DNA from: Pseudacidovorax sp. RU35E | Lineage (GTDB): Bacteria; Pseudomonadota; Gammaproteobacteria; Burkholderiales; Burkholderiaceae_C | DNA: 64,000 bases | Assembly: GCF_900156165.1 (NCBI RefSeq) | Contig: NZ_FTMY01000006.1 | Location: 1 to 64,000 of the forward strand | Direction: 5' to 3' | Part shown: positions 1 through 64,000 of the stretch, piece by piece | How positions within the stretch are numbered: the stretch's first letter is position 1 | Layout: each line of letters opens with the position of its first letter | Program-made: the position numbers and the translations under genes | The notes under the pieces: generated by a model | Databases searched by the model: none | What the model saw: only the letters and a program-made list of their open reading frames with translations | What the model was told of the DNA's origin: nothing

Positions 1-1
1 C

Positions 2-91
2 ATCCTCACCAAGATCGAGCGGCAGTCGGGCAAGACCATGATGATCTGCGTCTCCCGCTGCACCGGCAAACGGCTGGTGCTGGACGTCTAG
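2..91 (+). CDS. C-terminal end of an unknown protein (partial)
   Basis: An open frame enters from the left edge and stops at TAG 89-91, giving 29 residues that end in GKRLVLDV. Only the tail is visible and I do not recognise the family. The next gene lies on the other strand and converges with it, and the short GC-rich gap after the stop is consistent with a gene end. It could also be a chance frame. Confidence 0.4.
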   Translation: MLTKIERQSGKTMMICVSRCTGKRLVLDV

Positions 92-174
92 CCCCGCAGC
101 CCGGGCTCGGCCCCGCGAGGGCAGGCCGCCCCGCCGTCGAAAGGAAACCCGCCCGGCACGGACCGACGATCTAC

Positions 175-1158
175 TTAGTTGTCGAGCGTCAGCTTCTGCT
201 TCTGCACCACGTCCTTGTAGACCGCGTACTCGGCCTTGATCTGTTCGGCGAACTGCTCGGGTGTGTTGGCCACGATGATCGAGCCGGTGTCCTCGATGCG
301 CTTGCGCACCGCCGGGTCTTCCAGCGCCTTCTTGGTGCCGGCACTGATCTTGTCGACCACCTCCTTCGGCAGGCCCTTGGGGCCCAGGATGCCGTAGTAG
401 GCCATACGGTTCACCGGCTCCAGGCCCACTTCCTTGAAGGTGGGCACGTTGGGCAGCTCCTTCAGCCGCTGCGGGGCGGCCACCACGATGGGCACCAGCT
501 TGCCGGCCTTGATGAAGGGCAGCGCCGAGGGCAGGTTGTCGAAGATCATGGGCACCTGACCCGCCACCACGTCATTGAGGGCCGGACCGGCGCCGCGGTA
601 GGGAATGTGGGTGATGAAGGTGCCGGTCACGCTCTTGTACAGCTCCATCAGCAGGTGGCCGATGCCGCCCGTGCCGGAGGTGCCGTACGAATACTTGCCC
701 GGGTTCTTCTTCAGCTCGGCGATGAAGCCTGCATAGTCCTTGGCCGGAAAGCTGGGGTTCACGGCGATGACGTTGGGCGTGGCCGCGATGTTGATGATGG
801 GCGTGAAGTCCGTCAGCGGGTTGTACGGCGTCTTGGGGTTGATCGCCGGATTGGCGGCCGTGCTGGACACGGTGGCCACGCCCAGCTTGTAGCCGTCCGG
901 CGCGGAGCGCGCGGTCTCCAGCGCACCCACCGCGCCGCCGCCGCCGGCCTTGTTGGTGACCACCACCGGGTGGCCCAGGATCTTGCCCAACGGATCGGCG
1001 ATGACGCGGCCCACGATGTCGGTGGTGCCGCCGGGTGCGAAGGGCACCTGCAGCTCGATCGGCCGCTCGGGATAGCCTTGCGCGAATGCGGCGGGCGCCG
1101 CAACGAGGGCGGCGAGCACGGCGCCACCCGCCAATGCCTTCCAGGGACTGCGTTGCAT
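175..1158 (-). CDS. Tripartite tricarboxylate transporter substrate-binding protein (Bug/TctC family)
   Basis: Periplasmic solute-binding protein of 327 aa. The N-terminus is a clear Sec signal (basic MQRSPWK, a hydrophobic Ala/Val stretch, cleavage near AFAQG), followed by YPERPI and [14 protein letters not shown], the hallmark of Bug-family binding proteins. Family members capture carboxylates or other small organic acids for TctAB-type carriers. No tctA/tctB lies in view, so it is one of the orphan receptors common in Burkholderiales and the ligand cannot be told. The start at 1158 has an AAAGGA ribosome site just upstream. It follows the response regulator gene on the same strand after 149 nt, so that two-component pair may control it, which is inference. 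Confidence 0.93.
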
Positions 1159-1307
1159 GGTTGTTTCCTTTAGTCGTGATCGGGAGCGGCCTCGTTGCGG
1201 GCCGGCCGGCAGTGTGGCGCGGCGGCGACGCGGCGTCGTCCGTAGCCGCGGGCCGGCGGCCTCCGTGGCGCTACGCAGGGGTTATCCCCAATCCAACACG
1301 CGCAGTT

Positions 1308-1922
1308 CTAAAGGCCGTGCTCGCGCAGGAAGCGATACAGCCCGTGGCTGTTGGCCACGCCCAGCTTGGCGAAGACATGCGCGCGGTGGGTCTCGATGGT
1401 GCGCAGCTCCACCGGCGCGAGTTCCTGCGCGATCTCCTTGTTGGGCTTGCCTTCGGCCACGAGCCGCGCCACCTGCATCTCGCGCGGCGTGAGCTTCTGC
1501 CACAGCGCCTGGGCCGCGTGCAGCGTCTGGCGGCGCTCGGCCCCAGCCTGGGCCTTCTCCAGCGCCTTGGCGACCGCGGCCAGCAGGCGCTCGTCGTTGC
1601 AGGGCTTTTCGAGCCAGCCCAGGGCGCCGTTCTGCACCGCTTCCACCGCCATGGGAATGTCGCCGTGGCCGGAGAGGAAGAGCACCTCCAGCGCGCTGCC
1701 CCGCTCGCGCAGCGCGTCGAAGACCTGCAGCCCGCTCATGCCGCCCAGCCGCAGGTCGAGGATCACGCAGCCCGGATGCTGCAAGTCGGCCCCGGCCAGG
1801 AAGTCCTCACCGCTCTCGAAGGTGCGCACGGCATAGCCACGCGACAGCAGCAGCAGGCCCAGCGAGCGGCGCACGGCCTCGTCGTCGTCGACGACGCACA
1901 GGTTGTTGGCGGGCAGGGTCAT
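1308..1922 (-). CDS. FixJ-type response regulator with LuxR HTH domain
   Basis: DNA-binding response regulator of 204 aa. The receiver domain occupies residues 1-120, with the acidic cluster VDDDE near residue 12, phospho-acceptor D56 in VILDLRL and the conserved Lys in LEKP. A C-terminal LuxR-type helix-turn-helix follows from about residue 140 (LTPREMQVARLVAEGKPNKEIA). Its ATG overlaps the TGA of the upstream histidine kinase by four bases (1919-1922), so the two are translationally coupled and almost certainly cognate. The next gene downstream on this strand is the TctC-like binding protein, a plausible target. Confidence 0.92.
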   Translation of the reverse strand: MTLPANNLCVVDDDEAVRRSLGLLLLSRGYAVRTFESGEDFLAGADLQHPGCVILDLRLGGMSGLQVFDALRERGSALEVLFLSGHGDIPMAVEAVQNGALGWLEKPCNDERLLAAVAKALEKAQAGAERRQTLHAAQALWQKLTPREMQVARLVAEGKPNKEIAQELAPVELRTIETHRAHVFAKLGVANSHGLYRFLREHGL

Positions 1923-4198
1923 GGTGGGGCGATGGGCAGTTCGAGCGTGAAGACGGTGCCGCCGCCTTCGCGCCCGGCAAAGGTGAGGCGACCGCGGTGG
2001 GCCTCGACGATGGTGCGGCAGATGTTCAGCCCCAGGCCGAGCCCGCCTGCCCGCGTGGTGAAGAAGGGCGCGAACACCTGGTCGGCGATGGCCGGGTCGA
2101 TGCCGGTGCCCCGGTCGGCCACGCGCAGCTGGATGCCGCCTTCGCGCCGCTCGGCGTCGATCTCGAGCCGGCGTTCGGCGGGCGGCACGCCGCGCATGGC
2201 ATGCAGGCTGTTGGAGACGAGGTTGAGCAGCACCTGCTCCAGCAGCACGCGGTCGCCGCGCAGCAGGGGCAGGTCGTCGGGGATGCGCACCTCGGGCACC
2301 ACCTGGCCTTCACGCAGCTCGCCGCGCAGCAGGGCCAGCGCCTGCGCCACCAGCGTGGCGACGGCGCAGTCCTCGGCGCCGGCCGTGCGCTGGCGCACGA
2401 AGCCGCGGATGCGCCGCACGATCTCGGCGCTGCGCTGGGCCTGGGCGATGGTGTCGTCCAGGCTCTGAGCCAGCAGCGCGCCGTCGCCGCGCTGCGCGAA
2501 GGCCTTGGCCGCGCTCGCGAAGCTGCTGAGCGCCATCAGCGGCTGGTTCAGCTCATGGGCCAGCGTGGAGGCCATCTCGCCCAGACTGGCCAGGCGTTGG
2601 GCGTGCTGCAGCTGGGCCTCGTTCTGCCGCTGCAGCAGCTCGGCGCGCCGCTGCTCGGTCACGTCGACCACCGAGCTCATCCAGCCCGCGTGCCGGCCCT
2701 CGGCATCGATCAGCGGCGAGGTGTAGACCATGGTGATGACGTCGTGCCCGTCCTTGTGCCGCAGCCGCGACTCGTGACCGGACTGCGAGGGCTGGCCGCT
2801 CATCATGGCCTCGTAATGGTGCCAGTGGCGCGTCACCTCGTCGGGATGCCAGTACGGATAGGGCGGCAGCCGGCCCAGCAACTCGCCGGCCTCGAAGCCG
2901 GTCATGCGGCAGAAGGCCGGGTTGACGTAGGTGATGCGGCCTTCCACATCACGCGCGCGCATGCCCACGGGCAGTGCGTCCTCCATGGCCTTGCGGAAGG
3001 CATTCGCCTCGCCCAGGGCCTGGGTGCGCTCCTTGACGCGCAACTCCAGCTCGCGGCGCGCGTCCCGCTGCTCGGCAAAGCGCCGCTCGCGCAGGCGCCA
3101 GTACAGGCCGGCCAGCAGCAGCAGGCTCAGGCACAGCAGGGCGACCATCCAGGCGCTTTCGCGCGTGCGCAGCACCTGGTCGTGGTCGGCCATCACGGTG
3201 AGCATCCACGGCAGGTCTTCCACCGGCTCGCTCACCGCCAGGAAGTGGCGGGCCTGACCGTCGATCTGCGTCCGGACCAGCATGCCGGGTCGGTCGCCGT
3301 CCGGCGTCACCTTCCACGGCAGTTGCGGAAAGCTGGCGCGCGGGCCGTACTGCTGATCGCGCCGCACCTGAGCCAGCCCCTCGGCATCCACCGGCCGCGT
3401 GGCGTGGTAGAGCCACTGAGGCACGGAGCTGAGGAAGACGATGCCGCGCGTGTCGGTCAGCAGGATCGGATCCTTGGCCAGTCGCCAGGAGTCCTGCAGC
3501 TGGCGCAGGCTCACCTTGACCGTCACGACGCCGAGCACCTGATCGCCATCGCCGCGCACCGGTGCCGACATGAACAGCCCCGGCTCGCCGGTGGTCTGCC
3601 CCACCCCGTAGAAGCGCCCGCTGCGGCCCGCCAGCGCCTCGGTGAAGTACGGCCGGTTGGCATAGTTATGGCCGACGAAGCTGTGCGGCGCCGCCCAGTT
3701 GCTGGCGGCCAGCGTGACCCCGCGCGCGTCGATGAGGTAGAGCACATCGGAGCCGGCCAGGCGGTTGAGTTCTTCCAGGTAGCGGTTGGCGCTCTGGCCG
3801 AGTGCGGCCTGCCCAGGCGCATTCAGCAGTGCCAGCACCACGGGATGCAGGGCGGCGGTGAAGGGCAGGTGCCGGTAGCGGCCGGTGGCATCGCGCAGGC
3901 CTGAGAGCTGCACCTCCGCCGCGCGGCGGATTTCGTCGGCCTGGTTGCGGGCGGCGCGGTCGGCGGCCCATTGGCCGGCCAGGGCGACGACCAGCAGCGA
4001 GAGTCCAAGCAGCGCGGTCCAGACCGCGAAGCGCGGCCAGTGGAATCTCGCGGCGGAGATGGAAGCCCCGGGGTTGGGCGCAGCGACGGCAGGTGGCATG
4101 GGCGATAGGCCGGCCATTCTCTTCGAGCAGGCTGGGGCGTCGGAGGCCAACGAGAGGACGCAGGAATCGCGGGCTGACTCCGCCTCGTCCTGGGCCAT
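1919..4198 (-). CDS. DctB-like sensor histidine kinase with PAS domain
   Basis: Membrane sensor kinase of up to 759 aa. Order: a poorly conserved N-terminal 45 residues, TM1 (about 55-75, WTALLGLSLLVVALAG), a periplasmic double-Cache-type sensor region, TM2 (about 350-370, VALLCLSLLLLAG), a coiled linker, a PAS domain (about 405-515), a HisKA domain with phospho-accepting His in AHELNQPL, and HATPase_c with N box NLVSNSL and Gly-rich GLGLGL. DctB-class kinases sense C4-dicarboxylates or similar acids; the ligand here is unknown. The start is uncertain: Met codons at 4117 and slightly inside would remove an unconvincing leader. It lies 9 nt after a LysR gene and overlaps its response regulator. 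Confidence 0.9.
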   Translation of the reverse strand: MAQDEAESARDSCVLSLASDAPACSKRMAGLSPMPPAVAAPNPGASISAARFHWPRFAVWTALLGLSLLVVALAGQWAADRAARNQADEIRRAAEVQLSGLRDATGRYRHLPFTAALHPVVLALLNAPGQAALGQSANRYLEELNRLAGSDVLYLIDARGVTLAASNWAAPHSFVGHNYANRPYFTEALAGRSGRFYGVGQTTGEPGLFMSAPVRGDGDQVLGVVTVKVSLRQLQDSWRLAKDPILLTDTRGIVFLSSVPQWLYHATRPVDAEGLAQVRRDQQYGPRASFPQLPWKVTPDGDRPGMLVRTQIDGQARHFLAVSEPVEDLPWMLTVMADHDQVLRTRESAWMVALLCLSLLLLAGLYWRLRERRFAEQRDARRELELRVKERTQALGEANAFRKAMEDALPVGMRARDVEGRITYVNPAFCRMTGFEAGELLGRLPPYPYWHPDEVTRHWHHYEAMMSGQPSQSGHESRLRHKDGHDVITMVYTSPLIDAEGRHAGWMSSVVDVTEQRRAELLQRQNEAQLQHAQRLASLGEMASTLAHELNQPLMALSSFASAAKAFAQRGDGALLAQSLDDTIAQAQRSAEIVRRIRGFVRQRTAGAEDCAVATLVAQALALLRGELREGQVVPEVRIPDDLPLLRGDRVLLEQVLLNLVSNSLHAMRGVPPAERRLEIDAERREGGIQLRVADRGTGIDPAIADQVFAPFFTTRAGGLGLGLNICRTIVEAHRGRLTFAGREGGGTVFTLELPIAPP

Positions 4199-4207
4199 TG
4201 CTGGCCG

Positions 4208-5107
4208 TCAGATGCGCCGCGCCAGCTCTTCCGCGAAGAAGTCGGTCACCTGCCGCACGGTCGCCGAGATGAACCGGCGACTGGGCCACACCAAGGCCAA
4301 CGCGCGGCTCTCCCCGACGAACTCGTCGAGGACGGTGATGACCTCCGCATCCTCCGGGCTGTCGGTCAGCGACGCTCCGTGGAACATGCCGATGCCCAGT
4401 CCTGCGCGCACTCCGGCGAGGATGGTCTCGACCGTGTTGGAGGCGAGGTTGCCGCCCACGCGCACAGTGATCGGCCCGGCCGGGCCGCTGAAGGCCCAAT
4501 CGGTGGCGCCGTCGTAGACCAGGCAGTTGTGCTGGGTCAGCTCCTGCGGATGCCGCGGCGTGCCGTGGCGCTCGAAGTACGCGCGAGAGCCGGCGCACAC
4601 CAGCGAAGTGCTGGCCACTTTCCGCACCACCGAATCCGCGTGGTAGACGGGGCTGACGCGGATCGCCAGGTCGACGCCTTCGGCAATCAGGTCTTCGGTC
4701 CGGTCGGAGAGACGCACGTCCAGCTGGATCTTCGGGTGCAGCGTCAGCAGGCGCGGCAGCAGCGGCAGCACATGCAGCCGCCCGAAGGTGGAAGGCGCTG
4801 CGATGCGCACCGGGCCGGCGATCTCGTGGACGCTGCCGGCGAGTTCCTCGTCGGCCTGCTGCATCTCTTCGAGGATCGGCTTGCTCCGCTCGTAGTAGCG
4901 GCGCCCCGCCGGGGTGAGCGCCACGCTGCGCGTGCTGCGGTTGAGCAGCTTGACGCCCAGGCGCTGCTCGAGCGCGCTGACCGACTTGCTGGCCATCGAC
5001 TGCGAGCCGCCCATGCGGCGGGCGGCGGCGGAAAAGCCACCGGCCTCCACGACGGCGATGAAGGCACTCAGTTCCTGGAATCTATCCACGGCCCCTCTCC
5101 GGCTCAT
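4208..5107 (-). CDS. LysR-family transcriptional regulator
   Basis: LysR-type regulator of 299 aa. The N-terminal winged HTH (about residues 10-68) reads FQELSAFIAVVEAGGFSAAA and SKSVSALEQRLGVKLLNRST, followed by the two-lobed effector-binding domain (about 90-295). It is divergent from the SDR dehydrogenase at 5265, the usual arrangement for a LysR protein controlling its neighbour. A dyad beside its own start (5110-5124) could be the operator. The histidine kinase gene follows on the same strand after only 9 nt, so the LysR and two-component genes may share a transcript. Confidence 0.93.
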   Translation of the reverse strand: MSRRGAVDRFQELSAFIAVVEAGGFSAAARRMGGSQSMASKSVSALEQRLGVKLLNRSTRSVALTPAGRRYYERSKPILEEMQQADEELAGSVHEIAGPVRIAAPSTFGRLHVLPLLPRLLTLHPKIQLDVRLSDRTEDLIAEGVDLAIRVSPVYHADSVVRKVASTSLVCAGSRAYFERHGTPRHPQELTQHNCLVYDGATDWAFSGPAGPITVRVGGNLASNTVETILAGVRAGLGIGMFHGASLTDSPEDAEVITVLDEFVGESRALALVWPSRRFISATVRQVTDFFAEELARRI

Positions 5108-5109
5108 TG

Positions 5110-5124
5110 ATTCGTTCTAAGAAT
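5110..5124. promoter_or_regulatory. Possible LysR operator (ATTC-N7-GAAT dyad)
   Basis: The 157-bp gap between the divergent LysR and SDR genes contains ATTC-N7-GAAT, an interrupted palindrome that also satisfies the T-N11-A pattern typical of LysR sites. It sits within 3 bp of the LysR start codon, where an autoregulatory site is often found. No protein-binding evidence is available, and short dyads occur by chance. Confidence 0.35.
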
Positions 5125-5264
5125 AGACGATGTGCTTCATGACGGGATTATCAGCACGTAGAGCGGAAATTAAAGTCGATTCATCGATGCGCGACGGCCT
5201 CTGCAATACACAGCGTCCGCCCCGTCGGTGCCCCGCACTCCGATCGACCCTCCAAGGAATCACC

Positions 5265-6053
5265 ATGACCTCCCGCCCCGACGCCCTCTCCAACGAAGCC
5301 TTTGCCGATGCCTCCGGCCCATCCCTGAACCTGGCCGGCAAGACCGTGGTCGTCGTCGGCGGCAAGACAGGCATCGGCCTGGGCATCGCGCAGGCCGCAC
5401 GTGCCGCCGGCGCCACGGTCGTCGTGGCCAGCCGCCGCATCGCCACGCCCGACGAACGGCCCGACCTGGCCGGCTACCGCCAAGTCAGGCTCGACATGAG
5501 CGATGAATCCGCGGTGAGCGGCGCCTTCGACGGCATCGGCGCCTTCGACCACCTCGTGGTCACCGCCGCGCCGGACATCGGCAGCTGGGGCGCGTTCCAG
5601 GACGCGGACATGCGCGGCGTGCGCGCCTATGTGGAAGGCAAGTTCCTCGGCAGCTGGGCCTGTGCCCGGCACGGTGCACCGCACATCCGACCGAACGGCT
5701 CCATCACCTTCCTGACAGGTGGCATGGCCGTGCGACCCAAGATCGGCTTCACCGCGGTCACGTCGGCATTCGCCGCCGTGGAGGCCCTGTCCGCCTCGCT
5801 CGCGCTGGAGCTGGCGCCGCTGCGCGTGAACACGATCCGTCCCGGCTTCGTCGACACCGACATGTGGGGCTTCCTGCCCGAAGCACAGCGCCAGGGCTTG
5901 CGCCAAGCCGTGGCGCGGAACTTTCCCGCGCGGCGCGTGGGCCAGCCGCGGGACATCGGCCATGCGGCGCTCTTCCTCATGACCAACCCTTACGTCACCG
6001 GCACGGTGGTGGAGGTGGCGGGCGGCGAGAACCTGGTGCCGAGCGTCGGTTGA
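5265..6053 (+). CDS. SDR-family oxidoreductase lacking the usual YxxxK motif
   Basis: Classical-length SDR of 262 aa with an N-terminal Rossmann motif VVVVGGKTGIGLGIA (about residues 25-39) and the late PG motif in VNTIRPGFVDTDM. In the region where SDRs carry Tyr-x-x-x-Lys this protein reads GFTAVTSAFAAVEAL, so neither catalytic Tyr nor Lys is visible. That is known in a divergent SDR subset and makes the reaction uncertain. ATG 5265 was chosen over the longer frame from 5130 because AAGGAA precedes it and the upstream residues are not SDR-like. It is divergent from a LysR gene, which probably regulates it. Confidence 0.87.
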   Translation: MTSRPDALSNEAFADASGPSLNLAGKTVVVVGGKTGIGLGIAQAARAAGATVVVASRRIATPDERPDLAGYRQVRLDMSDESAVSGAFDGIGAFDHLVVTAAPDIGSWGAFQDADMRGVRAYVEGKFLGSWACARHGAPHIRPNGSITFLTGGMAVRPKIGFTAVTSAFAAVEALSASLALELAPLRVNTIRPGFVDTDMWGFLPEAQRQGLRQAVARNFPARRVGQPRDIGHAALFLMTNPYVTGTVVEVAGGENLVPSVG

Positions 6054-7755
6054 AAGCGCAACGGGGGCGAAGCCAAAGCCAAACTGTCTTGGCATTCCCC
6101 CCCTTCCGAAACAGACTTCCGATGGCGCACACGGGCTTCGGTGTTGTTGCCCCTACTCGTGCGCCGTCTCGCCGGTTCAGCGAGATGGATGGCTCACCAA
6201 GAGAGAAGGGGCACTCCCGGCAGGGCATCAATTGCTGACTGCCGATGTCCACTCACGGCCGGCTGCGTCTACCTACCTGTAGGACTCAGCTTAGGGACTT
6301 CCGCTACGTTGACCGGGTGGGTGTGGGCCGCTAAGTTGAGCCCATGTTCAAACCATCACAGTCTTATGCGGAATCCTGTTGATCTGGAACTGATTCGGCA
6401 GTTGGAGCCAGCTTAGTTGGCCACGGGTAGGGACCAGCTTCCACCGCCGAATTCAAGGTCGTCCTCGCACGCCGAAGCGGTCGTTTACCTGCCGGCTCTA
6501 GGAGTTGTACGGATCACGTATGCGCTGCGGAGAACAGTACTAAGAGGCGTTCTAAGCTGGTGTTGGTTCGCGAAGAGTGCCTCGGTCGAGGCTCCTCCTG
6601 CTTGAGGACAACTGCAAACTTGCGGCTTCGCCCAGTGTGAGACCGTTTTGTGGTCAACTCGACCTACTTACTACCTTGCCCGATAGGTCTTAAACGAATT
6701 CTGGCGGAAGCGGTGAGATTCATCGACGTCTACAAATCATGCACTTAGGATTTCGATACCATGGACTTCACCATGCCTACACGCCTATTTAGACTTGCGT
6801 CTCCCTTAGCGTCAAATCTTCAAAGTGACTGACCTACTTTCCATGAGACCTAGAGCCACCGGAGCAATGCGCGATGGCGGGCCCCTTACAGGTGGCGGTT
6901 ATGGTGTGCCATTAAGCGCATGAGATTTCCGACCCTGACGAGGCTTGCGTCGGGCCGAGCGCCTAGCGTTGGTCCACGGCCGCCAGAACGTGACTATCTG
7001 GACTCGCAACTACTGCCAAAGCTTCATCCTGCGGATCGAAGTCCCTGAGCTTTCGGGTGCTCTTGAGAGCTTCCGGCGGCTAAGCACCCGCGACGCCGCG
7101 ACCAAGGTAGACCGTAGGCCGGGTCGGCAGTCCCGCAGCTTGAGCTCTCGTAGTAGGCGCACAACGTTAACACTATCATTGGGGTCATCCTTGTCCGGTA
7201 CGCATTTCCCGAAAGCACGTACCACGACTATGGACCTCTTTTCTATGCCGCCATCTTTAGGTGCGGCCGCGGAAAAACACTTCAGCTGCAAGAGTTCGCG
7301 GCTCAAGCGCTTCTCAGCTTGCGATGTGGAGCGCAGTGGTGACGAAATCAAGGCTAGTCGCCCGAGGCGGAGATACATTCGCCGCTGTCAGTTAAAGCGT
7401 CCTAAGCCAGCTAAGCGACCGCATCGTCTGCTCAAGGATCTCGCGGCTAGTCTGCGACCGCTGATGAGCATGAATGGTGCGGACCGAAATGAGTGGCGAA
7501 ACTCCCGCGAAGCCGGCGGAAACCATGCTTCTGCAATCTTCCCCCGTCATATGCGACCTTGTCTCCGGCGATGTGCAAGCCCGACGATGACCTTACTTCG
7601 ACTGCATTGTGTGCCCCACTTAGAGCGAGCTCACCTCCTACGCACGAGTTAGCAACGTTCACCGACGTCCGCATTTCGGCGCGCCTCCAACCCGCGGGCT
7701 TGTCCCGGTACGCTGTAGACTGGTGCAAGGACCCACGAAGGGTCGAGGAGATGTA
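6054..7755. other. Long stretch without a convincing gene, spanning the left island boundary
   Basis: About 1.7 kb in which no frame gives a recognisable protein. Frames at 6141-6416, 6945-7652 (+), 7010-7378 and 7447-7767 (-) lack ribosome sites and family-like sequence. A plus-strand open stretch at about 7158-7345 gives a protein-like segment (GVILVRYAFPESTYHDYGPL) but has stops on both sides and no start, so it may be a gene relic. Base composition is visibly less GC-rich than the flanking core genes. The left copy of the tRNA-Ser repeat lies inside at 6701-6721. The segment most resembles decayed mobile-element DNA. Confidence 0.5.
6701..6721 (+). repeat. Left attachment-site copy (21-bp direct repeat)
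   Basis: Identical over 21 bp to 14238-14258, beginning CTGGCGGAAG and ending GAGATTC. Read on the minus strand it is the last 20 nt of tRNA-Ser, including the discriminator G and CCA, plus one base. The match breaks immediately afterwards (ATCGA here, GAACT at the tRNA), so it is a short isolated core and not a second tRNA. Confidence 0.8.
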
Positions 7756-8526
7756 GTGCCTATCCATCTAACTCCGTTCGGACAGACCGACTCGCTATGG
7801 ACCGGCAATACTTGGGAGGTGCCCGACGAAGACGCCCTCGCGAAATGGATTGGGTGGGTAGCAATTGGCCAAGCGCTTCATGTCGCTGAAATTCTTCACT
7901 CAGTAGACCCAGGCTCTGCTTTACCCACGAACGAAGCAGCGAAATCCGAGGCTGTTGACCTTTTGACTCAAAAGGGTGCCGATCCTTGGCATCGAGATGG
8001 GTGGATGTTTCAAGTTATGTCGTGGCTAGCGGCTAATGTGGATAGGCCTGGCGCACTAATTGCGCTTCCCCATCTCATGCACGCAGACAAGGGCCTAGAT
8101 GGCCTCGAAATACTGCTTGATGAATCCCAGAACGTCGTTGCAGCGATAATTTTTGAGGACAAAGCGACTGAAAATCCCCGAGACACCATCCGGGACGACG
8201 TCTGGCCAGAGCTCTTAAAATTCGAGTTAGGGCATGGAGTCAGCAGGCTGACTCAACAGGCTTCAGGGATTCTGGCGGCAGCGCAGGTCCCGAACCCGAG
8301 TGCAGCTGTTAGCAAGATCTCATGGAATACAACTAGGCGCTACCGCATTAGCATCACATCAAGTAAAAGCACGCCAAATTCGCGAAAGAGCCTATTCAAA
8401 GATTTCGAGACTACGGTGCAAGGTGGCATCGACCGGCGAAAGGCGGAACTTTTCGTGGTTAAGGACCTTAGACCGTGGATGGCGAACCTAGCCAAGAAAG
8501 CAATTGCCCAAGTAGCTGAGCTATAA
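7756..8526 (+). CDS. Putative anti-phage nuclease, PD-(D/E)XK fold, HamA/DUF1837-like
   Basis: Protein of 256 aa with a plausible PD-(D/E)XK active site: D115 in GLDGLE, then E134-x-K136 in IFEDKAT, with a hydrophobic beta-strand before each. Following residues NPRDTIRDDVWPEL look like a conserved helix. GTG 7756 is preferred to ATG 7723 because GAGGAG lies 5 nt upstream. It is followed after 18 nt by a large helicase gene, the same order and architecture as Hachiman (HamA nuclease, HamB helicase; AbpAB in E. coli). In such systems the helicase is thought to license the nuclease to attack DNA during infection. I infer the family from motif and context; sequence similarity to DUF1837 itself is not obvious by eye. 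The gene is AT-richer than the host. Confidence 0.65.
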   Translation: MPIHLTPFGQTDSLWTGNTWEVPDEDALAKWIGWVAIGQALHVAEILHSVDPGSALPTNEAAKSEAVDLLTQKGADPWHRDGWMFQVMSWLAANVDRPGALIALPHLMHADKGLDGLEILLDESQNVVAAIIFEDKATENPRDTIRDDVWPELLKFELGHGVSRLTQQASGILAAAQVPNPSAAVSKISWNTTRRYRISITSSKSTPNSRKSLFKDFETTVQGGIDRRKAELFVVKDLRPWMANLAKKAIAQVAEL

Positions 8527-8544
8527 GTTAAGGAGTGCCTCGCG

Positions 8545-11500
8545 ATGTTTGACCCTTCAACAGAGGAGCTGATTCGGCACGCCCCAACCCTCGATGGGCT
8601 AGACAATAATCAACTCTCTAAAGAATTCACTCGAATATACACGACCATCATAGCGGCACGTATGCGGCTGCGTGATATACCCTCGCAAGCTGATCAAATA
8701 AGCGAGTCGCGAGTCGAGACCCTTGAAATAGTCAATAAAGAGATAAAGTTTTTAAGAGAGCTTGCAAGCACCCAAGAGGCAATTATTTCTGTCAGCCCTT
8801 CACGCGATGACCGCCGCTCTGCGGCATTTGTCGCCGGGACTGCGCACTATGTTCTCCTGCAGGCGGAACGCATCGGTGGCGCCAAGGTTACCTCACGCCT
8901 AGACGTCGACTACATATCGCCTGAAATTTCTGCGACAGTTTTGTTCATGATTGCTGGCGCTAGTGCAGACGCCGCGGAAATGGCCAGAGAGATTGAAGAA
9001 GACCATTCTCAGTGGAATCCTTATCGGTCGCCGCTATTAGCCGCTATCCGGCAACTTGCTACCGGAGATCTAGCGAACATCCAGCCACAATCAGAATTCA
9101 CAAGTGGCGCCGATGATCGGCGTCCAAGCATAGAGCGCGCAGTTGATGCGCTGTACCACCTGATTTACAACGGTCTTGCGTCGTTGGCTGCCGAGATGCT
9201 GGGAAATGAGGACGCAAGCAGCGGTGGGAAATTCGCGAGAGCGGAAGCGCTATGCAGCCGAGCGGTCAGCAGTCCGTTTCAACATCAACCAATCGTCCGC
9301 ATCTTCGCTGGGCCGCGACATCTAGCAGTGTTGCTTAAGATTCTGGCTGGTGACTTCCCAGAAACAAGTGTCGCTAAGCTTTCTCCACCAGATGGCAGCG
9401 ATCCTGCGCGATGGAGCCGCGGCGTTCGCCACATCTCACGCCGTCGCCCATACCTCTGGCCGAACCACCTCGACGCCATCCGCAGTGGATATTTGGACCT
9501 CGGGAAATCCGCTGCAATAAGCTTTCCAACCGGCGCTGGGAAGTCAACCCTGTCCGAACTTAAAATACTCGCGACGCTCAGCAAACACTTAGATGTTGTC
9601 TTTCTGGCTCCGACGCTTTCGCTCGTGGACCAAACGGCTCGCGTTTTAGACGCGGCATTCCCTGAGGCGGCCGTCGAGCGCGAGTACGCAAGCGACGACC
9701 CATTCGGCTTCGAATCCGTCCGCCTTCCGCCGATCACCGTCATGACACCCGAAAGATGCCTCGCTCTAATGGGGTTTGAACCGAGACTGTTTGAGAACGT
9801 TGGCCTCATCGTCTTTGACGAGTGCCACCTACTTCATGCTATCGACACTGAGCGGGGAAAGCGGGCCGTGGATTCTATGCTCTGCGTGCTCAATGCGGTC
9901 GATCTGGCACCAAAGGCAGACATGCTCATGCTTTCAGCCATGATGAGCAACGCAACTCAAATAGCAGGATGGCTGGAAAGCATCATGAAACGGCCCTGTC
10001 TCGCACTGTCAATGAGTTGGAAACCTACTCGACAAGTGCGAGGCTGCCTTGTGTATCCACGTTCAGAGGTCGACGATATGAAAGCCCTCGCGAAATCACT
10101 AAAAAAGGCCGCTTCTACCAACGCACCTTCACAAAAAGCAAGACGGCAAATGCTGGCGCGACCGCAAGGTTTTTTTGGCCTTAAGCAAACATGGGACACC
10201 ACGAACCGAGTTGATTATGCGCTGCTTCCATTGCTCGAAAAGCCGGTGCAGTTGGGCCTAAGTCCGTACTGGAAGCTAACGCCAAATGCGAATAATGTTG
10301 CGGCGGCCATTAGCTCTGCGGCAGTCGATGGGAGTTCGTCTCGGGTGCTAAAGACCCTTATTTTCTGCCAAACGACAGTTAACGCAAACAGCACCGCCGA
10401 ATACGCCAGGGCGCGGCTTGGAGCAAATATAATTCAATTAACAGCCGAGGAATCTCAATTCTTAGACATTGCGTTACAAGAGATTGGAAGTGCAGACTGC
10501 CTGTATATTGAAATAACGTCAAAGAAGGAAGTGACTTCGTCGGCGCTACCACATCACGCACGGCTCCTACCGGCTGAGAGGCACCTACATGAGTCGCTGT
10601 ATCGTCGTAAAGACGGCATCCATATTTTAGCTGCTACTTCAACCCTTGCACAGGGAATGAATTTGCCCAGTCAGATTGTTCTAATTGCCGGGGACAGTCG
10701 CTTTGACGCTGCAAACAACCAACTTGAACGCCTACAGGCGCACGAACTTCTAAATGCAGCAGGTAGAGCAGGCAGAGCGGGAGAGAGTTCATATGGATTC
10801 GTTCTTGTCATTCCCAGTAAAGTTGTCTTCTTTGACGATTCTATCGGCAGCATCCATCAACACTGGACTAACCTTAAAGAAATTTTTTCTCAATCTGACC
10901 AATGCCTTGCGATTGAAGATCCCCTTGCGCCGATTCTTGACTCTATACACTTGCATGGAGAGAGCCATGCGGCTGCTGAATATTTGCTTCGACGTCTTCC
11001 CGTTGGAGAGTCGGATGAGGTTACAGAAATGAAGTCCCGCGCCATGTTGAATCGGACATTCAATGCATACCTAAAATTGATGTCTGGAGACAAGGAATGG
11101 ATTGGGTCGCGTATAGCCGCTGCAATTTCGGCTAAGAAGAATCTTGCCGATCCAGATGAAGATTCCGACTGGGCAGATGTGCTGGCGGCGAAGTTCGGCA
11201 TTCATCCTTCCACACTGCGTTCGTTGGAAGAGCACCTTAAATCTCCGCCAAGTGACACTTCCGTAAACGGGTGGATCCGATGGCTGTTCGACTGGCTTAA
11301 GACCGAGCCGAAGGCCTTTATTGAGATGACTCGCCAAGAAGGTCTTGAAACGCTGTTCGGGAATAGATTTTCCGTGCTATCAGCGCCGGATGAACGAGGG
11401 GCATTTGCCATTCCGAGGCTTTTACCACTTCTCGAAGCATGGATGGCGGGGAAGCCGTATACGGAAATGGAGAAGGTGTTTGACCCCTCTCTGAAAAAGC

Positions 11501-11835
11501 TGAATAAGTGCGAGAACAGTCGGGATTTCGTGCTCCGTGTTCTCCCGGATTTAGCTTATGTAGCCTCACTTCCCGAATTAGTCCGCCGTTCCAGCGAAGC
11601 AATTGGCAAATCATGGATAACCCTCGAACGCCTGAGCGGATGTGTTCGCGACGGCCTAGACTCACTGGAGAAGCTCGCCCTGTATCAAATCATCGGCAGG
11701 TCAGGAGCGCGGATCGCAGCACACGAAACTTGGGATGTCTGCGAGTTTTGGACTGACGCTGCGAAGCCTGATGAGGACTGGAAGACGTTGCGAAACCGAG
11801 TCAAGGAGGGCTGGACGACGTGGCGCACCCCCTAA
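8545..11835 (+). CDS. Large Ski2-like SF2 DEAD/DEAH helicase, HamB-like defence component
   Basis: Protein of 1096 aa with a full set of SF2 motifs: motif I FPTGAGKS (about 327), Ia LAPTLSLVDQ, Ib MTPERCLAL, II FDECH (about 425), III LSAMMSN, IV KTLIFCQTT, V AATSTLAQGMNLP (about 693) and VI NAAGRAGRAG (about 737). The AAGRAGRAG form of motif VI and the TLAQGMNLP motif V are typical of Ski2-like helicases, the class of HamB. About 320 residues precede the motor and about 340 follow it; neither part is recognised. AAGGAG precedes the ATG by 9 nt. It is the second gene of a tight pair with the nuclease, so both probably act as one system in the cytoplasm. Confidence 0.75.
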   Translation: MFDPSTEELIRHAPTLDGLDNNQLSKEFTRIYTTIIAARMRLRDIPSQADQISESRVETLEIVNKEIKFLRELASTQEAIISVSPSRDDRRSAAFVAGTAHYVLLQAERIGGAKVTSRLDVDYISPEISATVLFMIAGASADAAEMAREIEEDHSQWNPYRSPLLAAIRQLATGDLANIQPQSEFTSGADDRRPSIERAVDALYHLIYNGLASLAAEMLGNEDASSGGKFARAEALCSRAVSSPFQHQPIVRIFAGPRHLAVLLKILAGDFPETSVAKLSPPDGSDPARWSRGVRHISRRRPYLWPNHLDAIRSGYLDLGKSAAISFPTGAGKSTLSELKILATLSKHLDVVFLAPTLSLVDQTARVLDAAFPEAAVEREYASDDPFGFESVRLPPITVMTPERCLALMGFEPRLFENVGLIVFDECHLLHAIDTERGKRAVDSMLCVLNAVDLAPKADMLMLSAMMSNATQIAGWLESIMKRPCLALSMSWKPTRQVRGCLVYPRSEVDDMKALAKSLKKAASTNAPSQKARRQMLARPQGFFGLKQTWDTTNRVDYALLPLLEKPVQLGLSPYWKLTPNANNVAAAISSAAVDGSSSRVLKTLIFCQTTVNANSTAEYARARLGANIIQLTAEESQFLDIALQEIGSADCLYIEITSKKEVTSSALPHHARLLPAERHLHESLYRRKDGIHILAATSTLAQGMNLPSQIVLIAGDSRFDAANNQLERLQAHELLNAAGRAGRAGESSYGFVLVIPSKVVFFDDSIGSIHQHWTNLKEIFSQSDQCLAIEDPLAPILDSIHLHGESHAAAEYLLRRLPVGESDEVTEMKSRAMLNRTFNAYLKLMSGDKEWIGSRIAAAISAKKNLADPDEDSDWADVLAAKFGIHPSTLRSLEEHLKSPPSDTSVNGWIRWLFDWLKTEPKAFIEMTRQEGLETLFGNRFSVLSAPDERGAFAIPRLLPLLEAWMAGKPYTEMEKVFDPSLKKLNKCENSRDFVLRVLPDLAYVASLPELVRRSSEAIGKSWITLERLSGCVRDGLDSLEKLALYQIIGRSGARIAAHETWDVCEFWTDAAKPDEDWKTLRNRVKEGWTTWRTP

Positions 11836-12241
11836 ATCCATTTCAGCAGAAACGCCGCAATCTTCCATTCGGCGAGATTTATCGATTAACCTGAGCTATT
11901 AGGTCACCTGGAGGTCCATGACGACTACTGGAAAAATCATCAAATAACAACCCCGTCGGACTCGTGGCCCAAAACGGAACGTCGACAGGCTGATAATTTT
12001 GCACTTCAGCGTCCCCAAAGCAAACATATGTGGAGATGCACGAATAACTAGGTCTTCGTCGAACGAAATAGTTCGCACCGAATTTGAGTGGCGGCTCAAA
12101 TCACATTTGTCCTCCCTGTACATTCGCAAGGCGTGCTATTCACCCTCAGATCTTTCTAGCGGGCGCAACTCGACTTGCGACCAATCTGTCAACGTCGGAG
12201 CCCCGCAGTAAAGATTTAGTGGGCATGGTTGGCGGATCGGG
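11836..12241. other. AT-richer spacer between the helicase gene and the prophage lysis remnant
   Basis: About 400 bp with no supported gene. The best frame is minus strand 11899-12129 (76 aa, MRMYREDKCDLSRHSN...), which lacks a ribosome site and a recognisable family, so it is not called. No clear intrinsic terminator is visible after the helicase stop. Composition changes back to host-like GC at about 12.24 kb, where the phage-derived genes begin. That implies the defence pair and the lysis genes have different origins. Confidence 0.5.
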
Positions 12242-12340
12242 CTATCGCGCGCGGCACTCGATGGGCACTGGCACATTGAAGTGCAACAGCGGGCCGGCCA
12301 GGCATCCCGCCAGCAGGGCCGCAATTAGACAGAGGAGCAC
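12242..12340 (-). CDS. Rz1-like outer-membrane spanin lipoprotein
   Basis: Tiny frame of 32 aa beginning at GTG 12340, with a lipoprotein signal VLLCLIAALLAGC: hydrophobic core, lipobox LAGC, acylated Cys at residue 13. The short mature tail ends FNVPVPIECRAR. It starts just inside the 3' end of the Rz-like frame in another register (the Rz frame stops at 12325), the normal nested Rz/Rz1 layout of phage lysis cassettes. Rz1 partners Rz to fuse inner and outer membranes in the last step of host lysis. It is shorter than usual, and the start codon is a guess based on the signal sequence. Confidence 0.5.
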   Translation of the reverse strand: MLLCLIAALLAGCLAGPLLHFNVPVPIECRAR

Positions 12341-12700
12341 CGTTCGCCTCGCGGTGCAGCGCGCCCCCGCCTCCAGCTGTCAACGCGCGCCTGAGCGCTC
12401 CCGCAGAGGTTGCCTGGCACTACGGCCGGCGTCGACAGAATTAGTTGCGCCATAGCCTCCTGTTGCGGTCGCCGCTCTGCAGATGTGGCATTCGCGAGCC
12501 GATCGCGCTGGTCTGCTAGGTTGCGAAGATCGGCAGCTCCGTCGTTGCAGGCTGAAGCGTCCGCCCGTGCGGTGTTCCACTCGCCCGTCGTGCGCGCGAC
12601 GGCACCCCGCGTGTGCAGCCAGGCCCAGCCGAGCCCGGCATTGCCGTCCGGCCACGCTCAGCACCAGCGCAACGGCAAGCGCCTGCATGGCCGCGGTCAT
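12325..12700 (-). pseudogene. Rz-like inner-membrane spanin, apparent single-base frameshift
   Basis: ATG 12700 overlaps the endolysin stop by four bases and encodes an N-terminal membrane segment, MQALAVALVLSVAG. The continuation typical of Rz (NAGLGWAWLHTRGAV, then a helical region TGEWNTARADASACN and ADQRDRLANATSAERR) is in the next register and runs to TAA at 12325-12327. Dropping one base at 12646 joins the two parts as VAGGNAGLGWAW. The 376-nt span is not a multiple of three. Intact Rz is a coiled-coil i-spanin that pairs with Rz1. Either this is a decayed prophage gene or the base is a sequencing error. Confidence 0.65.
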
Positions 12701-13311
12701 CGAAACGCCGCCTCGCCGGCCTCGATGGCCTTGCGCACTGGCCAGCCCAGGAACACGAGCCGCGTCGCATGCCGGCGCCGCTGCAGCCCCTTGAACACCT
12801 GTCCTCCCGCCCTCACCCATTTCGGCAGCTCATCCGCTGCGCCCGCGTAGTCGCCGGCATTGAGCTTGCGCAGAAAGGTGCTCGGCCGGCCATCGGCCAA
12901 GTAGAGGATGCCGTCCCGCCCTCGCCCGCCTGGCCCGGTGTTGTAGACCGTCGAAACGATGGCGTCCCACTGGCACTGCGACACCGGCACATGCACGGCC
13001 TCGCGCGCGGGAGGCTCGAAGTCGCGCGCGAGGCGCCGCGCATAGCGCACGTCTGCCTCAGACTGCGTGATGACCCGGCCGACGCGCACGTCCAGTGTGT
13101 CACTCCATCCGATGGTCCAAGGTGCGCCGCTCAGCTTGGCGAACGGCGTCGGGATCGCGGGCATGTTGTACGGGTCGAAGCCCGCGCGGCGCAGCGCGGC
13201 AAAGAGCGGCGAAGCCGGGTCCGGGTAGGCCAGCAGCTTGCACGCCTCGTAATGGTGATTCAGCGCGTGGCAGGCCGGGCCCGCGCGCATCACTTCGACG
13301 GCACTATCCAT
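12697..13311 (-). CDS. Phage endolysin, T4-type lysozyme (GH24)
   Basis: Muramidase-like protein of 204 aa, matching phage GH24 endolysins. The catalytic Glu is probably E22 in HHYEACKLLAYPDP, followed by the conserved Asp/Thr region WTIGWSDT, then ITQSEADVRYARRLARDFE and QCQWDAIVSTVYNTGPG. There is no signal peptide or signal-anchor segment, so release to the periplasm should depend on a holin. It overlaps the upstream holin-like gene by 8 nt and the downstream Rz-like gene by 4 nt, which places it in a compact lysis cassette. The frame is intact. Confidence 0.88.
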   Translation of the reverse strand: MDSAVEVMRAGPACHALNHHYEACKLLAYPDPASPLFAALRRAGFDPYNMPAIPTPFAKLSGAPWTIGWSDTLDVRVGRVITQSEADVRYARRLARDFEPPAREAVHVPVSQCQWDAIVSTVYNTGPGGRGRDGILYLADGRPSTFLRKLNAGDYAGAADELPKWVRAGGQVFKGLQRRRHATRLVFLGWPVRKAIEAGEAAFR

Positions 13312-13606
13312 GCTGCCCCCTCACGTCGCGCACCTTCGCTTCCCGCGGCGCGCAGCCTCGCCAGTTCTTGCGAGACAGAGCCAGGTGCATGAGCATGCCG
13401 GCGAGCGCCGCCACGTCGTACCAATCGAGGTCCTCGCCGCGCAGCAGGCCCAGCACCACGCCGAAGGCGAAGACCGCCCACAGCAGATAGACGCCGAAGA
13501 CGCTCACGCGGTGTTCACCCGCGCGCAGAAGGTCCACGCGCACGACGCAGCCGATGAGCACAGCACATGCGGCGATGAGGCCGCCCAGTTCGATGGCTGT
13601 CGTCAT
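13304..13606 (-). CDS. Small phage membrane protein, holin-like
   Basis: Protein of 100 aa with three hydrophobic segments (about 6-25 LGGLIAACAVLIGCVVRV, 33-56 and 62-77) and a basic C-terminus (SRKNWRGCAPREAKVRDVRG). Its ATG at 13606 overlaps the stop of the upstream membrane protein, and its 3' end overlaps the endolysin start. The longer open frame from 13855 is rejected because the added part overlaps a real gene. Position between another membrane protein and the endolysin suggests a holin or holin partner; this is inference from context and topology. Confidence 0.7.
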   Translation of the reverse strand: MTTAIELGGLIAACAVLIGCVVRVDLLRAGEHRVSVFGVYLLWAVFAFGVVLGLLRGEDLDWYDVAALAGMLMHLALSRKNWRGCAPREAKVRDVRGQHG

Positions 13607-13953
13607 GTCTTGCTCTCCAGCTTGCCGACGTGGCTCAGCAACGCACGCAGGAGCGTTGTCACGAGCACCTGCGCGCCGAATCCGGCGATCAGCGACAGCA
13701 CGATGAGCACCGGCCGCGAGCTGCCGATGAACTCGGTTGCGGCCGTACCGCAGGCCGCGCCCACCAGCGTCGACAGAGCCACGAAGACGAGGGAGCGCAC
13801 GCGCCCCATGCGCTCGGCCTGATACAGGGCCAGCAGCGCCCCAATGAGCCCCCAAATGAGGGCGTAATAGTCGACACCGAGCATCGCCATGGCGAGCGTC
13901 GAGGCGCTCGCGGCGATGCTGGCGACCACGTTCGAGGTCGGTTCCGGAGGCAT
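13603..13953 (-). CDS. Phage holin-like membrane protein
   Basis: Protein of 116 aa with three or four transmembrane stretches (ASIAASASTLAMAMLG, YALIWGLIGALLALY, SLVFVALSTLVGAACG, VLIVLSLIAGFGAQVLVTTLL) and a short polar tail HVGKLESKT. It lies 4 nt after the truncated phage gene and overlaps the next gene by 4 nt. Holins form membrane lesions that release cytoplasmic endolysin. Two adjacent small membrane proteins before the endolysin fit a holin/antiholin pair, though which is which cannot be decided from sequence. Confidence 0.7.
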   Translation of the reverse strand: MPPEPTSNVVASIAASASTLAMAMLGVDYYALIWGLIGALLALYQAERMGRVRSLVFVALSTLVGAACGTAATEFIGSSRPVLIVLSLIAGFGAQVLVTTLLRALLSHVGKLESKT

Positions 13954-13957
13954 GGGC

Positions 13958-14237
13958 TTAGGTCGCTTCCTCGAAGACGGCGGCGGCGCCGGCCAGCTCG
14001 CCGTCGGGCTTGGCGATCAGCGCCGTGTAGAGCCATTGCAGCGTGTCGCCTTCGGGCGTGCCCACGAGGTCGACGGCACGATGGGCCAGGGGCTTGCGGC
14101 CGGCGGCGCGCGCGTCCGCGCTCACGAAGCCCTGCAGCACGGCCTGGCTCTTGGTGCCGTCCACCACGATGGTGTATTGGCTGATGACGAAATGGGTGAC
14201 AGGCGCCGGTGCCCTCGATGAGGGCTCGCGCAAAGCC
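13958..14237 (-). pseudogene. 5'-truncated phage protein at the island edge
   Basis: The open frame ends at TAA 13958-13960 and encodes a protein-like C-terminus (HFVISQYTIVVDGTKSQAV through AAAVFEEAT). No ATG, GTG or TTG precedes the protein-like part in frame; the only internal option, GTG 14167, lacks a ribosome site and would drop the HFVISQYTIV segment. Upstream, the frame runs into the tRNA-Ser 3' end at 14238. The start was therefore probably lost when the phage DNA was joined to, or deleted at, the attachment site. Function is unknown; its place before the holins suggests a tail-associated or late structural protein. Confidence 0.6.
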
Positions 14238-14258
14238 CTGGCGGAAGCGGTGAGATTC
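14238..14258 (+). repeat. Right attachment-site copy inside tRNA-Ser
   Basis: Second copy of the 21-bp direct repeat at 6701-6721. Twenty of its bases are the 3' end of the tRNA-Ser gene on the minus strand (T-arm side to CCA); the first base lies just beyond it. The tRNA remains complete, as expected when an integrating element brings its own copy of the tRNA end. Confidence 0.8.
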
Positions 14259-14326
14259 GAACTCACGGACGGTCGCCCGTCGCCGGTTTTCAAGACCGGT
14301 GCAATCGACCACTCTGCCACGCTTCC
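14239..14326 (-). tRNA. tRNA-Ser (anticodon TGA)
   Basis: An 88-nt class II tRNA read on the minus strand. The acceptor arm GGAAGCG (14326 downward) pairs with CGCTTCC, followed by discriminator G and an encoded CCA at 14241-14239. The anticodon loop is CTTGAAA with anticodon TGA, the variable arm is long as expected for serine, and the T-loop GTTCGAATC is canonical. It decodes UCN codons. The 3' end serves as the integration site of the neighbouring island. Confidence 0.95.
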
Positions 14327-14424
14327 TGGGTCGGCCTTCTGCGGCGATGCCGTGCGGCACCCGAAGGCGAAATGCGGCCGCAAGTGTAAGGGCACCGCCG
14401 CGCCCTTCCGCGGCGGCGGCGGCG

Positions 14425-15684
14425 TCAGTCCGCCCGGTCGCCTTCGGGCAGGAACATCGCCTGCAGGTCGCTCAGAAAATCCATGCCCCGCTCGGTCGGC
14501 CACACGCGGTGCAGGTCGCGCGCCAGCAGGCCGCGGGCCTCGGCCTCTTCAAGCGGACGGCGAATGGCGCTGATGGCCAGGCCGGTTCGCTCGCCAAACT
14601 GGGCCAGCGTGAAGCCTTCCTTCAGGCGCAGTGCGTTCAGCATGAACTCGAAAGGCAGGTCGGCCAGCGCCACGTCGTCGCTCTGCGCCACGGCCTGGCC
14701 GGCCAGGGCCTGCGCCATGTAGCGCTGCGGATCGCGCACGCGCACCTGCCGCACGATGCGGTGGGCAAAGCTCAGCTTGCCGTGCGCGCCCGCGCCCAGG
14801 CCCAGGTAGTCGCCGAACTGCCAGTAATTGAGGTTGTGCGTGCAGCTGTGGCCCTGCCTGGCATAGGCCGACACCTCGTAGCGCGCCAGGCCCGCAGCCG
14901 CCGTGCGCTCGGTGATGCGGTCGAGCATGGCGTAGGCGATGTCGTCCTCGGGCAACGCGGGCGGGTGCTTGGCAAAGAAGGTGTTGGGCTCGATGGTCAG
15001 GTGGTAGATCGACAGGTGCGGCGGCGCGAGGGCCAGGGCCTGGTCCAGCTCGGCCTCCAGGCCCTGCAGCGTCTGCCCGGGCAGGGCGTACATCAGGTCG
15101 AGGTTGAAGGTCTCGAAGGCCTGGGCGGCTTCTTCGACGGCGGCGATGGCCTGGCGGCGGTCGTGCACGCGGCCCAGCGCCTTCAGGTGCGCATCGTCGA
15201 AGCTCTGCACGCCGACCGACAGCCGCGTGACGCCGGCGGCGCGGTAGGCGCGGAAGCGGTCGCGCTCGAAGGTGCCGGGGTTGGCCTCCAGCGTGATCTC
15301 GCAGCCGGGCTCCAGGCGCAGGCGGGCACGCACGGCGCCGAGCAGCCGGTCGATGCTCTCGGGCGCGAACAGGCTGGGCGTGCCGCCGCCCATGAAGATG
15401 GTGTGCACGGTGCGGCCCCACACCAGCGGGAGGGCAGCGTCGAGGTCGGCGATCAGGGCGTCGATGTAGCGCTGCTCGGGCACCGCGGCGTCATCGCCCT
15501 CGCCGCGCCATTCGTGCGAGTTGAAGTCGCAGTAGGGGCACTTGCGCAGGCACCACGGCAGGTGGATGTAGAGCGACAGCGGTGGCGATGCGGCCAGCTG
15601 CAACGGGCCGGGCCGCATCATGTGCAGCACGTCGTTGGCCTGCGGCGCGACGGCCACGGCGGGCTGGATCGGGATGCTGCTCAT
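14425..15684 (-). CDS. hemW: Radical SAM heme chaperone HemW
   Basis: Protein of 419 aa, close to the usual HemW length. The radical-SAM cluster motif CxxxCxxC is seen in WCLRKCPYCDFNSH (about residues 46-59), and GGGTPSLF and LTIEPNTFFA are typical of the HemN/HemW group. HemW binds heme and delivers it to respiratory proteins; it was formerly annotated as oxygen-independent coproporphyrinogen oxidase. ATG 15684 overlaps the rdgB stop by four bases, so hemW is the last gene of an rph-rdgB-hemW unit. A longer frame extends into rdgB and is rejected. Confidence 0.93.
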   Translation of the reverse strand: MSSIPIQPAVAVAPQANDVLHMMRPGPLQLAASPPLSLYIHLPWCLRKCPYCDFNSHEWRGEGDDAAVPEQRYIDALIADLDAALPLVWGRTVHTIFMGGGTPSLFAPESIDRLLGAVRARLRLEPGCEITLEANPGTFERDRFRAYRAAGVTRLSVGVQSFDDAHLKALGRVHDRRQAIAAVEEAAQAFETFNLDLMYALPGQTLQGLEAELDQALALAPPHLSIYHLTIEPNTFFAKHPPALPEDDIAYAMLDRITERTAAAGLARYEVSAYARQGHSCTHNLNYWQFGDYLGLGAGAHGKLSFAHRIVRQVRVRDPQRYMAQALAGQAVAQSDDVALADLPFEFMLNALRLKEGFTLAQFGERTGLAISAIRRPLEEAEARGLLARDLHRVWPTERGMDFLSDLQAMFLPEGDRAD

Positions 15685-16289
15685 CCGCCCAGGCCCCAGC
15701 GTTCGCGCATCAGGGCCAGCATGGCGCGCGCGGCCTGGCCGCGGTGGCTGTGGGCGTTCTTCACCTCGGGCGGCAATTGCGCGAAGGTCTTGCCGAACTG
15801 CGGCAGGAACATCACCGGGTCGAAGCCGAAGCCATGTTCGCCCACGGGCTCGGTGGTGATCTCGCCGACGGCGCGGCCCACGGCCACCAGCGGCTCGGGG
15901 TCCTCGGCATGGCGCAGCGCGACCAGCGTGCTGACCAGCGCGGCGCGGCGATTGGATTCGCCGCGCAGCTGCGCCAGCAGCGCCTTCACGTTGTTGGCGT
16001 CGCCCTTCTCGTAGCCGAACTGCGTGGCGTAGTAGGCCGTGTCCACGCCCGGCAGGCCGCCGAAGGCATCCACGCACAGGCCGGCGTCGTCGGCGATGGC
16101 GGGCAGGGCGGTGGCCGCGCTGGCATGGCGGGCCTTGGCCAGCGCGTTTTCGACGAAGGTGCGGAAGGGTTCTTCCGCCTCGCCTACGCCCAGCTCCGAC
16201 TGGCGCACGAGCGTCAGGCCCAGCGTGCCGAAGAGCTGCTGCAGCTCGGCCAGCTTGCCCGCGTTGTTGGATGCGAGAACCAGTTTCAT
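15681..16289 (-). CDS. rdgB: Non-canonical purine NTP pyrophosphatase (RdgB/HAM1)
   Basis: House-cleaning enzyme of 202 aa that hydrolyses dITP, dXTP and ITP to monophosphates, keeping deaminated purines out of nucleic acids. The N-terminus MKLVLASNNAGKLAELQ is the family signature, ADDAGLCVDAFGGLPGVDTA is the Ham1 core, and GFGFDPVMF and SHRGQAARAM lie near the C-terminus. ATG 16289 is chosen because the family begins there; the longer frame adds nine unrelated residues. It sits 27 nt after rph and overlaps hemW by four bases. Confidence 0.95.
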   Translation of the reverse strand: MKLVLASNNAGKLAELQQLFGTLGLTLVRQSELGVGEAEEPFRTFVENALAKARHASAATALPAIADDAGLCVDAFGGLPGVDTAYYATQFGYEKGDANNVKALLAQLRGESNRRAALVSTLVALRHAEDPEPLVAVGRAVGEITTEPVGEHGFGFDPVMFLPQFGKTFAQLPPEVKNAHSHRGQAARAMLALMRERWGLGG

Positions 16290-16316
16290 GGATGCGCTCT
16301 CCGTGCTCGCGCCCAC

Positions 16317-17048
16317 TCAAGCGATCTGCAGGGCCTGCTTCTGCAGCTGCACCAGCTCGGCGATGCCCTTGTCGGCCAGCGCCAGCAGCTGGTTCATTTC
16401 TTCGCGGCTGAAGGCGGCACCTTCGGCCGTGCCCTGCACTTCCACGAAGTGGCCGGCGCCGGTCATGACAACGTTCATGTCGGTGTCGCAGGCGGAATCT
16501 TCGACGTATTCCAGGTCCAGCAGCGGCGTGCCCTGCACGATGCCGACCGAGATGGCGGCCACATGGCTGCGGATGGGCGACGCGGCCAGCGTGCCGGCAG
16601 CGATGAGCTTGGCGACGGCGTCGTGCGCCGCCACGAAGGCGCCCGTGATGGCCGCCGTGCGGGTGCCGCCGTCGGCCTGCAGCACGTCGCAGTCGAGGTA
16701 GATCGTGCGCTCGCCCAGAGCGGCCAGGTCGAACACGGCGCGCATCGAACGGCCGATGAGGCGCTGGATCTCCTGCGTGCGCCCACTCTGCTTGCCCTTG
16801 GCGGCTTCGCGGCTGCCACGGGTGTGGGTGGCGCGGGGCAGCATGCCGTATTCGGCCGTGACCCAGCCTTCGCCGCTGCCCTTCTTGTGCGGCGGCACCT
16901 TCTCTTCGACGGAGGCAGTGCACAGCACGCGGGTCTCGCCGAATTCGATCAGCACTGAGCCTTCGGCATGGATGGTGAAGCCGCGCGTGATGCGCACGGG
17001 ACGAAGCTGGTCGGCGGCACGGCCGCTGCTGCGAGTGAAGGAGCTCAT
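16317..17048 (-). CDS. rph: Ribonuclease PH
   Basis: Phosphorolytic 3'-5' exoribonuclease of 243 aa that trims tRNA 3' ends. Family features: [30 protein letters not shown] near the N-terminus, [12 protein letters not shown], the phosphate-binding region [13 protein letters not shown], and [17 protein letters not shown]. Start ATG 17048 gives the expected [18 protein letters not shown]; the longer frame runs into the phosphatase region and is not conserved. First gene of the rph-rdgB-hemW unit, 82 nt downstream of the phosphatase gene. Confidence 0.96.
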
Positions 17049-17130
17049 GAGGGTTCTCTGGATCGAATACGTAGAAAGCGAAGCGACGACCTGCGGGCAC
17101 GAACGCGCGCCAGGCAGCACCTCGCGCGGA

Positions 17131-18036
17131 TCAGTTCTTGCGGGCGGCGGAGCGCCGTATGGCCTCGTTGATCTCGGCGATGGAGCGCTCGATGGCGGCC
17201 TCGTCGAGTTCGTCGTGGTCTTCCTCGCCCGGCATTCCGGCCTGGATGCTGGAGGCGAAGACATCGGGACCGATGCTGTCGGTGGAGACGCCGGGCTCGG
17301 AGCCGGGGGCGTCCGGCGTCTCCCACTCCACGGCGATCAAGGTGACGTTGTCGGAATGGCTGCCACCGCGACGCAGGGCCATCTCGACCAGTTCGGGAGC
17401 CGCGTCCGCAACCGGCCGCGCGGACAGGGTACGCACCAGCAGCGCGTCCTCGACGACGCCCCACAGGCCGTCCGAGCAGAGCATCAGCCGATCCCCCTGC
17501 TGCAGCGGAAGCGGCTCCGACAGATCGAACAGCGGCGGTACCGGCGAGCCCAGACAGGTCTGCAGGATGTTGCGATTGACCGGCGCATCGACGCCGTCCG
17601 TGGCGCGCGGTCGCTCGGCATTGGAATGGTCACGCGTGCGCACCAGCAACCGGTGGTCGCGCACCACATACAGCCGCGAATCGCCGCAGTGGATCCAGGT
17701 GGCGCAGCCTTGCTGGAGCACGCCCACCACGATGGTGGTGCGCGGCGTGTCGAGCATGGCCTTGCCGCCGGCATAGCGCATGATCTGCTGGTGCGCGGCC
17801 ATCACGGCTGCCACCAGAAAGGCGCGCACGTCCTTGAGCACCGGCCGCGCGTCGCGCTGGAACATGGCGGCCACGGCCTGCAGCGCGATCTGCGCCGCCA
17901 CCTCGCCTTCCGGATGACCGCCCATGCCGTCGGCCAGCACGAACAGCGCGGACTCGCGGGTGTAGCAGTAGCCCATGCGGTCCTCGTTCTTGAGGCGCCC
18001 GCCCTTGCGGCTGACCTGGAAGACGGAGAACTTCAT
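17131..18036 (-). CDS. PP2C-family protein phosphatase
   Basis: Mn/Mg-dependent Ser/Thr phosphatase of 301 aa. The metal-binding Asp residues appear in [41 protein letters not shown] and [10 protein letters not shown], so it looks catalytically complete. The C-terminal 60 residues are acidic then basic ([24 protein letters not shown]) and are probably a flexible tail. Its ATG overlaps the stop of the upstream kinase by four bases; the two enzymes most likely act antagonistically on the same substrates. A frame extending to 18234 overlaps the kinase and is rejected. Confidence 0.94.
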
Positions 18037-19046
18037 GATGCGGCCGGACGGGTGGTCGGCGCGCCCGCCTTGGCCACCGGCTTGCGTTCGGGCGTGCGCA
18101 TGTTGTCGATCGACAGGCGCATGCGTTCGGCCACGGAGAGCTTGGTGTAGCGGCGCTCGCCCTCGCGCCCCAGTTCCTTCTGCAGCGCGAAGACGGATTG
18201 CGGGCGCGACAGCGGGTCGAGCGCCATGCACCACTCCACGACCTCGATCAGATCGTCGGAGTACACGCCACGCAGCCGCGTGAGCGAAAGGCCCAGACGG
18301 TCCTTTTCGAGCCGCTGCGGCGCATCGAGCGGCGGATACCCGTGCATGCAGGCATACACGCAGGCGCCCACGGCGTAGATGTCGGTCCAGGGACCCATCG
18401 AGGAATCGCGCCGGTACATCTCGGGCGCAGCGAAGCCCGGCGTGTACATCGGCCGCACGAAGTTGCCCTCCTTGGAAAGCACCTCGCGCGCCGCGCCAAA
18501 GTCGATCATCACCGCACGGTCGTCGTCGGTGATGAAGATGTTGGCCGGCTTGATGTCGAGGTGCAGCATCTTGTGCTGGTGCACCACGCGCAGGCCGCGC
18601 AGGATCTCGTCGAACAGCGAGCGGATGGTCGACTCGCGCAGGACCTTGGGGCGCTTGAGTTCGCGGGCCGTGACGACGAAGTCCTGGAGCGTCGCGCCCT
18701 CCAGGTAGTTCATCACCATGTAGACGGTCTCGTTCTCGCGGAAGAAGTTGAGCACGCTCACCACCGAGGCGTGGGCGATCTGTGCGAGCGCGCGGCCTTC
18801 CTCGAAAAAGCTCTTGAGGCCCAGGCGGTAGAGCGACAGCTTTTCGGGCGGCACCTGCGGCGTGAGGCTGCCGTCATCGCGCGTGACGAGCGACGAAGGA
18901 AGGTATTCCTTGATGGCGACCTGCTGGCCGGCCTTGTCCACCGCCAGGTAGACGACGCCGAAGCCTCCGGAGGAGATGCGGCGCACGACGCGGTAGCCAC
19001 CGATCACCGTGTCCGGCATCAGGGGCGACGGTTTGACCTTTGACAT
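18033..19046 (-). CDS. Hanks-type Ser/Thr protein kinase (HLD catalytic-loop variant)
   Basis: Cytoplasmic kinase of 337 aa without a transmembrane segment. Visible motifs: glycine loop ISSGGFGVVY, lysine in VAIKEYLP, catalytic loop HLDIKPANI, MIDFGAAR (DFG) and GFAAPEMY (APE). The usual HRD Arg is Leu, so it is a non-RD kinase, while the catalytic Asp, Lys and Asn are kept. ATG 19046 (MSKVKPSPLMPDTVIGGYR) is preferred; the longer frame extends across yicC's start region. It overlaps the PP2C gene by four bases and is divergent from yicC across 119 bp. Substrate unknown. Confidence 0.93.
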   Translation of the reverse strand: MSKVKPSPLMPDTVIGGYRVVRRISSGGFGVVYLAVDKAGQQVAIKEYLPSSLVTRDDGSLTPQVPPEKLSLYRLGLKSFFEEGRALAQIAHASVVSVLNFFRENETVYMVMNYLEGATLQDFVVTARELKRPKVLRESTIRSLFDEILRGLRVVHQHKMLHLDIKPANIFITDDDRAVMIDFGAAREVLSKEGNFVRPMYTPGFAAPEMYRRDSSMGPWTDIYAVGACVYACMHGYPPLDAPQRLEKDRLGLSLTRLRGVYSDDLIEVVEWCMALDPLSRPQSVFALQKELGREGERRYTKLSVAERMRLSIDNMRTPERKPVAKAGAPTTRPAAS

Positions 19047-19165
19047 AATCGGAGGCTTCGCCCGAAGAGGGGAGGCGGCATGCCCGTCGATCCACATGAG
19101 AGAGGGCGCCGGCCCGTCGCTTCTGCGGGGCTTGTCACACGAACACGAGCCGAGAGCGAGGTGCA

Positions 19166-20083
19166 ATGTCAGTTTACAGCATGACCGGTTACGCCAGCGG
19201 GCAGAGCCGCGCGTCAACCCCCGATGCCTCGGCCGGCGAGGAAAGGCCGGGCCCGCGCCTGGGCCTGGAACTGCGCGCCGTCAACAGCCGCTTCCTGGAC
19301 CTGAGCTTCAAGCTGCCCGAAGAGCTGCGCCAGCACGAGCCGGCCCTGCGCGAACTGCTCACCCGCCGGCTCAAGCGCGGCAAGGTCGAGATGCGCGGCT
19401 CCGTCGAGACCGGTGCCGACACCAGCTTGGCCGAGCCCTCCGTGCGTCTTCTTCAGCGACTCAATGGTGTTCAGGATGCCGTGCGGGCCTGGCTGCCCAC
19501 GGCCCGCGAACTGAGCGTGGCCGATGTCCTGCGCCTGGCGGGCAACGACGGCGGTCGCGGGGTGTCGGCTGAGCAGTTCGACGTGGTCGCCCTGGCGACC
19601 TCGGTGGTGGACGACCTGATCGCGGCGCGCGAACGCGAAGGCGCGCGGTTGGTGGCACTGCTGCAGGAGCGGCTGCAAGCGCTGCGCACGCTGGCCGAGC
19701 AGGCAGAGCCACTCGTGCCCAAACTGGTCGAGCAGCAACGCACCCGCTTCCTCGAACGCTGGCAAGAAGCCATGGGCCTCACGACCGGCAGCGCAACGCC
19801 CGAAGCCGCCCAGGACCGCGCGCTGTCCGAAGCGACGGCCTTTGCGATCCGCATCGACGTCGCCGAGGAACTCGGCCGCCTGCGCGCCCACCTCGACGAG
19901 ATCGACCGGTTGCTCACCAAGGGCGGCGAGGTCGGCAAGCGGCTCGACTTCCTCATCCAGGAACTGCACCGCGAAGCCAACACGCTGGGCTCGAAGTCGG
20001 CCGCACTCGAGCTCACCCGCATCGGCGTCGACATGAAGGTGCTGATCGAGCAGATGCGCGAGCAGGTCCAGAACATCGAATGA
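19166..20083 (+). CDS. YicC family endoribonuclease/RNA-decay factor
   Basis: Protein of 305 aa beginning [12 protein letters not shown], the YicC N-terminal signature, with [21 protein letters not shown] following and the C-terminal DUF1732 block [20 protein letters not shown]. YicC-family proteins in E. coli take part in sRNA decay and the family has endoribonuclease activity. It overlaps gmk by four bases (20080-20083), so both are translated from one message. It is the first gene of yicC-gmk-rpoZ-spoT. Confidence 0.92.
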
Positions 20084-20709
20084 GCGCCATGGAATACCCC
20101 GGAAACCTCTTCGTCGTTGCGGCCCCGAGCGGTGCCGGCAAGTCCAGCCTGGTCAAGGCGCTGCGGGAACTCGACACCGGCGTGAACCCGTCGGTCTCCC
20201 ATACCACGCGAGCACCGCGGGGGCAGGAAAAGCACGGCCGAGAGTATTTCTTCGTATCGCCAGCGGAATTCGACGCCATGGTGCAGGCCGAGGCCTTCCT
20301 GGAGTGGGCCAATGTGCACGGCCACCGCTATGGCACCTCAAAGCGCGCGGTCGAAGAGCGCATCGCTTCGGGCGCGGATGTCATTCTGGAGATCGACTTC
20401 CAGGGTGCGCTGCAGGTGCGCAAGGTGTTCGCCAACGCGGTGCTGATCTTCATCCTGCCGCCCAGTTGGGAAGAACTGCGCTCCCGCCTGGAGCGCCGCG
20501 GCGAGGACGCGCCCGACGTCATCGAGCTCCGCCTGCAGAATGCGGCCGAGGAGATGACGCAAACCCGCGAATTCGACTACGTTATAATCAACGAGTTATT
20601 TGAGCGCGCGCTTTTCGACCTCAAAGCGATCGTTCACGCGCAGAGGCTGCGCTACTCGGCCCAGCGTCGCGCACGTGCCGACACCTTCGCGGCATTGAAT
20701 ATTCCCTGA
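20080..20709 (+). CDS. gmk: Guanylate kinase
   Basis: Enzyme of 209 aa that phosphorylates GMP to GDP. P-loop [11 protein letters not shown] (about residues 14-24), the GMP-binding region [21 protein letters not shown], and [16 protein letters not shown] are all typical. The start overlaps the yicC stop by four bases, and rpoZ follows 22 nt downstream. The order gmk-rpoZ-spoT is conserved across proteobacteria and links GTP supply to the stringent-response gene downstream. Confidence 0.97.
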
Positions 20710-20731
20710 CACTTCACCAAGGCATACCGTC

Positions 20732-20935
20732 ATGGCCCGCATCACCGTCGAAGACTGCCTGCAGCAGATCCCCAACCGCTTCCAACTCGTGCTGGCCGCG
20801 ACCTATCGCGCCCGCATGCTGAGCCAGGGCCACGCGCCCAAGATCGAGAGCAAGAACAAGCCTGCGGTCACTGCGCTGCGCGAGATCGCCGACGGCAAGG
20901 TCGGCCTCGAGATGCTGAAGAAGGTTCCGGGCTGA
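20732..20935 (+). CDS. rpoZ: RNA polymerase omega subunit
   Basis: A 67-aa omega subunit, [28 protein letters not shown], with the family [16 protein letters not shown] block. Omega helps assembly of RNA polymerase by clamping beta-prime and forms part of one ppGpp site. It sits between gmk and spoT; an intrinsic terminator follows at 20969, so spoT probably depends on read-through or its own promoter. Confidence 0.97.
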
Positions 20936-20968
20936 TCGCCACCGTTCTCAGCGTCATTCGCCGAGAAC

Positions 20969-20995
20969 AAGCACCTTTCGAGGTGCTTTTTTTAC
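20969..20995 (+). terminator. Intrinsic terminator after rpoZ
   Basis: An eight-base-pair stem AAGCACCT / AGGTGCTT with a TTCG tetraloop, ending in a run of T. It lies 33 nt after the rpoZ stop and just before spoT. Confidence 0.85.
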
Positions 20996-21037
20996 GCCCG
21001 GACGCTGCAGGACGCGTCAGCGGCTAAAGTCGGACGC

Positions 21038-23293
21038 ATGAGTGTGGTCCTTCCCTCCTCCGCCTCCGGTTCGTTGCCCGCGCCCGGCAAAGCGCCCACG
21101 GCGGCGCTGAATGCGGCTGCGGCCAGCTTCGCCGCCTTGACGGCCCGGTTGGACTATCTGGCTGCGGAAGACGTGGACCTGGTGCGCCGCGCCTATCGTT
21201 TCGCAGACGAGGCGCATCTGGGTCAACTGCGCAACAGCGGCGAGCCCTACATCACTCACCCCATCGCGGTGGCGGCGCAGTGCGCCGAGTGGAAGCTGGA
21301 CGCCCAGGCGCTGATGGCAGCGCTGTTGCATGACGCCATCGAAGACTGCGGCGTCACCAAGCCCGAACTGGTCGAGCGCTTCGGTTCGGCGGTGGCGGAA
21401 CTGGTGGACGGGCTTACCAAGCTCGACAAGCTGCAGTTCGACACGCGCGAGGAAAACCAGGCCGAGTCCTTCCGCAAGATGCTGCTGGCCATGGCGCGCG
21501 ACGTGCGCGTCATCCTCATCAAGCTGGCCGACCGCACGCACAACATGCGCACCCTCAGCGACGCACCGCGTGCCAAGTGGGGCCGCATCGCGCGGGAGAC
21601 GCTGGACATCTATGCCCCCATCGCCTATCGGCTCGGGCTGAACCAGACCTATCGCGAGTTGCAGGAACTGTCGTTCCGACACCTCAAGCCCTGGCGCTAC
21701 GCCATCCTCACCAAAGCCGTCTCCAAGGCCCGCAGCCGGCGGCGCGATCTCATCCAGAAGGTCCAGCGCGACGTGGAGACGGCGTTTGCTGCCGCCGGCC
21801 TTCAGGTGCGAATCGCCGGCCGCGAGAAGACGCTCTACTCCATCTACCGCAAGATGGACGACAAGCACCTGAGCTTTGCACAGGTCACGGACATCTACGG
21901 CTTCCGGCTGGTCGTGCCGAGCACCATTGCCTGCTACACGGGCCTGGGCGTGCTGCACCAGCTGTACAAGCCGCATCCGGGCAAGTTCAAGGACCACATC
22001 GCGATCCCCAAGATCAACGGCTACCAGTCGCTGCACACGACGTTGGTCGGCCCTTCGGGCGTGAACGTGGAGTTCCAGCTGCGAACCGAGGCGATGCATG
22101 TCGTTGCCGAATCGGGCGTGGCTGCGCACTGGCTGTACAAGGCCGCGGGCGACGCGGACCAGGGCGAGCGCGTGAGCGCCAAGTGGCTGCAGTCGCTGGT
22201 CGACATCCAGGACGAGACCCGCGATGCGCGCGAATTCTGGGAACACGTCAAGGTCGACCTGTTCCCTGACGCCGTCTACGTCTTCACGCCACGCAGCGAG
22301 ATCCTTGCACTGCCACGCGGTGCCACGGTGGTGGACTTTGCCTACGCCATCCATACCAACGTCGGCCACCATGCATCCGCCGCCCGCATCAACGGCGAGC
22401 AGGTTCCGCTGCGAACCGAACTCAAGAACGGCGATGTGGTCGAGGTGATCACGGCACCCGTCTCCACGCCCAACCCGGCATGGCTGGGCTTTGTGCGCAC
22501 CGGGCGAGCCCGCTCGAAGATCCGCAACTACCTCAAGACTCTCGCCCAGGCCGAGTCGGAGCGCCTCGGCGAAAAGCTGCTTTCCCAGGCGCTCCGGGCC
22601 GAGGGGGTGCGCAAGCTGCCGGGCAGCGAGGCCGACTACCAGCCCATCTGGGACAAGCTGCTGCGATTCACCGGCAACCGCAACCGCGAGGACCTGATGA
22701 CCGACATCGGTCTCGGCAAGCGGGTGGCCAGCATCGTGGCCAAGCGGTTGATGACACTGCTGGCCGAGCGTGGCGAGAAGCCCGATGCGCTGCTGATGAG
22801 TCGTGAGCGCTTCACGGCGCATGAGAACGTCTCCCAGGGTGCGGTCACGCTGGACGGCAGCGAGAACTCATCCGTGCGGTTTGCGCTGTGCTGCCGGCCG
22901 GTGCCCGGTGATCCGATCGTGGGCTACCTTGGCCACGGCGAAGGTCTGGTGGTCCACACCGACGCGTGCGGCGTCGGTCAACGACTGCGCCACAAGGACG
23001 CCGAGCGATTCTTCGCCGTGGAGTGGGCCGACGAGCCCGTGCGCAGTTTCGAGACGGGCATCCTGGTGACCGTGCGCAACGACAAGGGTGTGCTGGCGCG
23101 CGTCGCCTCCACCCTCGCCCGGGCCGAGGCCGACATCACCCACGTCGAAATGCCGGACGAGAGCCAGCAGGATTCGACCGACCTGCGCTTCGTCATCGCG
23201 GTGCGCGATTCAGCCCATGTCGAATCCGTTCTGCGCGCCGCGCGGCGTACGCCGTCCGTGCTGTCGGCGCGGCGGATCGTGCCTGCGCCCTGA
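21038..23293 (+). CDS. spoT: Bifunctional (p)ppGpp synthetase/hydrolase, RSH family
   Basis: Stringent-response enzyme of 751 aa. Domain order: HD hydrolase (about 50-190) with the HD pair in ALLHDAIEDCG, ppGpp synthetase (about 240-350, with KHLSFAQVTDIYGFRLVVPS), TGS (about 405-465, VYVFTPRSEILALPRGAT), and C-terminal ACT (about 675-750, GILVTVRNDKGVLARVAS). The HD motif is intact, so hydrolysis is expected, and the synthetase region looks complete. The gene neighbourhood (gmk-rpoZ upstream) is that of spoT and not relA. The 17-residue Ala/Pro-rich stretch near the start is variable in the family. Confidence 0.95.
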   Translation: MSVVLPSSASGSLPAPGKAPTAALNAAAASFAALTARLDYLAAEDVDLVRRAYRFADEAHLGQLRNSGEPYITHPIAVAAQCAEWKLDAQALMAALLHDAIEDCGVTKPELVERFGSAVAELVDGLTKLDKLQFDTREENQAESFRKMLLAMARDVRVILIKLADRTHNMRTLSDAPRAKWGRIARETLDIYAPIAYRLGLNQTYRELQELSFRHLKPWRYAILTKAVSKARSRRRDLIQKVQRDVETAFAAAGLQVRIAGREKTLYSIYRKMDDKHLSFAQVTDIYGFRLVVPSTIACYTGLGVLHQLYKPHPGKFKDHIAIPKINGYQSLHTTLVGPSGVNVEFQLRTEAMHVVAESGVAAHWLYKAAGDADQGERVSAKWLQSLVDIQDETRDAREFWEHVKVDLFPDAVYVFTPRSEILALPRGATVVDFAYAIHTNVGHHASAARINGEQVPLRTELKNGDVVEVITAPVSTPNPAWLGFVRTGRARSKIRNYLKTLAQAESERLGEKLLSQALRAEGVRKLPGSEADYQPIWDKLLRFTGNRNREDLMTDIGLGKRVASIVAKRLMTLLAERGEKPDALLMSRERFTAHENVSQGAVTLDGSENSSVRFALCCRPVPGDPIVGYLGHGEGLVVHTDACGVGQRLRHKDAERFFAVEWADEPVRSFETGILVTVRNDKGVLARVASTLARAEADITHVEMPDESQQDSTDLRFVIAVRDSAHVESVLRAARRTPSVLSARRIVPAP

Positions 23294-23331
23294 GCGCCCC
23301 TCCGCTCCGTCGCCCGCCCGCTGTGGTCCGA

Positions 23332-23898
23332 TCAGCGGGAAGCCGGAGCCGGGTACACAACCTCGACCACCTCGATCTCCTGCGTCCCGCCGGGTGTCAC
23401 CAGCTTGAGCGCATCGCCCACGTGCGCCTTGAGCAAGGTCCGCGAGATGGGCGCGATCCAGCTCACCTGGCGTTTTGCGCTCTCCGCCTCGTCGATCCCC
23501 AGGATGGTGACCGTGTGCTCCTCGCCGGATTCGTCCGCATAGGTCACGGTGGCGCCAAAGAACACCTGGTCGCTGCCGTGGTGGACCGATGGATCGGTCA
23601 CTTCGGCGATCTCCAGGCGTTTGGTGAGAAAGCGGATCCGCCGGTCGATTTCTCGAAGGCGCTTCTTGCCGTACAGGTAGTCGCCGTTTTCCGAGCGATC
23701 ACCATTCTTGGCGGCCCAGTGGACGGCTTCGACCACCTTGGGACGCTCCACATCCATCAATGACAGCAGTTCGGCACGCAGGCGCTCGTAACCTGCCGGC
23801 GTGATGTAGTTCTTGCCACCTGGGGGCAAGGGCGGGAGGCCGCCGGCCTCGTCGTCCTCATCACCGTTGTCGCTTTCCTTGGTGAAGGCTTTGCTCAT
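23332..23898 (-). CDS. greB: Transcription elongation factor GreB
   Basis: Protein of 188 aa. An acidic, Pro-rich N-terminal extension (SDNGDEDDEAGGLPPLPPGG) precedes the Gre coiled coil starting at NYITPAGYERLRAEL, with basic-patch residues NGDRSENGDYLYGKKRLREID, followed by the FKBP-like C-terminal domain (FFGATVTYADESGEEHTV, ISWIAPISRTLL region). GreB stimulates RNA cleavage by backtracked RNA polymerase; the GDYLYGKKRLREID sequence matches GreB more than GreA. It converges with spoT. Confidence 0.94.
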   Translation of the reverse strand: MSKAFTKESDNGDEDDEAGGLPPLPPGGKNYITPAGYERLRAELLSLMDVERPKVVEAVHWAAKNGDRSENGDYLYGKKRLREIDRRIRFLTKRLEIAEVTDPSVHHGSDQVFFGATVTYADESGEEHTVTILGIDEAESAKRQVSWIAPISRTLLKAHVGDALKLVTPGGTQEIEVVEVVYPAPASR

Positions 23899-23930
23899 GC
23901 GCGAGATCCCTCAAAAGCTCTTGGACAAAG

Positions 23931-23965
23931 AAAAACGGGCTAGCGCTTGTGGCGCTAACCCGTTG
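23931..23965 (-). terminator. Intrinsic terminator after tRNA-Arg
   Basis: A 12-bp stem (23935-23946 with 23952-23963) with a five-base loop, followed on the minus strand by a T-tract. Its single irregular pair is a G-U wobble when read on the minus strand but a C-A mismatch on the plus strand, which supports a minus-strand RNA. It lies 18 nt past the tRNA-Arg 3' end. Confidence 0.75.
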
Positions 23966-23982
23966 TTCCCCATAGGGAAATA

Positions 23983-24059
23983 TGGTGCGGCTGGCAGGAA
24001 TCGAACCCACGACCCCTTGGTTCGTAGCCAAGTACTCTATCCAGCTGAGCTACAGCCGC
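23983..24059 (-). tRNA. tRNA-Arg (anticodon ACG)
   Basis: A 77-nt tRNA on the minus strand. The acceptor GCGGCTG pairs with CAGCCGC, discriminator A, encoded CCA at 23985-23983. D-arm GCTCAGCTGGATAGAGT, anticodon loop CTACGAA giving anticodon ACG, T-arm GTGGGTTCGATTCCTGC. ACG (A34 normally modified to inosine) reads CGU/CGC/CGA. Confidence 0.96.
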
Positions 24060-24132
24060 TGAGCTTTCTAGTATAGCACGACATTATCGTGGCGCCAACT
24101 ATTAAGCAAAACTTTCTTCGTTTCTTCCGTCC

Positions 24133-24460
24133 TGGTAGGCCGTGCTGGGCTTGAACCAGCGACCAAAGGATTATGCCTACCACTTCAGCTTTCGCTGCCC
24201 GTTTCCGGTTCGTGGTCTGGACTCTGTCTTGCCTTTCGGCCTTCCCGTCGAGTCTCTACACGTTCCCCTTTCGGGGCTTCGCTCGGTGTTGGCCTGGCGC
24301 TCGGAAGAGCACGTTAGCGTTCGCCGAATTTGAGAAGTTCTACTTCAAGGCAGAGTGAACTTACCTTGAGCAACCCGTCGGGCCTCACCCTTTGGCGCCG
24401 AGACACCTTTAGGCTGCTGCCCTTCAAGTCCTCTGCTCTAACCAACTGAGCTAACGGCCC
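24133..24460 (-). tRNA. tRNA-Ile (anticodon CAT) split by a group I intron
   Basis: Exon 1 is 24460-24427 (GGGCCGTTAGCTCAG through GAGGACT) and exon 2 is 24175-24133 (CATAATCCTTTGG through CCA). Joined they make a 77-nt tRNA very like tRNA-Ile2: acceptor GGGCCGT with ACGGCCT, anticodon stem GAGGA with TCCTT, loop CTCATAA, T-arm CTGGTTCAAGCCCAG. The CAT anticodon, lysidine-modified in such tRNAs, reads AUA. The joint was placed so the intron follows U33 and ends in G, the group I rule. Joining one base later would give anticodon TAT with an intron ending in C, which is less likely. Confidence 0.9.
24176..24426 (-). ncRNA. Group I self-splicing intron (251 nt) in the tRNA-Ile anticodon loop
   Basis: Sits between U33 and C34 of the tRNA. 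Read on the minus strand it shows the conserved group I core elements in order: AAATTCGGCGAACGCTAA (P element), GCCAACACCGAGC (Q element), AGAGACTCGACGGG (R element) and AAGACAGAGTCC (S element), the last two giving the P3/P7 pairings. The intron ends in G. Small tRNA introns of this kind (subgroup IC3) are known in cyanobacteria, Agrobacterium tRNA-Arg and Azoarcus tRNA-Ile. There is no room for a homing endonuclease. I could not assign P1 with confidence. Confidence 0.9.
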
Positions 24461-24486
24461 GAAGAAGTGGGATTATGACACGCTTT

Positions 24487-26406
24487 TCAGCCTCGGTCAC
24501 GCGGAACGAAGGCACGACCCGAAAAAGATTTGCCGCCGTTGCCACGACCGGCGCCTGCCGGACGACCGTCGCGCGCAGCGGGAGCCGGCCGACGGCCATC
24601 GCCATGCGCGCGAGGACCACCAAAGCCCTCGCCATGTCCACGACCGCCAAAGCCTTCGTTGTGTCCACGATGACCTGCGAAGCCTTCGCCTGGACGCTGG
24701 CCGCCGAAGCCCTCTTGGCGGCCGCGATGGCCACCGCCAAAACCTTCGTCACCCTGAGGCCGGCCAAAGCCACCGCCGGCGCGCGCGCCGCTGTCGAAGC
24801 CTTGCGAGCGCTGGCCGCCGTGACGCGCCCCGCCTGACGACTCACCCCAACCCTGGGCACGGCCACCGCCAGCAAAGCCGGGGGAGCGGCGGCGATCGTC
24901 GCCTTGGCGCCCGGCCGGACCACTACGGCCCCGGCCCGCGCCGCCACGCGGCGGCTGGGCCGTCGGCGCACGGCGCGTCGGCTCCATGCCTTCGATCACC
25001 TCGGGCTGGAACTGCTGCTTCGTGAAGGCTTCGATATCGAAGATGCGGCGCTGGTCGCGGAACTCTGCGAAGGTGACGGCGATGCCGTCACGGCCGGCGC
25101 GGCCGGTGCGGCCGATGCGGTGGGTGTAGTCCTCCGACTTCATCGGCAGGCCGAAGTTGAAGACGTGACTGATCGTCGGCACGTCGATGCCGCGGGCGGC
25201 GACGTCGGTGGCCACCAGGATCTGGACCTGGCCATTGCGCAGCGCCATCAGGCGGCGGTTGCGCAGGCCCTGGCTCAGAGCGCCATGCAGCGCCACGGCA
25301 GAGAAGCCGGCTTGCTGCAGGTCATTGGCCAAACCATCGCATTCGATCTGCGTGCTGGCGAAGACCACGGCCTGCTGGATGGCGGGATCGCGCAGCCAAT
25401 GGTCGAGCAGCGCGCGCTTGTGCGTGGCGTGGTCGGCCCAGTGCAGCACCTGACGGATGTTGGCGTGCTTCTGCTGCGGGCTGTCGATCTGCACCTTGCG
25501 CGGCTCGCGCATCACGCGGGCGGCCAGTTGCTGGATGCGCGGCGCGAAGGTGGCGCTGAACATCATGGTCTGCTGGCGCTGGATGGTCAGCTGGTTGATC
25601 TCGGCCAGGTCGTCCGCGAAGCCCAGGTCGAGCATGCGATCGGCCTCGTCGACGACGAGGAAGCGCACCTGGTCCAGCTTGATCTGCATCGAACGCTGCA
25701 GGTCCAGCAGGCGGCCAGGCGTGGCCACCACCAGATTGGCGTTCTGCAGGCGGGCGATCTGCAATTGGTAGGGCATGCCGCCCACCACGTTGGCAATGCG
25801 CAGGCCGCGGCAGTGACGCACCAGTTCGATGGCGTCGTGGGCCACCTGTTGAGCCAGTTCGCGCGTGGGGCACAGCACCAGCGCGCCGGGGACGGCCGCC
25901 TTGAAGTTGCGCGACTGCGTGGGGTTGACGCGGCGGGGCTTCTTGGGCGGTGCTTCGCCGCGGGCGGCGGCTTCGGCGGCCAGGCGGGCGTACTCGGCCT
26001 TGGCCTCTTCTTCTTCGCGCTGCTGTTGCAGCAGCAGCGTGTGTAGCACGGGCAGCAGGAAGGCGGCGGTCTTGCCGCTGCCCGTCTGGCTGGAGACCAT
26101 CAGGTCGACGAAACCGGCAGCGCTGGCGTCCTGCTCTTCGTTGCCAGGCATGGCCATCGGGATGGTTTTCGTCTGGACGGCGGTGGGCTCGGTGTAGCCC
26201 AGTTCGCGCACGGCGGCGACGAGCTCAGGCGCCAGACCCAGTTCGGCAAAAGGATGCGGGCCTTCGGGCACGGCCGCATCGGCGACGACATCGTTGGCCA
26301 GGACGGCTTGGGGCGCGTCGGCGCGGCCATCGGCCATGATTTCGGTGGAAAGGGAAGAGTCGAGCACAGGCGCAGCAGCGCCCTGCTCATGCAGGGAGTC
26401 GGTCAT
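24487..26406 (-). CDS. DEAD-box ATP-dependent RNA helicase (RhlE type)
   Basis: RNA helicase of 639 aa. After a 50-residue Ala-rich leader come the Q motif HPFAELGLAPELVAAVRELGY, motif I SSQTGSGKTAAF, PTRELAQQ, motif II VDEADRML, SAT, and motif VI HRIGRTGRAGR. The C-terminal 140 residues are Gly/Arg/His-rich, with five EGF(G/A)G units, an RNA-binding tail. ATG 26406 was chosen because MTDSLHEQG begins the conserved leader. The preceding 275 nt to the oligoribonuclease gene hold no gene and could be a long 5' leader, as often seen for cold-responsive helicases (inference). Confidence 0.92.
   Translation of the reverse strand: MTDSLHEQGAAAPVLDSSLSTEIMADGRADAPQAVLANDVVADAAVPEGPHPFAELGLAPELVAAVRELGYTEPTAVQTKTIPMAMPGNEEQDASAAGFVDLMVSSQTGSGKTAAFLLPVLHTLLLQQQREEEEAKAEYARLAAEAAARGEAPPKKPRRVNPTQSRNFKAAVPGALVLCPTRELAQQVAHDAIELVRHCRGLRIANVVGGMPYQLQIARLQNANLVVATPGRLLDLQRSMQIKLDQVRFLVVDEADRMLDLGFADDLAEINQLTIQRQQTMMFSATFAPRIQQLAARVMREPRKVQIDSPQQKHANIRQVLHWADHATHKRALLDHWLRDPAIQQAVVFASTQIECDGLANDLQQAGFSAVALHGALSQGLRNRRLMALRNGQVQILVATDVAARGIDVPTISHVFNFGLPMKSEDYTHRIGRTGRAGRDGIAVTFAEFRDQRRIFDIEAFTKQQFQPEVIEGMEPTRRAPTAQPPRGGAGRGRSGPAGRQGDDRRRSPGFAGGGRAQGWGESSGGARHGGQRSQGFDSGARAGGGFGRPQGDEGFGGGHRGRQEGFGGQRPGEGFAGHRGHNEGFGGRGHGEGFGGPRAHGDGRRPAPAARDGRPAGAGRGNGGKSFSGRAFVPRDRG
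24605..24775 (-). repeat. Tandem Gly-rich repeats in the helicase tail
   Basis: Five imperfect units of about 9-12 residues built on EGF(G/A)G: DEGFGGGHRGRQ, EGFGGQRPG, EGFAGHRGHN, EGFGGRGHG, EGFGGPRAHG. The coding DNA repeats CCGCCAAAGCC/TTCG-like blocks accordingly, so copy number may vary between strains. Such RGG-like tails bind RNA and favour phase separation in other helicases. Confidence 0.7.
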
Positions 26407-26681
26407 AAAACTGATCGTGAACGCACGCCGCCCCGAGGGGGCAGGCACGTTGGAGGTTCAGAAAAACATCAACCATCCAACGACGATCGGCGCGTAGGCG
26501 ATCCGTTCAAAAGGATCAGGCGCCGTGGTCGGGTTCATCGAGCTGTTCCGCTGTGTGCGGGAGCCGCCGACCAATGTGCAAGAAGGGAGATGCGCAAACT
26601 CGCTGCGGTCTTGGTTTTGCAGCGAGCCCGCGATTATGGCAGGACTTCAGGGTTTTGCCTAATCCCGCTTTGTGCAAATGC

Positions 26682-27266
26682 TTAATCCGTCAGGCGCAAG
26701 AAGGTGTCGCGGTAGTGCAGCAGCTCGTCGATGGACTCGTGCACGTCTGCCAAGGCCGTATGCGCCTGCTGCTTCTTGAAGGCGGCATAGGCGGTGGGCT
26801 TCCAGCGCTTCGCCAACTCCTTGAGCGTGCTGACGTCGAGGTTGCGGTAATGGAAGAAAGCCTCCAGGCGGGGCATGTACTTGACCAGGAAGCGCCGATC
26901 CTGCCCGATGGTGTTGCCGCACATCGGCGAGCCGCTGCGCGGAACATAGCGGCCGATGAAGTCGAGCAGCTGCTGTTCAGCCGCCGCCTCGTCGACGGTC
27001 GACGCACGCACCTTGTCGATCAGGCCGCTGCGGCCATGCGTGCCCTTGTTCCACGCGTCCATGGCTTCGAGCAGGGCATCGCTCTGATGGACGACGAGCA
27101 CGGGGCCATCGATGCGCACCGAAAGGTCGGGGCTGGTGACGACGACGGCGATCTCGAGCAGGCGCTCCTTCTCGGGATCGAGCCCGCTCATCTCGCAGTC
27201 GAGCCAGACGAGGTTCTGGTCGCTCTTGGAAAGGGTCGGGACGGATGAGGCTTGGGATGCGGACAT
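26682..27266 (-). CDS. orn: Oligoribonuclease
   Basis: DEDD-family 3'-5' exoribonuclease of 194 aa that degrades short oligoribonucleotides and linear pGpG to mononucleotides. Active-site residues are visible: the DxE motif in [28 protein letters not shown], and [11 protein letters not shown] with the catalytic His/Asp. Start ATG 27266 gives [23 protein letters not shown], slightly longer than the E. coli enzyme; a very long frame beyond it is antisense to the protease gene and is rejected. Divergent from the M48 protease. Confidence 0.96.
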
Positions 27267-27335
27267 CCGGGCATTCTCGCCCACAGTCAACGGCGCCCCA
27301 TGGGGCCGGTGGGTGCCCACTACACTGCGCCACGC

Positions 27336-28604
27336 ATGTCCGCCTCCCTCGCCTTCACCCTTCTTTTCGCCGTCGCGCTCAGTGCCGGATTGCTGCTGCG
27401 CTTCTGGTTGGCGACGCGCCAGATCCGCCATGTGGCCCGGCATCGCGACGCCGTGCCCGCCCCCTTTGCCGGCACCATCGATCTGGCGGCGCACCGCAAG
27501 GCCGCCGACTACACGGTCGCGCGCATGCGATTCGGCCTGATCGAGGCCGCCTGGGGGGCGGCCACCTTGATTGCCTGGACCTTGTTGGGAGGATTGGACC
27601 TGCTGGACAAAGCGCTGGCTGCCTGGCTCGGCACCGGCATGTGGCAGCAACTCGCGCTGCTGGGCGCATTCAGCCTGATTGGCGGGCTGATCGACCTGCC
27701 CTTCACCTGGTGGCAGACCTTCCGACTCGAGGAACGCTTCGGCTTCAACAAGATGACGCCCCGGCTCTGGCTGGCCGACCTGCTCAAGGGGACAGCATTG
27801 GGCGTGGTGCTGGGCCTGCCGCTGGCCGCGCTGGTGCTGTGGCTGATGGGTGCGGCCGGGCCGCTCTGGTGGCTCTGGGCCTGGGTGGCGCTTGCAGGCT
27901 GGACGCTGCTGCTGCAGTTCATCGTCCCCACCTGGATCGCCCCGCTGTTCAACAAGTTCTCGCCGCTGGACGATGAATCGCTCAAGCAGCGCGTGCAGAC
28001 GCTGATGACCCGCTGCGGTTTCGCGGCGAAGGGCCTGTTCGTGATGGACGGTAGCCGCCGCAGCGCCCACGCCAATGCCTACTTCACCGGCTTCGGCCGG
28101 TCCAAGCGCGTGGTGTTCTTCGACACGCTGCTGCGGCAGCTGACGCCGGGCGAGGTCGAAGCGGTGCTGGCCCACGAGCTGGGCCACTTCAAGCACCGCC
28201 ACATCACCCGTCGCATGGGCCTGATGCTGGTGCTGAGCCTGGCGGCCTTCGCACTACTTGGATGGCTGTCGGCCCAGGCCTGGTTCTACACCGGGCTGGG
28301 CGTGAAGCCGCACATGGCGGCGCCCAACGACGCGCTGGCGCTGCTGCTGTTCATGCTGGTGGTGCCGGTGTTCAGCTTCTTCGTCTCGCCGGTCCTGGCG
28401 CGCATGTCGCGTCGGGACGAATTCGAGGCTGACGCCTTCGCGGCCACGCATGCCGATGGTGCCGACCTGTCCCGCGCCCTGCTCAAGCTGCACCAGGACA
28501 ATGCCTCCACGCTGACACCGGACCCGGTGTATGTCGGCTTCTATTACTCGCACCCGCCGGCGGCGCAGCGCTTGGCGCGGCTGCAGCCGGCCGTGGTGGC
28601 CTGA
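27336..28604 (+). CDS. M48-family (Ste24-type) membrane metalloprotease
   Basis: Membrane protease of 422 aa. The zinc-binding motif HELGHFKH and the third-ligand region [14 protein letters not shown] mark the M48A group (Ste24p). Several transmembrane segments occur at residues 5-20, 65-85, 105-120, 150-195, and two around 290-350. The architecture resembles CAAX prenyl protease 1; bacterial members probably act in membrane-protein quality control. ATG 27336 begins directly with the first membrane segment. rsgA follows after 7 nt, so the two are cotranscribed. Confidence 0.93.
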
Positions 28605-28611
28605 GGCAGCC

Positions 28612-29580
28612 GTGGGCCGCAGCAAGCACAGCACGCCCGACGGCACCGCGCCCAACGTCGGCACGGTGCAGGCGGGGCTGGTGGTGGGCAGCCATGGCCG
28701 CCACTGCCTGGTGGAGTCGCCCGACGGCGAGCGCCGCATCTGCCACCCGCGCGGCAAGAAGAGCCAGGCCGTGGTGGGCGACCGGGTGCAATGGCTGCCG
28801 AGTACTGACGAGGGCACCATCGAGCGGGTGGAGACGCGCCGCAATCTCTTCTACCGCCAGGACGAGATCCGGACCAAGTCCTTTGCAGCGAACCTGGACC
28901 AGATCCTGATGCTGGTTGCGGCGGAGCCCGACTTTTCCGAGCACCAGCTGACGCGTGCGCTGATCGCGGCCGAGGCCGAGCACATCCGCGCGTTGATCGT
29001 GCTCAACAAGAGCGACCTGCCCGATCTCTTCTCGCCGGCCTGGGAGCGGCTCGCGCCCTACCGCCGCATGGGCTACGGGGTGTTGCCCCTTTCGCTGAAG
29101 GCCGACGGCGCCTCGGGCCTGGCCGAGGTGCAGGCCGAACTGGCCGGCCGCACCACACTCATCCTCGGCCCCTCGGGCGTGGGCAAGAGCACGCTGGTCA
29201 ACCGGCTGGTGCCCTCGGCGCTGGCCCAGACGGGCGAGATCTCGCAGGCGCTCAACTCGGGCCGGCACACCACGACGACCACCACGTGGTACTGGATGGA
29301 CAAGCCGGCCAGCACGGCCCTCATCGATTCGCCGGGTTTCCAGGAGTTTGGTCTTCATCACATCGAGCCCACGCAGTTGCCGGCGCTGATGCCCGACATC
29401 GCGGCCCACACTGGCGAATGCCGCTTCTACAACTGCACGCATCGGCATGAGCCCGGCTGCGGCGTCATCGACCATGTGGAAGGCGAAGAGCGCAACGGCA
29501 GCAGCGACGCGGACATCAGCGCGATGCGCTACCGCATCTACAACGAGCTTTTCGACGAACTGAGCCGACCGGCGTACTGA
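28612..29580 (+). CDS. rsgA: Ribosome small-subunit GTPase RsgA
   Basis: Circularly permuted GTPase of 322 aa that helps late 30S maturation. An N-terminal OB fold (GTVQAGLVVGSHGRHCLVE) precedes the G domain, in which G4 (LNKSDLP) comes before G1 (GPSGVGKSTLVNRL) and G3 (DSPGFQEF), and a C-terminal zinc knuckle CRFYNCTHRHEPGC follows. GTG 28612 has GAGG just upstream and gives MGRSKHSTPDG; the longer frame from 28531 lies inside the protease gene. It converges with hisC. Confidence 0.95.
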   Translation: MGRSKHSTPDGTAPNVGTVQAGLVVGSHGRHCLVESPDGERRICHPRGKKSQAVVGDRVQWLPSTDEGTIERVETRRNLFYRQDEIRTKSFAANLDQILMLVAAEPDFSEHQLTRALIAAEAEHIRALIVLNKSDLPDLFSPAWERLAPYRRMGYGVLPLSLKADGASGLAEVQAELAGRTTLILGPSGVGKSTLVNRLVPSALAQTGEISQALNSGRHTTTTTTWYWMDKPASTALIDSPGFQEFGLHHIEPTQLPALMPDIAAHTGECRFYNCTHRHEPGCGVIDHVEGEERNGSSDADISAMRYRIYNELFDELSRPAY

Positions 29581-29642
29581 AGGACGTCGCAGGCGCAGGC
29601 CCGGCCTTCCGGCGCGCCCTGGCGGCGAGTCGAACCCGCGCC

Positions 29643-30728
29643 TCAACCCTCCAGGATCGCCTGCACCGCCTCAACCAACGCGCTGCACTGCGCCCGCGTG
29701 CCGATGCTGATGCGCAGCCACTGGTCGATGCGAGGCTGCCGGAAATGCCGTACCAGCACGGCCCGTTCTCGCAGCGCGGCCGCCAGGGCGGCCGCATCGC
29801 GCTGCGGATGCCGCGCGAACACAAAGTTGGCCTGTGACGGCAGCACTTCGAAGCCGAGGTCTTCCAGCTGCAGGGTCAGCCCTTCGCGCGTGTCGATCAC
29901 CGCACGGCACTGCGCGCTGAACCATGCCTCGTCCTCGATGGCCGCCAGGGCGCCGGCCTGTGCCAGCCGGTCGAGCGGGTAGGAATTGAAGCTGTTCTTG
30001 ATGCGGGCCAGGGCCTCGATGAGCGGCGCCTGCCCTAGCGCGAAGCCTACGCGCAGGCCCGCGAGCGCGCGCGATTTGGACAGGGTCTGCACGACCAGCA
30101 GATTGGGATGGGCGTCCACCAGCGCCGCCGCGCTCTCGGCACCGAAATCCACATAGGCCTCGTCCACGAGAACCACGCGCGGCGGACAGGCGAGCAGCAG
30201 CCGTTCGATGACAGCCAGCGGCAGCCCCTGACCTGTCGGCGCGTTGGGATTGGCGATCACCACGCCCGCACAACCCTGCGCGGCCCGGTAGGCCAACGCC
30301 TCGATGTCGATCTGCAAAGCCTCGCCGACGGGCACCTCCGTGGCCTCGATGCCGTGCAACTGCGTCCAGACCCGGTAGAAGCTGTAAGTGACGTCTGGAA
30401 AGAGCAGCGGCTCGTCACGCTGGAAGAAAGCCAGAAAAGCGTGGCTCAGCACCTCGTCGGACCCGTTCCCCACGAACACCTGGTTGGCCTGCAGCGCGTG
30501 GCGGCGGGCGATGGCCTCGCGCAACTGCGTGGACTCGGGGTCCGGGTAGCGCTGAAGTCCTTCCCGCGCGGCTTCGGTGATGGCAGCAATCACCCGGGCG
30601 GACGGCGCACTCGGATGCTCGTTGGTGTTGAGCTTGACCAGGTCGGCGATACGCGGCTGCTCGCCGGGCACGTAGGGCTCGAGATCCGCGATGCGCGGAC
30701 TCCAGAATACAGAGGCGGGTTGGGACAT
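29643..30728 (-). CDS. hisC: Histidinol-phosphate aminotransferase
   Basis: PLP enzyme of 361 aa catalysing the transamination of imidazole-acetol phosphate in histidine synthesis. Family features: LVKLNTNEHPSAPS near the N-terminus, VIANPNAPTG, LVDEAYVDFG, and the PLP-lysine region LSKSRALAGLRVGFALG. ATG 30728 is chosen over GTG 30740. No other his genes are adjacent, so this may be a second, unlinked HisC paralogue that could also accept aromatic substrates (inference). Confidence 0.92.
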   Translation of the reverse strand: MSQPASVFWSPRIADLEPYVPGEQPRIADLVKLNTNEHPSAPSARVIAAITEAAREGLQRYPDPESTQLREAIARRHALQANQVFVGNGSDEVLSHAFLAFFQRDEPLLFPDVTYSFYRVWTQLHGIEATEVPVGEALQIDIEALAYRAAQGCAGVVIANPNAPTGQGLPLAVIERLLLACPPRVVLVDEAYVDFGAESAAALVDAHPNLLVVQTLSKSRALAGLRVGFALGQAPLIEALARIKNSFNSYPLDRLAQAGALAAIEDEAWFSAQCRAVIDTREGLTLQLEDLGFEVLPSQANFVFARHPQRDAAALAAALRERAVLVRHFRQPRIDQWLRISIGTRAQCSALVEAVQAILEG

Positions 30729-30788
30729 GAGGCTCGCCACACGGCGCAGCGCCGGGCATTGAAAACAAGAGATGAAGACGGGCGCGCG

Positions 30789-31781
30789 TCAGCCCAGCAG
30801 ACGCGCCAGCGTGAGCAGCGCCAACAACAGCATCCACAGCACCACGGACCGCCAGACCAAGCCCACCACGCTGCGCAGGTGGGCGGGCTCGGGCTCACGC
30901 CCCGACGTGCCGCCGCCGGCCGGCATGGACGCGCCGGCCGGATCGAGGTCGAGCAGCGCATCGGCCACCGGTCGGCTGGAGCGCAGCTGCTCACCCCCAA
31001 GGCGCACATTCAGCGCGCCGGAGGTGGCGGCAAGGATCACGCCATCGTTCACACCCGGAAAATTCCGCGCATCGTTGCGCCAGGCATCGACGGCCTCCTC
31101 GAAGCTGCCCACCACCGCGAAGCCCAAGGCCGTGATGCGGGCGGGCAGCCAGTCGATCACCGTCCACGCGCGGTCCGCGGCCTGCTGTACCGCGACACTC
31201 GCAGGCTGGCTCATGGCGTTGTGCTTGTAAGCCCAGTAGCGGCCGACAAATTCGCTCATGCGATAGAACACGGCCCCGGCCGGCCCCAGACCCAGCAGAG
31301 CCCCGAGCGAGAACCACGCCAGCACCCCCAACACATGGCGATGGGCTGCGATGACCGAATATTCGATCACATGCCGCACGATCTCGCTGCGCGGCAACTC
31401 CTCGGCGTCGACCCGCTGCCAGCGCGCGAGCAGGCTGCGCGCCAGTGCCTCGTCGCCCACGTCGAGCGCGTCGCGGATCTCCGTGAAGTGATGGCTGAAC
31501 TGCCTAAAGCCCAGCGTGACATAGAGCACGCCGACGCTCCAGATCAGCGCAAACGGCGCGCCCAGCGTGAGCATCAGCAACCAATGCAGGCCCAGCGCCA
31601 GCAGGCTGGGCACGCCGACAGCCAACGACCATGCGACCCACCCATGATGCGGCTTGCCGGCGTCGAAGTTGCGGCTCGTCCACCGCGTCCAGGCCAGCGC
31701 CGCGCGAGCCGCCGGGTTGTCGGATGCCAGCGGCCGGACCTGCTCGATCAGCAGCGCACACAGGATGGCAAAGAAGCTCAT
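30789..31781 (-). CDS. CobD/CbiB-family membrane protein
   Basis: Membrane protein of 330 aa starting MSFFAILCALLIEQVRPL. It has about four to five hydrophobic segments (7-20, 50-85, 150-175, 300-325) and belongs to the CobD/CbiB-like group widely annotated in Burkholderiales; no other cobalamin genes are adjacent, so a role in adenosylcobinamide formation is doubtful. It is also reminiscent of AmpE. It lies 60 nt upstream of hisC on the same strand, and the two may be cotranscribed. Confidence 0.8.
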   Translation of the reverse strand: MSFFAILCALLIEQVRPLASDNPAARAALAWTRWTSRNFDAGKPHHGWVAWSLAVGVPSLLALGLHWLLMLTLGAPFALIWSVGVLYVTLGFRQFSHHFTEIRDALDVGDEALARSLLARWQRVDAEELPRSEIVRHVIEYSVIAAHRHVLGVLAWFSLGALLGLGPAGAVFYRMSEFVGRYWAYKHNAMSQPASVAVQQAADRAWTVIDWLPARITALGFAVVGSFEEAVDAWRNDARNFPGVNDGVILAATSGALNVRLGGEQLRSSRPVADALLDLDPAGASMPAGGGTSGREPEPAHLRSVVGLVWRSVVLWMLLLALLTLARLLG

Positions 31782-31856
31782 CGAAGAATGATAAGACCGC
31801 CCTGCACGCCGCTCGGGGTCACAACGATGCCGGCCATGCCCGCGCGCAGGCTGCCG

Positions 31857-32615
31857 TCATGCGGACAGGAAGCGATAGAGATTGCGCAGCATGCCGGCCG
31901 TGGCACCCCACACAAAGCGCTCATGCGCGCCATCCTGGTAGGGCATCGAGAAGAAATGCCGTGCTGCAGGTCCTTCGCCTTCGAGGTGGTGGCGGCGATG
32001 GTGAGCGGGATTCATGAGGAAGGCGAGCGGCACCTCGAACACGTCGGCCACCTCCGCCGGATTGGGGCGCAGGGCGAAGCCTGGCTGCACCAGCGCCACG
32101 ACCGGCGTCACGACGAAGGCCGTGATCGTGGTGTACGTGGGCAATTCACCCAGCACCTCGACGAAACTCGCGTCGAGGCCGACCTCTTCCCACGCCTCAC
32201 GCAACGCCGCGGCGGCGATGGTCACATCGCCGGGGTCCACCCGCCCGCCCGGAAAGGCGATCTGACCCGAGTGGGTAGACATGCGGGTCGCCCGCTCGGT
32301 CAGCAGCACCATGGGCTCGTCGCGCAGGACGATCGGAACGAGGACGGCCGCCGGGGCGGGGCTGCGGCGCGTCAGACTGGGCTCGCGACGCACTTCGGGT
32401 GTCCACATGAGACTGCCCGACAAGGAAAAGCGCGCCCGCAAAGCGTCCGCAGTGAGGCGAGCTGGGGGCACTGCCGGCAGGTCATGGTCGACACGCGTGA
32501 CCGGCACCATGCGTGGATCCGTCACCGCCCCAGTCGGCGTGCCGACCGCATTGACCACCTCGGGCGGTGCATGGTCCGGGGTGCCGGACAAGGGGGATTC
32601 AGGACTCAGGGACAT
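31857..32615 (-). CDS. Nudix hydrolase, CoA pyrophosphatase type
   Basis: Protein of 252 aa. The Nudix box GGRVDPGDVTIAAAALREAWEEVG is nearly canonical (GX5EX7REUXEEXGU with Asp in place of the first Glu), preceded by STHSGQIAFPGG, the CoA-Nudix (NudL/YeaB) signature. It should hydrolyse CoA or related nucleotides to 3'-phospho-ADP and phosphopantetheine. ATG 32615 (MSLSPESP) was preferred to a GTG four codons upstream. It lies between the rplS terminator and the CobD/CbiB-like gene. Confidence 0.9.
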   Translation of the reverse strand: MSLSPESPLSGTPDHAPPEVVNAVGTPTGAVTDPRMVPVTRVDHDLPAVPPARLTADALRARFSLSGSLMWTPEVRREPSLTRRSPAPAAVLVPIVLRDEPMVLLTERATRMSTHSGQIAFPGGRVDPGDVTIAAAALREAWEEVGLDASFVEVLGELPTYTTITAFVVTPVVALVQPGFALRPNPAEVADVFEVPLAFLMNPAHHRRHHLEGEGPAARHFFSMPYQDGAHERFVWGATAGMLRNLYRFLSA

Positions 32616-32634
32616 GGCGAAATGCACTGCAATG

Positions 32635-32657
32635 AAAAAGGCCGCCCGAAGGCGGCC
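32635..32657 (-). terminator. Intrinsic terminator of the rpsP-rplS operon
   Basis: A seven-base-pair stem GGCCGCC / GGCGGCC (32640-32646, 32651-32657) with a four-base loop and, on the minus strand, five Ts. It is 50 nt past the rplS stop and upstream of the Nudix gene. Confidence 0.85.
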
Positions 32658-32705
32658 CGGTGCGGGCGGCAGGAACGTTCACCGATCCTGCCTGCACGGC
32701 GCGAA

Positions 32706-33089
32706 TCAGTTCGCGGCGGCCGCGTTGGAGGCCTTGCCCGGCAGCTTTTCCTTGATGCGGGCGGAACGGCCACTGCGCTCGCGCAGGTAGTACAGCTTGG
32801 CGCGACGCACATCACCGCGACGCTTGACTTCGATGCCGGCGATCAGCGGGCTGTAGGTCTGGAAGGTCCGCTCGACGCCTTCGCCGCTGGAGATCTTGCG
32901 CACGGTGAAGGCGCTGTTCAGACCGCGGTTGCGCTTGGCAATGACCACGCCTTCGTAGGCCTGCACGCGCTTGCGGGTGCCTTCGACGACGTTGACGCTG
33001 ACGATCACGGTGTCGCCAGGTGCGAATTCGGGGATCTTCTTGCCCAGGCGGGCGATTTCCTCTTGTTCGAGGGTCTGGATGAGGTTCAT
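32706..33089 (-). CDS. rplS: 50S ribosomal protein L19
   Basis: A 127-aa L19, [28 protein letters not shown], with [21 protein letters not shown] near the end and a short Ala-rich tail. L19 lies at the 30S-50S interface. Start ATG 33089; the longer frame is not conserved. Last gene of rpsP-rimM-trmD-rplS, separated from trmD by 148 nt of non-coding DNA, wider than the other gaps. Confidence 0.97.
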
Positions 33090-33237
33090 GGTTTCCTGCG
33101 AAGGATCGTGTCCGCGCTGCACTGAAGGCGGCTGCCGGTGCCAGCTCACACGTGAAGTTCGTGGAGGGCGCCGGCCCCAGGAAGCAAGGCTTCTGGACGA
33201 TGGCCGCGGCCGGACAGAGGATCGGAAAAGCCCGCGA

Positions 33238-33996
33238 TTATAGCGCGCCGCGCCGCAGTTCCTGCAAGAACTGCTCATCTCGCGTCTGCAGCCGGCCCTC
33301 GGCGCGGGCCGCGTCGATCAGTTCCGGCCGCCGCAGGGCCGTGATGGTCAGCCGCTGCTCGCGGCGCCAGCGCTCGATCTGCGCATGGTGGCCTGACATC
33401 AGCGGGGTCGGTACGGCCTCACCTTGCCAGATCTCGGGCCGGGTGTAGTGGGGACAGTCCAGCAGGCCATCGAGCGCCGGATTGAAGCTGTCCTGCGCGT
33501 GGCTGTCTGCGTCGCCGAGCACCCCAGGCTGCAGGCGCGCAACCGCATCGAGCAACGCCAGCGCGGCCAGTTCGCCGCCAGAGAGCACGAAGTCACCGAG
33601 GCTGATCTGGTGGGTGACGTAGCGGTCGATGAAGCGTTGATCCAGGCCCTCATAGCGGCCACACACCAGCAATGCGCCCACACCGGCAGACCATTCGCTC
33701 ACGGCCGCATGCCGCAGCGGCTCGCCAATCGGAGAGAACAGCACCACCGGCACCCGCTCGCCACGATCGGTGAAGGCAGCCTCCGCGCAACGGGACATGG
33801 GCTCGGCCATCATGACCATGCCGGGGCCACCACCGAACGGCCGGTCGTCGACGCGGCGGTAGTTGCCGTCGGCGAAGTCTCGTGGATTCCAGAAGCGAAC
33901 GTCCACCTGCCCCGACGCAAAGGCACGGCGGGTGATGCCGTTGGCCAGGAAGGGCGCAAATAGCTCGGGAAAGAGGGTCAGGACGTCGAAGCGCAT
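33238..33996 (-). CDS. trmD: tRNA (guanine-37-N1)-methyltransferase
   Basis: SPOUT methyltransferase of 252 aa that makes m1G37 and prevents frameshifting. Signature elements: [44 protein letters not shown] and the knot region [24 protein letters not shown], then PHYTRPEIW. It lies 30 nt after rimM on the same strand. Length matches the family. Confidence 0.97.
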
Positions 33997-34026
33997 GTGC
34001 GTCCCCGCTCGGGCCGCCGAGCCCGG

Positions 34027-34587
34027 TCAGTAATCGGGCTGCCAATCGGCCACGATGAGGCGGCCGGCCAGGTCGACCTTGTCGACGATGGCGGAGACAA
34101 AGGGAATCAGACGCTCGCCCGGCTTGTCGCCTTCGGCGGCGGGCGGCACCTCGAGGACCAGCGTCGTCTGTGGCCCGGTGGCCAGCAGCTCGCGCACCAT
34201 GCCGAGGGCCACGCCATCGCGGTTGACGACCGACAGGCCGACGAGGTCGACCCAGTAGTACTCGTCGTCACCCGGCGTCGGAAACAGCGAACGCGGTACG
34301 AAGATGCGCGCACCGCGCAGGGCCTCGGCCGCGTTGCGATCGGGCACTTCGTCGGAATGAGCGACGATGCAGTCGGTGTGCTCGCGGGCTTCTCGGATGG
34401 GCAGTCGGAAGACCTGGCGATCATTGCCAGGCGGCTGGAGGAACCAGCGCTTGGACGTGAACAGCGCCTCCGGCTTGGCGCTGTGGGGCAGGACCTTGAA
34501 CCAGCCCTTAATGCCCCAGGCATCGACGATGCGCCCGACTTCGATGGCATCCGCCGGCAGTTCGGCAGCGTCGAGCGTGGGCAGCAT
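34027..34587 (-). CDS. rimM: 16S rRNA processing factor RimM
   Basis: Ribosome-maturation protein of 186 aa. The N-terminal RimM domain begins VGRIVDAWGIKGWFKVLPHS; the C-terminal PRC-barrel contains DDEYYWVDLVGLSVVNRDG and ends with the usual IPFVSAIVDKVDLAGRLIVADW. It binds S19 and aids 30S head assembly. It lies 17 nt downstream of rpsP. Confidence 0.95.
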   Translation of the reverse strand: MLPTLDAAELPADAIEVGRIVDAWGIKGWFKVLPHSAKPEALFTSKRWFLQPPGNDRQVFRLPIREAREHTDCIVAHSDEVPDRNAAEALRGARIFVPRSLFPTPGDDEYYWVDLVGLSVVNRDGVALGMVRELLATGPQTTLVLEVPPAAEGDKPGERLIPFVSAIVDKVDLAGRLIVADWQPDY

Positions 34588-34604
34588 CGGCGACGGCCCG
34601 CCGA

Positions 34605-34880
34605 TCAGGCGGCGGCTTGCTCGGCAGCGGCCGGCGCGGCGGAGCCGGCCTGCTTGATCAGGCGCACGACGGTGGGCGACGCCTGGGCGCCGACGCTCTT
34701 CCAGTACGCCAGGCGGTCCTGGGCGATGCGGATGCTTTCCTCGCCGCCACGGGCGGTGGGGTTGTAGAAGCCAAGGCGCTCGATGAAGCGGCCGTCACGA
34801 CGGGTGCGCTTGTCGGAAACGACGATGTTGAAGAACGGACGGCCCTTGGAGCCGCCGCGGGAGAGTCGAATGACGACCAT
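34605..34880 (-). CDS. rpsP: 30S ribosomal protein S16
   Basis: A 91-aa S16: [23 protein letters not shown], then [24 protein letters not shown], with a short Ala-rich end. It is the first gene of the rpsP-rimM-trmD-rplS operon; the 152-bp gap to the divergent GNAT gene holds the promoter. An SD-like AAGGAT lies just before the ATG. Confidence 0.97.
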
Positions 34881-35032
34881 GATTTATCCTTGGGGTGGAG
34901 CCGGCCGCAGGTTTCAGGGAATGCCTGGGATCGGCCGGTGAATTCTTCTCCAGCGTTGAGACACGCGACATGGCCACCCGGCCAGCGACACGCTGAAAAG
35001 CCCGCGAGTATAGCGCCCTTCCGCCCACCCCC

Positions 35033-35560
35033 ATGCATCTGACCATCCGACCGAGCCGCGACGAAGACCTGGCGGCCATCACGGCCATCTATGCCCACCA
35101 TGTCCTGCACGGCACGGGCACCTTCGAGACCGAGGCACCGACCCAGACCGACATGACCCACCGCCGCGCTGACGTGCTGGCCAAGGGCCTGCCGTATCTG
35201 GTGGCCCAGGGCGAGGCGGGCGATGTGCTCGGCTTCGCCTACTGCAACTGGTTCAAGCCACGTCCGGCTTATCGCTATTCCGCGGAAGACTCGATCTACA
35301 TCGCCGACGCGGCGCGCGGCATGGGCCTGGGCGCGCGGCTCCTCGAAGCCCTGATCGAGGCGGCGCAGGCGGCCGGGGTGCGCAAGCTCATCGCGGTGAT
35401 CGGCGATTCGGCCAACGCCGGCTCGGTCGGCGTCCACCGCAAGCTGGGCTTCGCGCAGGTCGGCGTCATCAAGGACTGCGGCTGGAAGTTCGGCCAGTGG
35501 CGCGATGTGGTGCTGATGGACAAGGTGCTCGGCGAAGGCAGCAGCACGTCACCCGAATAA
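35033..35560 (+). CDS. GNAT N-acetyltransferase, phosphinothricin-acetyltransferase type
   Basis: Acetyltransferase of 175 aa with the Pat/MddA layout: IRPSRDEDLAAITAIYAHHVLHGTGTFE, then YRYSAEDSIYI, and acetyl-CoA-binding RGMGLGARLLEALI. The C-terminal SVGVHRKLGFAQVGVIKDCGWKFGQW is also typical. Family members acetylate glutamate analogues such as phosphinothricin or methionine sulfoximine. It is 9 nt upstream of a TM2-domain gene and divergent from rpsP. Confidence 0.92.
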   Translation: MHLTIRPSRDEDLAAITAIYAHHVLHGTGTFETEAPTQTDMTHRRADVLAKGLPYLVAQGEAGDVLGFAYCNWFKPRPAYRYSAEDSIYIADAARGMGLGARLLEALIEAAQAAGVRKLIAVIGDSANAGSVGVHRKLGFAQVGVIKDCGWKFGQWRDVVLMDKVLGEGSSTSPE

Positions 35561-35569
35561 GGACACGCC

Positions 35570-36070
35570 ATGACCATCGACACCCAGGCCGGGACGGTCC
35601 CCGGCGCCGTTCCCGTGCGCAGCCCCCGCAGCAAGACCATCGCAGCGTGGCTCGCCTTTGTGGGCGGCCCGCTGGGGCTGCACCGCTTCTACCTCCACGG
35701 CCTGGGCGACATGCTGGGCTGGCTGCTGCCGATCCCGACCGCGCTGGGCCTCTACGGCGTCGAGCGGGCCCGCATGTACGGGCTGGACGACGGCTGGAGC
35801 TGGGTGCTCATCCCGCTTCTGGGCTTCACCATCGCGGGCTGCGCGCTGATGGCCATCATCTATGGCCTGATGACCCCGGAACGCTGGAATGCCAAGCACA
35901 ACCCCCAACTCGCGCCCGATGCGGCGCCGGGTGGCACCAGTTGGTTCACCATCGGTGCCGTCGTGCTTGCACTGCTGATCGGCGCGACGGTGCTGATGTC
36001 GAGCATCGTCTTCAGCTTCCAACGCTACTTCGAGCACCAGATCGAGGAAGGCCGCCGCATCTCGCAATAG
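35570..36070 (+). CDS. TM2/NINE-domain membrane protein
   Basis: Protein of 166 aa with a TM2-type domain at residues 21-75 (KTIAAWLAFVGGPLGLHRFY, then GLGDMLGWLLPIPTALGLYG), two more hydrophobic segments at about 82-102 and 122-146, and a short charged end. TM2 domain function is not established in bacteria. It follows the GNAT gene by 9 nt, hence probably the same message, and converges with pitA. Confidence 0.85.
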   Translation: MTIDTQAGTVPGAVPVRSPRSKTIAAWLAFVGGPLGLHRFYLHGLGDMLGWLLPIPTALGLYGVERARMYGLDDGWSWVLIPLLGFTIAGCALMAIIYGLMTPERWNAKHNPQLAPDAAPGGTSWFTIGAVVLALLIGATVLMSSIVFSFQRYFEHQIEEGRRISQ

Positions 36071-36098
36071 GCCGACGCGCGGCCGGCAGCCCGTCCCC

Positions 36099-37109
36099 TC
36101 AAAAGAGCTGCATGCTCAGCCAGTAGGCGATGGCCGCCACGAAGGCGGCGGCGGGAATGGTGAAGATCCACGCCCACACGATGTTGCCCGCCACACCCCA
36201 ACGTACCGCGCTCGCCCGCTGCGTGGCGCCCACACCGACGATGGCACCGGTGATCGTGTGCGTGGTCGACACCGGGATGCCCAGCGCCGTCGCCAGGAAC
36301 AGCGTCAGCGCCCCGCCCGTCTCGGCACAGAAGCCGCCCACGGGCTTGAGCTTGGTGATCTTCTGGCCCATCGTGCGCACGATGCGCCATCCCCCGAACA
36401 TGGTGCCCATGGCAATGGCCGTGTAGCAGGCCACGACCACCCAGGTCGGCGGCGCCGAATCGGCCGTCGAGGCGTAGCCCGTGGCCAGCAGCAGCATCCA
36501 GATGATGCCGATGGTCTTCTGCGCATCGTTGCCGCCGTGGCCCAGGCTGTAGGCCCCGGCAGAGACCAGCTGCAGGCGCCGGAACCAGCGGTCCACCTTC
36601 GAGGGCGTTGCGCGGCGGAATGTCCAGGCCACCGCCACCATCATCAGCGAGCCAAGCAGGAAGCCCAGCAGCGGCGAGACGAAGATGAAGGCCACCGTCT
36701 TCCAGATGCCGGCGCCCACCAGGCCCGAGGTGCCGGTCTTGGCCATCACCGCGCCCACGATGCCGCCGATCAGCGCATGCGAGGAGCTGCTGGGAATGCC
36801 GTAGTACCAGGTGACGAGGTTCCAGCTGATGGCACCGATCAATGCACCGAACACCACGTGCACGTCGATCACGTTGGCATGGGCGATGCCCTTGCCCACC
36901 GTCGCCGCCACGCTGAGGTGGAAGACGAAGATCGCAACCAGGTTGAAGAAAGCGGCGAAGAGCACCGCCTGGCCCGGCTTGAGCACGCCGGTGGACACCA
37001 CGGTGGCGATGGAATTCGCCGCATCGTGGAAGCCGTTCATGAAGTCGAAGGCGATGGCCAGCGCGACCAGCACCACCACCACCCAGAGGGCGACCTGCAC
37101 CGTTGCCAT
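36099..37109 (-). CDS. pitA: Low-affinity inorganic phosphate transporter (PiT family)
   Basis: Membrane transporter of 336 aa. PiT signature duplicated at both ends: GFHDAANSIATVVSTGVL (about residues 25-42) and GGNDAQKTIGI (mid-protein), with SSSHALIGGIVGAVMAKTG and STTHTITGAIVGVGATQR. About ten hydrophobic segments are visible. It moves metal-phosphate with protons. It is 19 nt downstream of its DUF47 partner and ends at a gap before the convergent TM2 gene. It is shorter than E. coli PitA, as usual for this subclass. Confidence 0.93.
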   Translation of the reverse strand: MATVQVALWVVVVLVALAIAFDFMNGFHDAANSIATVVSTGVLKPGQAVLFAAFFNLVAIFVFHLSVAATVGKGIAHANVIDVHVVFGALIGAISWNLVTWYYGIPSSSSHALIGGIVGAVMAKTGTSGLVGAGIWKTVAFIFVSPLLGFLLGSLMMVAVAWTFRRATPSKVDRWFRRLQLVSAGAYSLGHGGNDAQKTIGIIWMLLLATGYASTADSAPPTWVVVACYTAIAMGTMFGGWRIVRTMGQKITKLKPVGGFCAETGGALTLFLATALGIPVSTTHTITGAIVGVGATQRASAVRWGVAGNIVWAWIFTIPAAAFVAAIAYWLSMQLF

Positions 37110-37128
37110 GGAGACTTCTCCCGGCGGT

Positions 37129-37773
37129 TCAGGAGTTCTCGAGGATGATGCCCTCGATCACGTTGGCCACGTCCTCGCATTTGTCGGTGACCGTCTCCAG
37201 CAGCTCGTAGATGGCCTTGAGCTTGATCACCTCGCGCACGTCGGGCTCCTCGCGGAAAAGCTTGCTCATGGCGCTGCGCATGACGCGGTCGGCATCGGAT
37301 TCGATGCGGTCGATCTCTTCGCAGGTCTTGAGCGTGGCCTCGGCCACGGCCGGATCGGCGATCTTGCCCAGGTACTTGACGGCATCCTTGAGGCGGCCGC
37401 AGCACTTGACCGACAAGGCGGTCAGGCGGGAGATCTCGTCCGTCATCTGCCGCACGTCGTACAGCGCCATGGTCTCGGCGCAATCCTGGATCAGGTCGGC
37501 CACATCGTCCATCGTGTTGATGAGCTTGTGGATCTGCTCGCGGTCGATGGGGGTGATGAATGTCTTGTGCAGCAGCAGGTTGACGTCATGCGTCACCCGG
37601 TCGGCCGCACGTTCGGCGTTGTCGACGTCGCGGTTGTACTGCTCCCGCAGGTGCACGTCGTTGTAGTTGGCGACCAGCTGTTCGAAAGCCCGTGCGGCCT
37701 CGACGATGCGCTCGGCATGCTGGTTGAACATCTCAAAGAAATTGCCCTCGCGGGGCAGCAGCTTGCCGAGCAT
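37129..37773 (-). CDS. DUF47-family (TIGR00153) PiT-associated regulator
   Basis: PhoU-like helical protein of 214 aa, MLGKLLPREGNFFEMFNQHAERI, with REQYNRDVDNAERAADRVTHDV and FITPIDREQIHKLINTMDDVADLIQD, the DUF47 hallmark. Family members are found next to pit genes and are thought to regulate phosphate uptake through a cytoplasmic helical bundle. It directly precedes pitA. A gap of about 100 nt separates it from folK. Confidence 0.93.
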   Translation of the reverse strand: MLGKLLPREGNFFEMFNQHAERIVEAARAFEQLVANYNDVHLREQYNRDVDNAERAADRVTHDVNLLLHKTFITPIDREQIHKLINTMDDVADLIQDCAETMALYDVRQMTDEISRLTALSVKCCGRLKDAVKYLGKIADPAVAEATLKTCEEIDRIESDADRVMRSAMSKLFREEPDVREVIKLKAIYELLETVTDKCEDVANVIEGIILENS

Positions 37774-37872
37774 GAAATTGGCGTCCTTACACGAAAGATG
37801 CGACAGGGTGATGACACCCGAGCAACCCGCAAGTGTAAAGGGCAGCGCCTGCAGGCCGCCCCAACGGGTGCT

Positions 37873-38418
37873 TCAGAGGCGCTGGATGGCCTGGCCGACC
37901 ACGGTTGCGAGCTGAGCCGCATCGACCCGCTCGGGCGCGATTTCCGCCAGCGGCAACAGCACGAAGGCCCGCTCATGCATCCGCGGATGGGGCACAACCA
38001 GGCGCGGCTCGCCGATGCGGGCATCGCCATAGAGCAGCAGGTCCAGATCAAGCGTACGCGGCGCGTTGCGATACGGTCGCTCGCGGCCCGCTTCGAGCTC
38101 CAGGCGCTGCAGTTCATCGAGGAGATCAAGCGGCGCCAGCTGCGTCTCGAGGCCCGCGACCGCATTGATGAAGTCCGGGCCGCCGGCATCGATGGGCGCG
38201 CTGCGGTAGAGGCTGGAGCGGGCGACCAGCCGCGTCTGCGGCAGACCGCCAAGATCGGCAAGTGCACGAACCACGGCCGCTTGGGCGTCGCCGAGGTTGG
38301 CGCCGAGCGCCACGTAGGCGCGCACGCAGGGCGCTTCGGGTGCGGCATGCATGCCTGGGCTCGCCGCGGCTTCGTTGGCAATGGGGCCAGCCGCTGGCGC
38401 GCCCGGCGCGAGGCTCAC
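37873..38418 (-). CDS. folK: Hydroxymethyl-dihydropterin pyrophosphokinase
   Basis: HPPK of 181 aa, catalysing pyrophosphate transfer from ATP to 6-hydroxymethyl-7,8-dihydropterin in folate synthesis. Core motifs: YVALGANLGDAQAAVVRAL, SSLYRSAPIDAGGPDFINAVAG, and TLDLDLLLYGDARI followed by VPHPRMHERAFVL. The N-terminal 32 residues are not conserved; an internal Met at about 38352 is an alternative start. ATG 38418 was kept because it overlaps the pcnB stop by four bases. Confidence 0.93.
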   Translation of the reverse strand: MSLAPGAPAAGPIANEAAASPGMHAAPEAPCVRAYVALGANLGDAQAAVVRALADLGGLPQTRLVARSSLYRSAPIDAGGPDFINAVAGLETQLAPLDLLDELQRLELEAGRERPYRNAPRTLDLDLLLYGDARIGEPRLVVPHPRMHERAFVLLPLAEIAPERVDAAQLATVVGQAIQRL

Positions 38419-40055
38419 GCAGCGTCGGGCGAGGAGCCGCCCGCGTCGCCCCCACCCGCCACGCCGCCGGCGCCGCGCGGCTTGCGACGCCGGCGGCGCT
38501 TGCGCGGTGCCCCGCCCTCGCCGTCCGCGGGCACCAGGGCGTCCTCGCCATCGCCGGTCTGTTCGCCCAGGGCGGCCTCGGTCGGTTCACCGCCGCCCGT
38601 CGACGCAGGCGCCACGGCACGAGGGCTGCGCGTGTGAACGCGGGGCGCGCGGTTGCCCGACTGCGCCTTGCGCTGCTCCGCCCGCACCTGCTCGATCAGG
38701 TCCTCGCGGCGGATGTCGTCGGCGGTGCTGAATTCCTGCCACCACTCGGCAATCGCCTCGTCCACCTCGCCGATGTCGGCACGCAGGCGCATGAAGTCGA
38801 AGCCGGCGCGGAAGCGCGCCTGCTCCACCAGGCCGTAGGGCGTGCTGCCGACACGCTTGTCGAAGCGCGGCTGCATCATCCAGATCTCGCGCATGTCCGC
38901 GGCCAGCTTGCCGCGGCCCGACACGTCGCCGATGCGGGTGTTGAAGACGTCGTCGATGGCATCCTGCAGTGCAGGGACAGGCGGCTGCGCACGCTGGCCC
39001 GGGCGCTCCTTGAGGCGCGCCTGCCAGCCTTCACGCACGTCGCTCCACAGCACGCAGGCCAGCAGGAAGCTGGCGGCCACCGGTTTGCCCTCGCCCACGC
39101 GGCGGTCGGTGTCGGCCAGCGCGGCCTTCACGAAAGGCAAGTCGGCGCGCTCCACCACCACGTCGAGCAGCGGATAGATGCCTCGCGCCAGACCCAGTGT
39201 GCGCAGCTGCGCGATGCTGGCCAGCGCATGGCCGGTCTGCAACAGCTTGAGCATCTCGTCGAACATGCGGCTCTGCGGCACGTCGGCCAGCAACCGGGCT
39301 GATTCGACCAGCGGCGCCGCCGTCTTGGCGTCCATCTTGAAGCCCAGGGCCGCGAGCTTGGCCGAGAAGCGGATGGCGCGCACGATGCGCACCGGGTCCT
39401 CGCGGTAGCGCGTGGCGGGGTCGCCGATCATGCGCAGCACCAGCTTCTGCGCGTCGCGGATGCCGTTGTGGTAGTCCACCACGATCTGCCGCGCCGGGTC
39501 GTAATACATCGCGTTGACGGTGAAGTCGCGCCGCGCGGCGTCCTCGTCCTGCGGCCCCCAGACGTTGTCGCGCAGCACGCGGCCGCTGGCGTCCACGGCA
39601 TGCTTCATGGCCGAGAGTTCGCTCTTGCTGGTGCGCTCGTTGCCGGCCACCTGCTCGGCGGCGCCGGCCTCCATGTAGGCGCGGAAGGTCGAGACCTCGA
39701 TCACCTCGTGCTCGCGCCCGCGGCCGTACACCACGTGCACGATGCGGAAGCGCCGGCCGATGATGAAGGCGCGACGGAACAGGCCCTTGACCTCTTCCGG
39801 CGTGGCGTTGGTGGCGACGTCGAAATCCTTGGGCTTCAGGCCCAGCAGCAGGTCGCGCACTGCGCCGCCGACGATGTAGGCCTCGAAGCCGGCCTGCTGC
39901 AGCGTGGTCACCACGTTCTTGGCCCGCTCGTCCACCAGGGCGGGGTCGATGCGGTGCACGCTGGCATCCACTTCCTGGCGCTTGCCGAAGCGCGAACGGC
40001 CGCCGCGGGCCGAGCCCGTCTTGGCCAGGATCTTGTCGATGAATTGCTTGATCAT
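38415..40055 (-). CDS. pcnB: Poly(A) polymerase I
   Basis: Nucleotidyltransferase of 546 aa that adds 3' poly(A) tails and promotes RNA decay. The N-terminal NT domain shows EAYIVGGAVRDLLLGLKPKDFDVATNATPEEV with the DxD metal pair, then RRFRIVHVVYGR and RRDFTVNAMYYDP. A helical RNA-binding region follows, and the C-terminus is strongly basic (RKRRRRRKPRG). ATG 40055 begins MIKQFIDKILAKTG; the longer frame is hda-region DNA. It precedes folK with a four-base overlap. Confidence 0.95.
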   Translation of the reverse strand: MIKQFIDKILAKTGSARGGRSRFGKRQEVDASVHRIDPALVDERAKNVVTTLQQAGFEAYIVGGAVRDLLLGLKPKDFDVATNATPEEVKGLFRRAFIIGRRFRIVHVVYGRGREHEVIEVSTFRAYMEAGAAEQVAGNERTSKSELSAMKHAVDASGRVLRDNVWGPQDEDAARRDFTVNAMYYDPARQIVVDYHNGIRDAQKLVLRMIGDPATRYREDPVRIVRAIRFSAKLAALGFKMDAKTAAPLVESARLLADVPQSRMFDEMLKLLQTGHALASIAQLRTLGLARGIYPLLDVVVERADLPFVKAALADTDRRVGEGKPVAASFLLACVLWSDVREGWQARLKERPGQRAQPPVPALQDAIDDVFNTRIGDVSGRGKLAADMREIWMMQPRFDKRVGSTPYGLVEQARFRAGFDFMRLRADIGEVDEAIAEWWQEFSTADDIRREDLIEQVRAEQRKAQSGNRAPRVHTRSPRAVAPASTGGGEPTEAALGEQTGDGEDALVPADGEGGAPRKRRRRRKPRGAGGVAGGGDAGGSSPDAA

Positions 40056-40101
40056 GGAATCCGTGTGTCGGGCCGCCCCCGCAGGGCGGCCCGGAAAATC
40101 T

Positions 40102-40785
40102 TCATTCGTTCTCGAGCATGTGCCGCACCAGCGGGATGGTGATGGCACGCTGCGTCTGCAGCGCATAACCGTCGAGCTTCTTGAGCAGCTCGATGAGGCT
40201 GCCCAGGTCGCGGCTGAAGCGGTGCAGCATGTAGTCGACCACCTCCGGCGGCAGCTTGAGGCCGCGCGCCGAGGCGAGCTCGTGCAGCACCGCCCGCCGC
40301 TCCGCCTCGCTCAGCAGCTGCAGCTGGAACACATGGCCCCAGGCCAGCCGCGTGCGCAGGTCCTCGCGCAGCTTGAGGTCGGCCGGCGGCAGCTCGCCCG
40401 CCGCCACCACGCCGCACTGCAGCGACTGCGCCTGCACGAACCAGCTGAAGGCCGCCTGCTGCTGCACGGTGTCGTACAGGTGCACGTCGTCCATCAGCAC
40501 GGCGTCCCATTGCTCGTCGAAGGGGGGTGGGTCGTAGAGGCCTGGGTGCATCCAGCCCAACCGCGCGCCCTGGTCATACAGGGCCGCGGCCACCGACTCG
40601 AGCAGATGCGTCTTGCCGGTGCCCGATTCGCCCCAGAGATAGATCGGTACCGGCGAGTGCAGCGTGCCCCGGCCCGTGCCCACCCAGGCCCGCAGATGGG
40701 CCACCGCCTCCTCATTGGGTCCGACGTGGAAGCTCGCCAGCGTCGGCGCTGTCTGCAGGCCGATGTCGAGCGCGAGCTGCTTCAT
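40102..40785 (-). CDS. hda: DnaA regulatory inactivator Hda
   Basis: AAA+ protein of 227 aa related to DnaA domain III, with Walker A GESGTGKTHLLES, Walker B VLMDDVHLYD, and sensor regions ELPPADLKLREDLRTRLAWGHVFQL. With the sliding clamp it stimulates DnaA-ATP hydrolysis, limiting re-initiation. The N-terminus MKQLALDIGLQTAPTL carries a QLxLx-like clamp-binding sequence. Divergent from purM across 159 nt; pcnB follows after about 46 nt. Confidence 0.93.
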   Translation of the reverse strand: MKQLALDIGLQTAPTLASFHVGPNEEAVAHLRAWVGTGRGTLHSPVPIYLWGESGTGKTHLLESVAAALYDQGARLGWMHPGLYDPPPFDEQWDAVLMDDVHLYDTVQQQAAFSWFVQAQSLQCGVVAAGELPPADLKLREDLRTRLAWGHVFQLQLLSEAERRAVLHELASARGLKLPPEVVDYMLHRFSRDLGSLIELLKKLDGYALQTQRAITIPLVRHMLENE

Positions 40786-40848
40786 GCGAGGGAGATGGAA
40801 GGCGGCGGAGGGATGTAGGGATGCGGCAGGGCGGCCCGGAGCCGACCC

Positions 40849-40920
40849 TTAAAATCGCGTGAAATTCTATGCGGCCCGCCTCCGCGCCTGTCGAAGACGT
40901 CCGGGCCGCCTTCTTTTTGT
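40849..40920 (+). promoter_or_regulatory. purM leader: -10-like element and terminator-like hairpin
   Basis: A TTAAAAT element at 40849-40855 resembles a -10 box. An 8-bp GC stem (40871-40878 with 40902-40909) is followed by a T-rich tract ending at 40919, 25 nt before the purM start. This looks like an intrinsic terminator or attenuator inside the purM leader. The 3' arm can also pair perfectly over 10 bp with 40830-40839, upstream of the presumed promoter. No known riboswitch fold was recognised. Confidence 0.4.
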
Positions 40921-40944
40921 CCCTTCCCTGCGCCGCTCGCCATC

Positions 40945-42012
40945 ATGACTTCGCCCTCCTCCACCCCCCTCAGCTATAAGGACGCCGGCGTCGACATCGA
41001 TGCGGGGGACGCGCTGGTCGACCGCATCAAGCCGCTGGCGAAGAAGACGATGCGCGAAGGTGTGCTGGCCGGCATCGGCGGCTTCGGCGCCCTGTTCGAG
41101 GTGCCCAAGCGCTACAAGGAGCCGGTGCTGGTCTCCGGCACCGACGGCGTGGGCACCAAGCTCAAGCTGGCCTTCGAGTGGCAGATGCACGACACCGTGG
41201 GCATCGACCTGGTGGCCATGAGCGTCAACGACGTGCTGGTGCAGGGCGCCGAGCCGCTGTTCTTCCTGGACTACTTCGCCTGCGGCAAGCTGGACGTGGA
41301 CACCGCCGCCCGCGTGGTGGGCGGCATCGCCCGCGGCTGCGAGCTGTCGGGCTGCGCGCTGATCGGCGGCGAGACGGCCGAGATGCCCGGCATGTACCCC
41401 GCCGGCGAATACGACCTGGCCGGCTTCGCTGTCGGCGCGGTCGAGAAGTCGAAGATCCTCACCGGCCAGAACGTCAGGCCCGGCGACGTGGTGCTGGGCC
41501 TGGCCTCGCACGGCGTGCATTCCAACGGCTTCTCGCTGGTGCGTAAGGTGATCGAGCGCGCCGGAACCGACCTGCCCGCGACGCTGGACGGCCAGCCATT
41601 TCGCGAGGCCGTGATGGCGCCCACGCGCCTGTACGTCAAGCCGGTGCTGGCGGCGCTGGCCGCGCATCCGCACGGCGGCGAGGCGGGTGACGGCGGCATC
41701 AAGGCGCTGGCCCACATCACCGGCGGTGGCCTGCTGGAGAACATTCCGCGTGTGCTGCCCGAAGGCACTGCCGCCCACCTCACCAAGGGCAGCTGGCCGC
41801 AGACCGAACTGTTCGCCTGGCTGCAGAAGGTGGCGGGCATCGACGATATCGAGATGAACCGCACCTTCAACAACGGCATCGGCATGGTGGTGGTCGTGGC
41901 TGCGGCCGATGCCGAGGCCTGCGCGGCCACGCTGCGCGCCCAGGGCGAGACGGTCTACCAGATCGGCACCATCGCCGAGCGCGGCCAGGGCGCCGCTGTC
42001 GTCGTGGCCTGA
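40945..42012 (+). CDS. purM: Phosphoribosylformylglycinamidine cyclo-ligase
   Basis: AIR synthetase of 355 aa, the fifth step of purine synthesis (FGAM to AIR with ATP). Diagnostic blocks: [83 protein letters not shown], and [17 protein letters not shown]. Length is standard. A permease gene follows 25 nt downstream and is probably cotranscribed. The leader holds a possible attenuator hairpin. Confidence 0.97.
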
Positions 42013-42037
42013 GGATCCGCCCGGCCACGCCGTGACG

Positions 42038-43087
42038 ATGTCGCATCCTGTCGCCGTCGGCGCAAGCCGGCCGGTGGTCATCGCCAGCTACCTGCTAATG
42101 GGGCTGGGCCTGCTGGGCATCCTGCTCAGCCATCTGCTGGTGGGCCTGCTGTGCGCCTGCGTGGGCTTCCTGTTCACACGCTGGTTCACACGGCTCACGG
42201 TGCAACTGGCGCATCGGCGGCTGCCGCCACGCGCCCTGGCGCGGGTCGAATCGATCATCAAGGCTGTGGCGATCCTGCTGGTGGTGCTGGGCCCGCTGGC
42301 GCTGCTGGCGCTGGGCGTGTCGCAGGCGCGCGAGTATGTCGTGGAGGCGCCGCAGCAGTACCGTGGACTTCTCGACTACGTCGCCCGCACCATCCTGGAA
42401 CTGCGCCAGAAACTGCCGCCCGAGCTGGCCGCTTCGCTGCCGGCTGCAGCGGACGATGTCCAGCGCATGGTGGCCAACTACCTGCGCAACGAAGCCGGTA
42501 CGCTCGCACTGGCCGGCCGGGCGTGGCTCAATGCGGTGCTGCATGGCTACGTCGGCCTGATCGTCGGCGGCCTGGCCGCCGTCGCGCTACCGCCGCTGCA
42601 GCGCCGCCCCCTGGCTGCCGCGCTCCACCAGCGCATCACCACCTTCGGTCTGGCCTTCAAGCAGATCGTGGCGGCCCAGTTCTGGATCGCCAGCTTCAAC
42701 ACAGCCCTGACGGCCACCTTCCTGCTGCTGGTGCTGCCGCTGTGGGACACGCGGCTGCCCTACACGCCCGTGCTCATCACCTTCACCTTCGTGGCGGGGC
42801 TGGTGCCGATCGTGGGCAACCTGCTGTGCAACGTGGTGCTGACGCTGGTGGGCCTGTCGGTCTCGCCGGTGACGGCAGCGGCCTGCCTGGTCTTCCTGAT
42901 CCTGATCCACAAGGCCGAGTACGTCATCAACGCCAAGGTGGTCGGCAAGCGTACCCACATGGCAGTGTGGGAGCTGCTGTCGGTGATGTTCGTGGCCGAA
43001 ACCGTCTTCGGGCCGGCAGGGCTGGTGGCGGCGCCGCTGTTCTACGCCTACCTCAAGAAGGAGCTGGAGGCGGCGAAGCTGGTCTGA
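42038..43087 (+). CDS. AI-2E family transporter (PerM-like)
   Basis: Polytopic inner-membrane protein of 349 aa with about eight hydrophobic segments: an N-terminal pair (17-50), a segment near 75-98 (AVAILLVVLGPLALLALG), and a C-terminal block with FTFVAGLVPIVGNLL and AKVVGKRTHMAVWELLSVMF. PerM/AI-2E members export varied small solutes. PerM-like genes beside purM or hda are common in proteobacteria. Start ATG 42038; GTG 42032 is also possible. Confidence 0.88.
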   Translation: MSHPVAVGASRPVVIASYLLMGLGLLGILLSHLLVGLLCACVGFLFTRWFTRLTVQLAHRRLPPRALARVESIIKAVAILLVVLGPLALLALGVSQAREYVVEAPQQYRGLLDYVARTILELRQKLPPELAASLPAAADDVQRMVANYLRNEAGTLALAGRAWLNAVLHGYVGLIVGGLAAVALPPLQRRPLAAALHQRITTFGLAFKQIVAAQFWIASFNTALTATFLLLVLPLWDTRLPYTPVLITFTFVAGLVPIVGNLLCNVVLTLVGLSVSPVTAAACLVFLILIHKAEYVINAKVVGKRTHMAVWELLSVMFVAETVFGPAGLVAAPLFYAYLKKELEAAKLV

Positions 43088-43205
43088 CGCGCTCGGCCGT
43101 GGCTGAAGCCCCTCGTACCGGCCGACCCATCTTGAGCCCCGGTCCTGGGCCCCCCTCGAAGCACACCCGCCCAGGACGCCCAAGCACGGCCCAAGTGCTC
43201 GGGGT

Positions 43206-45482
43206 TCAGCCCGGACGACTCGCCCCGTCCACCTGCGCCCCAGCGCCATCCGGCGGCGACTCGGACGCTGTCAGCCATTCGGCCGCATGGGTGCGCAGCA
43301 CATCGATCTGCACCCACACCAGCAGCAGTTCGGTGCGCATCAGCCGCAGGCGGGCGGCCAGATCGTCGGCCCGCTCGTCCCCAGCCGCCATGGCGCCGGT
43401 GTCTGCCTCTGCGCGGGCGGCGAGCGCATCGCGGGCGACCTGCGACGGCACCTCGCCCACCCGGCCGGCTTCGACCTCTGCCGCCAGTTGTTCCAGCGCT
43501 GCAGCTGCCTGCTCGGCGGCCGCCCGCAGCAGAGCCACCCGCGGGCCGTCGGGGACTGCGGCACGGTGTGCGCCCAGGGCCGAGAGGTAGCTCAGCAGCG
43601 TGTGCGACTGAATCACGAAGCGCACCGCCACACCCGCACGGCGGCGCGCAAAGCCGGGTTCCCGGAACATCTCGGTCACGGCCGTCGCCAGCGCCGCGTC
43701 GCCGTTGTGCGCGTTGCGCCGCGCCAGCCGGTAGGCCAGGTCGTCGCGGGCACCGCTGTCGTACTGACCCGCGATCTGGCGCAGGTAGGCGGCATGGTGG
43801 CGCATGGCCTGCGCGGCGATCTCGTGGATGCGCCGGGCCTGCCAGTGCGGCAGCACCAGCAGCACGGCCAGGCCGGCGATCACGCAGCCGATGGCGGTGT
43901 CGATCAGCCGCGGCTGGATGAGCCGCGCGCTATCGGTGATCTGGTTGAAGCACATCAGCACCAGCAGCGTCATGGCGGCGGTGGCCAGCAGATAACGCGT
44001 GCTGCGGTTGGCAAAGAACACCACGCCCGCCACCACGGCGAAGGACGACTGCAGCAGCGGCTGCGGAAAGAGGTCGATCAGCGCCCAGCCCACCACCACG
44101 CCCAGGGTCGTTCCCACGACGCGCTGGCCCATGCGCGCAATGGTCTCGCCGTAGCCGGGCTGGCAGACGAAGAGCGTGGTCAGCATGATCCAGTAGCCCT
44201 CCTGCAACTGCACGACATGCATCACGCCATAGCCGGTGGCCAGTGCCACGGCCAGACGCACGGCATGGCGGAACAGCGGCGAGCGCGGCGTGAGCTGCCG
44301 TCGCACGCGCGCCAGCGCATCGCGCCAATCCCGCGCGGAGCGGTCGAACAGGCTCATGTCGGTGCGGCCGAGCCGGGCCGAGGGGTGGGCCGTGTTGCTG
44401 GCGCCGGCCAGTTGCCCGTCGAGCAGCGCCAGATTGCGTGCCAGAGCCTCGATGGCCGGCAGCCGTTGCTGCGCCTCATCACCCGCGGTCGCACGCGCAT
44501 GGGCGATGGCGCTGCGCAGTTCGGCCAGGGCCTGCACGCTCTGGCCGTCCATCACGAAAGGCTCTCGCCGCTCCACCGACCGGGCCAGCTGGCTGCACGC
44601 GTCGCCCTGCAGCCAGAGAACGCGCTGGCAACGGTAGAGCAGGTCGCTGTGGAAGAAGGCCTCGGCCAGCGCGTTGTAGTCCTCGTGCGAGGAGCTGGCG
44701 CGCTCGTGCACGTCCTGCGCGATCAGGTAGAGGCCGCGGTAGCGCGCGAGCCGGCCCGTGGGAGCCCGCGGACCGAGCCGCGAGAAGATGGCTTCCTTGG
44801 CATCGTTGAGGGCGGAGACCACCTTTGCATTGAGCCCGGCCAGCGCCAGCCGCTTGCGCTGCACGTCCACGCCGCGCAGCGGCTCGAACAGCGAGGCCTT
44901 GTAGCGCACGTACTCGCCCAGCACGCCATACACCCGCACCAGCAGGGCCTGCACCGGCAGCGACGGGAACAGCGCGCACCACAACACCGAGATGGCGCCA
45001 TACCAGGCCGCCCCTGCCACCAGCAGCAGCGGCTCGCGCCAGTGCTGGCCGGGGCCGTGCGCCGCCACCGCGTGCTCCATGCTGATGGTGGCATACATCC
45101 CCAGGATCAATGTGCCATAGGCGATCGCCTTGTAGCGCGCGCCGATGGCGCCCAGCATGGTGATGCCGAATGCAGAAAGGCAGAAAACGCCGATGAACAC
45201 CCATGAGAGGCCGAACAGCGCCTGCACCCCGGCGCCGACGGCCGCGAAGCAGGCCAGCATCACCAGGAGCGCACGCAGCCGGCCACGCCAGCTGTCGTCG
45301 GTCTCGGCCAGCGCGCTGGCGATGGTGCCCAGAAACAGCGGAATGACCGCATCCTGGTGGCCGGCCAGTCCGGCGCCGGCCATCAAGGTGGCCAGCGCCA
45401 GCAGCACGCGCAGGGGCTGCGCGCGCTGAAAGAGCAGGCGCCACTGTCCGCGCAGGCCATCGAGGGAGATCAGGGAATCCAT
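43206..45482 (-). CDS. YccS-family inner-membrane protein (FUSC superfamily)
   Basis: Protein of 758 aa made of two membrane blocks, each of about six segments (residues about 25-180 and 405-525), with soluble helical regions between and after them, the fusaric-acid-resistance/YccS layout. The first block starts RVLLALATLMAGAG and continues VIPLFLGTIASALAETDDSWRGR. FUSC proteins are thought to export aromatic acids, but YccS function is not established. ATG 45482 is used instead of the adjacent TTG. It is convergent with the perM gene. Confidence 0.9.
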   Translation of the reverse strand: MDSLISLDGLRGQWRLLFQRAQPLRVLLALATLMAGAGLAGHQDAVIPLFLGTIASALAETDDSWRGRLRALLVMLACFAAVGAGVQALFGLSWVFIGVFCLSAFGITMLGAIGARYKAIAYGTLILGMYATISMEHAVAAHGPGQHWREPLLLVAGAAWYGAISVLWCALFPSLPVQALLVRVYGVLGEYVRYKASLFEPLRGVDVQRKRLALAGLNAKVVSALNDAKEAIFSRLGPRAPTGRLARYRGLYLIAQDVHERASSSHEDYNALAEAFFHSDLLYRCQRVLWLQGDACSQLARSVERREPFVMDGQSVQALAELRSAIAHARATAGDEAQQRLPAIEALARNLALLDGQLAGASNTAHPSARLGRTDMSLFDRSARDWRDALARVRRQLTPRSPLFRHAVRLAVALATGYGVMHVVQLQEGYWIMLTTLFVCQPGYGETIARMGQRVVGTTLGVVVGWALIDLFPQPLLQSSFAVVAGVVFFANRSTRYLLATAAMTLLVLMCFNQITDSARLIQPRLIDTAIGCVIAGLAVLLVLPHWQARRIHEIAAQAMRHHAAYLRQIAGQYDSGARDDLAYRLARRNAHNGDAALATAVTEMFREPGFARRRAGVAVRFVIQSHTLLSYLSALGAHRAAVPDGPRVALLRAAAEQAAAALEQLAAEVEAGRVGEVPSQVARDALAARAEADTGAMAAGDERADDLAARLRLMRTELLLVWVQIDVLRTHAAEWLTASESPPDGAGAQVDGASRPG

Positions 45483-45616
45483 CAAACAGCGGGAGGGGTG
45501 TCGCCCGGATCACGCAGGATGCGTGCCGCGGGCTCGGAGGACCGATATGGGTGGTGTGTTCGCGCGGTGAACCGGGCGGAACCGTCGCCGCGTCCAGGAA
45601 CGATAGCCGGACCCGC

Positions 45617-47056
45617 TTAGCGGGTCGTGAACAAGATGCTGGCCCGCAGCCCGCCCGTACTCGTGGTGGCGGCCAGGCGCATCTGCGCGCCCAGCAGCTT
45701 CGCATAGCGAGCGACGATGGACAGCCCCAGGCCCGACCCTTCGCCCAGCTTGCGTCCGTCGGTGCCCTGGGCCCAGCGATGCATCAGGGCCTGCCGCTGC
45801 ACGTCGGGAATGCCAGGCCCGTCGTCGGCCACCGAGAGCACGGGCACCATCGTTCCGTCGACCTCCTCCTTCGACAGCTCGATGGTCACCGTCTTGCCGC
45901 CATAGCGCAGGGCGTTGTCGATCAGGTTGTCGAGGATGCCCTCCACCAGCGCCACGCTGCCATTGATGGTGAAGCCGCCGCTTTCCTGTGCCTCGTCCAG
46001 GCCGCGGGCGCCCAGGTCGACGCCACGGGCGTCTGCGCGGGTCAGGTGGCGCAGCACGGCCTCATGAGCCAGCTCGTCGAGGACCACCGGCTCGCGCTGC
46101 AGCACGGCATCGGATTCGGCGGCCAGGGCCAGTGCCAGCAGCTGGTCGACCAGGTGGCTGGCCCGGGCCTCGCTGGCGGCGATGCGCTGCAACTGTTCGC
46201 GCGCGACCCCCGGATCGGCGTGGCCCAGGCCGTAATGGGCCAGCGCGCGGATGCCGGCCAGCGGCGTGCGCAGCTCGTGCGCCACGTTGCCCGCGAACTC
46301 GCGCTGCGCCCGCACGCTGCCGTCGAGCCGCACGAACAGGTCGTTCAGGGCATCGCCCAGCTGCGCGACCTCGCGCGTGTCGCCGCCCACGATCACCGGC
46401 GACAGGTCGCTGGCGTCGCGCCGGCCAAGGTCCTGCTGGAGCGCGCCCAGCGGGGCCAGCTCCCGTGCAATGCCGCGCCACAGCCACCAGGCCAGCACGC
46501 CCAGCAACAGGATCTGCGGCAGCGTGGCATAGAGCGCCAGCCGCCGAAGCAGCGCAGTGCGCGATCCGGTGGTCTGGGCCACGACAACGATGAAGTCACC
46601 GGACCCCGCAGGATGGCGCAGGACCACTGCACGCAACTGCTTGCCGGCGAAGCGAACGTCCGCGAGATGCCAGGTCGCGCCCTCGGCCAGGAAGGGTGTC
46701 TGCAGCGCCGGATCACCCGAGAGCAGACTGCCATCAGGCCGTCGGACCGCGAAATACACCGTCTCCCGCTGGTCGAACAGCAGCGTGGTCATCTCGCGCG
46801 CCGTGAGCTGCAACTGCGCATCGGGCCGGCCCTGGGGCTGGATGTTGGCGGCGATGGCGTAGGCATCGTCCACCAGCGCACGGTCGAAGGCCTGGCGCAC
46901 GAAGTAGTTGGAGATGATCAGCACCACCACCGTGCCGGCCAGCCAGGTGAGGGCCAGCGGCAGCATCACCTGCCGCAGTACGCGCGCACGCAGCGATGGG
47001 CGGGGGCGATGCCCGGCCGCCGCAACGGTCGCGGCGCTCGCCGGTCGGGCGCTCAA
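45617..47056 (-). CDS. Two-component sensor histidine kinase (TctE/QseC type)
   Basis: Kinase of 479 aa. TM1 near residues 30-50 (MLPLALTWLAGTVVVLIIS), a periplasmic region, TM2 near 175-195 (LPQILLLGVLAWWLW), HAMP, HisKA with phospho-His in AHELRTPLAGIRAL, and HATPase_c with DNALRYGG, DDGPGIP and GEGSGLGLSI. The start is a TTG at 47056 overlapping the response-regulator TGA by four bases; no ATG lies nearby, and longer frames run into the regulator gene. It pairs with the regulator upstream. The signal is unknown; TctE-type kinases respond to carboxylates. Confidence 0.9.
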   Translation of the reverse strand: MSARPASAATVAAAGHRPRPSLRARVLRQVMLPLALTWLAGTVVVLIISNYFVRQAFDRALVDDAYAIAANIQPQGRPDAQLQLTAREMTTLLFDQRETVYFAVRRPDGSLLSGDPALQTPFLAEGATWHLADVRFAGKQLRAVVLRHPAGSGDFIVVVAQTTGSRTALLRRLALYATLPQILLLGVLAWWLWRGIARELAPLGALQQDLGRRDASDLSPVIVGGDTREVAQLGDALNDLFVRLDGSVRAQREFAGNVAHELRTPLAGIRALAHYGLGHADPGVAREQLQRIAASEARASHLVDQLLALALAAESDAVLQREPVVLDELAHEAVLRHLTRADARGVDLGARGLDEAQESGGFTINGSVALVEGILDNLIDNALRYGGKTVTIELSKEEVDGTMVPVLSVADDGPGIPDVQRQALMHRWAQGTDGRKLGEGSGLGLSIVARYAKLLGAQMRLAATTSTGGLRASILFTTR

Positions 47057-47742
47057 GCGTCGCCTTCCAGCAGATAGCCGATGCCGCGCAGCGTGCGGAT
47101 GCCGGCGCCGCTGCCCAGCAGCTTCTTGCGCAGACGCGAGATGAAGGCCTCCAGCGCGTTGTCGCCCAGTGCATCGTCGAAGCTGGACAGCTTGTTGGAG
47201 AGCACACGCTTGCTGACGGCATGGCCCGGTGGACTCATGAGCTCCCACAGCACCTCGAATTCGCGGGCCGGCAGGTCCAGCGGCGCACTGCCGATGAAGA
47301 AGCGGCGCGCTCGGCGATCGAGCTTGAGCTGACCGACCAGCGCCACGTCGTCCGTGCCCTGGGCGCGACGCACCAACGCGCGCAGGCGGGCGTCGACTTC
47401 GGGCAGCTCGAAGGGTTTGCCGAGGTAATCGTCGGCGCCGGCGTCCAGGCCGGCAATGCGTTCGTCGGTCCGGTTGCGGGCGGTGAGGACCAGCACAGGC
47501 GTACGGTCACCGCGGCTGCGCGCCTGTCGCAGCACCGTCAGACCGCTGCCGAGCGGACTTCCTGGGCCAGGACCGGCCGGCAGATTCAGGTCCAGCAGCA
47601 CGGCATCGAAGGGTTGCACACGCCAGAGGTAATCGGCCTCCTCCATGCTCGCCGCCACATCGACCCGATGACCGGCATCGGTCAGGCTGCGCAACATCAC
47701 GTCGCGCAGGGTCGCATCGTCTTCCACCAACAGGATTCGCAT
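47053..47742 (-). CDS. OmpR-family response regulator (TctD/QseB type)
   Basis: Regulator of 229 aa: receiver domain with acidic pair VEDDA, phospho-acceptor D51 in VLLDLNLP, LTARN and the K in GKPFEL, then a winged-helix trans_reg_C domain (LDLPAREFEVLWELMSPPGHAVSKRVL). It overlaps the cognate kinase gene. Its promoter must lie in the 137-bp gap to the SirB1 gene. The adjacent YccS-like exporter on the same strand could be a target (inference). Confidence 0.93.
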   Translation of the reverse strand: MRILLVEDDATLRDVMLRSLTDAGHRVDVAASMEEADYLWRVQPFDAVLLDLNLPAGPGPGSPLGSGLTVLRQARSRGDRTPVLVLTARNRTDERIAGLDAGADDYLGKPFELPEVDARLRALVRRAQGTDDVALVGQLKLDRRARRFFIGSAPLDLPAREFEVLWELMSPPGHAVSKRVLSNKLSSFDDALGDNALEAFISRLRKKLLGSGAGIRTLRGIGYLLEGDA

Positions 47743-47879
47743 GGGGGCGAAGGCTACCCCACCCGAAGGGAAGCTGACCAGGGGGCGGTCAGCAATTGGT
47801 CAGCCTTCCGGCGCGGCACGCCGACGGTTGGCTTGGGAACTGCCCGCCGCTTCCCTGGAGCGGTACGAGGGCGACGGTC

Positions 47880-48731
47880 TCAGGACAGCGCCCGCCGCAG
47901 CGTCGCGGCGCGCTCGGCGATGGCGTCGACGTCCAGGGCGTCCTCGGCATGGGCGAGGTAGGTGTCGAGGTCCTGCACGGCCTGGGCCGTATGGCCCTGC
48001 TCGGCGCAGGCCAGGCCGCGGTCGCGGTATTCGGCCCAGGCCTGAGGCAGCAGCACGATCAGGCGGTCCAGCACGCCGATGAGACGGGCCCAGTCCTCCT
48101 GTGCGCTGTGGATCTCCTTCAGATTGCGGAGCATGCGGGCGATGATCTCCCGTGCCGGCGCCGGCTGCAGATACAGGCCCAGCGGCACGTCGAATTCGCC
48201 CACCAGGCCGTTGCTGCGCTTGTAGGGTTCGAGGCGCTCCGCCAGTTCCTCCCGCGACAGCGAACGGCCGGTGAAGGGGTCGATGACCACCTGCCCCTTT
48301 GGAAGCGACACCTTCAGCATGAAATGGCCCGGAAAGCTGACGCCGCGCGCATGCAGGTTCAGGCCCTGGGCCAGCTCGATCCACAGCACCGCCAGCGAGA
48401 TCGGGATGCCGCGGCGGGTGCGCAGCACCACATGCAGGAAGCTGTTGTCGGGGTCGTAGTAGTCATTGACGTTGCCGCCGAAGCCCAGGTCATGGAAGAA
48501 GAACTGGTTCAGCGCCCGCAGCCGCGCCAGCGGCGCGGCGTCCGCCGGCAGCCGGCGTTTGAGGCGGGCCAGCAGCTGGTCCATGTCGCCCAGCACCTGC
48601 TGGACATCGAGCTCGGGATATTCGTCCTGCGCAAGGCTGGCGGCGGCTTCGAGCAAGGGAAAGTGCTCGTCGCTTTGCACCAGCGACTCGAAATAGGCCA
48701 GCGGCGTCGGCGTGTCGTATCGAAGAGACAT
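47880..48731 (-). CDS. SirB1-family protein with transglutaminase-like and TPR regions
   Basis: Protein of 283 aa. The N-terminal SirB1 region contains ALNQFFFHDLGFGGNVNDYYDPDNSFL, RRGIPISLAVLW and RGVSFPGHFML, then YLQPAPAREIIARMLRNLKEIH, typical of YchA/SirB1. A TPR-like helical tail (AWAEYRDRGLACAEQGHTAQAVQDLDTYL) follows. Its molecular role is not established. ATG 48731 gives MSLRYDTPTPLAYFESLV; the longer frame extends into murJ. It is 86 nt downstream of murJ. Confidence 0.9.
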   Translation of the reverse strand: MSLRYDTPTPLAYFESLVQSDEHFPLLEAAASLAQDEYPELDVQQVLGDMDQLLARLKRRLPADAAPLARLRALNQFFFHDLGFGGNVNDYYDPDNSFLHVVLRTRRGIPISLAVLWIELAQGLNLHARGVSFPGHFMLKVSLPKGQVVIDPFTGRSLSREELAERLEPYKRSNGLVGEFDVPLGLYLQPAPAREIIARMLRNLKEIHSAQEDWARLIGVLDRLIVLLPQAWAEYRDRGLACAEQGHTAQAVQDLDTYLAHAEDALDVDAIAERAATLRRALS

Positions 48732-48817
48732 GGGCCTTTGTAGTGGAGCCGCGTCGCGAGCGTCAAGGCGGCCGCAGGAAGCCCCACGCCCACCTCGGCG
48801 ATGCCGGGCGCCCTGCC

Positions 48818-50380
48818 TCAACGCCGGACGAAACTGCGCAGCCGCAGGCCGCAGGCGGTGAGCACGCCGAAGTACAGGAGTGCGGCACCGGCGACGAAGG
48901 CCGCCAGCAGGCCGACGCGCAGCAGACGTTGGCTGCGCAGGCCCACCCAGTCGAAGCCATGCGCGCCCCATATCAGGAGCGCCGTCATCACCACTGTCCC
49001 GGTCAGGACCTGCAGCAGGAAGCGGCCCCAGCCCGGCGCCAGCCGGTAGCTGCCGCTGCGACGCAGACCGACCCACAGCGCCAGCGCATTGAGCAGTTGC
49101 CCGACACCGATCGCCAGGGTCAGGCCTGCATGCTGCAGCCACGGCACGAATGCGAGGTTCAACACCTGGGTCACGGCCAGCGCCGCCAGGCTGATGCGCA
49201 TGGGCGTGCGCATGTCGTGGCGCGCGTAGAAGCCGGCCGCCAGCACCTTGATCGAGACGATGCCCACCAGTCCGACGCCGTAGCCCGCCAGCGCATCGGC
49301 GGTGCGCAGCACGCTGGCATCGTCGAAGGCGCCGTTGTGGAAGAGCACCGCCACCAGCGGCACGGGAAACACCAGCAGGGCCGCCGCACAGGGCAGCGCC
49401 AGCAGCACGATGAGCCGAAGCCCCCAGTCCAGCATGGCTGAATACCGGTCCGCATCCTTCGCCGCGCGCGCCGCGGCAAGTTGGGGCATCAGCACCACGC
49501 CGAGGGCGACGCCGAGCATCGCGCTCGGGAACTCCATCAGCCGATCGGCATTGGTGACCCAGGTGACGCTGCCAGCCACGAGGTGCGACGCGATCTGCGT
49601 GTTGATGAGCAGCGACAGCTGCGCTCCGCTGACGCCGATCATGGCCGGCAGCATGAGGCCGAGGATCTTGCGGGTACCCGGATCGGCCCAGGCCTCACGC
49701 AAGGCGGCGACACGAACGCCCAGGTTCGGCATGAGGCCCAGCCGGCGCAGAGCGGGAATCTGGATGGCCAGCTGCAGCACACCGCCCACCATCACGCCGA
49801 CGCACTGCGCGTAGATGGGTTCGATGCCCCAGCGCTGGAACAGGGGTGCGCCCAGCACGATCGAACCGATGAGCGCCACGTTCAGCAGCACGGGCGACGC
49901 CGCAGGCACCGCAAAACGCTTCCAGGTATTGAGGATGCCGCCCGCGAAGGCCACCAGCGACATGAAGCCGATGTAAGGGAACATCCAGCGCGTCATCACG
50001 ACGGCGGCATCGAAGCTGCCCGAGCGCTCCAGACCGCTGGCCATGGCCCACACCATCAGCGGCGCGGCGACCACGCCCGCCACGCACAGCAGCACCAGCG
50101 CCCACAGCAGCAGCGTGCCGACGTGGGCGATCAGCTGCCGGGCCCGGTCCTCGCCACCCTCGGTGCGGGTGGCCGACAGCACAGGCACGAAAGCCTGGCT
50201 GAACGCGCCCTCGCCCAGCACGCGGCGGAACAGGTTGGGAATGCGGAATGCGACGTAGAAAGCGTCGGTCATTGCGCTCACGCCGAAGACTGAGCTCATC
50301 AGCACATCGCGCACGAGGCCGGTGATGCGCGAGGCCAGGGTCAGCAGGGAAACGGTGGAAGCGGATTTGAAGAGCGACAC
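48818..50380 (-). CDS. murJ: Lipid II flippase MurJ
   Basis: MOP-superfamily flippase of 520 aa that moves lipid II across the inner membrane. The N-terminus [26 protein letters not shown] is the MurJ signature, followed by [23 protein letters not shown]; about 14 membrane segments follow. The start is GTG 50380; the long upstream frame is antisense to rpsT and is rejected. murJ divergent from rpsT is a recurrent betaproteobacterial arrangement. Confidence 0.95.
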
Positions 50381-50496
50381 GGCGGCGCAGTGTAGGCGGG
50401 GCCTTGGGACGCCTGGCTGCGCGGGGAACCGCCTGCTGCCGTTGCCACTGCCGGCCATGGCACTCTTAAGCGGGGCGAGCAAAGAACGGGGTGGGC

Positions 50497-50502
50497 TATA
50501 CT
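50497..50502 (+). promoter_or_regulatory. Possible -10 box of the rpsT promoter
   Basis: TATACT lies 45 nt before the rpsT start in the gap from the divergent murJ gene. No strong -35 is visible at the right spacing. It is an AT-rich island in very GC-rich DNA, which favours a promoter. Confidence 0.4.
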
Positions 50503-50546
50503 CGCGGGTTCGCCGCAACATCCCCAGACACTCAAGGAACACACAT

Positions 50547-50861
50547 ATGGCATCCGCCAAGCCCAAGAAGAAGAACCCGCGCCTCGCGTCGGGCCGCAAG
50601 CGCGTCCGCCAGGACACCAAACTCAACGCTGCCAACAGCTCGCTGCGCTCCAAGTACCGCACGGCGCTGAAGAACGTCGCCAAGGCCGTTGCCGCTGGCG
50701 ACCAGGCCAAGGCCACCGAGCTGTTCGCCAAGGCCCAGAGCGTCGTCGACACCATCGCCGACAAGGGCATCTTCCACAAGAACAAGGCCGCGCGCGACAA
50801 GAGCCGCCTGGCCGCCAAGGTCAAGGCCCTGGCCACTGCCGCTCCGGCGGCCGCCGCCTGA
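50547..50861 (+). CDS. rpsT: 30S ribosomal protein S20
   Basis: A 104-aa S20: [27 protein letters not shown], with [19 protein letters not shown] and [22 protein letters not shown], and a short Ala-rich end. ATG 50547 has AAGGAA about 8 nt upstream; the longer frame is upstream DNA overlapping murJ. It is followed by an intrinsic terminator at 50933. Confidence 0.97.
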
Positions 50862-50932
50862 CGGAATTCAGGTCAGCCCGGACTGCCTACAGGCGGTCCG
50901 CCGTTTGATCGGGTGCGCTGCAGCGAAAAAGA

Positions 50933-50957
50933 AAAACCGCCTTCGGGCGGTTTTTTC
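50933..50957 (+). terminator. Intrinsic terminator after rpsT
   Basis: A stem AAAACCGCC / GGCGGTTTT with a TTCG tetraloop and a T-run, 72 nt after the rpsT stop. Confidence 0.88.
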
Positions 50958-51001
50958 GTTTCTGGATCCGGCGGCTCCGGATCAGAAATGGGGCGAGGCA
51001 A

Positions 51002-51325
51002 TCAGCCCTTGGGCGGCTTCCCGTCCGGCACCAGGCAGGCCTCGGCCACCTGCAGGTCGTTGTCCTTGGCGAAATTCATGACGAAATCCCAGGCCATCGG
51101 CTCGGACTCCTGGAGGTCGCGGTGGACGACCACGCACTTCACGCCGTTGATCACCGTCGGCACGCACCAGGGCGAATAGCTGAGATGCCCCCCGAGGCGG
51201 GCACCACCGGGGCGGAACTGGCTCATCACGCCGGCCAGCCGCTCGGCCCAGTCGCTGGGCCGGAAAGTGCGACCCTGGCTCGTGATGCCCTGAATGAAGA
51301 CTTCTTTGGCAGAGGGGGAAACCAT
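51002..51325 (-). CDS. DUF3579 domain protein
   Basis: Protein of 107 aa, MVSPSAKEVFIQGITSQGRTFRPSDWAERLAGVMSQF, then SYSPWCVPTVINGVKCVVVHRDLQESEPMAWDFVMNFAKDN, the DUF3579 family common in betaproteobacteria. It has no assigned function, signal peptide or membrane segment. Its position divergent from argD is typical of Comamonadaceae. It converges with rpsT. Confidence 0.88.
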   Translation of the reverse strand: MVSPSAKEVFIQGITSQGRTFRPSDWAERLAGVMSQFRPGGARLGGHLSYSPWCVPTVINGVKCVVVHRDLQESEPMAWDFVMNFAKDNDLQVAEACLVPDGKPPKG

Positions 51326-51504
51326 TGTTCTCGTGTTCGGCGCAGGCGTGTTGCGCCGCACAAGGGATTCTACCCAGCGTGTCCCGCGCGCGACCTCCCC
51401 GGGACATGCATCCGATGGGGATCGGGGCGCATGGCAGTGATGCGCAATCCTCAACGAAGGCGTCATGCCCCCCACCTAGAATTTCTTCACTTTCAGGAGA
51501 ACCC

Positions 51505-52710
51505 ATGAGCGCCACCGCCGCCCCCACCTCGCCCCACGTCATGAACACCTACGGCCGGCTGCCGATCGCCCTGGTGCGCGGCCAGGGCTGCCGCGTGTGG
51601 GACGTCAACGGCAAGGCCTACCTGGACGGCCTGGGCGGCATCGCCGTCAACACGCTGGGCCACAACCATCCCGAACTCGTCCCGGCGCTGCAGGAACAGC
51701 TCACCCAGCTGATCCACACCTCCAACTACTACTATGTGCCCGGCCAGGAAGTGCTGGCCGAGCGCCTGACGACGCTGTCGGGCATGACCAACGCCTTCTT
51801 CTGCTGCACCGGGCTGGAGGCCAACGAGGCCGCCATCAAGCTGGCCCGCAAGTTCGGCCACGACAAGGGCATCGAGCGGCCGGAGATCGTGGTGTACGAG
51901 CATGCCTTCCACGGCCGCAGCCTGGCCACGCTGTCGGCCACCGGCAACCCGAAGATCCAGAAAGGCTTCGGCCCGCTGGTCGAAGGCTTCATCCGCGTGC
52001 CGCTCAACGACATCGAGGCGCTGAAGAAGGCGACCGAAGGCAACCCCAACGTGGTGGCCGTGATGTTCGAGACCATCCAGGGCGAAGGCGGCATCCACCC
52101 GATGCGCTGGGACTACCTGCAGCAGGTGCGGGCCCTGTGCGACGCCAACGACTGGCTGATGATGATCGACGAGATCCAGACCGGCATCGGCCGCACCGGC
52201 AAGTGGTTCGCGCACCAATGGGCCGGCATCGTGCCGGACGTGATGTCGCTGGCCAAGGGCCTGGGTTCGGGCGTGCCAGTGGGCGCGGTGGTGGCCGGCC
52301 CCAAGGCCGCGAACATCTTCCAGCCGGGCAACCACGGCACCACCTTCGGCGGCAATCCGCTGGCCATGCGCGCCGGCATCGAGACGCTGCGCATCATGGA
52401 GAAGGACGGCCTGCTGCAGAACGCCGCCGATGTCGGTGCGCACCTCAAGGGCGCGCTGCAGGCTGCGTTCGAGGGCGTGGCTGGCGTCAAGGAAGTGCGC
52501 GGCCAGGGCCTGATGCTGGGCATCGAGCTCGACCGGCCCGCCGGCGCCGTGCTGACCCGCGCCTGCGACGCCGGCCTGCTGCTGTCGGTGACGGCGGACA
52601 GCGTGATCCGCCTGGTGCCGCCGCTCGTCCTCACCGTGGCCGAGGCCGACGAGATCGTCGCCCTCCTCGCCCCTATCGTGAAGGCCTTCCTGGCCGAGCC
52701 GGCACAATAA
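51505..52710 (+). CDS. argD: Acetylornithine aminotransferase (ArgD family)
   Basis: Class III PLP aminotransferase of 401 aa. Features: MNTYGRLPIALVRGQGCRVWD, then YLDGLGGIAVNTLGHNHPEL, EANEAAIKLARKFG, IDEIQTGIGRTGKWFAHQ, and PLP-lysine LAKGLGSGVPVGAVV. It transfers an amino group between N-acetylornithine and glutamate in arginine synthesis, and may also act on succinyl-diaminopimelate. ATG 51505 follows CAGGAGA; the longer frame overlaps DUF3579. argF follows 4 nt downstream, so the two form an arginine unit. Confidence 0.93.
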   Translation: MSATAAPTSPHVMNTYGRLPIALVRGQGCRVWDVNGKAYLDGLGGIAVNTLGHNHPELVPALQEQLTQLIHTSNYYYVPGQEVLAERLTTLSGMTNAFFCCTGLEANEAAIKLARKFGHDKGIERPEIVVYEHAFHGRSLATLSATGNPKIQKGFGPLVEGFIRVPLNDIEALKKATEGNPNVVAVMFETIQGEGGIHPMRWDYLQQVRALCDANDWLMMIDEIQTGIGRTGKWFAHQWAGIVPDVMSLAKGLGSGVPVGAVVAGPKAANIFQPGNHGTTFGGNPLAMRAGIETLRIMEKDGLLQNAADVGAHLKGALQAAFEGVAGVKEVRGQGLMLGIELDRPAGAVLTRACDAGLLLSVTADSVIRLVPPLVLTVAEADEIVALLAPIVKAFLAEPAQ

Positions 52711-52714
52711 GCCC

Positions 52715-53671
52715 ATGAGCCTTCCTGCGATCCGCCACTACCTCCAGTTCAGCGACTTCACGGCCGACGAGTACGCGTACCTGTTCCGACGCGCGGCGCT
52801 CATCAAGAAGAAGTTCAAGACCTACGAGAAGCACCACACGCTGGCGGATCGCACCCTGGCCATGATCTTCGAGAAGGCCAGCACCCGCACCCGCGTGAGC
52901 TTCGAGGCCGGCATGTACCAGCTCGGCGGCAGCGTGGTGCACCTGACCACCGGCGACAGCCAATTGGGTCGCGCAGAGCCGATCGAGGACAGCGCCAAGG
53001 TCATCAGCCGCATGACCGACCTGGTCATGATCCGCACCTACGAGCAGGAGAAGATCGAACGCTTCGCCGCCAACTCGCGGGTGCCGGTCATCAACGGCCT
53101 GACCAACGAATTCCATCCCTGCCAGATCCTGGCCGACCTGTTCACTTACCTGGAGCACCGCGGCCTGAATGCGGACGGCACGCCCGACCCGGGGGCGCTG
53201 CGCGGCAAGACCGTAGCCTGGGTGGGCGACGGCAACAACATGGCCAACACCTGGCTGCAGGCGGCCGAGATCCTGGGCTTCGCGGTGCATGTGAGCACGC
53301 CCAGCGGCTACGAGGTGGACCAGGCCGTCGCCGGCATCCGCTCCGGCGACAGCTACAAGGTCTTCAGGGACCCGATGGACGCCTGCCGCGACGCGCATCT
53401 GGTGACCACCGACGTGTGGACCAGCATGGGCTACGAGGCCGAGAACGAGCAGCGCCGCCAAGCCTTTGCCGACTGGTGCGTGGACGAGGCCATGATGGCC
53501 GTGGCCCAGCCTGACGCGCTGTTCATGCACTGCCTGCCCGCCCATCGCGGCGAGGAGGTCACGGGCGAGGTCATCGACGGCCCGCAATCGGTCGTCTGGG
53601 ACGAAGCAGAGAACCGCATGCATGTGCAGAAGGCACTGATGGAGTACCTGCTGCTCGGCCGTATCGGCTGA
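52715..53671 (+). CDS. argF: Ornithine carbamoyltransferase
   Basis: Enzyme of 318 aa that makes citrulline from ornithine and carbamoyl phosphate. The carbamoyl-phosphate loop is FEKASTRTRVSFEAG, followed by LTNEFHPCQILADLFTYLEHRG and the ornithine loop HCLPAHRGEEV. Length is standard for OTC. It starts 4 nt after argD. A small cysteine-cluster gene follows 19 nt later. Confidence 0.96.
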   Translation: MSLPAIRHYLQFSDFTADEYAYLFRRAALIKKKFKTYEKHHTLADRTLAMIFEKASTRTRVSFEAGMYQLGGSVVHLTTGDSQLGRAEPIEDSAKVISRMTDLVMIRTYEQEKIERFAANSRVPVINGLTNEFHPCQILADLFTYLEHRGLNADGTPDPGALRGKTVAWVGDGNNMANTWLQAAEILGFAVHVSTPSGYEVDQAVAGIRSGDSYKVFRDPMDACRDAHLVTTDVWTSMGYEAENEQRRQAFADWCVDEAMMAVAQPDALFMHCLPAHRGEEVTGEVIDGPQSVVWDEAENRMHVQKALMEYLLLGRIG

Positions 53672-53690
53672 AGGTTTTTCCGGCGCATCG

Positions 53691-53999
53691 ATGAACCCCT
53701 GCCAGAGCTGCGGCGCCTGCTGCGCCAGCTACCGCGTCGACTTCAGCATCCACGAGCTGGACGACATGGGCGGCACGGTGCCGGCGGGTCTGACGGTCCA
53801 GGTCACAGGCGCCACCTGCCGGATGCGGGGCACGGACCACGTTCCGATGCGTTGCGCTGCGCTCACGGGCAAGGTGGGGCAATCGGTGGGCTGCGGCATC
53901 TACGAATGGCGGCCGAACCCTTGCCGCGAACTGGAAGCGGGCAGCCATGGCTGCGAGAGGGCACGCGCACGGCACGGGTTGCCCGTGCTCGGAGGCTGA
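53691..53999 (+). CDS. YkgJ-family cysteine-cluster protein
   Basis: Protein of 102 aa with an N-terminal CQSCGACC motif and further cysteines in ATCRMRG, PMRCAALTG, VGCGIYEWRPNPCREL and HGCERA. The YkgJ/UPF0153 family is presumed to bind zinc or an Fe-S cluster; function is unknown. It lies 19 nt downstream of argF and may be cotranscribed. No membrane segment is visible. Confidence 0.9.
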   Translation: MNPCQSCGACCASYRVDFSIHELDDMGGTVPAGLTVQVTGATCRMRGTDHVPMRCAALTGKVGQSVGCGIYEWRPNPCRELEAGSHGCERARARHGLPVLGG

Positions 54000-54095
54000 G
54001 GCAACGCTCTCGCCAAACGAGGCCGGACCGCCTTCTTCGCCCGCGTTGGAAATAACCGACACCACACATCCCGCGCCGGCGCTATGGTCCGGCGC

Positions 54096-54740
54096 ATGTC
54101 TGCTCCGCCCTCCCGTCTCTGGGACATCTCTCCCCCTGTCTACGTCGGCGCGCCGGTGTTTCCCGGCGACACGCCCTATGCCCAGCAATGGGCCGCAACG
54201 CTGGGCCCGGGCTGCCCGGTCAACGTCAGCCAGATCACGATGTCGCCGCACGTCGGCGCGCACGCCGACGCGCCTCTGCACTACGCGGCCGACGGCGCCA
54301 CCATCGGCCAGGTGGACTTGGACGCCTTCCTCGGCCCATGCCGTGTGATCCATGCCGTCGGCGCCGCGCCCCTCGTCGAGTGGCAGCACATCGCCCATGC
54401 CATCGACGACCGCCTGCCGCCGCGGGTGCTGGTGCGCACTTACGACCGGGCGCCCGTGGACCGATGGGACCCGGCGCTTCCCGCCTACGCGCCCGAGACG
54501 GTCGAACGCCTGGCCGCGCTCGGCGTGCGCCTGATCGGCATCGACACGGCCAGCATCGACCCGGCCGACAGCAAGGCCCTGCCCAGCCACCAGACCATCC
54601 GGCGCCACGACATGCGCGTGCTGGAGAACCTGGTGCTCGACGCCGTGCCCGAAGGCGACTACGAGCTGATCGCGCTGCCGCTCAAGCTGGTGCAGGCGGA
54701 TGCCTCGCCCGTGCGCGCCGTGCTGCGCGCGCTGGGCTGA
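54096..54740 (+). CDS. kynB: Kynurenine formamidase (arylformamidase)
   Basis: Cyclase-family hydrolase of 214 aa: [25 protein letters not shown], the metal-binding motif [14 protein letters not shown] (HxGxHxDxP), and [20 protein letters not shown] with [28 protein letters not shown]. It hydrolyses N-formylkynurenine made by kynA, which lies about 1.8 kb downstream. ATG 54084 is an alternative start four codons upstream; neither has a strong ribosome site. Confidence 0.93.
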
Positions 54741-54746
54741 CGGCGC

Positions 54747-55127
54747 TCAGGCCGGCACCATCGCGTAGGCCACGATCTCGATCTTCATGCCCGGCACCAC
54801 CAGCGCCGCCACGGCCGCGCTGGAACGGTTGGGGTACGGCGCCTCGAAGAACTCGCGGTAGACCGCGTCGATGGCCGGCATGTCCGCCACGTCGGTCATG
54901 TAGATCAGCACCTGCGTCACGTCCGCCATCGTGCCGCCGGCCGACTGCACGCCGCGTCGGAGGTTCTCGAAGGTCAGGCGCGTCTGCGCCTCGATGGTCC
55001 CGGTGTCGATGGTGCCGTCGGTGCGGACGGGCCCATGCGCGGTGAAGAGCATGGCGCCCGTGGCCTTCACGGCCCACGAAAAAGGTTGCTTGAGCGCCGG
55101 CAGACCCACATCGATCACTTGCTTCAT
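54747..55127 (-). CDS. RidA-family (YjgF/UK114) protein
   Basis: Protein of 126 aa with RidA features: PFSWAVKATGAMLFTAHGPV, QTRLTFENLRRGVQSAGGTMADVTQVLIYMTDVADMPAIDAVYREFFEAPYPNRSSAAV, and VPGMKIEIVAYAMVP. The Arg in PYPNRSSA matches the catalytic Arg of enamine deaminases. It may handle reactive enamine/imine or aminomuconate-type intermediates. ATG 55127 has GGAGC upstream. It is convergent with kynB and divergent from tyrB. Confidence 0.88.
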   Translation of the reverse strand: MKQVIDVGLPALKQPFSWAVKATGAMLFTAHGPVRTDGTIDTGTIEAQTRLTFENLRRGVQSAGGTMADVTQVLIYMTDVADMPAIDAVYREFFEAPYPNRSSAAVAALVVPGMKIEIVAYAMVPA

Positions 55128-55346
55128 CGCAGCTCCAAATGTTCCATACATAAAACGACGTTTATTTTATGGTCAGCGTTGGGAATAAGCGACACAACGC
55201 ATTTTTTGACAGTGATAACTTCCCCGCTTCACTCCGCAGCGCCCTGTCCTACGCCGCTCGTCCCCGAGCGCGGCAGCCCGCCCGGCCCGCAGCTTGCGTC
55301 GTCCGTGCCGCCCCCGCCCACGGACCGCACCACCGAAAGCCACGCC
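55128..55346. promoter_or_regulatory. Divergent ridA-tyrB intergenic region with AT-rich core
   Basis: A 219-bp gap between divergent genes. Its left half, about 55140-55215, is unusually AT-rich for this genome (TAAAACGACGTTTATTTTATGG and TTTTTTGACAGTGATAA) and contains TTGACA at 55207-55212, a consensus -35 hexamer. This is likely a promoter and regulator-binding zone. No specific operator was identified. Confidence 0.45.
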
Positions 55347-56540
55347 ATGTTCGAACACATTCCCGCCTACCCCGGTGATCCGATCCTCTCGCTGATGGAG
55401 GACTTCCAGCGCGACACACGGCCCAACAAGGTGTCCCTGAGCATCGGCATCTATTTCGACGACGACGGCCGCCTGCCGGTGATGAAGGCCGTGCGCACCG
55501 CCGAGACCGCCCTGCTGCAGGAAATCGGCCCGCGTTCCTACCTGCCCATGGAAGGCATGGCCGACTACCGCGCCGCGGTGCAGAGGCTGGCCTTCGGCCC
55601 CACGCACGAGGCCGTGACCAGCGGCCGCGTCGCCACCATCCAGACCATCGGCGGCTCCGGCGGCCTGAAGGTGGGTGGCGACTTCCTCAAGCGCTACTTC
55701 GGCGATTCGCAGGTGTGGGTGAGCGACCCGACCTGGGAGAACCACCGCGCCATGTTCGAGGGTGCCGGCTTCCAGGTGAACCTGTATCCCTACTACGACC
55801 CGGCCACCGGCGGCCTGCGCTTCGAGGACATGCTCGCGGCCTTCAAGACGCTGCCCGCCCGCAGCATCGTGCTGATGCACGCCAGCTGCCACAACCCCAC
55901 GGGCGTCGACCTGTCGCAGGACCAGTGGAAGCAGCTGATTCCGGTGATCGCCGAGCGCGGCCTGATTCCCTATGTGGACATGGCCTACCAGGGCTTCGGC
56001 GACGGCCTGGTCGAGGACGCCTTCGCGCCGCGCGCGCTGGCCGATGCGGGCGTTCGCTTCTTCCTGGCCAACTCCTTCTCCAAGAGCTTCTCGCTGTACG
56101 GCGAGCGCTGCGGCGGCCTGTCGGTGGTGTGCGGCTCGGCCGAGGAAGCCGGCCGGGTGCTGGGCCAGCTCAAGAGCTCGGTGCGCGCCAACTATTCCAG
56201 CCCGCCGACGCATGGCGCGCGCATCGTGACGCGCGTGCTGAGCACGCCCGAGCTCTACGCCCAGTGGGACGCCGAGCTCGCCGAGATGCGCGGCCGCATC
56301 AAGGCCATGCGCGAGGCCCTCCACGCCACTCTGGTCGACCGCCTGCCCGGCCGTGACTTCGGCTACTTCCTGACCCAGCGCGGCATGTTCAGCTACACCG
56401 GCCTCACGCCCGAGCAGGTGGACCGCCTGCGCGAAGAGCATGCGGTGTACCTGGTGCGCTCGGGCCGCATGTGCATCGCCGGCCTGTCGACCAAGAACGT
56501 GGCCTACGTCGCCCAGGCCATGGCCGCCGTGCTGGACTGA
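55347..56540 (+). CDS. Aromatic amino-acid aminotransferase (TyrB/AspC type)
   Basis: Class I PLP aminotransferase of 397 aa, MFEHIPAYPGDPILSLMEDF, with VSLSIGIYFDDDG, SYLPMEGMADYRAAV, MHASCHNPTGVD and PLP-lysine NSFSKSFSLYGERCGG. Substrates are probably Phe/Tyr/Trp or Asp with 2-oxoglutarate. kynA follows after 24 nt, so the pair probably forms an aromatic amino-acid catabolic unit; conversion of kynurenine to kynurenate is one possibility (inference). Confidence 0.92.
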   Translation: MFEHIPAYPGDPILSLMEDFQRDTRPNKVSLSIGIYFDDDGRLPVMKAVRTAETALLQEIGPRSYLPMEGMADYRAAVQRLAFGPTHEAVTSGRVATIQTIGGSGGLKVGGDFLKRYFGDSQVWVSDPTWENHRAMFEGAGFQVNLYPYYDPATGGLRFEDMLAAFKTLPARSIVLMHASCHNPTGVDLSQDQWKQLIPVIAERGLIPYVDMAYQGFGDGLVEDAFAPRALADAGVRFFLANSFSKSFSLYGERCGGLSVVCGSAEEAGRVLGQLKSSVRANYSSPPTHGARIVTRVLSTPELYAQWDAELAEMRGRIKAMREALHATLVDRLPGRDFGYFLTQRGMFSYTGLTPEQVDRLREEHAVYLVRSGRMCIAGLSTKNVAYVAQAMAAVLD

Positions 56541-56564
56541 TCCCACCCTCCCAGGAGCCTTGCG

Positions 56565-57449
56565 ATGAATTCCTCGACATCCGCCGGCCCGGCGGAGGGC
56601 GGAGCACTGCCCGAACAGATCGTCCATGAAGAGAAAGCCCAGCTCGACTTCAGCCAGTCGATGAGCTACGGCGACTATCTGCATCTGGACGAGATCCTGA
56701 GCGCCCAGCATCCGCTGTCGCCCACGCACGACGAGCTGCTGTTCATCGTGCAGCACCAGACCAGCGAGCTGTGGATGAAGCTCATGCTGCACGAGTTGAC
56801 GGCCGCCACGGCGGCCATCGCCAACCCGGGCGAGAACACCAAGCCCGAGGCCTTCAAGATGCTGGCGCGGGTGACGCGCATCATGGAGCAGCTGGTGGGG
56901 GCCTGGACGGTGCTGTCGACCATGACGCCTCCGGAGTACACGGCCATGCGGCCCTACTTGGCCAACTCCAGCGGCTTCCAGAGCGCGCAGTACCGCTGCA
57001 TCGAGTTCTCGCTGGGCAACAAGAACGCCGCCATGCTCAAGCCCCATGCCCACCGGCCGCACCTGCTGGCGATGGTGGACGCCGCGTGGCGCCGGCCCTC
57101 GCTGTACGACGAGACCCTGCGCCTGATGGCCCGCGAAGGCCTCGCCATTCCGGCCGACAAGCTCGAGCGCGACTGGACCCAGCCCTACACCGCGAGCGAG
57201 GCCGTCCAGGAGGCCTGGCTCACGGTCTACCGCGACCCGAAGGCGCACTGGGACCTCTACCAGCTCGGCGAGAAGCTCACCGACATCGAGGACGCCTTCC
57301 GCCTCTGGCGTTTCCGGCACGTGACCACGGTGGAGCGTGTGATCGGCTTCAAGCGCGGCACCGGCGGCACCGGCGGCGTGAGCTACCTGCGCAAGATGCT
57401 GGACGTGGTGCTGTTTCCTGAGCTCTGGACGCTGAGGACGGAGCTTTAA
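56565..57449 (+). CDS. kynA: Tryptophan 2,3-dioxygenase
   Basis: Heme enzyme of 294 aa that opens tryptophan to N-formylkynurenine. Family blocks: [47 protein letters not shown], where the distal His lies in [15 protein letters not shown], then [17 protein letters not shown] and [28 protein letters not shown] with the heme-ligand His. An AGGAG site precedes ATG 56565. It converges with the monooxygenase gene. kynU is not in the window. Confidence 0.97.
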
Positions 57450-57456
57450 TGGCAAT

Positions 57457-58671
57457 TCATCCGGCGTAGAGCCAGGGCTGGTCCATCAGGGCCGGGCCGG
57501 CCAAGCGCATCGCCAGGTCGCGGCCCCAGCGCACCGGCCCGCCCAGGTGGAAGATGCCCCCGTTGCGCCGCGCACGGGCCTGCACCTGCGCATTGCGCGC
57601 CCAACGCGCCTGCGCATAGCGCGTCAGGGCCTGGGGCACCTCGGCCGGCGTGCAGCCACTGAGCTGCTGCGCCAGCGCCACGGCATCCTCGATCGCCATG
57701 CCGGCACCCTGTGCCAGGTACGGCAGCATGGGGTGAGCCGCATCGCCCAGCAGCGCCACACGCCCGTCGACCATCTCCTGCGGTCCGGCCAGCGGCGTTC
57801 GGTCGCACAACGTCCAGGCTCGCCACGCCGGAACGGCGTCGAGCAGCGCCCGCAGCGGCTGGCCGACATGGCCGCTGGAACGGTCGAGTGCAGCGCGGCT
57901 GGCGGCCTGATCCCAATCTCGCGCGTCGGCGTCGGCGTCGGCGCCGACTTCGGCTTCGCCGAGCGGCGATTCGGCCAGCACCACCAGGTTGAGCCATTCG
58001 CCGCCTCGCACCGGATAGGCCACGGCGTGCAATCGCGGCGCCAGCCAGACGTCCACCTGCCGGCTGCGCAGTGCTGCCGGCAAAGTGTCCTGCTTCAGCA
58101 GCGCGCGGAAGGCTGTGTGGCCGGTGGGCCGGGCGGACGCCGCATCGGGCCAGATGCGCGGCCGGACACGGCCCCACACCCCATCCGCGCCGATGAGCGC
58201 ATCGCCCTCCCACGCGCGGCTGTCCGAGGTGGCGGCGCAGACGAATGCATCGCCGCGCGTGGACAGGCGCTCGATGCGGGCGTTTGTGTTGAGCGTCACA
58301 CCTGCGTTGTCCAGAGCACGCACCGCGTGCAGCAGCAGGCTGTGCAGATCGGCGCGATGGATCGTGAAGTAGGGCGCGCCGTAGCGCTGTTCCATGGCAC
58401 CTGCGAGCGGCATGACGGCGATGCGGGCACCCGTCAGCGCCGAGGACACGCACAGCCGCTCGGGACGGGCCACGACATCCTCCAGCGCCTCTTGCAGTCC
58501 CAGGGCCTGCAGCCGGCGCACGACGTTCGGCCCCAGCTGAATGCCCGCGCCCACCTCGCTGAAGGCAGGCGCCTGCTCCATCAGGTCTGCCGTGTGGCCG
58601 GCCCGCGCCAGCGCCAGGGCGGCGGCCAGGCCGCCGATGCCGCCGCCAACGATGAGGGAATGGATGCGCAT
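57457..58671 (-). CDS. FAD-dependent aromatic monooxygenase (UbiH/salicylate hydroxylase group)
   Basis: Flavoprotein of 404 aa. The Rossmann FAD motif GGGIGGLAAALALARAG lies at residues 8-24, DG-type motif DALIGADGVWG mid-protein, and the second FAD motif LLGDAAHPMLPYLAQGAGMAIED near 300. These are hallmarks of class A hydroxylases of salicylate/3-hydroxybenzoate type. The substrate cannot be deduced. ATG 58671 follows the family N-terminus; the longer frame is dropped. It ends 7 bp past the kynA stop, and proximity to kyn genes suggests aromatic degradation. Confidence 0.9.
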   Translation of the reverse strand: MRIHSLIVGGGIGGLAAALALARAGHTADLMEQAPAFSEVGAGIQLGPNVVRRLQALGLQEALEDVVARPERLCVSSALTGARIAVMPLAGAMEQRYGAPYFTIHRADLHSLLLHAVRALDNAGVTLNTNARIERLSTRGDAFVCAATSDSRAWEGDALIGADGVWGRVRPRIWPDAASARPTGHTAFRALLKQDTLPAALRSRQVDVWLAPRLHAVAYPVRGGEWLNLVVLAESPLGEAEVGADADADARDWDQAASRAALDRSSGHVGQPLRALLDAVPAWRAWTLCDRTPLAGPQEMVDGRVALLGDAAHPMLPYLAQGAGMAIEDAVALAQQLSGCTPAEVPQALTRYAQARWARNAQVQARARRNGGIFHLGGPVRWGRDLAMRLAGPALMDQPWLYAG

Positions 58672-58735
58672 GCGCTCGTGAACCCCAAAAAGTCCACGAT
58701 TCTCGGCCCGCCGCAGCCTGGCCCGCTGCGCAGGA

Positions 58736-59005
58736 TCAGCGAGACGCCGACGGCGACTGGGCGTCGTCCTTGCGGGAGGACGGCTTCGGCCCGCAGCTGC
58801 CACAACTGTCGCACGAGCCGCAGCCGCCCACCTGGCCAAGGGAGCGGGCCACGTTGGCCTCGCGCTCCTCGCGCACCAGGCCGCTGCGCGCCATCCAGCG
58901 CGCCATGCGCGGCGCGAGCGACCGGCGCCAGCCCGCCGGCATCCAGTGCCAGGCGGCATAGACGGCGGCCACGAGGACGATCAGGGCAACGACGGCGTTC
59001 TGCAT
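58736..59005 (-). CDS. Small Cys-rich membrane protein linked to FeoB
   Basis: Protein of 89 aa with an N-terminal membrane anchor (NAVVALIVLVAAVYAAWHW), a basic helix and a C-terminal cysteine cluster GGCGSCDSCGSCG followed by a polar tail. It begins 25 nt after feoB. Small cysteine-rich proteins after feoB are recurrent and are often compared with FeoC, but this one has the anchor-plus-CxxC layout. A role in Fe(II) handling or FeoB redox control is inference. Confidence 0.8.
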   Translation of the reverse strand: MQNAVVALIVLVAAVYAAWHWMPAGWRRSLAPRMARWMARSGLVREEREANVARSLGQVGGCGSCDSCGSCGPKPSSRKDDAQSPSASR

Positions 59006-59030
59006 GGCAAGGATCTCCGCATCAAGAGCG

Positions 59031-60911
59031 TCAGCCGGCCCCGAGAGCCAGCGCGACGCGGTAGGTGATGAAGCAGGCCGCGTAGGCCAGCCCGAACAGG
59101 TAGCCGGTCATGATGAAGACCTGCTTCCAGCTGTTGGTCTCGCGCTTCACCGTGGCCAGCGTCGAGATGCACTGCGGCGCAAACACGAACCACACCAGCA
59201 GCGACAGCGCGGTCGCCAGCGACCAACTGCCGGCGATCAGCGGCTCCAGCGCGCCCGCCACCTCTTCGCCAGTGGCCGAAAGCGCATACACGGTGCCGAG
59301 CGCACCCACGGCCACCTCGCGCGCGGCCATGCCCGGCACGAGGGCGATGGAGATCTGCCAGTTGAAGCCGATGGGCGCGAAGACGTGCTCCAGCAACCCG
59401 CCCAGTCGGCCGGCGAAGCTGTATTCGATGGCGGGGCCGGTGGCACCGGCGGGCGGTGCCGGGTAGCTGGACAGGAACCACAGCAGGATGGTGAGCGTGA
59501 GGATGATGGTGCCCACGCGGCGCAGGAAGATCCACGCCCGCTCCCACAGCCCCAGCAGCAGGTTGCGCAGGTTGGGCCAGCGGTAGGCCGGCAGCTCCAT
59601 CAGCAGTGGCGAGTGGCCCTGCTGCGTGCGCAGGCGCTTGAGCACCCAGGCCACGGCCATGGCCGAGACGATGCCGAAGACATACAGCGCGAACAGCACC
59701 ACGCCCTGCAGGTTGAAGATGCCCAGCACCTCGCGCTGCGGGATGAAGGCGCCGATCAGCAGCGCATACACCGGCAGCCGGGCCGAGCAGGTCATCAGCG
59801 GCGCGATCAGGATGGTGGTCAGCCGGTCGCGCCAGTTGCTGATGGTGCGCGTGGCCATGATGCCGGGAATGGCGCAGGCGAAGCTGGACAGCAGCGGAAT
59901 GAAGGAACGGCCCGACAGGCCCACGGTGCCCATCACCCGGTCCAGCAGGAAGGCGGCACGCGGCAGGTAGCCCGAATCCTCCAGCGCCAGGATGAAGAGG
60001 AAGAGGATCAGGATCTGCGGCAGGAAGACCAGCACGCCGCCCACGCCGGCCACCACGCCGTCGACCAGCAGGCTGCGCAGCGGCCCGTCCGCCATGATGC
60101 CCTGCACCCAGCCGCCGATGGCATCGGTGCCGGCCTTGATGGCGTCCATGGGCACGGCCGCCCAGCTGAACACGGCCTGGAACATCAGGAACAGCGTCAC
60201 GGCCAGCACCAGCATGCCCCACACGGGATGCAGCACCACGCGGTCGATGCGGTCGCTGGTGGCCAGGCTGCCTTGCGGCGTCTGCACCGCCAGGTCGAGG
60301 ATGCGGCGCACTTCCTTGTGCGAGGCCAGCACGTCGTCCATCGACGGCGCCTCCCAGGGCAGCGGCGAGGCGGCTGGCACCGGCGCATCAAGTGCGGCCA
60401 GCAACTCGGTGGCGCCATGGCGGCGCACGCCCACGGTGCGGATCACCGGAATGCCCAACTCGCGCGAGAGGATGTCGGTGTCGACTCGGATGCCCTGGCG
60501 CTCGGCCATGTCGGTCATGTTCAGCGCCATCACCATCGGCACGCCCAGACGCCTGGCTTCAAGCACCAGACGCAGGTTCAGCCGCAGGTTGGTGGCGTCG
60601 GTCACGCAGACCAGCAGGTCGGGCAGCTGGTCGCGGCGGCCGGTGACCACGTCGCGCGTCACCGCCTCGTCGGCCGAGAGGGCATTGAGGCTGTAGGCGC
60701 CAGGCAGGTCCAGCACCGCCACGCTGCGGCCGCCGGGGGTGCGCAGCTCGCCTTCCTTGCGCTCGACGGTCACGCCGGCATAGTTGGCCACCTTCTGGCG
60801 GCTGCCCGTCAACAGGTTGAACAGGGCCGTCTTGCCGCAATTGGGATTGCCCAGCAGCGCCACACGGCGCGGCGGGTTGGGCGACTGGAACGCGATGCTC
60901 GCCTCAGCCAT
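59031..60911 (-). CDS. feoB: Ferrous iron transporter FeoB
   Basis: Fe(II) transporter of 626 aa. The N-terminal G domain has G1 GNPNCGKTALFN, G3 DLPGAYSL and G4 ALNMTDMAE; the membrane part carries two Gate motifs (PLMTCSARLPVYALLIG, near 390; IALVPGMAAREVAVG, near 530) and the usual helices. Start 60911 overlaps feoA by 8 nt; an in-frame ATG at 60935 is an alternative. Compared with E. coli it is shorter, within the range of betaproteobacterial FeoB. Order: feoA-feoB-Cys-rich protein. Confidence 0.95.
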   Translation of the reverse strand: MAEASIAFQSPNPPRRVALLGNPNCGKTALFNLLTGSRQKVANYAGVTVERKEGELRTPGGRSVAVLDLPGAYSLNALSADEAVTRDVVTGRRDQLPDLLVCVTDATNLRLNLRLVLEARRLGVPMVMALNMTDMAERQGIRVDTDILSRELGIPVIRTVGVRRHGATELLAALDAPVPAASPLPWEAPSMDDVLASHKEVRRILDLAVQTPQGSLATSDRIDRVVLHPVWGMLVLAVTLFLMFQAVFSWAAVPMDAIKAGTDAIGGWVQGIMADGPLRSLLVDGVVAGVGGVLVFLPQILILFLFILALEDSGYLPRAAFLLDRVMGTVGLSGRSFIPLLSSFACAIPGIMATRTISNWRDRLTTILIAPLMTCSARLPVYALLIGAFIPQREVLGIFNLQGVVLFALYVFGIVSAMAVAWVLKRLRTQQGHSPLLMELPAYRWPNLRNLLLGLWERAWIFLRRVGTIILTLTILLWFLSSYPAPPAGATGPAIEYSFAGRLGGLLEHVFAPIGFNWQISIALVPGMAAREVAVGALGTVYALSATGEEVAGALEPLIAGSWSLATALSLLVWFVFAPQCISTLATVKRETNSWKQVFIMTGYLFGLAYAACFITYRVALALGAG

Positions 60912-61197
60912 GGGCGGCCTCCGCGGGTGCGACATGGATCAACGCAGCCTCGTAGCGGCGCAGGGCGAAGGTGGTGTGGCCGAGCCGCACGGCCAGCGGC
61001 TCGCGGCCGGGGTGGCCGCTTGCCACCACGCAGACACGCTCGCCGGGGACAAAGCCGATCTCCGTCAGGCGCAGCGCGAGGTCGCGGTCCTCTGCGCCTT
61101 CGCCGCGCGCGACGTCCATCACGGTCGCCCATTGGCGGTCGGGCAGTTGGTCGAGCGGCAGAAAGGCGGCCGGTGCGCGCGAGGCAGGAGTGGACAC
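60904..61197 (-). CDS. feoA: FeoA-type SH3 protein
   Basis: Protein of 97 aa with the FeoA domain: EDRDLALRLTEIGFVPGERVCVVASGHPGREPLAVRLGHTTFALRRYEAALIHV. It associates with FeoB. The start is taken as GTG 61197, giving MSTPASRAPAAFLPLDQLPDR; a TTG at 61257 would add 20 non-conserved residues. Overlaps feoB by 8 nt. An AT-rich tract just upstream (61245-61275) probably contains the promoter. Confidence 0.88.
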   Translation of the reverse strand: MSTPASRAPAAFLPLDQLPDRQWATVMDVARGEGAEDRDLALRLTEIGFVPGERVCVVASGHPGREPLAVRLGHTTFALRRYEAALIHVAPAEAAHG

Positions 61198-61244
61198 GGA
61201 GGCAAACGGTCCCGCTGCGACGCGGAACTCTCTCTGGCAAAAGC

Positions 61245-61275
61245 TAGATGCTAACAATTTTCAATTGCAAGCAGG
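61245..61275 (-). promoter_or_regulatory. AT-rich tract upstream of feoA, possible Fur-responsive promoter
   Basis: Read on the minus strand it contains TTGCAATTGAAAATTGTTAG, with the internal AATTG repeats, in very GC-rich surroundings. This loosely resembles overlapping Fur hexamers, and Fur control of feo operons is well known. The match is weak. Confidence 0.3.
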
Positions 61276-61335
61276 AGCCCCGTGGGTCAGAAACCGCGTT
61301 GCCATTCGGCAATGCGGGCCGCGGCCGGCCGCCCA

Positions 61336-61376
61336 AAACAAAGGCCGCGGAACGGCGTTCACCGTTCCGCGGCCTT
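61336..61376 (-). terminator. Intrinsic terminator of acnA
   Basis: A perfect 15-bp inverted repeat (61341-61355 with 61362-61376) with a six-base loop. On the minus strand it is followed by TTGTTTT. It lies 46 nt after the aconitase stop. Confidence 0.85.
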
Positions 61377-61421
61377 GCTCGCATCAGCACCGCGCCCACT
61401 CGGACGCAGCGGCCGGGCGCT

Positions 61422-64000
61422 TCAGCCCTGCAGCAGTTGCCGCAGCACGAAAGGCAGGATGCCGCCGTGCTTGTAGTACTCGACCTCGATGGGCGTGTCG
61501 ATGCGCAGGCGCACGGTCACTTCATTGCGGCTGCCGTCCGCGCTTTCGATCACCAGCTTGACATCGTCGCGCTGGGGCTTGAGCTCGCCGGGGATGACCA
61601 CGTCGACCTTCTCGTCGCCCTTGAGGTTCAGACCCTGCCAGGAATCGCTGCCCAGGAACTGCAGCGGCAGCACGCCCATGCCGACCAGGTTGGCGCGGTG
61701 GATGCGCTCGAAGCTGCGGGCCACCACGGCCTTGATGCCCAGCAGCTGCGTGCCCTTGGCCGCCCAGTCGCGGCTGGAGCCGGTGCCGTATTCCTCACCG
61801 GCGAAGATCACCGTCGGCACGCCCTGCTCGATGTACTTCATCGCGGCGTCGTAGATGTACATCTTCTCGCCATTGGGCTGGAACAGCGTCAGACCGCCCT
61901 CCTCGCGCGAGCCGTCGGCACCGGCCGGCAGCATCAGGTTCTTGATGCGCACGTTGGCAAAGGTGCCGCGCATCATCACCTCGTGGTTGCCGCGGCGCGA
62001 GCCATAGCTGTTGAAGTCGGCCTTGCCCACGCCATGGGCCTTGAGCCACTGTCCGGCGGGCGAGCTCTCCTTGATGGAGCCGGCCGGCGAGATGTGGTCG
62101 GTGGTGATCGAGTCGCCGAAGAGCGCCATCACGCGCGCGCCGGTCACGCCCGTCTCCGTCGCCTTCGGCTCCATGCCGAAGCCTTCGAAGAAGGGCGGCT
62201 CGGCGATGTAGGTGGAAGTGGGCCAGTCGTAGACCTCGCCCTGCACGCCCTTGATGCTGTTCCACAACTCGCCCGGGTTGGCGGCGATCTGCTCGTAGTT
62301 GCGGCGGAAGGCCTGCGCGTCCATGGCGAAGCGCAGCAGCTCGTCCACCTCGGCAGCGCTGGGCCAGATGTCGCCCAGGTAAACGTCCTTGCCGCCGGTG
62401 CCCTTGCCCACGGGCTGGGTCATCAGGTCGACCGTCACGTTGCCTGCGATGGCGAAGGCCACCACCAGGGGCGGCGAGGCCAGGAAGTTGGCCTTCAGGT
62501 TCGGGTGGATGCGCGCCTCGAAATTGCGGTTGCCCGACAGCACGGCCGCGCACACCAGGTCGTTGCCGGTGATGGCGTCGTTGATTTCGGACGCCAGGTC
62601 GCCGGCATTGCCGATGCAGGTGGTGCAGCCGTAGCCGGCCAGGTAGAAGCCCAGTTTTTCCAGGTAGGGCAGCAGGTTCGTCTTCTGCAGGTAGTCGGTG
62701 ACGATGCGCGAGCCGGGCGCCAGCGAGGTCTTGACGTGCGGCTTGACCGTGAGGCCCGCTTCCACCGCCTTCTTGGCCAGCAGGCCCGCCGCCAGCAGCA
62801 CGCTGGGGTTGGAGGTGTTGGTGCACGAGGTGATGGCCGCGATGAGCACGTCGCCGTTGCCGATGGAGACCTGCTTGCCGTCCAGTGCGATGTCATGGCG
62901 CACCGCCAGCTTGTCGGCCGGCTGGTTGAAGCCGTTGGCCTCGTTGGGCTTGCTGTAGAGCTCGGTGAAGCGGCCGGACAGATGGCCCAGGTCGATACGG
63001 TCCTGCGGACGCTTGGGGCCGGCCAGGCTGGGCGTGACGGTCGACAGGTCCAGCTTGACGGTCTTGGTGTAGTTCAGCGCGCCGGGGGCGGGCATGCCGA
63101 ACAGACCCTGGGCCTTGTAGTAGGCCTCCAGGCGCTCGATCTCCTCGTCCGTGCGGCCCGTGCCGCGGAAGTAGGCGATGGTCTTCTCGTCGACCGGGAA
63201 GAAGCCCATGGTGGCGCCGTACTCCGGCGCCATGTTGCCGATGGTCGCGCGGTCAGGCACCGGGATGGACGCGGCGCCGGGGCCGAAGAATTCGACGAAC
63301 TTGCCGACGACCTTCTCCTGCCGAAGGATCTGCGTGACGTAGAGCACCAGGTCGGTGGCCGTCACGCCTTCGCGCAGCTGGCCGGTGAGCTCGAAGCCCA
63401 CCACATCGGGCGTGAGGATGTACACCGGCTGGCCCAGCATGGCGGCCTCGGCCTCGATGCCGCCCACGCCCCAGCCGACCACGCCCACGCCGTTGATCAT
63501 GGTCGTGTGGCTGTCGGTGCCCACGAGCGAATCCGGGTACCAGGTCGCCACATCGGCCCTGTCGTCGGCCGACTTGTAGACGCCCCGCGCCAGGTACTCC
63601 AGGTTGACCTGGTGCACGATGCCGAAGCCCGGGGGCGTGACGCCGAAGGTGTCGAAGGCCTGCATGCCCCACTTCATGAACTGGTAGCGCTCCTTGTTGC
63701 GGGAGAACTCCAGCTTCATGTTCAGGTCCAGCGCCTGGGGCGTGCCGTAGTGGTCCACCATCACCGAGTGGTCGACCACCAGGTCCACGGGCACCAGCGG
63801 CTCGATGGTCTTGGGCGACTTGTCCAGGCGCTTCGCAGTGCTGCGCATGGCGGCCAGGTCGGCCAGCAGCGGCACGCCGGTGAAGTCCTGCAGCACCACG
63901 CGCGTCACGACGAAGGGAATCTCCTCCGTGCGCTCGGCAGTGGGCTGCCAGTTGGCCAGTTGCTCCACATGTTCAGCGGCCACCTTCTGGCCGTCGCAGT
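61422..64000 (-). CDS. acnA: Aconitate hydratase AcnA (5' end beyond the window)
   Basis: TCA-cycle enzyme, citrate to isocitrate via cis-aconitate; 859 residues are present, including the last six codons upstream of the GTG at 63983, and the N-terminus lies outside. Fe-S ligand cysteines are in [10 protein letters not shown] and [11 protein letters not shown]. Other AcnA/IRP-type blocks: [32 protein letters not shown], and swivel-domain [15 protein letters not shown]. The frame is open to the window edge and reads CDGQKV before the GTG, so that codon is not the true start. Divided from feoA by a terminator. Confidence 0.95.

Follow-up and report, generated by a model that had tools for sequence, protein, structure and literature searches.

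A probable Hachiman-like nuclease–helicase pair whose nuclease escapes DUF1837 detection

Hachiman has a Ski2-like SF2 helicase beside a nuclease, and two neighbouring genes of Pseudacidovorax sp. RU35E, here called A and B, share this arrangement, which raises the question of whether a pair whose first member no DUF1837/HamA model recognises can nonetheless be Hachiman-like. We examined it in a 64,000-nt stretch of contig NZ_FTMY01000006.1 (the window; positions 1 to 64,000), in which all features below lie on the forward strand unless stated. In our assessment, A and B probably constitute a two-component, Hachiman-like abortive-infection system, and we infer an anti-phage activity for the pair.

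Gene A (7756..8526) encodes a predicted HamA-like PD-(D/E)XK nuclease of 256 aa, with a GTG start codon at 7756, 256 codons and a TAA stop at 8524-8526; a second in-frame GTG at 7723 would lengthen it, and 7756 is the start position in most aligned relatives. An earlier sequence-only reading of this locus had proposed a nuclease fold built around D115 and E134-x-K136. Indeed, the predicted structure of A is of the PD-(D/E)XK type with HamA as its top PDB match, which points to a HamA fold whose D-E-x-K active site is intact. The predicted catalytic Asp, D115, is encoded at 8098..8100 and the predicted catalytic E134-x-K136 at 8155..8163, and all three residues are invariant in 36/36 sequences of one alignment and in 54/54 of a larger set. 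Thus, the D and E-x-K residues of Hachiman appear to be present in A. However, the HamA catalytic motif given in passages of PMC12799240 is D-GEXK, and the Gly preceding E-x-K is missing from A, where F133 takes its place (F in 45, S in 6, C in 3 and G in 0 of the 54 aligned sequences), a difference that counts against the Hachiman-like reading. R194 and R197 are also invariant (54/54) and are at most candidates for the (R/K)XX(R/K) interface motif of HamA.

A is a predicted cutter so diverged that the standard family searches applied here miss it. PF08878 (DUF1837) does not match A and is absent among the Pfam families matched by 36 of its relatives (E <= 1), and the PADLOC models, HamA2 included, give no match to A at E <= 1. 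No DUF1837/HamA model rises over its cut-off for A or the scanned relatives, which argues against the Hachiman-like reading while agreeing with the earlier suggestion of a divergent variant. In one of seven divergent relatives PF08878 does reach 14.8 bits against a cut-off of 25 (E 0.027), a sub-threshold match that we take as a hint only; the chance-like Cdc6_lid match among A relatives (0.0034) outscores it, again to the detriment of the Hachiman-like reading. Cdc6_lid itself (7 of the 36 relatives, best 0.0034) and six singleton Pfam families were set aside as chance, as were the PADLOC matches Cas5_IIIh (one member, 0.00047) and MTase_II (one, 0.023) in the same 36, and WDGH (0.16) and DUF7120 (0.066) in the seven divergent relatives.

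Direct comparison of A with HamA was equally unproductive. Neither phmmer with A nor hmmsearch with the A profile found HamA in the PDB, the sole sequence matches being Tankyrase-1 (0.036) and polyribonucleotide nucleotidyltransferase (0.021). Against 15 canonical HamAs, the A profile gave a best E of 0.35 in hmmsearch and a non-significant probability of <= 2.3% in hhalign, the latter counting against the Hachiman-like reading; a deep A profile gave 1.7% against the same 15 and 0.2% and 0.9% against deep HamA profiles, and a deep long-type HamA profile searched against the A family gave a best E of 0.48. In the hhalign controls, a reversed A profile scored 13.8 versus 23.4 for the real one, and 18 of 200 block-shuffled A profiles scored at least as high as the real one (maximum 30.8). 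Because shuffled profiles can score equally high, we claim no A–HamA sequence homology. Local alignments placed E-x-K on E-x-K for the HamA sets 'all', g80, g84 and Hx and fell out of register for longB, short and Hd; with the long-type HamAs, the partners of the HamBs nearest B in the helicase tree, the alignments were off register, contrary to the Hachiman-like reading. The EDKATENPRDTIR block of A had been called unlike textbook DUF1837, a claim that has to be softened, since the canonical HamA of locus L080 contains a look-alike, GESKVYANPTDAIRD, and the two blocks are in register in the best-scoring, non-significant profile alignment.

Gene B (8545..11835) begins with an ATG at 8545 and comprises 1096 codons, the last stop base being 11835. 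The helicase thus lies 18 nt downstream of A, as first described, and the spacer contains AAGGAG (8530..8535), which reads as its likely ribosome-binding site. The SF2 motifs and Ski2-like motif VI noted at the outset are in place: Walker A/motif I PTGAGKS (residues 328-334; 9526..9546), Walker B/motif II DECH (425-428; 9817..9828), SAMM (464-467), TST (698-700) and the motif VI region NAAGRAGRAG (737-746; 10753..10782). PADLOC matches B to HamB (1.9e-33) and to PDC-M23B (3.8e-25), the helicase of its candidate system PDC-M23, more weakly. B groups with HamB in the helicase tree, which, together with the fold predicted for A, upholds the proposed resemblance to Hachiman. For B, modelling predicts the fold of HamB, an intact set of Ski2-type motor motifs and an N-terminal helical bundle (residues 4-300; 8554..9444), the putative counterpart of HamB's HamA-docking NAH domain. 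The B model aligns with HamB chains over 900-906 residues, from residue 10-12, the alignments stopping at chain residue 1066-1068.

Other helicases compete for this likeness. Against the B model, Hel308 attains the same Z score as one of the HamB chains, and alignments in six rows of Brr2 type begin at residue 1-45 of the model and cover 570-608 residues; both results weaken the Hachiman-like reading. Yet, unlike those of HamB, the Hel308 alignments begin at residue 274-283 and leave the N-terminal bundle unmatched, and the curated Hel308 model scores B at 77.7 bits, below its cut-off of 1200. The B model has no strand beyond residue 764 and, because of this, seems to have no counterpart of the C-terminal OB-like barrel known from ECOR31 HamB. 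This missing barrel is a separate feature of the B model that counts against a Hachiman-like reading.

Compared with known systems, the pair comes closest to ECOR31 Hachiman (PDB 8vx9), with which it shares gene order and, as far as the models tell, the HamA fold with the D-E-x-K triad in A and the HamB fold, bundle and motor motifs in B; chain sizes are 259/1174 for HamA/HamB versus 256/1096 for A/B. The differences are that A escapes the PF08878 and PADLOC HamA models and has F in place of the Gly before E-x-K, and that B apparently lacks the barrel. In AbpAB, as described in part of PMC12278908, a Cap4-like N-terminal nuclease domain is fused to an inactive HamA-like domain and accompanied by the AbpB helicase, whereas A is a single domain of 256 aa, predicted to be HamA-like throughout, with its triad intact. 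Hachiman type II, according to PMC8565338, is HamABC, with HamC bearing DUF3223; it resembles A–B in its HamA/HamB core, but A has no HamA2 match, and a search through the 278 genes neighbouring 55 loci turned up no constant third gene, the largest shared cluster occurring at 7.

Homologues of the two genes keep together. Neither result that the sequence-only reading had named as refuting it, a first protein lacking a nuclease fold or homologues mostly apart and away from defence loci, was observed. Of 58 genome loci, 54 have A and B side by side; the two occur in the same 4 of 398 genomes, and defence genes are found among the neighbours of A–B loci (with a control comparison). A search with A recovered 322 relatives (E <= 1e-3), which together with this adjacency makes the observation more than chance. 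Near relatives have 78-82% identity in A and 83% in B. Among 60 relatives of the host genome, A is present only in its own genome; elsewhere A–B relatives are found on mobile elements, relatives of A are carried by 11 plasmid records, and the helicase tree by itself includes Pseudomonadota with one Planctomycetota and one Acidobacteriota MAG. A had no match among INPHARED phages at 1e-5 or in BFVD at E <= 0.001, and matched one IMG/VR contig, apparently the L003 locus itself. Relatives of A are 'hypothetical protein' wherever a source names them and carry no Pfam label among the 120 listed of 461 in all, and a literature search of titles and abstract openings returned no paper on this nuclease family.

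In the window, the pair lies between a 21-nt copy of the tRNA-Ser 3' end, probably the left attachment-site repeat (6701..6721), and the tRNA-Ser 3' end itself, the same 21-nt repeat at the right boundary (14238..14258). Of six same-genus stretches, five become homologous to the window from 14238 or 14239 onward and the sixth from 14250; genome G407 retains window positions 177-3990, 188 bp away from its tRNA-Ser. The inserted stretch may exceed 6.7-14.2 kb, because 4200-6701 has only weak or short matches in the 20 relatives compared. The interval around A–B is low in GC, and its only recognised phage gene is a phage-type endolysin on the reverse strand (12697..13311; PHROG endolysin, 7.3e-35).

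How might such a pair work? In ECOR31 HamAB, HamA binds the N-terminal bundle of HamB, as stated in parts of PMC12278908, and the steps described there for Hachiman would translate as follows. A would be kept inactive on the bundle of B while B scans DNA for free 3' single-stranded ends or damage from phage replication; after such an encounter, B would hydrolyse ATP, move the bundle and activate A, which would then degrade phage and host DNA and thereby halt infection. The A–B family may thus represent a separate Hachiman branch whose nuclease drifted beyond detection by the DUF1837 profile.

Other explanations deserve consideration. It is unlikely that the A family forms an effector lineage of its own, coupled to a HamB-type sensor but with a separate trigger or substrate (for example another damaged-DNA structure, or RNA); Hachiman would then share its docking scaffold with at least one further helicase-gated nuclease system, the present one, which is absent from the tested defence and family libraries. 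A swap, in which an ancestral HamB gained an unrelated PD-(D/E)XK nuclease and A resembles HamA only through a shared small-nuclease fold, seems to us rather improbable; it would accommodate the non-significant sequence signal and the absence of any in-register alignment to the HamAs that partner the nearest HamBs, folds of the PD-(D/E)XK type are widespread, and Hachiman gaining new effectors is described in passages of PMC12799240.

Less probable still is that the pair processes DNA in a restriction/repair-like housekeeping, mobile-element or plasmid-competition role without anti-phage abortive infection. The other relatives of the B motor, Hel308/Ski2 repair and RNA helicases, and the plasmid records would suit such a role, but the rarity and patchiness of A–B, the defence genes nearby and the predicted HamA-docking bundle speak against it. 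That the host's copy is an inactive or passenger remnant we regard as very doubtful: low GC and a lone endolysin are in its favour, whereas both frames are intact, all catalytic motifs sought are there and near relatives exist at the identities given above.

If the Hachiman-like reading is true, such immunity extends beyond what DUF1837-based detection reveals, which suggests that HamA-profile-based tools may undercount Hachiman-like systems, and the family offers a divergent pair for probing which parts of the HamA–HamB interface and active site matter. Among the neighbours of A–B loci, HamA1/HamA2 matches were not counted as Hachiman, as canonical HamA profiles found 0/278 neighbours; the sole strong single-sequence match, of L051:14594-15760 to L089_hamA, a 532-aa fusion, probably runs through its N-terminal domain.

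The gene pair lies on the forward strand, where a GTG-initiated gene for a 256-aa predicted HamA-like PD-(D/E)XK nuclease (A, 7756–8526) is followed by a gene for a 1096-aa Ski2-type SF2 helicase (B, 8545–11835) that starts 18 nt 3′ of A, with an AAGGAG sequence between them at 8530–8535. The sequence-only reading likened the pair to Hachiman, and profile searches bore this out for the helicase but not for the nuclease: B matches PADLOC HamB (best 1.9e-33) and Pfam DEAD (3.6e-18), while A has no model at E ≤ 1 in PADLOC, Pfam or NCBIfam and no PHROGs match at 1e-3. Among solved structures, B matches SLH1 (1.2e-26), ASCC3 (2.8e-21) and then HamB of the ECOR31 system (8vx9, 1.6e-18), with Brr2- and Hel308-type helicases also present.

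That the two genes occur together rather than apart is well supported by their linkage. Across 58 loci from a genome scan, some of them near-copies (e.g. L026–L028) and thus not all independent, no more than 30 nt separate the end of A from the start of B in 54, and in 51 B additionally encodes at least 1000 aa. The non-adjacent cases are L045 and L049, with B nearby in pieces, L054, which is cut off within A, and L060, which lacks a B match; an adjacent but short B was seen in L006 (contig end), L033 (800 aa) and L059 (83 aa). An exact 8-nt overlap, mostly ATGTTTGA or ATGTATGA, joins the genes in 45 of the 58 loci (L003–L060) and explains why B commonly begins with MFD/MYD; it also fixes the C-terminus of A. 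The window and its near relatives L003 and L004 have spacers of 17–18 nt instead. In a phylum sample of 398 genomes, including the window's own, A was found in four (E ≤ 0.001) and B in the same four (E ≤ 1e-40), with PF08878, the HamA domain DUF1837, in 15; among 60 relatives, again including the own genome, A was restricted to the latter. Eleven plasmid records carry A, one of which (NZ_CP049039.1) is genome locus L022, and five of the seven inspected have a DEAD/DEAH helicase annotated directly downstream. Record L141 has no annotation, and the feature table of L100 (Shewanella plasmid pSA70-3) lists no helicase downstream of the A relative; this gene has annotated resistance genes at a distance of a few kb, and the plasmid carrying it is typed as mobilizable.

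Relatives of A number 322 in a protein search (E ≤ 1e-3) and 461 in an alignment search (E ≤ 10); the 120 listed from each lack any Pfam domain, and their informative names amount to hypothetical protein. By contrast, a search with long-type canonical HamA gave 1546 relatives (E ≤ 1), and the 120 of them listed carry PF08878. The predicted catalytic residues D115, E134 and K136 are invariant in two alignments (36/36 and 54/54 members). In PMC12799240, the published HamA motif is D-GEXK, with Gly before E-x-K, whereas the A family carries Phe (45/54), Ser (6/54) or Cys (3/54) at this residue (133), and Gly in 0 of 54.

Sequence comparisons point only weakly to kinship of A with HamA. Set against 15 canonical HamAs in an HMM-HMM comparison, A reached a probability of 2.3%, at a score that 18 of 200 block-shuffled profiles also attained, and deeper profiles did no better. 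In the best alignment, D115, E134/K136 and NPRDTIRD of A fall on the corresponding HamA columns (GADG, GESK and NPTDAIRD in the canonical L080 HamA); the alignment with long-type HamAs, the partners of the HamBs closest to B, is out of register. One of seven divergent A relatives scanned (L053) scored 14.8 bits (E 0.027) against PF08878, short of the 25 bits set as cut-off, none of the seven matched a PADLOC model, and unrelated Pfam models score equally or better in other A members (e.g. Cdc6_lid, 0.0034). In 17 genomes with A loci, PF08878 matched in five at E ≤ 10: two matches exceed the cut-off and lie away from the A loci in the L014 and L051 genomes, and three fall below it, of which two are, by coordinates, the A genes of L048 and L053 (15.4 and 14.1 bits; profile positions 81–136 and 81–137) and the third lies elsewhere.

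For the helicases, a tree of 19 B-family members (of 55 long ones) and 13 HamBs from 15 PF08878 loci places the B family on one side of a branch (support 100/99), and the B family plus four long HamBs (L090–L092 and L094) opposite the nine other HamBs (100/100). Since this is an unrooted tree, for which the program warned of long branches meeting, nesting of B inside HamB is suggested only.

Under a strict DUF1837 definition the pair is not classed as Hachiman; it shares the Hachiman build and, going by predicted structures, most likely acts in the same way. By analogy with ECOR31 HamAB, as described in PMC12278908, the best reading is a Hachiman-like system in which B would act as a DNA-integrity sensor helicase and A as a gated nuclease. 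The pair would represent a branch whose nuclease is unmatched in the Pfam, NCBIfam, PADLOC 2023 and PHROG libraries used, and no description of it appeared among the literature titles and abstract openings surveyed.

The sequence-only reading also proposed that the pair is an anti-phage system, and defence genes do occur among the neighbours of its homologues. From 55 loci (L028 left out), up to three nearest ORFs of at least 150 aa per side gave 278 ORFs, of which the two nearest per side (191) were scanned with PADLOC at E ≤ 1e-10. For 101 proteins, 169 families matched, the 25 listed including pAgo (8.5e-211), OloB (1.8e-203), type III methyltransferase (7.3e-198) and type I specificity (1.9e-97); for the other 90, 210 families matched, the 25 listed including type I methyltransferase (2.4e-227), QatC (4.2e-199), type III restriction enzyme (7.8e-168), an Effector/Endonuclease model (7.5e-148), SAVED effector (5.2e-131) and PtuA (6.7e-125). 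These figures count families, not loci, so no fraction of loci is given. A control of 68 ORFs, smaller than the neighbour set and drawn from one genome, the window's own, matched 38 families (25 listed, best 6.4e-52), several of which seem to reflect generic kinase or helicase similarity. The neighbours of the 55 loci include no constant third gene; the commonest shared one, by our reading of one inspected member a tyrosine recombinase, occurs near seven. A neighbour at L051 (14594–15760) matches L089_hamA, a 532-aa fused canonical HamA, at 1.9e-41, probably through the N-terminal domain of the fusion rather than its HamA domain.

In the window, the A–B pair has a GC content of 52.5%, against 66.9% overall, and shares a 7.5-kb interval with a phage-type endolysin gene. 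The interval is flanked by a 21-nt direct repeat, comprising a copy of the tRNA-Ser 3′ end (6701–6721) and the tRNA's own 3′ end (14238–14258), which probably marks an integration site; of six same-genus stretches, five show homology from 14238 or 14239 onward and one from 14250. None of the three other ORFs scanned in the interval was recognised as an integrase. The arrangement is consistent with a mobile element, prophage-like in kind, inserted at a tRNA. In the same-genus stretch G407, the counterpart of 177–3990 sits 188 bp from tRNA-Ser. Between this conserved left flank and the left repeat, the window carries 3991–6701 (a LysR-type regulator and a FabG-like PHROG match), which has no counterpart beside the G407 tRNA, suggesting layered insertions or a deletion.
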